Shown here: piece after piece, positions 1 through 34,830 of the stretch
How the letters are laid out: every line of letters begins with the position of its first letter
Numbering within the stretch: position 1 is the stretch's first letter
Position numbers and translations under genes: made by a program
The notes under the pieces: model-generated
Told to the model about the DNA's origin: nothing
Seen by the model: only the letters and a program-made list of their open reading frames with translations
The model's database searches: none
NCBI GenBank assembly: GCA_021129515.1
Contig: JAJOLD010000004.1
Span: 21,046 to 55,875 of the forward strand
Source: Minisyncoccota bacterium
GTDB lineage: Bacteria; Patescibacteriota; Minisyncoccia; Phycocordibacterales; UBA918
Direction: 5' to 3'
Length of the DNA: 34,830 nt

Positions 1-1
1 A

Positions 2-3000
2 ACCACTGAACCCAGTGGTGCTGAGCTCGTGGGAGAGGGTACGATACTGTCTAAGATAATAGCGGGTGACTTGAGTGTATTTGAATCAGAGGGCGCGCGT
101 TTAAATGCAGGTGATATGCGTGCGTTGACGTTACGTATGCTGACCGAGGAATTAGGGCTTGATACCGAGACGGCAGAGCAACTTGATGCCAAACATTTAG
201 CACCATTGCGTACGAAGCGTATTGAAATATGGGGTAATGCCAAGATGGACGAGACTGACCAAGCATTGGCATATGAACAGCTTGATATGGAATATGCTGA
301 AGCGCTTGCCACGATTGCACATAATACCGGAACACACAAAACAGAAACTGGTGCGGAGGTGTCAGCAGATGCCGCGGCGGACGATGCCTCCTTTGAAGCA
401 TTTATAGAGAAAGTCGGTACACCGGAAGGTGTCGAAGCCCTGCGTGCAGAGGTGCAGGAAGCAGATAGTGCCGTAGCCAAGGTGGTGGCTGATAGTGCGT
501 ATGTGCTGAGTACCGCTGCGCAAGTTGCATTGTATGAAGCACGAAAAAACGCATTGTTTGAACATCTTGCAACATTGCAAACAAGTGGTGCATCGGTTGA
601 CGTAACGGTCAAGCAGGTGTGGCATGCAGAGCTACAAGCCTTTTGGAAATTAGTGGGAGAAATATTGGGTACGCATGAGTCTCAGGGCAACAACGATGCA
701 GCAAAGGAACACGTAGTTGCTGAGCGCCCTACAAATGCAGCGTCTATGGGGGATGCCGTCAACGCTGTATCGGAGGTAGCACCTCAAGAACCTCATGTAG
801 AGGTTATTCGTGGTTCTGGAGATTCGGGAGAATCTATCCCAAAGCAGTCTCCAGATATTGAGCAAGCGATCTTTACTGAATTGCCTAGTACATTGGAAGG
901 GGTGCCGCTTAAAGAGCGTACAGGCACCTCAGCTCAGTTAGCTGAAGCGAAGAAAGAGTGTGCGGCAATTGCAGCGCAGTATGAAGATGCACTGCGCATG
1001 CATTACTCAGGCAACCTAGTGACCCGCAATGCCAAAAAAGCAGGACGATTTGTGCGCAGTCTTCGCAATGCGGGACCAGAAACATTTACGGGTGATTTGG
1101 GCAACCTGGAGAAAAAATATATTCAGGCACGACAGACGTATGTACAAACACTTGAGCGTGCGCTCGAAGAACGACGTGACCGAAAGGTGCAAAAGGGCGC
1201 AGATACCAATGCCGTGTTCAGTGACCGTAGAACAGTAAAGAGAACAGGTGATGGTGACGCAGCACATCGAGCTCTGTTTTCTGGAGAAGGACTCCGCGCC
1301 GCGGCGGCAAATAAGTTTGTGCTTGAGGTCGCAAAGCGGCGGCAAGAGATACGCTTAGAAGCAGAGCAACCAATACCTGCAGTTCGTAAGACAATGGCGT
1401 TTCTCCGTAAGCACAGGTGGGAGGCACGCGCGGGTGTGGTGGTTGTTACTGGGCTCCTTGGCGCGGCGACTGGTGGCGTGCTTGCTGGGCTTGTTGCGGG
1501 AAGTGCGCGTGGTGCGCGTATCGGAGCAGGGTTGCTTGCAGGTGGTGCGGTTGGTGCTTTGTATAACGAAGGTATGCGTGCACAGCAACAAACTAATGAG
1601 GAGACAAAACAATTTGTACAAAAAGCATTCCAGCCAGGGATGGATATTGGCTTCTACGATAAGGGCATTAAAGCAGGGGAATTTAAAGAAGAACGTATCC
1701 GTAATTGGCGAAACACACTTGCTGTTGCAGCGGGAGGTGCGACGAGTATCGGGACCGGTATGGCAACTGCCGGAGAGACAGCTGCTGAAACAACTACTCC
1801 ACCGTCTCGACCAGAGGCGCCTTCTACAGGACCAAACGTTCAGTCTGATGTTCCTGAATCATATGTTTTAACGTCGGAACAGGAGTCTAGTGCATCTCCA
1901 AAATTTCAATCAGATGAAACTCCCAAACCAACATTTGATATGTCTAGCGATAGGGTGACACCAAAACCAACGCTTAATACTGCGCAACAAGCTGACGCTG
2001 GCAGTGAACCCTCTCATGCATCGGTTGATGAAAGTGAGTCACACCCTACCAAGGGTCTCGAGCAAGGAGTACTTTCGGAGGAGCAGGTTAGTGGGAGTGC
2101 AACATCCAATGCAGTACCGGCAGCTACTTCAGTAGCAGATGTTTCAGAAGCGACTGCACCACACGAGACGTTGGCAATGCAGCATACTATCGAGTCTGGA
2201 GATACGCTCTGGGAGCTTATGGAACCACGGCTTGAACAACAGAGTACAGCATTTGCGAATCTCTCTGAAGCAGAACAGCGGCAGATGTTGACTGCGCTTT
2301 TCAATCATATTGATAATAGCAAGCAGTTGCGTGATGTTGTTGGTATGCGGAGCGATTATGCAGACATCATCCACACTGGTGAAACCCTTGATTTATCTGC
2401 AATGCAGGCTGATCTCGAATCATATATCAAAACTGGAGCATGGAAATATGCTGAAGATATAAAGGTTTTCGATGGATCCGATGTGAGCATGGCAACCGTA
2501 CAGGATCATACAGTACCAATCGAGGAACTTAAACGCTATGGATTTACGCAAGACAGAAGCAATGAGTGGCATATGGACGCGGATGCACAACGCAAGGGGC
2601 TTATTGAGTGGGTGGAAGGTCCGCAGCGTGCCGGTATTTTCGGCATGGCACCGACTGTCTATGAGCGTTTGCATGAAATGCCAATGCATCAGTTGATGCA
2701 TCAACCCGATGCAGAGCTGGACAAAGATTACAATGTGAGTGCCGTAGAGTGGCATACATGGCACACTGCAGTAGATAAGATGAAAACGGTACTCCCTCCA
2801 GACCCACAGGAAAGTCTTGGATCATACATGGATAGATACCTCGAGGTGCAAGAAGCAAATCATCTTGCAGCGAGTACACAATCTGTCGAGGGACAGCCTG
2901 AATTAGGTGAGACAATTGTAAGGAATACCGTACAAGCGTTGCATAACTCCTTGAGTGCAGAATCAACAGGTACAGCGCTGTGGTCACAGTGGGAAGCTAT

Positions 3001-3280
3001 GCAAATGGATGCGATTAAAGGTGGGAATGCACTTGACACATTGCAGTCTAACGAACAGTTCTCACATATCTTTGCAGGACAATTGACGAAGGTAATGGCT
3101 CCATTGGATAATGAAAATTTTGCGGAGTATCTGCAACGTTTCTATGCATCGGGATACCGGATTCATACCTCAGAAGGTGTGCGTATTGATCGTAATGGAT
3201 TGTTTACAGGAGACATTATAGTGGTTTCCAGAGATGGAGTGCACACATATGGTATTGCAAATAAGCAGGGAACAGATTGA
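2..3280 (+). CDS. Large membrane-associated protein with Gly/Ala-rich TM segments and a LysM-like motif; 5' end outside window
   Basis: Frame is open from base 2 (TTEPSGAELVGEG...); the listed start at 29 is GTG, so the gene is probably truncated by the window. Hydrophobic stretch AGVVVVTGLLGAATGGVLAGLVAGS; LysM-like HTIESGDTLWELM. Confidence 0.75.
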   Translation, partial: TTEPSGAELVGEGTILSKIIAGDLSVFESEGARLNAGDMRALTLRMLTEELGLDTETAEQLDAKHLAPLRTKRIEIWGNAKMDETDQALAYEQLDMEYAEALATIAHNTGTHKTETGAEVSADAAADDASFEAFIEKVGTPEGVEALRAEVQEADSAVAKVVADSAYVLSTAAQVALYEARKNALFEHLATLQTSGASVDVTVKQVWHAELQAFWKLVGEILGTHESQGNNDAAKEHVVAERPTNAASMGDAVNAVSEVAPQEPHVEVIRGSGDSGESIPKQSPDIEQAIFTELPSTLEGVPLKERTGTSAQLAEAKKECAAIAAQYEDALRMHYSGNLVTRNAKKAGRFVRSLRNAGPETFTGDLGNLEKKYIQARQTYVQTLERALEERRDRKVQKGADTNAVFSDRRTVKRTGDGDAAHRALFSGEGLRAAAANKFVLEVAKRRQEIRLEAEQPIPAVRKTMAFLRKHRWEARAGVVVVTGLLGAATGGVLAGLVAGSARGARIGAGLLAGGAVGALYNEGMRAQQQTNEETKQFVQKAFQPGMDIGFYDKGIKAGEFKEERIRNWRNTLAVAAGGATSIGTGMATAGETAAETTTPPSRPEAPSTGPNVQSDVPESYVLTSEQESSASPKFQSDETPKPTFDMSSDRVTPKPTLNTAQQADAGSEPSHASVDESESHPTKGLEQGVLSEEQVSGSATSNAVPAATSVADVSEATAPHETLAMQHTIESGDTLWELMEPRLEQQSTAFANLSEAEQRQMLTALFNHIDNSKQLRDVVGMRSDYADIIHTGETLDLSAMQADLESYIKTGAWKYAEDIKVFDGSDVSMATVQDHTVPIEELKRYGFTQDRSNEWHMDADAQRKGLIEWVEGPQRAGIFGMAPTVYERLHEMPMHQLMHQPDAELDKDYNVSAVEWHTWHTAVDKMKTVLPPDPQESLGSYMDRYLEVQEANHLAASTQSVEGQPELGETIVRNTVQALHNSLSAESTGTALWSQWEAMQMDAIKGGNALDTLQSNEQFSHIFAGQLTKVMAPLDNENFAEYLQRFYASGYRIHTSEGVRIDRNGLFTGDIIVVSRDGVHTYGIANKQGTD

Positions 3281-3335
3281 TATATTATCGACACACATGT
3301 GTGTAACACTGCAATAACAACAACAAGTAACGTGT

Positions 3336-3647
3336 ATGAGCAAAAAAATTTTACAAAAAGACATAATCCCACTTCTTGGCATCGACGCACTACCGCAAAA
3401 AGATCAGGAGACTTTTCTTGAGGATATTGGTGCACTGGTGTTGGAGAATGCCCTGCATCGCTTGGTTCGCGATATGGATGCAGCTACTAAAAAAGAGTTT
3501 GAGAGCCTTGTTGATGTGGCTGCAAATCCAGACGCATTATTTACAACGCTTGCGGAACAGTATCCAGCTTTTGATACTTTGCTTGAGGAAGAAGTGGTTG
3601 CGTTCAAACGTGAGGCAATTGCGGTTATGGGTAGTGTAACGCACTAG
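3336..3647 (+). CDS. Small acidic helical protein, DUF5663-like
   Basis: 103 aa ORF; pattern L..LGIDALPQKDQETFLEDIGALVLENALHRLVRDMD resembles DUF5663 proteins (recalled, not searched). Confidence 0.6.
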   Translation: MSKKILQKDIIPLLGIDALPQKDQETFLEDIGALVLENALHRLVRDMDAATKKEFESLVDVAANPDALFTTLAEQYPAFDTLLEEEVVAFKREAIAVMGSVTH

Positions 3648-3703
3648 TTATCAACGCAGTATGTCTCATGGCGGTGCGCGGACAATGCTATAATGACCGC
3701 ACT

Positions 3704-5863
3704 ATGGGGGGAGATACGCGTTCATTGCAAAAGGATGGGGCTGCACGTGGTACACACACTACTGCAGATTTTGATTTAATGACTTGGCAAGGACTTGCTG
3801 CAGTGCTTGCTGTGGCAAAACAGGCCGCTATGCCTGAAGATGCGTACAATCACTTTCGTGATTTGGTGCTTTCCTATGCACAAAATGGTGGCGATAAGCA
3901 CACTAAAAAAGAAATAGACGCCATCCTTACAACACTCCCCACAACTACTGCTTCTGCAACAGATAAAACTGAAAAAGCAGCAACACAAAAGACTGAGAAG
4001 ATTGACACACCAAAGCACGCACAAAAAGCAAGCCAAAAGAAAGAAGAAAAAGTCTCACCGAAAGCACCAGCGCAGCAGTCTCCACAAAAGAAAGTACTTG
4101 GAAAGCGTCGTCCAACACCGCAATTTGCTCCTGTGTCTGTGACCAAAAAGCCAGAAACTAAAGTGGAAAAAACAGCTACGCCTAAAGCAGTAGTGGAAAC
4201 ACCGTCGCCATCCAAGGAGCACGCTACTCCTGCTGCACCACCGCAGGCACGCACGAAGGCACCAGCAGTGGGCAAAAAGAACATGCCACAGAAGAAACCA
4301 TCGCCACAAGCGTCTACACCACCACCTGTGGACGCAGCACCGAGCATGGCGGAGCAGTCAGTGCCACCTACACCAACAGCTCCACCTGCACCAGCAACAC
4401 CGCATGCAGCATCTCCAGACGCAACAACAGCGGCACTCAAAACACCTGAAGAGCATAAAGTGCGTATTGCTGAGATTAAGCGTTTGGTAAATAGTCAGTT
4501 TGGGAACCCTATTACGTTGATTGACCAAGGGAACCCTATCGGGCGTGAATACATGCACGCATTGCTTGCTGCTATGAAAGCAACAGGTGGCGGTGGCACA
4601 ATCACTACAGCTATGGAGAAACTGGAAGCTGCATACACCACACTCCTTGAGAGTGGTGCCGCGGTCGCTACTGCAACGCAGACGCCACCAGCGTCAGCAC
4701 CCGCGCCTGCTGCCAAAGTGCCTGAGGCAGCACCTGCACCAAAGACCGACTTTATGCCAAAGTCTGTGACACATACAGACACGCCACCTGCTGAGTCGAG
4801 TGCACCAGAACCAGCACCTGCAGCCGTGCCAACCCCACCAGCACCTACACCTGCGACACCACCAGCAACCAACACTGCAGCTGCTGCCGCAAAAAGCAAA
4901 CCAAAGGGTATACCATCACTCGCTGATGCGCTTGATACAACCCCCTTGGCACACGTAGCCGATATGGTCACACCGGAGGTAGAACCAGAGCCTGAGGAGC
5001 CGGAGGAAGTGCCTGCTGAGGTGCAAAGTATTCCCGTACAGACTGCCGAGGATATTTCGGATATAAAAGAGACCGTCTCAGGATTGACGGATGACACAGC
5101 ATCGGAAGTGCGTGCGGTCTTGCGTAAGGAGTACACTGATTTAGAAGCAAAACGTGCAGCACATGCAAAAAAACAGGAGACCAACGATACGCCTGCTGCA
5201 ACCCCAACTCCACCACAGCAACCAGCACCAGCTCCTAAAGCAGATACTCCCGCAGCCGCTACGCCCGAACCGCCGACCACACCACCACCTACTGCGGCAT
5301 CAACCGACGATACGCCTCCCGCGACACAACATCCGCATGTCACATCGGTTGGTCCGGTTATTGTACCTAAGGAGGCGACAGAAGACGCGCCTGACACGAC
5401 CACACCTGCAGTGTCTGATCAGGGTATTCCACATATTGAAGCTGTGCCACCACACATTCATTCGGGTACCACTGTTACCAGTACGCGTGAACGTGAGCAA
5501 AGCAAAAATGATATTTTTGCCATGACTAAGACCGCACAGACAAACCAATCAGAGCTTGCATCACCCGCTGTGACAGCAGGACTGGGGCAGTTGCTCGACG
5601 AATGGGAGCATTTTAAACAAAGTGGTATGTTTGGTACTGGTCCCAGCGGAATTGACCATCCGCTGTATAAAAAACTCCAAACACGCGCAATGGCAGAGGT
5701 CTTAGCTGGACGATGGGAGGGTGCAGATCAGTCTGTGATTCGTTCTATTAAAGATTATGTAAATGCATGGCGTCATGAACAAGGGGTAGCGTATGACACA
5801 AACGAAACGTTTGAACACTATTTGCGTCGGGTGGTACAACGTATCTTAAAACGACAACAGTAG
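3704..5863 (+). CDS. Pro/Ala/Thr-rich low-complexity protein with short ordered N- and C-terminal segments
   Basis: Long ORF, listed start 3668. ATG at 3704 preferred because an extended -10 (TGCTATAAT, 3686-3694) lies inside the longer version. Confidence 0.75.
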   Translation: MGGDTRSLQKDGAARGTHTTADFDLMTWQGLAAVLAVAKQAAMPEDAYNHFRDLVLSYAQNGGDKHTKKEIDAILTTLPTTTASATDKTEKAATQKTEKIDTPKHAQKASQKKEEKVSPKAPAQQSPQKKVLGKRRPTPQFAPVSVTKKPETKVEKTATPKAVVETPSPSKEHATPAAPPQARTKAPAVGKKNMPQKKPSPQASTPPPVDAAPSMAEQSVPPTPTAPPAPATPHAASPDATTAALKTPEEHKVRIAEIKRLVNSQFGNPITLIDQGNPIGREYMHALLAAMKATGGGGTITTAMEKLEAAYTTLLESGAAVATATQTPPASAPAPAAKVPEAAPAPKTDFMPKSVTHTDTPPAESSAPEPAPAAVPTPPAPTPATPPATNTAAAAAKSKPKGIPSLADALDTTPLAHVADMVTPEVEPEPEEPEEVPAEVQSIPVQTAEDISDIKETVSGLTDDTASEVRAVLRKEYTDLEAKRAAHAKKQETNDTPAATPTPPQQPAPAPKADTPAAATPEPPTTPPPTAASTDDTPPATQHPHVTSVGPVIVPKEATEDAPDTTTPAVSDQGIPHIEAVPPHIHSGTTVTSTREREQSKNDIFAMTKTAQTNQSELASPAVTAGLGQLLDEWEHFKQSGMFGTGPSGIDHPLYKKLQTRAMAEVLAGRWEGADQSVIRSIKDYVNAWRHEQGVAYDTNETFEHYLRRVVQRILKRQQ

Positions 5864-5932
5864 TGCCTGTGTCGCATCATGGATGCGGGTTCCAATGTCC
5901 GCGTTTTACGGTACTATTAGATACACAGACCT

Positions 5933-6532
5933 ATGCATCACGCACAACTACTTATTGGAGATTTTGACGAAGCATTGGCAACGTTAGAGACCTCGGCACG
6001 TACACCAAGTGCTGATGTCTCGGTGACCTGCTACACGACTTTTGGTATTGCTGATGCTCGACAGCTCAAACAGGCTGCTCATTTAGTACCGGTACAAGAA
6101 GAAAAACGGATATTTGTCGTTGGTTTTCGAAATATAACCACCGAAGCCCAAAATGCGCTCTTGAAATTGTTTGAAGATCCGCCACACACGGCACAGTTTT
6201 ACGTGGTGAGTCCACAAGAGGATATACTGCTTCCAACACTCCGTTCGCGACTGCAGTATCGTGCCAGTGTGGGTACCACGACCACCGACACCGTGCACGC
6301 GTTTCTTACACAACCAGTTGCCGCACGCCTGGCTGAGATTGCTGATCGCAATACAAAAAAAGATACTGCATGGTTTGATGCCATACTGGCAGAGGCAGCA
6401 GTGTATATCAGTGAAGGAGGGACCACTGCTGAAAAACGTGCAGTATTGTATGTGCAGCAGTATGTCCGTGCGCGGAGTGCTTCTAAAAAAATGCTCTTAG
6501 AACACATGGCACTATCACTGACACAGCGATAA
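5933..6532 (+). CDS. DNA polymerase III delta'-like protein lacking Walker A
   Basis: Motif FVVGFRNITTEAQNALLKLFEDPPHTAQFYVVSPQEDILLPTLRSR is typical of HolB/DnaX-family AAA+ proteins; no GxxGxGKT present. Confidence 0.7.
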   Translation: MHHAQLLIGDFDEALATLETSARTPSADVSVTCYTTFGIADARQLKQAAHLVPVQEEKRIFVVGFRNITTEAQNALLKLFEDPPHTAQFYVVSPQEDILLPTLRSRLQYRASVGTTTTDTVHAFLTQPVAARLAEIADRNTKKDTAWFDAILAEAAVYISEGGTTAEKRAVLYVQQYVRARSASKKMLLEHMALSLTQR

Positions 6533-6571
6533 TTTACGTGTGTCCATGAATGCGGTACTATTAGGGGCACT

Positions 6572-7123
6572 ATGACATACGATTTTTCATCATTTGAATC
6601 CCGAGGTACTGAAATAGTAGATTGGCTCGGGAAAGAATACACCGCAATCCGCACTGGGCAGGCAACACCCGCATTGCTTGATGTGGTGAAGGTTGATTCA
6701 TACGGTGCAATGACGCCAATTAACCAGGTTGCATCGGTAGGGGTCGAAGATGCCCGAACACTCCGCATCTCTCCTTGGGATGCAGGACAGATACAGAGTA
6801 TTGAAAAAGCAATTACTGATGCTGATTTGGGCGTCTCTGTTGCCGTTGATGACAGTGGACTCCGCGTCATCTTTCCAGAGCTCACCAGTGATCGAAGAGC
6901 GCAACTCCTTAAAGTAGCAAAAACAAAACTTGAAGAAGCCCGTGTCTCTATTCGTGGTGCACGTGATGAAGTAATGAAAGGTATTGAGGCTGCAAATAAA
7001 GGAGGCGACATGAGTGATGATGAAAAATTTGATGCTAAGGAAGAACTCCAGAAACTCGTCGATACAAAAAATAAAGCACTCGAAGACATGTATACACGGA
7101 AAGAGACCGAGATTAATCAATAG
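6572..7123 (+). CDS. frr: Ribosome recycling factor
   Basis: Family sequence: RTGQATPALLDVVKVDSYGAMTPINQVASVGVEDARTLRISPWD ... DEKFDAKEELQKLVDTKNKALEDMYTRKETEI. Confidence 0.95.
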   Translation: MTYDFSSFESRGTEIVDWLGKEYTAIRTGQATPALLDVVKVDSYGAMTPINQVASVGVEDARTLRISPWDAGQIQSIEKAITDADLGVSVAVDDSGLRVIFPELTSDRRAQLLKVAKTKLEEARVSIRGARDEVMKGIEAANKGGDMSDDEKFDAKEELQKLVDTKNKALEDMYTRKETEINQ

Positions 7124-7128
7124 TAGCT

Positions 7129-8220
7129 ATGTCCATTCTTATATTCTTTCTTGTTCTTTTTGTTTTGGTGCTTGTACATGAGTGGGGGCATTTTATTGTG
7201 GCGAAGAAGAGTGGTATGCGTGTCGATGAATTTGGTATTGGGTTCCCACCAAAGTTGTTTGGTTGGCGTCGTGGTGAGACCGAGTATACCTTTAATTTGT
7301 TACCGATTGGTGGCTTTGTGCGTATTTTTGGAGAAGACCCTGATAAGCATGAAGATAGTGAAGCAATCGAAGGTTCGTTTAGCTCTAAGAGCAAAAAAGC
7401 ACAGGCTGCGGTTTTGATAGCGGGTATCACCATGAATATTTTGTTTGCCTGGCTCCTCTTTATGATTGCGCTTATGGTTGGGGTGCAGTCGTTTGTGGCT
7501 GAGGAAGACGCTGGAGCAACTGCGCAGCTGGCGATTACCGGTGTACTGCCCGAGAGTCCTGCAGCAGTGGCAGGTGTGCAACCAGGAACGGTGATTACCG
7601 CGGCAACGGTAGAGGGGACCACACTGGAAACCCTCACCCCAGGTGCATTTACTGACTTTGTGGCACAGCATCCAGGTGTGCCCGTTACGCTTGCCTATAC
7701 CTATGCAGGGGAAGCGCAGCAGGTACAGGTGGTCTCCGCGCCTGGTGTGCTCGAGGAAGCGGTTGACAGACATGCGCTCGGTGTTGCGCTTGCAATGGTG
7801 GAAGTGGTTTCAAAACCAATACATGTGGCGTTTGTTGATAGTGCCGTACAGACCGTGGTTGCACTCAAGGACATTACTATTGGTATTAGTGCGCTACTCT
7901 GGGATGCGGTTCGGCTTGAGGCAGACCTTTCCACGGTTGCGGGTCCTGTCGGTATTGTGGGGCTCGTTGATGATGCATCAGCACTTGGATTTACCACACT
8001 GCTTATGTTTACGGCGTTTATTTCACTAAACCTCGCGGTGATTAATATTTTGCCGTTTCCTGCGCTTGATGGGGGACGATTACTCTTTGTGGCAATAGAA
8101 GCACTGAAAGGCTCTCCAATTAACCCTCGCTATGTATATGCGCTTAATCTTGCGGGGTTTGTATTGCTGCTGTTGCTTATGGCGGTAGTAACGTGGAACG
8201 ACATCGCTCGGATACGGTAG
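7129..8220 (+). CDS. rseP: Site-2 intramembrane zinc metalloprotease (RseP/M50)
   Basis: VHEWGHF active site, PDZ-like middle, C-terminal NILPFPALDGGRL motif. Confidence 0.93.
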   Translation: MSILIFFLVLFVLVLVHEWGHFIVAKKSGMRVDEFGIGFPPKLFGWRRGETEYTFNLLPIGGFVRIFGEDPDKHEDSEAIEGSFSSKSKKAQAAVLIAGITMNILFAWLLFMIALMVGVQSFVAEEDAGATAQLAITGVLPESPAAVAGVQPGTVITAATVEGTTLETLTPGAFTDFVAQHPGVPVTLAYTYAGEAQQVQVVSAPGVLEEAVDRHALGVALAMVEVVSKPIHVAFVDSAVQTVVALKDITIGISALLWDAVRLEADLSTVAGPVGIVGLVDDASALGFTTLLMFTAFISLNLAVINILPFPALDGGRLLFVAIEALKGSPINPRYVYALNLAGFVLLLLLMAVVTWNDIARIR

Positions 8221-8226
8221 CAGGCG

Positions 8227-8264
8227 AAAAAAACGCGCAGCCACTTGTGGCTGCGCGTTTTTTT
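8227..8264. terminator. Bidirectional intrinsic terminator after rseP
   Basis: aaaaaaacgcgcagccac-ttgt/gtggctgcgcgttttttt: GC-rich stem flanked by A7 and T7. Confidence 0.9.
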
Positions 8265-8433
8265 GACCCCAACACTATTTCCATATAAAATGGTGGGAAC
8301 CAAAGACCGTCTATGGTCAGTTTTTGGTGGGTATGAGTATGTATATATTGTGTCTCAAAAATCCCGCAGGGGTGTCATATATATTCTGAATCTATGCAGT
8401 TATTTACTACGCACTACTAACACTACCTAACAT

Positions 8434-9696
8434 ATGAGACAAACAACACTATTCACTAAAACACAGAAAGAAGCCCCTGCTGATGAGGTGGCAAAGAACG
8501 CACAACTCCTTATTCGTGCGGGGTATATTTACAAAAATATGGCAGGAGCCTATTCTTTTCTGCCACTGGGACTCCGTGTGATTGAAAATATTAACCGGAT
8601 TATTCGTGAAGAGATGGATGCTATTGGTGGGCAAGAAGTGCATATGCCGTCACTCCAAGACCCAGAGCTCTGGAAGAAAACTGACCGTTGGAGTGATGCA
8701 CATGTCGATGTGTGGTTTAAGTCACAGCTGCAAGCAGGAGGTGAGGTTGGTTTTGGTTGGACACACGAAGAAGTAGTGACTGAACTCATGCGTAGATTTG
8801 TGTCTTCGTATAAAGATTTGCCGTTGTTTGTATATCAAATTCAAAATAAATTTCGTAATGAGGTGCGTGCAAAAAGCGGTATCATGCGGACACGAGAATT
8901 CTGGATGAAAGATCTCTACTCGTTTTGCGCCACTCAGGAAGCCCATGATGCATTTCATGAAGCATGTGCTGATGCATACATGAAGATTTTTGACCGACTT
9001 GGCTTTGGTGCTCAAACCTATAAAACATTTGCATCAGGCGGTGCATTCTCAAAGGTCAGTCATGAATTTCAAACACTTGCAGAAGCTGGTGAGGATATTG
9101 TCTATGTGAGTGAGGAGAAAGGTGTTGCGGTCAATGAGGAAGTGCTTGCAGAGGCTGACCTAACAGAACTTGGCGTGACCAAAGACGAGCTTGAAAAACG
9201 AAAGAGTATTGAAGTTGGAAATATTTTCTCACTGGGTACGAAATTCTCGGAAGCACTCGGGTTACATTTCAAAGATGAGCATGGTGAAAATCAGCCAGTG
9301 ATTATGGGTTCATATGGTATTGGTCCAGCACGTGCAATGGGTACAATAGTAGACCTACTTTCTGACGAGAAGGGGATTGTGTGGCCAGCAAGTGTCGCGC
9401 CATACCAGGTCCACCTCGTGGGACTCAATGGGAACGATGCCGAAATTCGTGACTATACCGATGGTATCTATAGCGCACTCAGGAAGCGAGGGGTGTCGGT
9501 CCTCTATGACGATAGGGATGCACGACCAGGAGAGAAATTTGCAGACAGCGACCTCCTCGGTATGCCGTACCGAGTGGTGGTGAGTAAGCGCACGAAGGAA
9601 GAGGGGATGTTTGAGGTGGTTGAGCGAAGCATGGGTGAGACCATGGCGCTTACCGAAGAAGCGCTCTACGCGAAGTTCAGTAATCAAGATACGTAA
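8434..9696 (+). CDS. proS: Prolyl-tRNA synthetase, short form
   Basis: Class II aaRS motifs: GAYSFLPLGLRVIENINRIIREEM, FRNEVRAKSGIMRTREFWMKDLYSF, GSYGIGPARAMGTIVD. About 420 aa, no large insertion domain. Confidence 0.92.
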   Translation: MRQTTLFTKTQKEAPADEVAKNAQLLIRAGYIYKNMAGAYSFLPLGLRVIENINRIIREEMDAIGGQEVHMPSLQDPELWKKTDRWSDAHVDVWFKSQLQAGGEVGFGWTHEEVVTELMRRFVSSYKDLPLFVYQIQNKFRNEVRAKSGIMRTREFWMKDLYSFCATQEAHDAFHEACADAYMKIFDRLGFGAQTYKTFASGGAFSKVSHEFQTLAEAGEDIVYVSEEKGVAVNEEVLAEADLTELGVTKDELEKRKSIEVGNIFSLGTKFSEALGLHFKDEHGENQPVIMGSYGIGPARAMGTIVDLLSDEKGIVWPASVAPYQVHLVGLNGNDAEIRDYTDGIYSALRKRGVSVLYDDRDARPGEKFADSDLLGMPYRVVVSKRTKEEGMFEVVERSMGETMALTEEALYAKFSNQDT

Positions 9697-10766
9697 TGAA
9701 GACCGTCGTCCAATTTTTTGATAAAACGCTTGAATCCATTTCCACTGATATTGGTATCGATTTAGGTACGGCAAATACGCTGGTCTATGTGAAAGGCAAG
9801 GGGGTGGTCCTTAACGAACCAACCATTGTTGCATTGAACAAAAAGACCGGGCAACTCGTTGCTGTCGGCAATGAAGCAAAAACGATGCTCGGGCGAACGC
9901 CTGCGCATATCGATGTCGTACGACCACTGGTGGATGGCGTTATATCAGACTTTGAGGTGACCGAAGAAATGCTCGGATACCTTATCTCAAAAGTACGCTC
10001 AGGCACGCGGTCTGTGGTGGCGCCACGGGTATTGGTGGGTGTCCCGTCGGGTATTACCAACGTCGAAATGCGTGCAGCACGAGACGCTGCGCGCAATGCC
10101 GGTGCACGTGATGTCTTTCTCATTGAAGAGCCGGTTGCTGCTGCCATTGGAGCAAAACTCCCGGTACATACCCCGAATGGGAGTATGATTATTGATATCG
10201 GTGGTGGTACCACTGATATTGCGGTCATGTCGCTTAATGGTATTGTGACCTCAAAAAATCTTCGGATTGCCGGAGATAGATTGAATCAAGATATTGTGAG
10301 CTACATCAGAGACCAGTTTAAAGTATTGGTGGGCGATAAGACTGCTGAGGAAACCAAAATCGCATTAGCATCTGTCGAGCGGCAAAATGACTCAAAAGAA
10401 GTAGTGGTGCGCGGTCGCGATGTGGTCACCGGATTGCCACGTGAAGTGGTTATCACCGACTCAGATATTCGTGAGGCAGTACTAAGCTCCATCAATAGCA
10501 TTGTTGAGTCGGTGCGTGATGTAATTGAGCTCACGCCACCTGAAGTACTTGCTGACGTGATGCAGCGCGGTGTGCATGTGTCTGGCGGTGGTGCGCTCAT
10601 ACCAGGTGTCTCCGATATGCTTGCCGAGGTGCTCAAAATACCAGTTGTCGTGGTTCCAGATCCACTGCGCGCTGTGGTACGTGGTACGGGCATTGTGCTT
10701 GAAAACTTAGACGCATATGAAGAACTTCTCATCGAAAACGAAGGCGAGCTATCGCCGCAATTCTAA
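9696..10766 (+). CDS. mreB: Rod shape-determining actin-like protein MreB
   Basis: DIGIDLGTANTLVYVKGKGVVLNEPTIVA; IIDIGGGTTDIAVMSLNGIV; start overlaps the proS stop (TAATG). Confidence 0.97.
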   Translation: MKTVVQFFDKTLESISTDIGIDLGTANTLVYVKGKGVVLNEPTIVALNKKTGQLVAVGNEAKTMLGRTPAHIDVVRPLVDGVISDFEVTEEMLGYLISKVRSGTRSVVAPRVLVGVPSGITNVEMRAARDAARNAGARDVFLIEEPVAAAIGAKLPVHTPNGSMIIDIGGGTTDIAVMSLNGIVTSKNLRIAGDRLNQDIVSYIRDQFKVLVGDKTAEETKIALASVERQNDSKEVVVRGRDVVTGLPREVVITDSDIREAVLSSINSIVESVRDVIELTPPEVLADVMQRGVHVSGGGALIPGVSDMLAEVLKIPVVVVPDPLRAVVRGTGIVLENLDAYEELLIENEGELSPQF

Positions 10767-11682
10767 TCACCGCACGATACGCACCACGCTCTTGTGGGTT
10801 GCGGGAGCTGTGGCGGTGGTGTATGTGTTGGGCAGTATTATTGCGTACCTCTTTGCGTATGTATCAAAGCCGGTATTGGTGGTCCGTACGTGGCTGACCG
10901 AATCGACCGATACTGTGCCGATGTACTTTAGAGAGCGCAGTGCACTCATCGATGAAATTGCGGTACTGGAAGAGCAGCTCTCTGCAAAGAGTGGTAGTGC
11001 AGTGACACTCGCGCGGGTGACCCGTGAAAATGAAGAACTGCGTGCATTGCTTGGTGGGGGACACGACCAGCGTATCGCCGCTGGGGTGGTCGCGCGTCCA
11101 CCGTTTTTGCCATACGATGCATTGCTTATTGATAGGGGTACCGCACACGGTATTCAGAAAAACGCCATTGTATATCATTTTAATGATCAGGCGATTGGAT
11201 TTGTGTCTCGGGTATTTGAACAGAGTGCGCTGGTAACACTCTTTTCAACCGCAGGTGCGGCATCTACCGTGTATATTATGGGTCCTGATATTTACACCAC
11301 TGCATATGGTATGGGTGGTGGTGTGGTGCGTGTGAGTGTGCCGCAGGGTATTGCACTTGCGGCGGGTAATGTGGTGCTGCTGCCTTCACTGCATACGGGA
11401 CATCTTGGACGTATCAATAGCGTGCAGTCAGTGTCGACCCAGCCTGAGCAGTATGGGTTTGTGACAGCAGATATTCCGATACAGTCGCTCCGGTTGGTGA
11501 GTGTGAGTACTCAGGTCTTTGAACCAATTACTTTTGAAGAGGCGGAGACCTACATTGCATCACTCACCTACGACATGCTTAAGATCGATGTGCCTGCCGA
11601 TGTACTGGCAGAGGTGGGCACCTCTACGGTTGCCTCAAGCACTCCGTTGACTGCATCGAGTACACCATCTACTCAAGAATAA
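10717..11682 (+). CDS. mreC: Rod shape-determining protein MreC
   Basis: N-terminal TM, coiled coil, then RENEELRALLGG ... AGVVARPPFLPYDALLIDRGTAHGIQKN; position after mreB. Confidence 0.9.
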   Translation: MKNFSSKTKASYRRNSNHRTIRTTLLWVAGAVAVVYVLGSIIAYLFAYVSKPVLVVRTWLTESTDTVPMYFRERSALIDEIAVLEEQLSAKSGSAVTLARVTRENEELRALLGGGHDQRIAAGVVARPPFLPYDALLIDRGTAHGIQKNAIVYHFNDQAIGFVSRVFEQSALVTLFSTAGAASTVYIMGPDIYTTAYGMGGGVVRVSVPQGIALAAGNVVLLPSLHTGHLGRINSVQSVSTQPEQYGFVTADIPIQSLRLVSVSTQVFEPITFEEAETYIASLTYDMLKIDVPADVLAEVGTSTVASSTPLTASSTPSTQE

Positions 11683-11685
11683 TAT

Positions 11686-11937
11686 ATGCGATTTTGGATT
11701 TTTATAGCAGTACTCATTGTTGCCCTTACTCTTCCGGTATGGTGTTTCCTTATTAGCGCGGCATTGTATGCCTTATGGCGACCTGCATATGAGCTACTCT
11801 GTATTGGTGTATGTATCGATGCACAATTTGGGGTGGTCTACGAGGGGCTTCCGTATCTGTACACACTGAGTGCAGGTGGCATCATACTACTCGCTGATAT
11901 GATGAAGCCTCTGTTGATGGTATACGACACCACATAG
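11686..11937 (+). CDS. Small hydrophobic protein at the MreD position
   Basis: 83 aa membrane protein exactly between mreC and the PBP2 gene; homology not recognised beyond synteny. Confidence 0.65.
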   Translation: MRFWIFIAVLIVALTLPVWCFLISAALYALWRPAYELLCIGVCIDAQFGVVYEGLPYLYTLSAGGIILLADMMKPLLMVYDTT

Positions 11938-11939
11938 CT

Positions 11940-13634
11940 ATGTCTCTATTCAATCGGAAACAAAAAAAGGAAATTTCTTTTGAAGAAATTTTGTTAGATG
12001 CTTCAAATCTGCCGTCCTTTGATACCGGACGTATGGAAGGGCATATGGAGCTGCCGCTTTCGCGGGTGAGCATCATGAGTGTGGGTATAGTCTTTGTCAT
12101 TATTGCAAGTGTGTTTACCTTCAAACTATTCACCATTCAGGTGGTGGAAGGGGATGCGTATGCTGCGCGGAGTGAGAACAATCGGGTGAGTACCTCAGTG
12201 ATTGTGGCTGAGCGGGGGGCAATTTACGACAGGCGTGGTGATTTAATCGTGTGGAATGAGCGCGACCAAGAAGGTGAATATGGATTTCCCATGCGTGCAT
12301 ATACCGATAGAAAAGGATTTGGACAACTTATTGGATATGTGAGTTACCCAAAAACCGATGCTGCTGGTTTTTATTATCGGACCGAGTATGTCGGACGTAG
12401 TGGTGTTGAAGAGGCGTATCATGATGCACTCAGTGGTGCCAATGGTGAGCAGCTCGTTGAGGTCAATGCAGTAGGTGAGGTAATTTCAAACCACGTAGTG
12501 CGCGCCCCAACACCGGGCGATGATTTGGTGCTTTCTATTGATGCCGAACTCTCTGAAGAAATATATACTCTGCTTGCCACAACGACTGAAACCAATGGTT
12601 TTCGCACAGGTGCAGCAGCCATTATGGACGTGCATACCGGTGCATTGCTCGCGCTTTCGAGTTTCCCATCATATGATCCAGAGGTGTTAGCTGATGGTGA
12701 TGATGCCGACGCTATTGCCGCACTCAACAACGACAATCGGTATCCGTTTTTAAATAAAGTGGTCGGAGGTGTCTATACACCTGGGTCAATTGTAAAGCCG
12801 ATTGTGGCATACGCTGCACTCGTTGAAAACATTATCGACCCCATGCAGGTCATGTATAGCAATGGCTCCTTGGTGGTGCCCAACCCCTATAATCCAAGCA
12901 ACCCAACAATTTTTCGTGATTGGCGTGCGCATGGCAAAATGACCATGCGTGACGCGATTGCATACTCTTCCAACGTCTATTTCTATACCATTGGTGGAGG
13001 CTTTGGTGATCAAAAAGGGCTTGGAATTACGAAAATAAATGAATACATGCGACTCTTTGGCCTTGGCGAAAAAACCGGCGTGCAGCTGCTTGGTGAGCAA
13101 AAGGGTACGGTACCGAACCCCGAATGGAAGCGTGCGGTGTTTGATGATGATTGGCGATTGGGAGATACCTACCTTACGTCTATTGGGCAGTTTGGGTTTC
13201 AGGTGACGCCTATACAAATGCTGCGCGCATACGCTGCATTAGCCAATGGCGGTACACTCATAACTCCACATATTGTATACGGTGCACAGGGAGCTACACG
13301 CGATATTATGCTCGACACTGCACAGTTGCAGATTATTCAGGAGGGTATGCGGCAAACCGTTATACAAGATGGTGGTACCGCGCGAGCACTTGAGCGCAAA
13401 GATGTTGCCGTGGCAGGGAAGTCTGGGACCGCAGAGCTTGGGCATGATAATGCGCGGGTGAACTCGTGGATTTCAGGCTACTTCCCCTATGAGGAACCGC
13501 AGTATGCCTTTGTACTTTTCATGGAAAATGGACCAAGGGCAAATACCGTAGGTGCGTCATCGGTGATGGGTAAGGTGCTCGATTGGATAGGGGAGCACCG
13601 ACCAGAGTATTTTGGTATAGAAGAAAATTCATAA
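11940..13634 (+). CDS. mrdA: Penicillin-binding protein 2 (elongasome transpeptidase)
   Basis: VAERGAIYDRRGDLIVWNE dimerisation region; AYSSNVYFYTIGGG (SxN); AGKSGTAELG (KSGT). Confidence 0.9.
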   Translation: MSLFNRKQKKEISFEEILLDASNLPSFDTGRMEGHMELPLSRVSIMSVGIVFVIIASVFTFKLFTIQVVEGDAYAARSENNRVSTSVIVAERGAIYDRRGDLIVWNERDQEGEYGFPMRAYTDRKGFGQLIGYVSYPKTDAAGFYYRTEYVGRSGVEEAYHDALSGANGEQLVEVNAVGEVISNHVVRAPTPGDDLVLSIDAELSEEIYTLLATTTETNGFRTGAAAIMDVHTGALLALSSFPSYDPEVLADGDDADAIAALNNDNRYPFLNKVVGGVYTPGSIVKPIVAYAALVENIIDPMQVMYSNGSLVVPNPYNPSNPTIFRDWRAHGKMTMRDAIAYSSNVYFYTIGGGFGDQKGLGITKINEYMRLFGLGEKTGVQLLGEQKGTVPNPEWKRAVFDDDWRLGDTYLTSIGQFGFQVTPIQMLRAYAALANGGTLITPHIVYGAQGATRDIMLDTAQLQIIQEGMRQTVIQDGGTARALERKDVAVAGKSGTAELGHDNARVNSWISGYFPYEEPQYAFVLFMENGPRANTVGASSVMGKVLDWIGEHRPEYFGIEENS

Positions 13635-13786
13635 AAATCAAATATAAAAAAGCAAAGAGCAAAAAGTATGATGTGGTGTGGACATCATGGGGTGCTTGAT
13701 GGTGTGACCACCGCTCCGTATCGGAATACCTTACTTTTTTATTTTTTCTATGTACTTTTACTTTTTGATGTTTACATTTTGATTTT
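13634..13786. repeat. A/T-rich inverted element with arms of degenerate 7-bp units
   Basis: Left arm AAAATCA-AATATAA-AAAAGCA-AAGAGCA-AAAAGTA (13634-13668); right arm TACTTTT-TTATTTT-TTCTATG-TACTTT-TACTTTT-TGATGTT-TACATTT-TGATTTT (13732-13786); about 63 bp core between them. Confidence 0.65.
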
Positions 13787-13810
13787 TGTGCATACAGACT
13801 AGTCCCCAGT

Positions 13811-13838
13811 TTGACTTACATCTCACCCTACGTATAAT
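13811..13838 (+). promoter_or_regulatory. Sigma70-like promoter of greA
   Basis: TTGACT (13811-13816), 16 bp, TATAAT (13833-13838), 26 bp before the greA ATG. Confidence 0.75.
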
Positions 13839-13864
13839 TGGGTAACAAATTTTAAATTACACCT

Positions 13865-14338
13865 ATGAATGCACAACAAGATTCGTTCCTAACCAAAGAG
13901 AAATTTGAAGAACTAAAAGCAGAACTTGAACATCTCCGTACCGTTCGTCGCAAGGAGGTTGCAGAGTCACTTGAATATGCACGAAGTCTCGGTGACCTCT
14001 CAGAAAATGCTGAGTACCAAGAGGCTCGTGAAATGCAGGCCGCTATTGAAGAGCGTATCAACCATCTTGAGCAAGTAATTAAGGAGGCGAAGATTGTCGC
14101 TGCAACAAAGAAGGGAGGTGTTGTTGGGCTTGGTTCAGCAGTAACCATTCAGAAGAAGGGCGAAAAAGATAATCGTGCATACACTATTGTCGGTTCAGAA
14201 GAGGCGAACATTCATGAGCACAAGCTCTCATACCTTTCACCACTCGGTGAAGCACTCATGGGTAAAGCAAAGGGAGATGAATTCGATTTTGATACTCCTG
14301 GAGGAAAGCGGTCATACAAAGTGTTGAAGGTTGGGTAA
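13865..14338 (+). CDS. greA: Transcription elongation factor GreA
   Basis: LTKEKFEELKAELEHLRTVRRKEVAESLEYARSLGDLSENAEYQEAREMQ; C-terminal SPLGEALMGKAKGDEFDFDTPGG. Confidence 0.96.
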   Translation: MNAQQDSFLTKEKFEELKAELEHLRTVRRKEVAESLEYARSLGDLSENAEYQEAREMQAAIEERINHLEQVIKEAKIVAATKKGGVVGLGSAVTIQKKGEKDNRAYTIVGSEEANIHEHKLSYLSPLGEALMGKAKGDEFDFDTPGGKRSYKVLKVG

Positions 14339-14349
14339 TCACAACCAAT

Positions 14350-14387
14350 ACAAAGACGCCGGCAGCGTACGCTGCCGGCGTCTTTGT
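14350..14387. terminator. Perfect palindromic terminator after greA
   Basis: ACAAAGACGCCGGCAGCGTACGCTGCCGGCGTCTTTGT, a perfect 38-nt palindrome. Confidence 0.8.
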
Positions 14388-14408
14388 GTGTAATAGTATT
14401 CGAATATC

Positions 14409-14571
14409 GTCATTGCGAGGAGGGACGATGAAGCAATCCAGAATCAAACTTCGTCAGCCAAATCTTGCCACAACGGATTACCTTCCGCCATCAAGGTCAA
14501 CTGCTTCTGTATAGTCTGAGTATATTCTAGATTGCTTCGTCGTTCCGTTTCACTGCACTTCTCGCAATGAC
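14409..14571. repeat. MITE/REP-like inverted repeat between greA and lysS
   Basis: Left arm gtcattgcgag...gacgatgaagcaatccagaa (14409-14442) and right arm ttctagattgcttcgtcgttcc...ctcgcaatgac (14525-14571) are reverse complements apart from a ~9-nt indel and a few substitutions. Confidence 0.75.
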
Positions 14572-14620
14572 ACTGAGCGGAGACTTTATTTTTCCTGCTA
14601 AGAACGTTAGTATAGGCAGC

Positions 14621-16204
14621 ATGTTTTGGGCAGATAAAATTGCAGATGAGGTCATTCGTCGGTATCAATCAAAAATTGATGCAGGAGAGCCAATTATTGT
14701 GCGAGATGAAAAAACCGCATCAGGTAAAGTGCATGTCGGTTCGCTTCGTAGTGCTTCATTGCATGCGGTAGTTGCTGACGTGCTTGCGTCACGAGGTGTA
14801 CCCGTCAAATTCTTATTTGAAATCAATGACTTTGATCCTATGGATGGTATCCCAGGATATCTCGATGAAGCTGCCTATACCCAGTACATGGGCACGCCTC
14901 TTTATAAGATTCCCTCACCAGAGGCTGGAGCTGCAAACTTTGCTGAACTTTACGGACAAGAGTATGTATCGGTATTAGACAAAATAGGATTTCATGCAGA
15001 AATCTACCGCGCTAGTGAGTTGTATCTATCTGGGAAGATGAATGAGGTTATTCGAAAAGCACTCGAGCGTCGTGATGTCGTGCGAAAGATATACAAAGAA
15101 ATTTCCGGAAGCGAACGAGCAGAAGATTGGTTCCCGCTCAATGTTGTGTGTGAGAAGTGTGGGAAACTAAGTTCGACGCGCGTGACTGACTTTGATGGAG
15201 AAACAGTTGGGTACGAATGTTCTTCAGATACCATTTCGTGGGCTGAAGGGTGTGGACACACCGGACGCGTCTCACCATTTGATGGAAATGCAAAACTCCC
15301 CTGGAAACTTGACTGGGCAGCTAAGTTTGCAGTTATTGGTGTTGACTTCGAGGGGGGAGGAAAAGATCACTACTCAAAAGGAGGTTCACGGCAAGTGGCT
15401 GAAGCAATCGCTCGTGAAGTGTTTGATTATGAGCCCCCATATGGTGTGTTCAATGAATTCTTTTTGGTGGGCGGAAAGAAGATGTCTTCTTCAAAAGGAA
15501 ATGCCGCGACAGCATATGAGATGTCTGAATTATTGCCGCCGCATATACTCCGGCTTTTGCTTTTAAAAACCCCAATCAATCGTCAAATTGATTTTGATCC
15601 AAGCGGTGACGCAATTCCTGTGCTGTTTGACACCTATGACCGTTTAGCTGCGAAAGCATGGTCAGGTGCCGATGATGACGACACACAACTCTTTACCTTT
15701 GCACATCTCCCCGAGCTGCGTGAGCAAAACGTCGAGCGCTTCTTACCGCGCTTCTCACAGGTTGCCTTTTTTGTGCAAATGCCACACATGAACATTGCAG
15801 AAGAGGTTGCTACCTTGAAAGAAAGTTCACTCACAGAGGATGATGAAAGAGAACTCACTATGCGAAGTGAGTATGCTCGAACCTGGCTTCAAGGCTATGC
15901 AGATGAGCAATTCATTTTTACATTGCAGGAGACAGTGCCAGAGAGGGCAGCTGATCTCACCGCAGAACAGAAAACAGCGCTTGGTGTACTTGCGGATAAA
16001 ATTACGGCAACTGAGACATATGATGGACCGGAGTTACATAAGCTCATCCATGAGGTCAAGGAAGAATCGGGACTTACACCAAAAGAATTTTTCTCAGCAA
16101 TATATATTGTCTTCCTTGGGAAGGAGAGTGGACCAAAAGTAGGATGGTTCCTTTCAATACTCGAGAAAGAATTTGTGATTAAACGGTTACTGCTACAAGG
16201 ATAA
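14621..16204 (+). CDS. lysS: Class I (archaeal-type) lysyl-tRNA synthetase
   Basis: HIGH-like GKVHVGSLRSASLHA, KMSSSKGN, DFEGGGKDHYSKGGSRQVAEAIAREVF. ATG at 14621 preferred over 14567, which lies in the repeat arm. Confidence 0.9.
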   Translation: MFWADKIADEVIRRYQSKIDAGEPIIVRDEKTASGKVHVGSLRSASLHAVVADVLASRGVPVKFLFEINDFDPMDGIPGYLDEAAYTQYMGTPLYKIPSPEAGAANFAELYGQEYVSVLDKIGFHAEIYRASELYLSGKMNEVIRKALERRDVVRKIYKEISGSERAEDWFPLNVVCEKCGKLSSTRVTDFDGETVGYECSSDTISWAEGCGHTGRVSPFDGNAKLPWKLDWAAKFAVIGVDFEGGGKDHYSKGGSRQVAEAIAREVFDYEPPYGVFNEFFLVGGKKMSSSKGNAATAYEMSELLPPHILRLLLLKTPINRQIDFDPSGDAIPVLFDTYDRLAAKAWSGADDDDTQLFTFAHLPELREQNVERFLPRFSQVAFFVQMPHMNIAEEVATLKESSLTEDDERELTMRSEYARTWLQGYADEQFIFTLQETVPERAADLTAEQKTALGVLADKITATETYDGPELHKLIHEVKEESGLTPKEFFSAIYIVFLGKESGPKVGWFLSILEKEFVIKRLLLQG

Positions 16205-16209
16205 GATGC

Positions 16210-16236
16210 AACGTAGAACATGCTATGTCCTACGTT
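16210..16236. other. 27-nt near-perfect palindrome directly after the lysS stop
   Basis: AACGTAGAACATGCTATGTCCTACGTT: 12-bp stem with one mismatch, 3-nt loop, no U-tract. Confidence 0.6.
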
Positions 16237-16278
16237 ACAAAAGTGGGTGAAGCATAGGGGTGTGTCTAGGATGTGAGT

Positions 16279-16306
16279 AAAACCTACCGGTTAGCTGGCA
16301 GGTTTT
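16279..16306. terminator. Terminator-like hairpin between lysS and the minus-strand orphan gene
   Basis: AAAACCTaCCGGTTAGCTGGcAGGTTTT; outer A4/T4 arms usable on both strands. Confidence 0.6.
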
Positions 16307-16381
16307 GCTGTGTAAAAAGAAATAGCACGAGTGACCATGCTATTGAGTGAGGTGTTTTAGTTATATCTACTATGCTGCTTT

Positions 16382-16771
16382 TTATGTTTCATGTAGTGAG
16401 AGGCATACTATACTACTGTCGTCAGGATGACGCGTACCTTGTGCGATGACAGTGCCACTATGTTCAAGTTGCACTTCATATTGTCCAAGTTGTGTTTTGT
16501 GTCCAGTACGCTGCATGCTTTTGATGAGTTGCTGTCGATTATGGGCAGATGTACTCGTGTTGAACAAATCATGCATGCGGGTAATATCTTCCCATTGCAT
16601 CATTATCTTATGCCCTATAAAATTTCCACCGAGCATGTACAGCGGACTCCATGAGTCTTTCCCCAGGGTGTTTTTTGCTAGGAGCCACTGCCAGAATCTC
16701 CCTGACTTCTCTGTAAAAGCTTCAAAAAGAACATGGTGGACGATAAGCGACTCTCCAGTTTCTTTCTTCAT
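16382..16771 (-). CDS. Hypothetical protein (129 aa, MKKETGESLIVHHVLFEAF...)
   Basis: Internal ATG preceded by AAGGAG at 6-nt spacing; TTGACA/TACTGT promoter lies inside the longer listed ORF, so the 16840 start is unlikely. Confidence 0.7.
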   Translation of the reverse strand: MKKETGESLIVHHVLFEAFTEKSGRFWQWLLAKNTLGKDSWSPLYMLGGNFIGHKIMMQWEDITRMHDLFNTSTSAHNRQQLIKSMQRTGHKTQLGQYEVQLEHSGTVIAQGTRHPDDSSIVCLSLHET

Positions 16772-16802
16772 CACGTACTCCTTAATGGTATGTGTAGTAC
16801 AT

Positions 16803-16830
16803 ACAGTACGTTTGTACTTTATTTTGTCAA
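16803..16830 (-). promoter_or_regulatory. Promoter of the 129-aa orphan gene
   Basis: Minus strand TTGACA (16825-16830), 16 bp, TACTGT (16803-16808). Confidence 0.7.
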
Positions 16831-16916
16831 GAAACTCCATCGCCTCTCCTCATACATTTTGAGAAATGCACGAACAAGGGCGCTGGGGTTTTCTACTCGC
16901 TACTACCAACTAGCGT

Positions 16917-16981
16917 GTGGACAACTGTGGTACGTGGTGGGGCAAAGTGGTATATAATGTCTACGTGGTGGGAGATAGTGG
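16917..16981 (+). promoter_or_regulatory. mraZ promoter with phased GTGG boxes (putative MraZ operator)
   Basis: GTGG at 16917, 16927, 16937, 16947 (exact 10-bp period) and 16968, 16978; TATAAT at 16953-16958 between the two groups; 24-bp imperfect direct repeat TACGTGGTGGGnnnnAGTGGTATA. Confidence 0.75.
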
Positions 16982-17059
16982 TATACTTACTTTCAATGAG
17001 AAAATACATACAATCTCTAACGAAAGAAGTTTACAAGTCAGGTTCAGCCAATACTTCAC

Positions 17060-17494
17060 ATGTTAATTGGTGAGTACACACACAAAATTGATACCAAGAA
17101 ACGGCTGTCCTTTCCGTCCAAGTGGCGAAAGGAGCTTGGTAAAAAATTAGTGATTACTCGAGGACTCGACAATTGTCTCTTTGTATATCCCTTGAAAGAG
17201 TGGCAGCGGATGACTGAAAAAATCGCCCAGCTGCCACTTGGACAAGCGGACACACGAGGATTTAATCGTTTCTTTCTGTCTGGAGCGGTTGAAGTAGAAG
17301 TAGACAGTGTTGGACGAATTCTCGTTCCTGATTTCTTGAAGGACTTTGCGAAACTTTCAAACAAAGTAGTGCTCGCAGGAGTCCATGATCGTGTGGAAAT
17401 GTGGGATGAGAAGCGGTGGGAGGATTATAAAAAGCGTATTGAGAAACAGGCTGATGCGCTCGCAGAGAAACTCGGCGACGTCGGTATTCTCTGA
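17060..17494 (+). CDS. mraZ: Division/cell wall cluster regulator MraZ
   Basis: MLIGEYTHKIDTKKRLSFPSKWRKELG; second half GAVEVEVDSVGRILVPDFLKDFA; first gene of dcw cluster. Confidence 0.95.
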   Translation: MLIGEYTHKIDTKKRLSFPSKWRKELGKKLVITRGLDNCLFVYPLKEWQRMTEKIAQLPLGQADTRGFNRFFLSGAVEVEVDSVGRILVPDFLKDFAKLSNKVVLAGVHDRVEMWDEKRWEDYKKRIEKQADALAEKLGDVGIL

Positions 17495-17662
17495 TGTGTT
17501 TGATAAGCAATATCAAAACCACTCATGTGCAAGTCTAAGACTTTTTAAAAAGTAGATGCAGATGCGTTGGTTGGAAAGATTTTGCGACTCAGACATATAG
17601 CTATATGGCGCTGGAGCAATATCTTGAAACCAGTGCAGATGCGCTACTTTTTGAAAAGGCTA

Positions 17663-18562
17663 ATGGAAAACCATATCACCGTATTGCGTAGTGAGGCAGT
17701 TACTGCGCTCAATGTGCAGCCAGATAGCATCCTGGTTGACGCAACGTTTGGTGCTGGTGGTCACACTCGCGAAATTGTGCCAAAACTAGGAACAGGCGGC
17801 ACGCTTATCGCGCTTGATGCTGACCCCATCGCCCTTAAAGACGCAGAGAGTTCTTTTGCAATACCTGAAGGTGTCCAACTCGTATTGGGTAACTTCAGAC
17901 ATATAGACACGATATTGGCTGATTGTGCGATTGGTCCTGTCGATGGCATTCTTGCCGACCTTGGTTGGCGCATGGAGCAGTTTAGTGGTAATGGACGAGG
18001 GTTCTCGTTTCAGATAAATGAACCGCTCATGATGACCTACGGCGACCCTGAGCACTATCCATTTACCGCAGCAGACATCGTTAATGATTGGGAGGAGCAT
18101 GACATTGCAAATGTCATCAAGGGATATAGCGATGAGCGGTATGCAAAGCGTATTGCAAAAGCAATCGTGTCAGCACGCGAGGTGGGGCGTATTACGCACT
18201 CGGGGCAGCTTGCAGAAATTATTACAGGGGCAGTGCCAGGCTTCTACAAACGAGGGAAAATCCACCCTGCGACACGCACATTTCAGGCACTCCGTATTGC
18301 AGTGAATGATGAATTGGATGCCTTGAAGGAATTTATTGAGAAGGCAGTTACCGCACTCGCTCCAGAGGGCAGGCTTGCCATCATCAGCTTTCACAGTATT
18401 GAGGACCGTATTGTAAAGCACACCTTTAAAGCACTCGCGCGCGATCATGCCGGCGAAGTATTGACCAAAAAACCAATTACCGCCTCAGAAAAAGAATGTG
18501 CAATTAATCCACGATCACGAAGTGCAAAACTAAGAATTTTTAAAAAAACGAATGCAACATAA
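17663..18562 (+). CDS. rsmH: 16S rRNA (cytosine1402-N4)-methyltransferase RsmH
   Basis: MENHITVLRSEAVTAL...VDATFGAGGHTREI; GILADLGWRMEQF; HPATRTFQALRIAVNDEL; IISFHSIEDRIVKHTF; conserved N-terminus points to 17663, not 17567. Confidence 0.94.
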   Translation: MENHITVLRSEAVTALNVQPDSILVDATFGAGGHTREIVPKLGTGGTLIALDADPIALKDAESSFAIPEGVQLVLGNFRHIDTILADCAIGPVDGILADLGWRMEQFSGNGRGFSFQINEPLMMTYGDPEHYPFTAADIVNDWEEHDIANVIKGYSDERYAKRIAKAIVSAREVGRITHSGQLAEIITGAVPGFYKRGKIHPATRTFQALRIAVNDELDALKEFIEKAVTALAPEGRLAIISFHSIEDRIVKHTFKALARDHAGEVLTKKPITASEKECAINPRSRSAKLRIFKKTNAT

Positions 18563-18872
18563 AACCACAACATTATACCGAGAAGAACGAACCTGGTTTT
18601 TTGCTGCGCTTGTGGTGTTGTTGATGATTTTTGCAGCATATATCTATTTTGTGAGTGCATCGGTAGTGCATGTAGTCATTCGCAAAGAAATGAACCAAGA
18701 GATTTTAAAAACAAGCTCATATGTGAGTCAGCTTGAAGCGGCATATATTGAGGCACAACATGCGGTGAGCAGTGATATTGCTTCACGAGAAGGGTATCAG
18801 GTAGTTTCAGAGAAAATGTATATCAATCGAGCTGATACGACCTTGGTACTGGGACGCGCTACCGACGGCTAG
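18552..18872 (+). CDS. FtsL-like single-pass membrane protein
   Basis: Short N-terminus, one TM (FFAALVVLLMIFAAYIYFV), heptad-like periplasmic region, position between rsmH and ftsI. Confidence 0.65.
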   Translation: MQHKTTTLYREERTWFFAALVVLLMIFAAYIYFVSASVVHVVIRKEMNQEILKTSSYVSQLEAAYIEAQHAVSSDIASREGYQVVSEKMYINRADTTLVLGRATDG

Positions 18873-18917
18873 TACAGGGTTATGTGCGGAGTGGGTAGTG
18901 TACAATGAGTTCCACAT

Positions 18918-20627
18918 ATGAGACGGCAATCAGTCATTCGGATTCGGTTTATTACCGCAGGCATTCTCGCATTGTCTGTGGTATTGCTTGCGCGTCTGTA
19001 TCAAATACAAATTTTGCATGGTGACTCGTATCGTGCGCAGGCTGAGAGTCAGTATGTGCATACGGTGCGTGACCTGTTTTCTCGGGGCAGTATTTATCTG
19101 CGTACCAAAGACGGTGAGCAGGTGTCTGCTGCAACGATTCAGTCTGGGTATCTCTTGGCAATCAATCCTTCCCGTATTACCGACAGTGCGGCAACGTATG
19201 CAGCACTGTCTAGTATTATTCCGCTCGACGAGGAGACCTTTCATATACGTGCAGCACGCACGGAGAGAACCTATCAAGAAATTGCACAGCGGGTCAGCAA
19301 AGCAGATGCTGACACTATCGACGCCCTTGACCTTACCGGGGTGCACCTCTATCGAAATCAGTGGCGATACTACCCAGGCAAAAGCCTTGCTGCGCGCACC
19401 ATTGGGTTTATTGGATACAGCGGTGATTCGCTGACGGGGCTCTATGGGCTTGAGCGGTATTATGATGACACCTTGCATCGAGGCAATGAGCGACTCTCGG
19501 TAAATTTTTTTGCAGAAATATTTAGTAACCTTGGTGGTGTGGTGTTTGATACTACCGAAGGTAGAGCAGGCGATGTCGTAACCTCTATTGAGCCAACTGT
19601 CGCACGGACACTCGATAGAGTGCTTGAAGATATGCGTGCGACGTATGAGAGCAAGCTTACGGGTGGGGTCATTATCAATCCAAAGACGGGTGACATCTAT
19701 GCGCTTGGGGTGACACCCTTCTTTGACCTCAATAATCGCAAGGGGGTTGCCATCGATGAATTTAGGAATCCACTGGTTGAGAATGTCTATGAGCTGGGGT
19801 CTATTATTAAGCCACTCACGGTGGCTGCCGGTCTTGATGTTGGTGCCATTACACCACAATCGACCTACTACGACGCAGGGTTCTTGGAGATGGATGAATT
19901 CACCATTAGCAACTACGATGGCAAAGGGCGCGGGTATGTTGATATGCAGACTGTTTTGAGCCAATCGTTAAACACTGGCGTTGCGCACATTGTTTCAGAA
20001 ATGGGGAAAGAGCAATTTCGTGAGTACTTTCTTAATCTAAAGCTCGGTACCGAAACCGGTATTGATTTGCCCAACGAAACCTATGGACTGGTCAAAAACC
20101 TCGATTCACCACGTGATATTGAGTACGCCACGGCATCTTTTGGACAGGGTATTGCACTCACGCCTATCGCGGCAGTTCGTGCACTCTCAACGCTTGCCAG
20201 TGGTGGTGTGTTGGTAACCCCACACATTGTGCAGCGTGTGGTATATGAAAATGGCAATAGTCATGACATTGGGTTCCCACAAGGTGCACAGGTATTTAGC
20301 ACCGAGACTGCAGAGGATATTAGCCGCATGTTGGTTCGTGTGGTTGATGAGGCACTCTTGGGGGGTACCGTTGCTATGGAGCACTATTCTATTGCGGCAA
20401 AAACGGGTACTGCACAGATTGCAGACCAAGAAAATGGAGGGTACTATGAAGATAAGTTCCTGCATTCATTCTTTGGGTATTTCCCGGCATATGAGCCTGA
20501 GTTCTTGATATTTCTCTATACGGTAGAACCACAAGGCGTCCGCTATGCGTCGGAGACACTCACCGCTCCGTTTATGGAGCTCGCACGATTCTTAATTAAC
20601 TATTATAATATTCCGCCTGATAGGTAG
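18918..20627 (+). CDS. ftsI: Septal penicillin-binding protein (FtsI/PBP3-like)
   Basis: LSQSLNTGVAHI (SxN), AAKTGTAQIA (KTGT), TIGFIGYSGDSLTGLYGLERYYDDTL; dcw synteny. Confidence 0.9.
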   Translation: MRRQSVIRIRFITAGILALSVVLLARLYQIQILHGDSYRAQAESQYVHTVRDLFSRGSIYLRTKDGEQVSAATIQSGYLLAINPSRITDSAATYAALSSIIPLDEETFHIRAARTERTYQEIAQRVSKADADTIDALDLTGVHLYRNQWRYYPGKSLAARTIGFIGYSGDSLTGLYGLERYYDDTLHRGNERLSVNFFAEIFSNLGGVVFDTTEGRAGDVVTSIEPTVARTLDRVLEDMRATYESKLTGGVIINPKTGDIYALGVTPFFDLNNRKGVAIDEFRNPLVENVYELGSIIKPLTVAAGLDVGAITPQSTYYDAGFLEMDEFTISNYDGKGRGYVDMQTVLSQSLNTGVAHIVSEMGKEQFREYFLNLKLGTETGIDLPNETYGLVKNLDSPRDIEYATASFGQGIALTPIAAVRALSTLASGGVLVTPHIVQRVVYENGNSHDIGFPQGAQVFSTETAEDISRMLVRVVDEALLGGTVAMEHYSIAAKTGTAQIADQENGGYYEDKFLHSFFGYFPAYEPEFLIFLYTVEPQGVRYASETLTAPFMELARFLINYYNIPPDR

Positions 20628-20705
20628 CACCTAGCTCATAGCACGTAGTTTTTGCCTTCGGCAAAAACTGCTAAGAGCTAAGTACTAAGAGCTAAGTACT
20701 AAATA
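20625..20705. repeat. TAGNNNN heptad inverted element with UUCG-capped hairpin
   Basis: Left TAGCACC-TAGCTCA-TAGCACG-TAG; central agtttttgccTTCGgcaaaaact; right CTAAGAG-CTAAGTA-CTAAGAG-CTAAGTA-CTAAATA, directly abutting the next ATG. Confidence 0.75.
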
Positions 20706-21995
20706 ATGAAATCTTTGTTTAAAAAAATTGTTGTAGCGATACTCACCTTCGAGGCAAAGATGCTCTTGAAGCGTACCAAGCCGAACATTATTGCTATTAC
20801 TGGTAGCGTGGGGAAGACGTCGGTGAAAGATGCCATTTATGCGGTGATGAAAGACACGGTCCATACGAGGAAGAGTGAGAAAAGTTTTAATTCAGATATT
20901 GGGGTACCGCTCTCAGTCTTAGGACTGCCAAACGCGTGGAGCAATCCGTTTAAATGGATGAAAAATATTGTCGATGGCATGCTTATTGCGCTCCATCCGG
21001 GGAAGTATCCTAAACTCTTGGTACTTGAAATGGGTGTCGATAGACCAGGCGATATGGCACAGCTCACGGAGTGGATTAAGCCCGATGTCGTGGTGCTTAC
21101 CCGGCTACCCGATGTACCTGTGCATGTTGAATTTTTCAAAACACCAGAGGCCGTCATTGCAGAGAAAAAGCAACTCGTTGAAGCACTCAAGCCCGACGGA
21201 GTGTTGGTCTATAACCACGACGACGAGAAAGTGGTCGCGGTTGCTGATGAAATCAAGCAGCAGTCTATTGGATACAGTCGCACCTCACTCTCACCATACA
21301 CCGCGTCTGCTGACAAAATCGTATATGAAAATGGGCGGGCAGTTGGGTTCGAGTTTATGTTGACCCATATGGAAACCGCGCAGCTTTTTAGAGTTAATGG
21401 CTCCTTGGGTGCACAGCATGCATACAATTATGCAGCGGCAGTGGCAGTGGGGTCGGTCTTTAACGTCAGTATTGAAGATGCGCGCGATGCGCTTGCGCAC
21501 TATGTACCGCCACAGGGACGTATGCGACTCCTTCAAGGCAAGAAAGAAACACTCATTGTCGACGATACCTACAACGCCTCACCGGTTGCTATGGAAAAGG
21601 CGCTCTCGACACTCAAAGACATGAAGGGTGCCAAACGACGTATTGCCGTCTTGGGTGACATGATGGAGCTTGGACAGTTCTCAGTACGTGAGCACGAACG
21701 CATGGGGGAGCTTGTCGTATTGGCAGCTGATATACTCATTACCATCGGCGTGCGTGCACAAGGTATGGCACTTGCCGCAGAAGAGGAGGGAATGCCTGAG
21801 GAGCATATTATTCGTACCAAAAATGCACAGGAAGCAGCAGATAGACTCGAAGCAATTCTCGAACAAGGAGATATTGTATTGGTGAAAGGATCACAAAGTA
21901 TTCGTGCCGAGCGGGTAGTAGAGCGTATTATGGAATTCCCAGAGCAGGCAAAAGACTTGCTGGTGCGACAGAGTGAGATGTGGAAGCGGAGATAG
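20706..21995 (+). CDS. murF: Mur ligase family protein (MurF-like)
   Basis: NIIAITGSVGKTSVKDAIYAVM P-loop; LVLEMGVDRPGDMAQL; VDDTYNASPVAMEKAL; RIAVLGDMMELG. Confidence 0.88.
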   Translation: MKSLFKKIVVAILTFEAKMLLKRTKPNIIAITGSVGKTSVKDAIYAVMKDTVHTRKSEKSFNSDIGVPLSVLGLPNAWSNPFKWMKNIVDGMLIALHPGKYPKLLVLEMGVDRPGDMAQLTEWIKPDVVVLTRLPDVPVHVEFFKTPEAVIAEKKQLVEALKPDGVLVYNHDDEKVVAVADEIKQQSIGYSRTSLSPYTASADKIVYENGRAVGFEFMLTHMETAQLFRVNGSLGAQHAYNYAAAVAVGSVFNVSIEDARDALAHYVPPQGRMRLLQGKKETLIVDDTYNASPVAMEKALSTLKDMKGAKRRIAVLGDMMELGQFSVREHERMGELVVLAADILITIGVRAQGMALAAEEEGMPEEHIIRTKNAQEAADRLEAILEQGDIVLVKGSQSIRAERVVERIMEFPEQAKDLLVRQSEMWKRR

Positions 21996-22016
21996 AAAGC
22001 ATCTGCATAAAAAAAT

Positions 22017-22043
22017 AGCGCCCAAGGGTTAACCAAGGGCGCT
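22017..22043 (-). terminator. Minus-strand intrinsic terminator
   Basis: Minus strand AGCGCCC-ttggttaaccctt-GGGCGCT followed by ATTTTTTTA (plus 22008-22016). Confidence 0.8.
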
Positions 22044-22048
22044 TGTAT

Positions 22049-22105
22049 CTAATGAGACTTTTTCACGTCGTCGCTTCGGATAGTCATTTCGCTACCGGGA
22101 TCCAT
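22049..22105 (-). CDS. Candidate 18-aa mini-protein MDPGSEMTIRSDDVKKSH
   Basis: ATG preceded by AAGGAG (plus 22113-22118) at 7-nt spacing; own promoter-like boxes upstream and terminator 5 nt after the stop codon. Confidence 0.5.
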   Translation of the reverse strand: MDPGSEMTIRSDDVKKSH

Positions 22106-22141
22106 TGTTTTTCTCCTTATAAATTAAGGGGTAAGGGTTCG

Positions 22142-22212
22142 CAGCAACGCAAATAGAAGATAAAGAACGGCGTTGCTGGGTGACAATATATCAGATTCTT
22201 ACTTTTTGTCAT
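22142..22212 (-). promoter_or_regulatory. Promoter and structured 5' leader of the mini-ORF
   Basis: Minus strand ATGACA (22207-22212), 16 bp, TATATT (22185-22190); perfect 9-bp stem CAGCAACGC (22142-22150)/GCGTTGCTG (22170-22178). Confidence 0.6.
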
Positions 22213-22281
22213 CCCCTCATTCATGCCATATGTACAGGATGACACAAACGGCCACCTTTGCTACTACAATGTCTCTCCGTC

Positions 22282-23226
22282 CTAACCTTTGTCTTCTGGT
22301 GCGTCGGGTGGTGCAGGCATGCTCTCGTCCTCATATGCATGCTGCGACACCTCAAGCGTCATGTTGCGTTTCTCACGGGAATCCCTTTCGTAAGCAACGC
22401 CGATATACGTGACATTTGCCGATATGCAGGCATATGCTTCGCCAGCATATCCATACCCGACTACTTCGCCACCATCTGAACCAGAAAGGTATATGAATGG
22501 CGATGATGTATCTTTATCCGCATCATCATTTTCTAACTCCACGTCAACACATGCATCATTGCGTGCGTGAGCGTCGGTGACAATGAGCATAAACAATGCT
22601 TTCGGCCATGGTTCCGGATTGTAGAATATATAGGGCTCAATGTTGAATACATCGTCTTGCTCTGTAATTGTAAGCTGAAAATATCCCGCTATGCCCTGTG
22701 TATCAGCAACAACCTCATAATGAGGAATGTCGAGCAATGTGATGGTGACCATTGCCGTACCAATGAGCCTCTGGTTGGTTTCAATCTGAATCCTGACAGG
22801 CTCCTCATACAACTGAAAGAGCATGCTGGATGCAGCTGTATTCAGATTTCGGTGACGCATCTGCACACAATTGTTTGATGCCTCGTTAAACGCATGGTTG
22901 ACTGCGTTTTTGTTCAACAGAGCATACACACAGTTGTGTGTGTCTGTGGTGATTTTAATCTGAACTGCTACCAGCATATTGCCTGGTGGTTCTATGATAA
23001 AGGTTTGGGTTGTTTCGCCCAGTGTAATCCCCATTTGCTTAGACTCTCCCGGAGTCATTAGGTTTAGCTGCACTGGGTGTGTGTTGGGATCGCCATCAGC
23101 GATTACCTCCTCAGAAGTCTCGACACCACCTGGTGGCAACGACGTATCATTGGTGGTGTCATTGCTGCAAGCAGCAATCGACAGGTAAGTTGCGAGTGTA
23201 AGAAATATGATTTTTAACTTTTGCAT
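22282..23226 (-). CDS. Putative lipoprotein, no recognised domain
   Basis: MQKLKIIFLTLATYLSIAAC lipobox-type signal peptide; strong SD GGAGG just before the ATG (gaggagggaccATG). Confidence 0.8.
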   Translation of the reverse strand: MQKLKIIFLTLATYLSIAACSNDTTNDTSLPPGGVETSEEVIADGDPNTHPVQLNLMTPGESKQMGITLGETTQTFIIEPPGNMLVAVQIKITTDTHNCVYALLNKNAVNHAFNEASNNCVQMRHRNLNTAASSMLFQLYEEPVRIQIETNQRLIGTAMVTITLLDIPHYEVVADTQGIAGYFQLTITEQDDVFNIEPYIFYNPEPWPKALFMLIVTDAHARNDACVDVELENDDADKDTSSPFIYLSGSDGGEVVGYGYAGEAYACISANVTYIGVAYERDSREKRNMTLEVSQHAYEDESMPAPPDAPEDKG

Positions 23227-23281
23227 GGTCCCTCCTCAGAGACGTGTGCAGTTGACCAAAAGGTCGAGAAAAAGAAAAATG

Positions 23282-23353
23282 TAAAAAAACAATCGACACG
23301 CAATTGGTGTCGGATACGTGCAGTTTTATACTACACTTAATATAGTCCGTCAA
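23282..23353 (-). promoter_or_regulatory. Promoter plus leader terminator of the lipoprotein gene
   Basis: Minus strand TTGACG (23348-23353), 17 bp, TATAAA (23325-23330); then CGACAC-caattgc-GTGTCG (23294-23312) followed by ATTGTTTTTTT. Confidence 0.7.
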
Positions 23354-23387
23354 GTTTGGAAATAACACCACTGAAGGTGGCAGTCAA

Positions 23388-23410
23388 CGGAAAAACCTCT
23401 GGTTTTTCCG
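23388..23410. other. Perfect hairpin between the divergent lipoprotein and BI-1 genes
   Basis: CGGAAAAACC-tct-GGTTTTTCCG, 10-bp perfect stem. Confidence 0.6.
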
Positions 23411-23546
23411 TCTTCGCGAGGCTTCTACCGACGCGATCTAGAAAAATAGTATGCGTATCAGTGCCTGTATATGGTGCAATCTCTGCATGTAAGAGTATTC
23501 TTTGCTATAGTATGATAGATATTATCATCACGTAACCTCTCATACT

Positions 23547-24230
23547 ATGGAAACAACAGCGTATTTCGATTCGGCAGTATCCGACATCGACCAAGAATCA
23601 TACTTACGAAAAACATACTTCAATCTGCTCGGTGCTGTGGTAGCGTTCATCGCACTTGAAGTGTTTCTCTTTCAATCAGGTATTGCGCTTGCACTCGCAC
23701 CCGTTATGGCGAGTAACTGGCTCATTGTTCTTGGTGGCTTTATGATCCTCGGTTGGCTCTCAAGCTATTTCACGAGCAAACGGAGCTCGGTACGCATGCA
23801 GTATGTTGAAATGGGTGTGACGGTGCTGTTGCAGGCGCTTATCTTCATTCCACTCACGGTCTATGCGGTGTTGTTTTCTGACGCATCGGTACTGCCGACG
23901 GCGATATATATGACACTCGGTGTCTTTGGCGCGATGACTGCGATTGTGGCTTACTCAGGCAAGAATTTCTCTTTCATGGGACCATTCCTTGGCATCATTG
24001 GTATTGCTGCGCTTATTGCGATTGTTGGCTCTATACTCTTTAGTGTGACCCTTGGCTTCTACTTCTCACTTGCAATGGTGGTCTTCGCAGCAGCGGTGGT
24101 GCTCTATCAAACCTCGAAGGTTATGCATGACTATGGTCCCGGTCAAGAAGTGGCTGCAGCGACTGGTCTTTTCTCGTCAGTAGCGCTTTTGTTCTACTAC
24201 GTACTCATGGCGTTAGTCAGTCGAGACTAA
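23547..24230 (+). CDS. Bax inhibitor-1/YccA family membrane protein
   Basis: About 7 TM segments, SYLRKTYFNLLGAVVAFIALEVF, C-terminal TSKVMHDYGPGQEVAAATGLFSSVALLFYYVL. Confidence 0.85.
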   Translation: METTAYFDSAVSDIDQESYLRKTYFNLLGAVVAFIALEVFLFQSGIALALAPVMASNWLIVLGGFMILGWLSSYFTSKRSSVRMQYVEMGVTVLLQALIFIPLTVYAVLFSDASVLPTAIYMTLGVFGAMTAIVAYSGKNFSFMGPFLGIIGIAALIAIVGSILFSVTLGFYFSLAMVVFAAAVVLYQTSKVMHDYGPGQEVAAATGLFSSVALLFYYVLMALVSRD

Positions 24231-24248
24231 GAAAGTGTAGACTGACTA

Positions 24249-24275
24249 AAAAGACCTTCACACAGAAGGTCTTTT
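24249..24275. terminator. Bidirectional terminator between convergent BI-1 and pilin genes
   Basis: AAAAGACCTTC-acaca-GAAGGTCTTTT. Confidence 0.85.
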
Positions 24276-24291
24276 GTTGGTATATATGTCA

Positions 24292-24801
24292 TTAATTGCA
24301 TATGACAAACGTGATGTTGTCAGTGTCGTAGCTGTTTAAACCGCTTCCATTTGGTCCACCAGAGTGAATGACTGTGTATGTAAAGCCTCCAGAGCAATTG
24401 TGGTCACCTCCGGTGCAGTTATAGTACGCATCAAACATGTATTCTTGCCCCCATGGGTCGAGCGGTATATTCGGCAAGTATGGACCGTCCCAATCAGGAA
24501 ACTTTGCTGCATTGTGGGTTACTAATCCCGCATGTTCACTACTGATATAGAGTCCATTACCTTCAGTGTGCGGATTCGAGGCACCTCTGCAGTCTGTTGC
24601 ATCGAAACCACCGGGAGACTGTCCGGTATCGCTTTCGAGTAAGAGCATTGCATTATAAATAGTACGGAGTTCAGACTTTGCTTTTGCTATCTTTGCTTTG
24701 TCGCGAGCAACCGTGAGCGCGCTTAATGTTGCCGATGCAAGTATGCCAATAATGGCAATAACCACAAGCAATTCAATGAGTGTGAATCCACGCTGTCTCA
24801 T
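24292..24801 (-). CDS. Type IV pilin / type II secretion pseudopilin-like protein
   Basis: MRQRGFTLIELLVVIAIIGILASATLSAL prepilin signal; C-terminal GspG-like DPWGQEYMFD. Confidence 0.9.
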   Translation of the reverse strand: MRQRGFTLIELLVVIAIIGILASATLSALTVARDKAKIAKAKSELRTIYNAMLLLESDTGQSPGGFDATDCRGASNPHTEGNGLYISSEHAGLVTHNAAKFPDWDGPYLPNIPLDPWGQEYMFDAYYNCTGGDHNCSGGFTYTVIHSGGPNGSGLNSYDTDNITFVICN

Positions 24802-25034
24802 AGTGCACTTGGAGGATTAACCGGTACCGATGGTGTGTCACTAAACATAAAGAGCGCAACCATACCAAGACAGGCGCAGGCAATAAACATAATGAGTACG
24901 CGCTCTGCTTGTTTTTTGGTGGTTATCAATCCGCCGGAACGTTGTATAAGCCAATGCGTCAGACCACTGCCACGTTGGGGTGTTGCATACGACGTTCCTC
25001 CGTCAAAAGTGACTTTTCTATCATCGTAAGGCAT
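24798..25034 (-). CDS. Small single-TM protein co-transcribed with the pseudopilin
   Basis: 78 aa, TM VLIMFIACACLGMVALFMF, 4-nt overlap with the pilin ORF. Confidence 0.7.
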   Translation of the reverse strand: MPYDDRKVTFDGGTSYATPQRGSGLTHWLIQRSGGLITTKKQAERVLIMFIACACLGMVALFMFSDTPSVPVNPPSAL

Positions 25035-25043
25035 GATGTCTTA

Positions 25044-25052
25044 ACTATAGCA
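25044..25052 (-). promoter_or_regulatory. Extended -10 promoter, predicted leaderless mRNA
   Basis: Minus strand TGCTATAGT, then 9 nt to the ATG at 25034. Confidence 0.55.
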
Positions 25053-25105
25053 TATGGTATGCGATATGTGTGCACTTATCACCATTTCAACCTGTACGAG
25101 TTTTG

Positions 25106-25369
25106 CTACTCAGACGCCATAATACGTAGCGCTTCAGCGATTTTCTCATCACGTTCTGCAGGGTGTAGTGATTGACATTCTTTTATGTGGTCAAGCACAA
25201 ATTGCTCATTGGCACTCTTGAGTGCACTGCGTGCAGCGCGGATTTGGGTGACAAATTTTTTGCAATCAGACACCGTTTCTTCTTCAAGAATGGTGCGGAG
25301 TGCGCGTATTTGTCCTTCAGCCCGACTGAGGCGATTGATGATTTTTTTGTAATCAGGATTTGATTTCAT
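25106..25369 (-). CDS. csoR: CsoR/DUF156 family metal-sensing repressor
   Basis: 87 aa from MKSNPDYKK; INRLSRAEGQIRALRTILEE; Cys36, His61, Cys65 present. Listed start at 25591 runs into the divergent gene and is rejected. Confidence 0.88.
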   Translation of the reverse strand: MKSNPDYKKIINRLSRAEGQIRALRTILEEETVSDCKKFVTQIRAARSALKSANEQFVLDHIKECQSLHPAERDEKIAEALRIMASE

Positions 25370-25436
25370 ATGTAGGTAAGTATAGCAGGGAGGTGGCAGG
25401 CGTGCTTGTAGTGGCACGCGCGACACTAGGGAATGG

Positions 25437-25465
25437 TTTACAAAATATACCCTATGGGGTATACT
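25437..25465 (+). promoter_or_regulatory. Efflux operon promoter with embedded CsoR-like operator
   Basis: TTTACA (25437-25442), 17 bp, TATACT (25460-25465); palindrome-like TATACCC-TATG-GGGTATA (25446-25463). Confidence 0.8.
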
Positions 25466-25472
25466 ACCACAC

Positions 25473-27062
25473 ATGTCTACACGTGCAATATATAGTGTGC
25501 TTGGTATCGGTGCAGTGGTCGTCGTGCTGTTTGTGAGTACACAAGGTGCGGCTGAACCGCAACAGACAACACCTACACATGCAACCACCACGTCCTACAC
25601 TCTGACCGCAGCGAGTAGTACGGTGCATGTGGTGGGTATAGTGACACCGGTTGCGCATGCGGTTATTGCGGCGCAGACCAATGGTGTGCTTGAGACTATG
25701 GCGGTCACTGAAGGACATGTGGTGCATCAGAACACGCTACTTGCGGTACAGGCAACGCCAGTTGCGGCTGCGCAGCGTGCCTACCAAGATGCACTCATGC
25801 ATCAGAAGAATGCAGAACAAGCCACCGTCGTGGATGCACGTACCTACACAGCCGAGAAAGCTGCTGTGGTTGCACATAGTGCTGAAACGATTGCGCAACT
25901 CCAAGATCAGGCGCGTACTACAACAGTGCAAGCAAAAACAGGCGTGGTACGGACTGCGCTTGAATCAGGTATTGCTACGATGCTTGATACTCTCACCTTT
26001 GTACACCATAATCCTTCGTTATTTTCTGACACTAATCGAACACAGTTTCAAGAAATTGTGACTGATTTGTATGGGCATCTCCCCACACACTTTCGTACGA
26101 CTGTTAGTTTTGGGGTCGATACCACTTCAAGTCATACGCTTGATATGATCGAATCACTCCGTGCACATGACCTCGATACGCTGTCGGTGCTTGATGTTGA
26201 AACGCTTAGTGTGGTCGTTATGGGGCAGCTCCGTGCACTGATAGCGCTCTATACTACTGCAGAGCATGATGTCCTCGACAGAGATGTTGCAACTGCTGCT
26301 GATACGACCTATGCAACCTATACCACAAACCGCGCTGCTATCATTGCTGCGCTCAGCACACTTGAAGAAGGGCAAGCAGCGCTGCTTGCAGCTATTGCTG
26401 CCCTTGATGACACGACCGCACGTGCATCAGAATCAGTTCAAGTCACTGATCTTGATGCTGCGTTGGCAGCACGGCAAGCCGCATTTAGTCAACGCGTTGC
26501 CGACGCGGCTGCCCACGCTTCAGCGGCAGCTACTGCGGTAGCTGCCGCTGAAGTTGGACTCGGTACGGTACGTGCACCGTTTGCGGGAGTGGTGGCTGAG
26601 GTCTATCGAGAGGTGGGTGAATATGTGACTGCGGGCACGCCGCTCCTTTCGCTTCAGGGTAGCGGTGCACGTGAGTTGGTGGTGAGTGTACCCAATACTA
26701 TTGGTGCGCAGATACAACCAGGTGATGCCTTTATGGTAGCGGACACCGTTGCGGGTGTGGTCGATAGACTCAGTCCTGTGCATACCGGACACAGCATGAC
26801 GGTGTTTATTGCACTTTTTGATACACAGACACCAGTTGGTACCTCAATGCATGGGGTGCTCTCATTTACGACAACAGAAGAAACATGGGTGGTGCCGCGT
26901 GCATATCTCTTTTTCGCCACACAAGGACCTGTGGTGCGTACACGTGATGGTGTCGAGCACGTGGTTACCATTGCGTACGACGCTGGTACTGCCTATATGG
27001 TGCAGTTTCGTGATGGGGTACCGACCGACGACTTGGTACCAAACCGCGTGAGCGCGCTCTAA
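25473..27062 (+). CDS. HlyD/RND-type periplasmic adaptor (membrane fusion protein)
   Basis: N-terminal TM, VVGIVTPVAHAVIAAQTNGVLETMAVTEGHVVHQNTLLAVQ biotinyl-lipoyl-like half, long Ala-rich helical region, GTVRAPFAGVVAEVYREVGEYVTAGTPLLSL. Confidence 0.85.
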   Translation: MSTRAIYSVLGIGAVVVVLFVSTQGAAEPQQTTPTHATTTSYTLTAASSTVHVVGIVTPVAHAVIAAQTNGVLETMAVTEGHVVHQNTLLAVQATPVAAAQRAYQDALMHQKNAEQATVVDARTYTAEKAAVVAHSAETIAQLQDQARTTTVQAKTGVVRTALESGIATMLDTLTFVHHNPSLFSDTNRTQFQEIVTDLYGHLPTHFRTTVSFGVDTTSSHTLDMIESLRAHDLDTLSVLDVETLSVVVMGQLRALIALYTTAEHDVLDRDVATAADTTYATYTTNRAAIIAALSTLEEGQAALLAAIAALDDTTARASESVQVTDLDAALAARQAAFSQRVADAAAHASAAATAVAAAEVGLGTVRAPFAGVVAEVYREVGEYVTAGTPLLSLQGSGARELVVSVPNTIGAQIQPGDAFMVADTVAGVVDRLSPVHTGHSMTVFIALFDTQTPVGTSMHGVLSFTTTEETWVVPRAYLFFATQGPVVRTRDGVEHVVTIAYDAGTAYMVQFRDGVPTDDLVPNRVSAL

Positions 27063-27076
27063 CACACATATCTGCT

Positions 27077-30000
27077 ATGGAAAAAAATTCGCAGCATAAT
27101 GTGCTTGGATGGATTAGTCATGTGTTTACCACTAACCAGTCCCTCTCAATTCTGCTTCTTATTGCGGTTGTTGTATTTGGCATGGTGTCATTTGTATTGA
27201 CTCCTAAACAGTACAACCCCGAGATTACACGTCCTGCATTTTTAATAACACTGGCGTATGACGGCGCCACCATTGAGCAGGCAACCGATCGGGTAGTATA
27301 TGAGCTGGTAGAGAAAATCAACACCATTCCAGGTGTTGACGATGTGTTTACCGAGGTTGCTGACGGTGGTGCTATAGAAACAACGGTTATTTTTGAAGTG
27401 GGGTACGATACCGCAACAGCAAAGCTTGATATATGGTCACAGTTGGAACAGTATCACTTTTTAGCACAGGGATTTATCCATCCACCGACAGTCTATGAAA
27501 TTAACCCCGAGACAATTCCCGTACTGCAGATTGTGTTTGCTGCTGACGTGGGTACACCGGCGACACTGAGGGAATCGGTCATGCAACTTACGCACACCCT
27601 CGGTGCCGTACCTTCGGTCAGTGTGCTCTCAGTGCATGGTGGTTATCAGCCGCAGGTCATTATAGAACTACAGCCAGAACGTCTTGCTGCAGCAGGAGTA
27701 CCGATACAGGATATCACACACACCGTGGCAGCTGCACAAACACGGAGCGTTGCAGCGGGTATGGTTTCGGGCGCGTATCGCACTGAGCAGGTGCTTGCCG
27801 GTGCGACAGACACCGTCGCTGCACTTGGCGCACTACCGATTACACCTGCAGTACGGGTGCGTGATGTAGCGCAGGTCTATGAGGGTGCACCCGCTGATCG
27901 GTCTATGGTGTGGTATGCAGATGGTACACACCAGGGTGAGGTAGTGGTTATGGGTGTCTCCAAGGTAGAGGGAAGTAGTGCACCTGTGGTTGCAGAAGCG
28001 GTATTGCATGCACTCGATGAGGCGTTGGCCACCACACAATTTCAACACCTGTCTTATACGGTGGTGGGGAACGATGGCAAAACAGCATCAGACGAAATTT
28101 ATGGATTAAGTACCAATCTGCTCACCTCTATTGGTATTGTCGCACTGGTACTTATGCTCTTTCTGTCGGTTCGCGCCGCACTGGTGGTGCTGATTGCTAT
28201 TCCTATGACACTCCTTATTGTCTTTGGATTAGGATGGTTGTTTGGTGAAACCATCAACAGGATTACGTTGTTTGCGCTTATTTTGTCACTGGGTCTTTTG
28301 GTGGATTCGGCGATTGTAGTTGTTGAAAATATATATGCACACCTAGAAGCATGGAAACAAAACCCCACAACCCACACACGCGCGCAGGTGATTGCACGTG
28401 CAGTAAGTGAAATTGGAGTGGGGCTAGTACTCTCAACTATCACCTCGGTTATTGTGTTTCTCCCTATGGCACATATTACGGGTATGATGGGTCCGTATAT
28501 GGGACCGATTGCGTTTTTCGTGCCCGCGGCGTTGTTGGTGTCATTGGTGGTCGCGATTGTTATTACTCCATTTATTGCGTCGCATATACTTACTGGAGGC
28601 GCTGGGAAACTGCCGGTCAGTACCTGGTTTGCGGCACGGCTCGATGCGTTGATGCAGTTGTATGGTCGTGTACTCAAGCGCATACTTGCATCGCGCCCTA
28701 CGCAGCGTCTGATGCTGCGAAGTGTACTGGGACTCTTTCTGGTATCACTCATACTACCACTTGCTGCATTGGTGCACTTTCAAATGTTGCCAAAGGCCGA
28801 CCGTGACCAACTCTATCTCTATGTCGATTTGCCCGTTGATACCAGTATCCAACATACTGAAACTGTCGTGAGTACGCTCACGGATATTGTCCACGGCAAC
28901 GAAGCCGTAACCAATATACAAGCATATATTGGCGAGCCACCAATTGTTGATTTCAATGGTATGTTCAAAGGCGCACAAGGACGCACCGGTACACACCAGG
29001 CGACGATGCGTGTAAATCTCACACCTGCCGACACGCGCACTGAATCCTCAAGTGCCATTGCACAGGCAGTGCGTACCACGCTCTATACTGAAGCGCCACA
29101 GTTGCGTGCGCATGTGCGTGTGATTGAAGAACCTCCTGGACCTCCTGTGCGTGCAACCTTTGTGGCAAAAGTTGCTGCAGACACCCAAGATGTGCAGACA
29201 CAGGTTGCACAGTCTCTCTACGCCACTATTGCTGGAGTTGCGGGCATTACCGACCGATACATCAGCACCGATGCGCCATCGCTGCGTACCGTGCATACGT
29301 TTGATCATGAAACCGCACATGCTCTCGGCGTATCAATGCATGACGCAGCTACTACACTGGCGCTCGTGTCTGGTCCTATCACGGTCGGTGAGTATCGAGC
29401 AAGTACCCATACTGAGCAGGTACCAATTGTACTTACGGTACCGCAATCGTATCGTGATGCGCCCAGCGACACCGCAAACCTTATAGTCGGTACGCAGGCA
29501 GATACGCGGGTGCCCCTTGCTGCCGTGGTGCACACGCAAACCGAATCACGCCCAAGTGCCGTTACTTTTGAGGACGTGCAATCCATAACCTACGTGACCG
29601 CCGAAGTAAGTGACCGTTCTATTGTGTATGCCATGATAGAAGTAATGCGCAGTATCGCACAAGGCGATGTTCCTGGTGTGACCATGCAGGACTGGAGCTT
29701 GTTTGGTATGTCACTCGTACATGAAGCAAGTGGAGAAAGGGTAACTATTACCTGGGGTGGAGAGTGGGAGATGACCCTCGAGAACTTTCGTGACCTTGGT
29801 ATTGCTATGGGAGTAGCGCTCATGCTTGTGTATGGTGTGTTGGTCGCACAGTACAATCGTTTTGCTACACCAGCATATATTTTGGTTACCGTGCCCCTTG
29901 GGCTCGTCGGTATTCTGTGGGGATTCTTTGTACTCGATACCACTGCCAATATCTATCTCACCGCAACTGCCCTTATTGGGTTCATCGCCCTCATTGGACT

Positions 30001-30289
30001 TGTGGTGAACAATGCTATTATCTTTCTTGAGTATGTAACGCAGTCACTTCGTGCTGGTGAACGCTTTGAACAGGCATTACTGAACGCAGGAACGGCACGT
30101 CTGCGACCTATAATGCTCACCTCACTCACAACCGTGTTGGGAAGCCTGACCATTGCGAGTGACCCTGTATGGTCGGGATTGGCATGGGCAATTGTGTTCG
30201 GATTGTCATTATCGACCATCCTGACACTCGTGATATATCCAACACTGTTGATGTATTACACCGGTCACACCTATACACATAATCAATAA
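27077..30289 (+). CDS. RND family efflux transporter (AcrB/HAE1-like)
   Basis: 1070 aa; LGLLVDSAIVVVENIYAHLEAW, ATALIGFIALIGLVVNNAIIFLEYV, RPIMLTSLTTVLGSLTIA. Confidence 0.92.
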   Translation: MEKNSQHNVLGWISHVFTTNQSLSILLLIAVVVFGMVSFVLTPKQYNPEITRPAFLITLAYDGATIEQATDRVVYELVEKINTIPGVDDVFTEVADGGAIETTVIFEVGYDTATAKLDIWSQLEQYHFLAQGFIHPPTVYEINPETIPVLQIVFAADVGTPATLRESVMQLTHTLGAVPSVSVLSVHGGYQPQVIIELQPERLAAAGVPIQDITHTVAAAQTRSVAAGMVSGAYRTEQVLAGATDTVAALGALPITPAVRVRDVAQVYEGAPADRSMVWYADGTHQGEVVVMGVSKVEGSSAPVVAEAVLHALDEALATTQFQHLSYTVVGNDGKTASDEIYGLSTNLLTSIGIVALVLMLFLSVRAALVVLIAIPMTLLIVFGLGWLFGETINRITLFALILSLGLLVDSAIVVVENIYAHLEAWKQNPTTHTRAQVIARAVSEIGVGLVLSTITSVIVFLPMAHITGMMGPYMGPIAFFVPAALLVSLVVAIVITPFIASHILTGGAGKLPVSTWFAARLDALMQLYGRVLKRILASRPTQRLMLRSVLGLFLVSLILPLAALVHFQMLPKADRDQLYLYVDLPVDTSIQHTETVVSTLTDIVHGNEAVTNIQAYIGEPPIVDFNGMFKGAQGRTGTHQATMRVNLTPADTRTESSSAIAQAVRTTLYTEAPQLRAHVRVIEEPPGPPVRATFVAKVAADTQDVQTQVAQSLYATIAGVAGITDRYISTDAPSLRTVHTFDHETAHALGVSMHDAATTLALVSGPITVGEYRASTHTEQVPIVLTVPQSYRDAPSDTANLIVGTQADTRVPLAAVVHTQTESRPSAVTFEDVQSITYVTAEVSDRSIVYAMIEVMRSIAQGDVPGVTMQDWSLFGMSLVHEASGERVTITWGGEWEMTLENFRDLGIAMGVALMLVYGVLVAQYNRFATPAYILVTVPLGLVGILWGFFVLDTTANIYLTATALIGFIALIGLVVNNAIIFLEYVTQSLRAGERFEQALLNAGTARLRPIMLTSLTTVLGSLTIASDPVWSGLAWAIVFGLSLSTILTLVIYPTLLMYYTGHTYTHNQ

Positions 30290-30293
30290 CACC

Positions 30294-30536
30294 ATGTGCA
30301 ACCTTACAACAAAAAACATAACAGAAGCTGTATCATTAAAAGATTTACCGACACTGCGCCAGGCATTTGTTGTGGCGTCACTCATGATTATCGTCGCATT
30401 CGTACTTGCGCGGGTGGTACATCCTGATTGGATATACCTTGCACTCCTTCCTGCATTCGGACTCATGCTCTCAGGACTCACCGGCTTTTGCCCAATGATT
30501 TTTATATTGCAGGCACTGCCGTGGAATAGGGAGTAA
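30294..30536 (+). CDS. DUF2892 (YgaP-like TM) protein
   Basis: 80 aa with two hydrophobic segments and GLTGFCPM; starts 4 nt after the RND gene. Confidence 0.75.
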   Translation: MCNLTTKNITEAVSLKDLPTLRQAFVVASLMIIVAFVLARVVHPDWIYLALLPAFGLMLSGLTGFCPMIFILQALPWNRE

Positions 30537-30754
30537 GGATGTGCGGCAAAAATACACAGGTGCGCACACTGAAAAAGATCTCATTTGCAAAAAATACTGA
30601 GCGGCATATACTGAAACTACTATGCATCGCATGTGGTAGGGATACCTTTCACGAATGCGGGGTGCACATGTCTAAAAATAGTTTCTGAGAGGTCCGGGTC
30701 GACTACGTTACGTGTCGCATAGGAACAGTTTATCAGTAGGTAGTATATACACCT

Positions 30755-31399
30755 ATGTATTTTTCTAGTCGTACAGATGCAGGAGAACGCCTGGCAGCGT
30801 CGTTGCAGCACTATAAGGGTGCACATGCGGTGGTATATGCAGTGCCACGGGGCGGGGTGCCGGTAGGGCTTGCTATTGCACGGAGCTTGGAGGTTCCGTT
30901 TGACATCATTCCCGCGGGGCGTATTGCACATCCACATGCACGGCATCACGCGGTCGGCGCAGTCGCAGCTACCGGTGAAATTGTGTACAACGAAAAAGAA
31001 ACAAAAAATCTTGATACCGTGTGGCTTCGTTGGGCAGTGTTGTTTGCGGAGCGAGACGTGCTGCGTAAAAGTCGGTTGCTCGATGGTATCCATCGACATA
31101 CCTCTCCAGCGGGTAAAATAGCAATCGTAGTTTCTGATGGAGCGGCAACCGGGCTGGTCATGAGTGCCGCCTTGCGAGCACTTCGTAAAGCAGGGCCTGC
31201 AAAAATCATCGTTGCAGTGCCCAATGCCTCACACGATGCCATGCGTATGCTCAGTGCGCGTGCAGATATGGTTGTTACCCTAGACGACACCGGTTCCTCA
31301 TACGTCCCTACCATTTCGTACTATGCAGATACCCGCCGGTTGTCTGATAGAGATGTGGTGCACATGGTCAAAAAGCACGATAGAGCCTTCTATACTTGA
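30755..31399 (+). CDS. Predicted phosphoribosyltransferase
   Basis: YFSSRTDAGERLAASL...VVYAVPRGGVPVGLAIARSLEVPFDII; IVVSDGAATGLVMSAALRALRKAG PRPP-binding-like loop. Confidence 0.85.
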   Translation: MYFSSRTDAGERLAASLQHYKGAHAVVYAVPRGGVPVGLAIARSLEVPFDIIPAGRIAHPHARHHAVGAVAATGEIVYNEKETKNLDTVWLRWAVLFAERDVLRKSRLLDGIHRHTSPAGKIAIVVSDGAATGLVMSAALRALRKAGPAKIIVAVPNASHDAMRMLSARADMVVTLDDTGSSYVPTISYYADTRRLSDRDVVHMVKKHDRAFYT

Positions 31400-31521
31400 A
31401 TCCCATTGATGGAGAAAATCACCACACCTATTTATATATGCTATAGCCGCATATGCACAGCGGCAGGTCTTTCGATGTGCTTATACGGTGGTGCGATGGA
31501 GGGGTAGTACTTGCTGCTTGT

Positions 31522-32334
31522 TTAGCGAGATATAACGCTCCGCGCGATTGCTTGTATGCAGAATAGTGCAATCAATGTACCAATAATAAGGCTGCTGGGT
31601 GGTAGGTCTATAGTGAGTGCCAAGAAGAGTCCACCGATAACCGCGCTCACAGACACACTCACGGCATACCACAGTACCTGCTTAAACGAGCGTGCCCATG
31701 CACGTACCGTGAGTACTGGAATAACCAGCAATGCACCGATAAGCAGCCCACCAATTGTTTTAATACCAATCCATACCACAATCGCCAATATCCAAAAGTA
31801 GAGGAGGAGCACCAGTTGTGGTGTGCGACTGAAGGGAATGCGGTAGCTCGGGCTCTGTGTTGCGCCAATAAGTGGATACCACAAACTCCAGATTGCACCG
31901 GCAACACAAACGGTTGCGATAAGGATTGCAATAAGGTCAGGTGTGGTGAGTGTTACAATACTGCCAAAGAGATATTGTTCAAATGCAAAGGTGGTATCGC
32001 GTGCAATATGGACAAACGCGAGTGCGAGTGCCAACCCGCCACTTAAGAAGAACATTGCCAACGCGTCTGGACTATAAGAATCGGTATCAAGGAGCCACCA
32101 TAGTAGTGTGCTCACTACGATGAGTGTTGGCAATGCACCCCACCATGGACTCACTCCAGCCAAGAGCGCACCGCCAATACCTGCGAGCGCAACATGCGCA
32201 AACATGTCTGAGGCAATTGCTTGTTTGCTCTGCACCACAAATGGTCCAAGCAGCCCTGCTAAAAACGCCATGGCGATGCCACCTAAAAACGCATACTGTA
32301 CAAATGTGTAGGTGAGTAGTTCCATAACTAACAA
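31522..32334 (-). CDS. znuB: Zn/Mn ABC transporter permease
   Basis: ABC-3 family: LLGPFVVQSKQAIASDMFAHVALAGIGGALLAG; GIKTIGGLLIGALLVIPVLTVRAWARSF. Confidence 0.9.
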   Translation of the reverse strand: MLVMELLTYTFVQYAFLGGIAMAFLAGLLGPFVVQSKQAIASDMFAHVALAGIGGALLAGVSPWWGALPTLIVVSTLLWWLLDTDSYSPDALAMFFLSGGLALALAFVHIARDTTFAFEQYLFGSIVTLTTPDLIAILIATVCVAGAIWSLWYPLIGATQSPSYRIPFSRTPQLVLLLYFWILAIVVWIGIKTIGGLLIGALLVIPVLTVRAWARSFKQVLWYAVSVSVSAVIGGLFLALTIDLPPSSLIIGTLIALFCIQAIARSVISR

Positions 32335-33023
32335 TGGTGATGCACTGCCGTGGGATGATGCCCATCTGTTGCGGTGAATGCGGTGGGATGACAGTCGGTG
32401 TGCAGTGTTTTGTTTAAACAGAGTACACGGTCGCTGAGTGGAAGCACACTCTCGATGTCGTGCGATACCAGGAGTACTGTCATTGCATGGTCTTGCTGTA
32501 GGTGTCGGATGAGCGTGTAGAGTCCGTCGCGGGAGGCATAGTCAACGGCAGCAAGCGGTTCGTCGAGTACCAGTATGGTAGGTTCAGCGAGCAGTGCGCG
32601 TGCTATTGCAACGCGTTGTCGTTCTCCGCCTGAGAGGCTGGCACACGGTTGCTCGAGCGTCGATGCTGTCAAGCCGACATGGTCAAGGGCGCGTACCATA
32701 TCGACATCATGCCGAATGCCACTATAGAGGGGAGTGGTGCCAATGGCGATATATTCCTGTACCGAGAGAGGAAGTTGGTGTCTATCAATGGTTGCGAGTT
32801 GCGGGATATAGGTAATGCGCTCTCCCGGAGTAATGCTGACCGTGCCCGTATAGTGCGTGTCCAACCCAAGCATAATATGTACCAGGGTCGATTTGCCTGC
32901 GCCGTTTGGTCCAATGAGTGATACCAATGACTGTTTCTCAATTGCAAAGCTCACATCGTCTAAAAGCCGTCTTCCTGCAACGGCTTTTGTGATGTTGGTG
33001 ACGGTAATACTTGGATTATTCAT
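32328..33023 (-). CDS. znuC: Zn/Mn ABC transporter ATP-binding protein
   Basis: GPNGAGKST Walker A, LSGGERQRVAIARALL signature, ILVLDEP Walker B. Start at MNNPSITV overlaps the znuA stop. Confidence 0.92.
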   Translation of the reverse strand: MNNPSITVTNITKAVAGRRLLDDVSFAIEKQSLVSLIGPNGAGKSTLVHIMLGLDTHYTGTVSITPGERITYIPQLATIDRHQLPLSVQEYIAIGTTPLYSGIRHDVDMVRALDHVGLTASTLEQPCASLSGGERQRVAIARALLAEPTILVLDEPLAAVDYASRDGLYTLIRHLQQDHAMTVLLVSHDIESVLPLSDRVLCLNKTLHTDCHPTAFTATDGHHPTAVHHHC

Positions 33024-34068
33024 GACACGCCAATGCGGTCGCAAATGTCTGGAGATTCTGCCGCATAAGGGTCAGATAAGTATCACCTTCTGGAATGACA
33101 TACGCAATAGGATTTATGCCAAGTGTTGCCAGTCCTGTTTCGCGTGCCAAGGTTTCTCCGTAGGCACTAATACTGTTTTCTTCAAGAAGAATGGCACCAA
33201 TACCTTCTGCAGCTTCTGCTCGTAATGCGGCAAGTACGGTGACTGAAGGTGTGTCTTGGGTCGACAGCCCTGCAATAGGGTGCACCACAAAACCATACCG
33301 CTCAGATACATATCCAAACGCATTATGGGATGCAATCACAGCATCGTATGCACAGTGAGTCAGTGCTGTTTGGTACTCCGTGTCGAGCACTGCAAGTTCG
33401 GCTTGGAGTGCGGCTGCGTTTGTGCGGTAGGTGGTTGCATTATTAGGGTCCTGTGCAGCAAGCGCTTCGGCAAGATGCTCGACGGTGTGTCCAAAGAGTA
33501 CAGGGTCAAGCCAGGTGTGCGGGTCATACATGCCGTGTGCATGATGGTGATGATTTGTATCGGTGTGTGCTGCCTCGTGGTCATGATGATCATCATGTTC
33601 ATCTACCGCGGTGTCGGTGTGTACTGCTTCGTGAGGGTCATCCTGAGCGTCATCATCATGATGCTCCTCATCGTGATGTGCTGCTTCGTGGAGCGTGAGG
33701 TCAGCAGTTGCAATAATAGTTGGCACACCATCTTCAGCAAGGCGATGCATCACTGACACTCCCCATGGCTCAAAGTCTGCTCCTTGCAGCACTACAACAT
33801 CAGCTTGTTGTAGTTGGAGCATGTCCTGTGTGCTTGGAGTAAAGTCATGTGGGTCTTTGCCTGCACCAATATTGGTAACCACTCCTTGTGTACCGATAAT
33901 ACGCTCAAGTGCAAATTGCAGCGGATAAAATGAGGTCACTACACGCAGTTCTGCATCAGAGTGCGTAGAGGTATGCGTGTGTGCGTCAGGAGTATCTTTG
34001 TGTATCAGTGTGTACCATCCACCAAGTATGAGGAGGGCAATAATTGCAGCAATGAGTATATGTTTCAT
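33016..34068 (-). CDS. znuA: Zinc-binding solute-binding protein
   Basis: TM/signal MKHILIAAIIALLILGGWY; VVTSFYPLQFALERIIG; His/Asp-rich loop HHDEEHHDDD...HHHHAHGMYDPHTWLDP. Confidence 0.93.
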   Translation of the reverse strand: MKHILIAAIIALLILGGWYTLIHKDTPDAHTHTSTHSDAELRVVTSFYPLQFALERIIGTQGVVTNIGAGKDPHDFTPSTQDMLQLQQADVVVLQGADFEPWGVSVMHRLAEDGVPTIIATADLTLHEAAHHDEEHHDDDAQDDPHEAVHTDTAVDEHDDHHDHEAAHTDTNHHHHAHGMYDPHTWLDPVLFGHTVEHLAEALAAQDPNNATTYRTNAAALQAELAVLDTEYQTALTHCAYDAVIASHNAFGYVSERYGFVVHPIAGLSTQDTPSVTVLAALRAEAAEGIGAILLEENSISAYGETLARETGLATLGINPIAYVIPEGDTYLTLMRQNLQTFATALACHE

Positions 34069-34101
34069 AGAGTCGATGTGTGTTGGGTAAGTAATAATTA
34101 T

Positions 34102-34118
34102 ATGCAAATCGTTTGCAT
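34102..34118. promoter_or_regulatory. Putative Zur operator 1
   Basis: Perfect 7-3-7 palindrome ATGCAAA-TCG-TTTGCAT in the znuA/zur divergent promoter region, next to the znuA -10 (minus TATAAT, plus 34097-34102). Confidence 0.7.
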
Positions 34119-34159
34119 TGCGAGTATAACAAATGTCTGTTAGAATGCAAAAAATGCAT
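34118..34159 (+). promoter_or_regulatory. zur promoter with second operator-like palindrome
   Basis: TTGCGA (34118-34123), 17 bp, TAGAAT (34141-34146); ATGCA-AAAAA-TGCAT (34145-34159) over the expected start of transcription. Confidence 0.6.
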
Positions 34160-34529
34160 GCCTATGAACCTACGACTTACTAAAAAGCGTGCGCAGATTC
34201 TCTCGGTTTTACAAAAACATCACGGAATGCTTTCTGTAAAAGATATTCACGCCCGATTGCCAGATGTTGATCTGGTTACTATTTATCGTAATCTCGACCT
34301 GTTTGTAAAGGAGAAAATGATTAAAGAAGTGCATCTGGGCACCGAAGAAGCGCAATACGAATACCAAACAGAACCACACCACCACGCCGTATGTACCGAG
34401 TGCGAACGCGTCATTCACTTTACCGCGCCCGACGATAAGCTCAAGAAAGTACTTGGACTGAAAAATTTTGTTGTTGACGAAATTGAGGTCACTGTGCGTG
34501 GCACCTGCAAGTCTAAGAACCAGTCTTAA
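34158..34529 (+). CDS. zur: Fur-family regulator, likely Zur
   Basis: MPMNLRLTKKRAQILSVLQKHHGMLSVKDIHARLPDVDLVTIYRNLDLF; HHHAVCTECERVIHF; divergent from znuABC. Confidence 0.85.
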   Translation: MPMNLRLTKKRAQILSVLQKHHGMLSVKDIHARLPDVDLVTIYRNLDLFVKEKMIKEVHLGTEEAQYEYQTEPHHHAVCTECERVIHFTAPDDKLKKVLGLKNFVVDEIEVTVRGTCKSKNQS

Positions 34530-34646
34530 AACTCTAGGAGCACTGAGATTTACAAAATGTGAGTGAGACAGTGCGTGGCACTGTCGTCCTGGGTCATTCC
34601 GGCACGGATTAGGCAAGTTTGTGGAGGTTTTGAGAATGGTTCTTAG
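34513..34646. repeat. MITE-like inverted-repeat element at the 3' end of zur
   Basis: CTAAGAACCAGTCTTAAAAC (34513-34532) versus reverse complement of GTTTTGAGAATGGTTCTTAG (34627-34646): 18/20 identical; internal perfect hairpin GACAGTGC-gtg-GCACTGTC (34567-34585). Confidence 0.55.
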
Positions 34647-34654
34647 TGTCATAA

Positions 34655-34830
34655 ACTTTTGTTGTTGCGGACAATGGTAAAGTCATCAACTGGAACCGAA
34701 AGGACGTTTCTGGCAAGGGAGACCTTATTAACATCGGTGCGTATATTATCGATCCAAATCCTGTAGTCCTGAAACTCCTGAACGAATTGGACCGGCACAA
34801 AGAAGATTCGTTCTTTGAAGTGCTGATAGA
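34655..34830 (+). pseudogene. Headless nucleotidyltransferase-like reading frame running off the window
   Basis: TAA at 34652-34654, then open frame TFVVADNGKVINWNRKDVSGKGDLINIGAYIIDPNPVVLKLLNELDRHKEDSFFEVLI with no usable start codon. Confidence 0.4.

Follow-up and report, generated by a model that had tools for sequence, protein, structure and literature searches.

A predicted small transcription unit, possibly lineage-specific, in the gap after murF of a Kaiserbacteria-like genome

Introduction

Dual-function sRNAs such as SR1/SR1P and SgrS/SgrT are short structured RNAs which carry a Shine-Dalgarno (SD) sequence, a small open reading frame (ORF) and an intrinsic terminator. In mRNAs stabilised by a 5' stem-loop (ompA-type leader), the transcript carries a stable hairpin at its 5' end or very close to it. 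Here, we describe a compact arrangement of comparable elements in a candidate phyla radiation bacterium with a tiny genome. As in the ompA-type leaders, a stable hairpin is found at its 5' end; however, this hairpin is not conserved and the 5' end is a predicted one. The dual-function sRNAs (PMC8501984, PMC4021124) are similar to it in layout only, since they have demonstrated targets and peptide activity, whereas nothing comparable is indicated for the present unit.

Short ORFs confined to one lineage are also represented in the GMSC catalogue, in which 84.7% of the predicted smORFs are singletons (PMC11364881). As smORF singletons are, according to the warning given in that paper, enriched in artefacts, those without homologues are set aside by the catalogue (PMC11364881). 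The unit is comparable to the lineage-specific smORFs of this catalogue (PMC11364881), from which it differs in that a promoter and a terminator belonging to it, both predicted, can be recognised.

Results

The unit lies in a variable gap after murF

The window, i.e. the whole stretch of 34,830 nucleotides that was analysed, lies on contig C4 (positions 21046-55875) of a MAG of 857 kb (24 contigs, 99.6% complete). This genome is Kaiserbacteria-like (Paceibacteria), and its nearest relatives are Kaiserbacteria/Paceibacteria MAGs. The unit is located in a 286-nt gap (about 290 bases) between murF and a lipoprotein-like gene, where the following features were distinguished:

20706-21995, plus strand: murF, a cell-wall gene with Mur ligase domains (family search), convergent to the unit
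22012-22043, minus strand: intrinsic terminator, AGCGCCC...GGGCGCT followed by ATTTTTTT, a strong hairpin with its tail
22049-22105, minus strand: ORF MDPGSEMTIRSDDVKKSH, 18 codons, ATG at 22105, TAG stop ending at 22049
22113-22130, minus strand: SD sequence AAGGAG (22118-22113), partly within a weak 5-bp hairpin, CCUUA-AUUUA-UAAGG
22142-22178, minus strand: 5' hairpin with a perfect 9-bp stem, CAGCAACGC/GCGTTGCTG, and a 19-nt loop, beginning at the predicted +1
22185-22212, minus strand: predicted promoter, ATGACA (22212-22207), 16-nt spacer, TG-extended -10 TATATT (22190-22185)
22203-22248, minus strand: imperfect inverted repeat TTTGTGTCATCC...GGATGACAAAAA (11/12), the right arm of which contains the -35
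22282-23226, minus strand: lipoprotein-like gene, an orphan with a signal ending in LSIAAC, upstream of the unit

The lipoprotein-like gene matched no Pfam or NCBIfam family and had no relative in the 48 other genomes of its family; a single short and weak match (E 9e-5) was obtained among 397 genomes of the order, and none in phages or viral contigs. Judged by these searches, this neighbour appears nearly as isolated as the unit itself. Since both are without close relatives, the gap after murF is regarded as a variable region.

Anatomy of the predicted unit

The initial annotation had proposed a minus-strand promoter, ATGACA-16-TATATT, with a start near 22178. The sequence of this predicted promoter is indeed present: it is of the sigma-70 type, agrees with the consensus at 10 of 12 positions and carries a TG before the -10, and the predicted +1 is 22178. 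The perfect 9-bp stem, the SD-led 18-codon ORF and the terminator with its tail, which had been described together with it, were likewise found in place. The stem (22178-22142) folds to -12.5 kcal/mol (z -6.1) and the terminator (22043-22012) to -17.4 kcal/mol (z -4.6), and the whole predicted RNA folds more stably than its shuffled counterparts (z -2.4). The terminator possibly also serves the upstream lipoprotein gene and, possibly but weakly, the convergent murF; its tail on the plus strand, TTGTATCT, is poor.

The AAGGAG motif lies seven bases before the ATG (AAGGAG-N7-ATG), which is a proper spacing for a ribosome binding site. The hairpin in which it is partly included has a folding energy of -3.7 kcal/mol (z +0.3), i.e. 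no more structure than expected by chance. As SD matches of at least 6 nt precede 58 of 236 genes of the source genome (about a quarter), SD-led translation is in use in this organism. When the unit was compared with phages by blastn, a 31-nt match (93.5%, E 2e-3) to a gut microvirus was obtained over the CCCCTTAATTTATAAGGAGAAAAACA region; it aligns window positions 22103-22133 (minus strand) with positions 1935-1965 of MG945677.1, in the microvirus leader, and concerns CCCCTTAATTTATAAGGAG. Because only the SD hairpin is covered, this match was treated as convergence, probably of CCCCTTAATTTATAAGGAG.

The ORF cannot be extended from an upstream start, since an in-frame TAA at 22126 closes the frame. 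The 18-residue peptide is hydrophilic, with a calculated pI of 5.4. Over its 17 internal codons, the ORF obtained a codon score of -0.3 bits, compared with means of -4.3 for intergenic frames and +4.6 for genes; a score as high is reached by 22% of the intergenic frames and one as low by 9% of the gene segments. Lying between the gene and intergenic values, this score is uninformative.

Chance expectation and read-through from the lipoprotein gene

The statistics were established on about 259 kb of the source genome, consisting of the window and twelve further stretches (about 224 kb), with dinucleotide shuffles as the null; the intergenic sample amounted to 40.4 kb, or 80.7 kb when both strands are counted. 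Among 4000 shuffles of the 286-nt gap, an extended 10/12 promoter was present in 19, a strict SD-ATG short ORF in 15 and a 9-bp stem in 66. In the intergenic DNA (80.7 kb, both strands), 4 extended 10/12 promoters were counted versus 1.25 after shuffling, and 5 strict SD-ATG short ORFs versus 0.95. As such a promoter turns up in less than 0.5% of the gap shuffles, and so does such an SD-ATG (about 0.4-0.5%), both are somewhat unlikely to be accidental.

Hairpins, on the other hand, are common in the gaps of this genome. The 40.4 kb of real intergenic DNA contained 106 perfect 9-bp stems, 70 of which were not terminator-like, which amounts to one non-terminator 9-bp hairpin in about 580 nt. Co-occurrence rates are also near the base-rate expectation: a promoter followed by a hairpin was found at two places in 259 kb (the unit and one other), roughly as base rates predict, and an SD sequence, a short ORF and a terminator were associated twice in the sample, a number close to that expected from 18 SD-ORFs and 82 terminators placed independently of each other. 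A further SD-led short ORF with a terminator, L084:11171 on contig C12, encodes the hydrophobic 30-residue peptide MLSIALPTIGGALVGYSILRILEILNIITY, a better candidate for a small membrane protein than the ORF of the window.

These counts bear on the main alternative, according to which the region is a roughly 240-nt 3' UTR of the lipoprotein gene (22282-23226), ended by the terminator at 22043-22012, with the promoter, the SD sequence and the reading frame being accidental. The lipoprotein gene is on the same strand, and the promoter/terminator scan reported no terminator-like site between its stop (22282) and the terminator of the unit. Furthermore, inverted repeats are abundant in the gap (the segment 22250-22200 has a folding energy of -14.6 kcal/mol), the -35 lies within an arm of a repeat-like inverted repeat, and consensus promoter matches are overall at the level of shuffled DNA (7 versus 6.4 over 4 kb). 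Against this, the 10/12 extended promoter and the strict SD-ATG are both rare in shuffles of the gap itself, and it is improbable that the two would by accident be correctly ordered and accompanied by a terminator. We consider that a 3' UTR is a less likely explanation than an independent unit, although one with enough in its favour to be taken seriously.

The inverted repeat overlapping the -35 (22203-22248) ends in TGTCATCC/GGATGACA, similar to a dispersed repeat, TGTCATYCTGA, which has 22 copies in the source genome and none in the reversed control. Examples of this dispersed palindromic repeat, TGTCATYCTGAAYTTGTTTCAGRAT..., are found at C5:16736-16810, C8:17703-17731 and C8:2378-2458. The resemblance to such REP/MITE-like repeats concerns the termini, in which about 10 bases are common, whereas the interiors differ, so that membership of the inverted repeat in this family appears doubtful. 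As only the ends match, an origin from the dispersed repeat is considered as a possibility and not as a result.

A promoter-like match in a distant relative

Among the 397 genomes of the order, the only other DNA match of the unit at E<=0.001 covered about 31 nt of the promoter and was found in G188, a distant relative belonging to another family. In this genome, a near-identical -35 to -10 stretch, AGGGGATGACAAAAAGTAA-TATCTCATATAT, is located upstream of a gene for an HTH domain fused to MurA. As its E value is 4.6e-5 per genome and about 400 genomes were searched, this match is marginal, and it would bring mild support to the predicted promoter, but no more.

In the same region, a 17-mer, GGGATGACAAAAAGTAA, has an exact copy upstream of the HTH-MurA gene of G188. 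This 17-mer was matched in 11 of the 397 genomes, as compared with 3 control matches; these matches are scattered and have no gene in common, and many are situated within reading frames or at repeat ends. The 17-mer is absent before the HTH-MurA gene of the source genome, where a different palindrome, ATATAGCATATATGCTATAT, is present. In view of the scattered matches and of this absence, an order-wide operator or conserved regulon was rejected.

By family match, the G188 protein (L086:1565-3031) is a MurA (UDP-GlcNAc 1-carboxyvinyltransferase) with an N-terminal XRE-type HTH domain. Its counterpart in the source genome (C4:14445-15893, minus strand) is 62% identical over residues 6-488. An AT-rich palindrome lies just upstream of each gene (ATATAGCATATATGCTATAT in the source genome, TATCTCATATATGATATA in G188), and HTH-MurA may be a cell-wall enzyme that controls its own expression.

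Search for relatives of the unit

The initial annotation had suggested that the ORF or the hairpin be looked for in related genomes, and the outcome was negative. When the unit was compared by blastn with 59 relatives, nothing exceeded 34 bits. Among the 397 genomes of the order, the peptide had no match at E<=1 besides itself, peptide and DNA searches gave no relative of the ORF or of the whole unit, and neither the 5' hairpin nor a homologous RNA was found. In addition, no similar small SD-led ORF follows murF in the other genera of the family or in GTDB contigs containing murF. Rfam yielded no family at gathering or permissive thresholds (best E 1.4, far below the gathering score), plasmids gave only 27-nt matches (E 0.7), and viral contigs matched neither the peptide patterns nor the lipoprotein.

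These absences are weak evidence, because no genome of the same genus was among those compared; even in the closest relatives, murF is only 66-70% identical to that of the source genome. The same limit applies to the ORF conservation with coding-type substitutions expected of a small-protein gene, which was not observed in the 397 genomes or at the murF loci, none from a congener. As for the conserved RNA structure expected of a dual-function sRNA, neither a homologous RNA nor an Rfam match was obtained.

Discussion

The unit is favoured by several features: all the parts are in the correct order and at the correct spacing, the promoter and the SD-ATG exceed the shuffled counts both in the gap and in the wider sample, the 5' hairpin, the terminator and the RNA as a whole are stable, and a near-identical -35 to -10 sequence precedes a genuine gene of the distantly related G188. 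It is disfavoured by the lack of relatives of the ORF, the hairpin or the unit, by a codon score that does not discriminate and by the frequency of hairpins. The self-contained small unit of the initial annotation stands as the best reading of the anatomy, whereas conservation was negative wherever it was looked for and codon usage did not decide in its favour. With a confidence that is tentative and close to even, we read the locus as a short transcription unit, specific to this lineage and situated in the variable gap that follows murF. Its RNA, of about 165 nt, would be protected by the 5' hairpin and may be translated.

In this scheme, RNA polymerase would start near 22178 from the sigma-70-type promoter and transcription would stop at the terminator near 22012. 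By analogy with known 5' stem-loops, the 5' hairpin would shield the transcript against decay at its 5' end, and ribosomes binding to AAGGAG could produce the 18-residue hydrophilic peptide.

The same RNA could be non-coding, with a 5' hairpin, a single-stranded middle containing the anti-SD-like CCCUUACCCCUUA and a terminator, the ORF being untranslated or irrelevant. Its size and its hairpin-linker-terminator layout fit with such an sRNA, as do the unconserved ORF and the neutral codon score; nevertheless, a strong SD sequence at optimal spacing would then be a coincidence and no Rfam family was matched, and we find this reading improbable. A decayed gene that has kept its promoter, leader, SD sequence and start and lost its body would account for the orphan status of the unit and for its position in a variable gap containing a repeat-like inverted repeat, but the N-terminal peptide has no relative in the 397 genomes and the terminator is at a normal distance after the ORF, which leaves little room for a remnant. 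Finally, the dual-function sRNA or peptide-based regulator proposed in the initial annotation is compatible with an SD sequence and an ORF inside a short structured RNA, but no result indicates a target, a partner gene, conservation or a second function, and this proposal is considered very improbable.

Most simply, the unit would be a young or orphan small mRNA/sRNA. A stronger version, in which a Kaiserbacteria micro-gene has recently arisen near a cell-wall cluster, with a promoter derived in part from a palindromic repeat and an expressed, hairpin-protected RNA of about 165 nt specifying a functional 18-residue peptide (or a peptide plus an sRNA), is speculative, and we give it little credence. 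A function of the 18-residue peptide is not supported, and the class claimed here is that of a predicted small transcription unit, with no membership beyond it. At best, the unit may be a gene that is young and specific to its lineage, and whose use is unproven.

As it stands, the unit is ordinary and changes no current picture. If expressed, it would exemplify a very short orphan gene, too small for the length threshold applied by gene callers, which is equipped with a complete set of regulatory elements although its genome is minimal.
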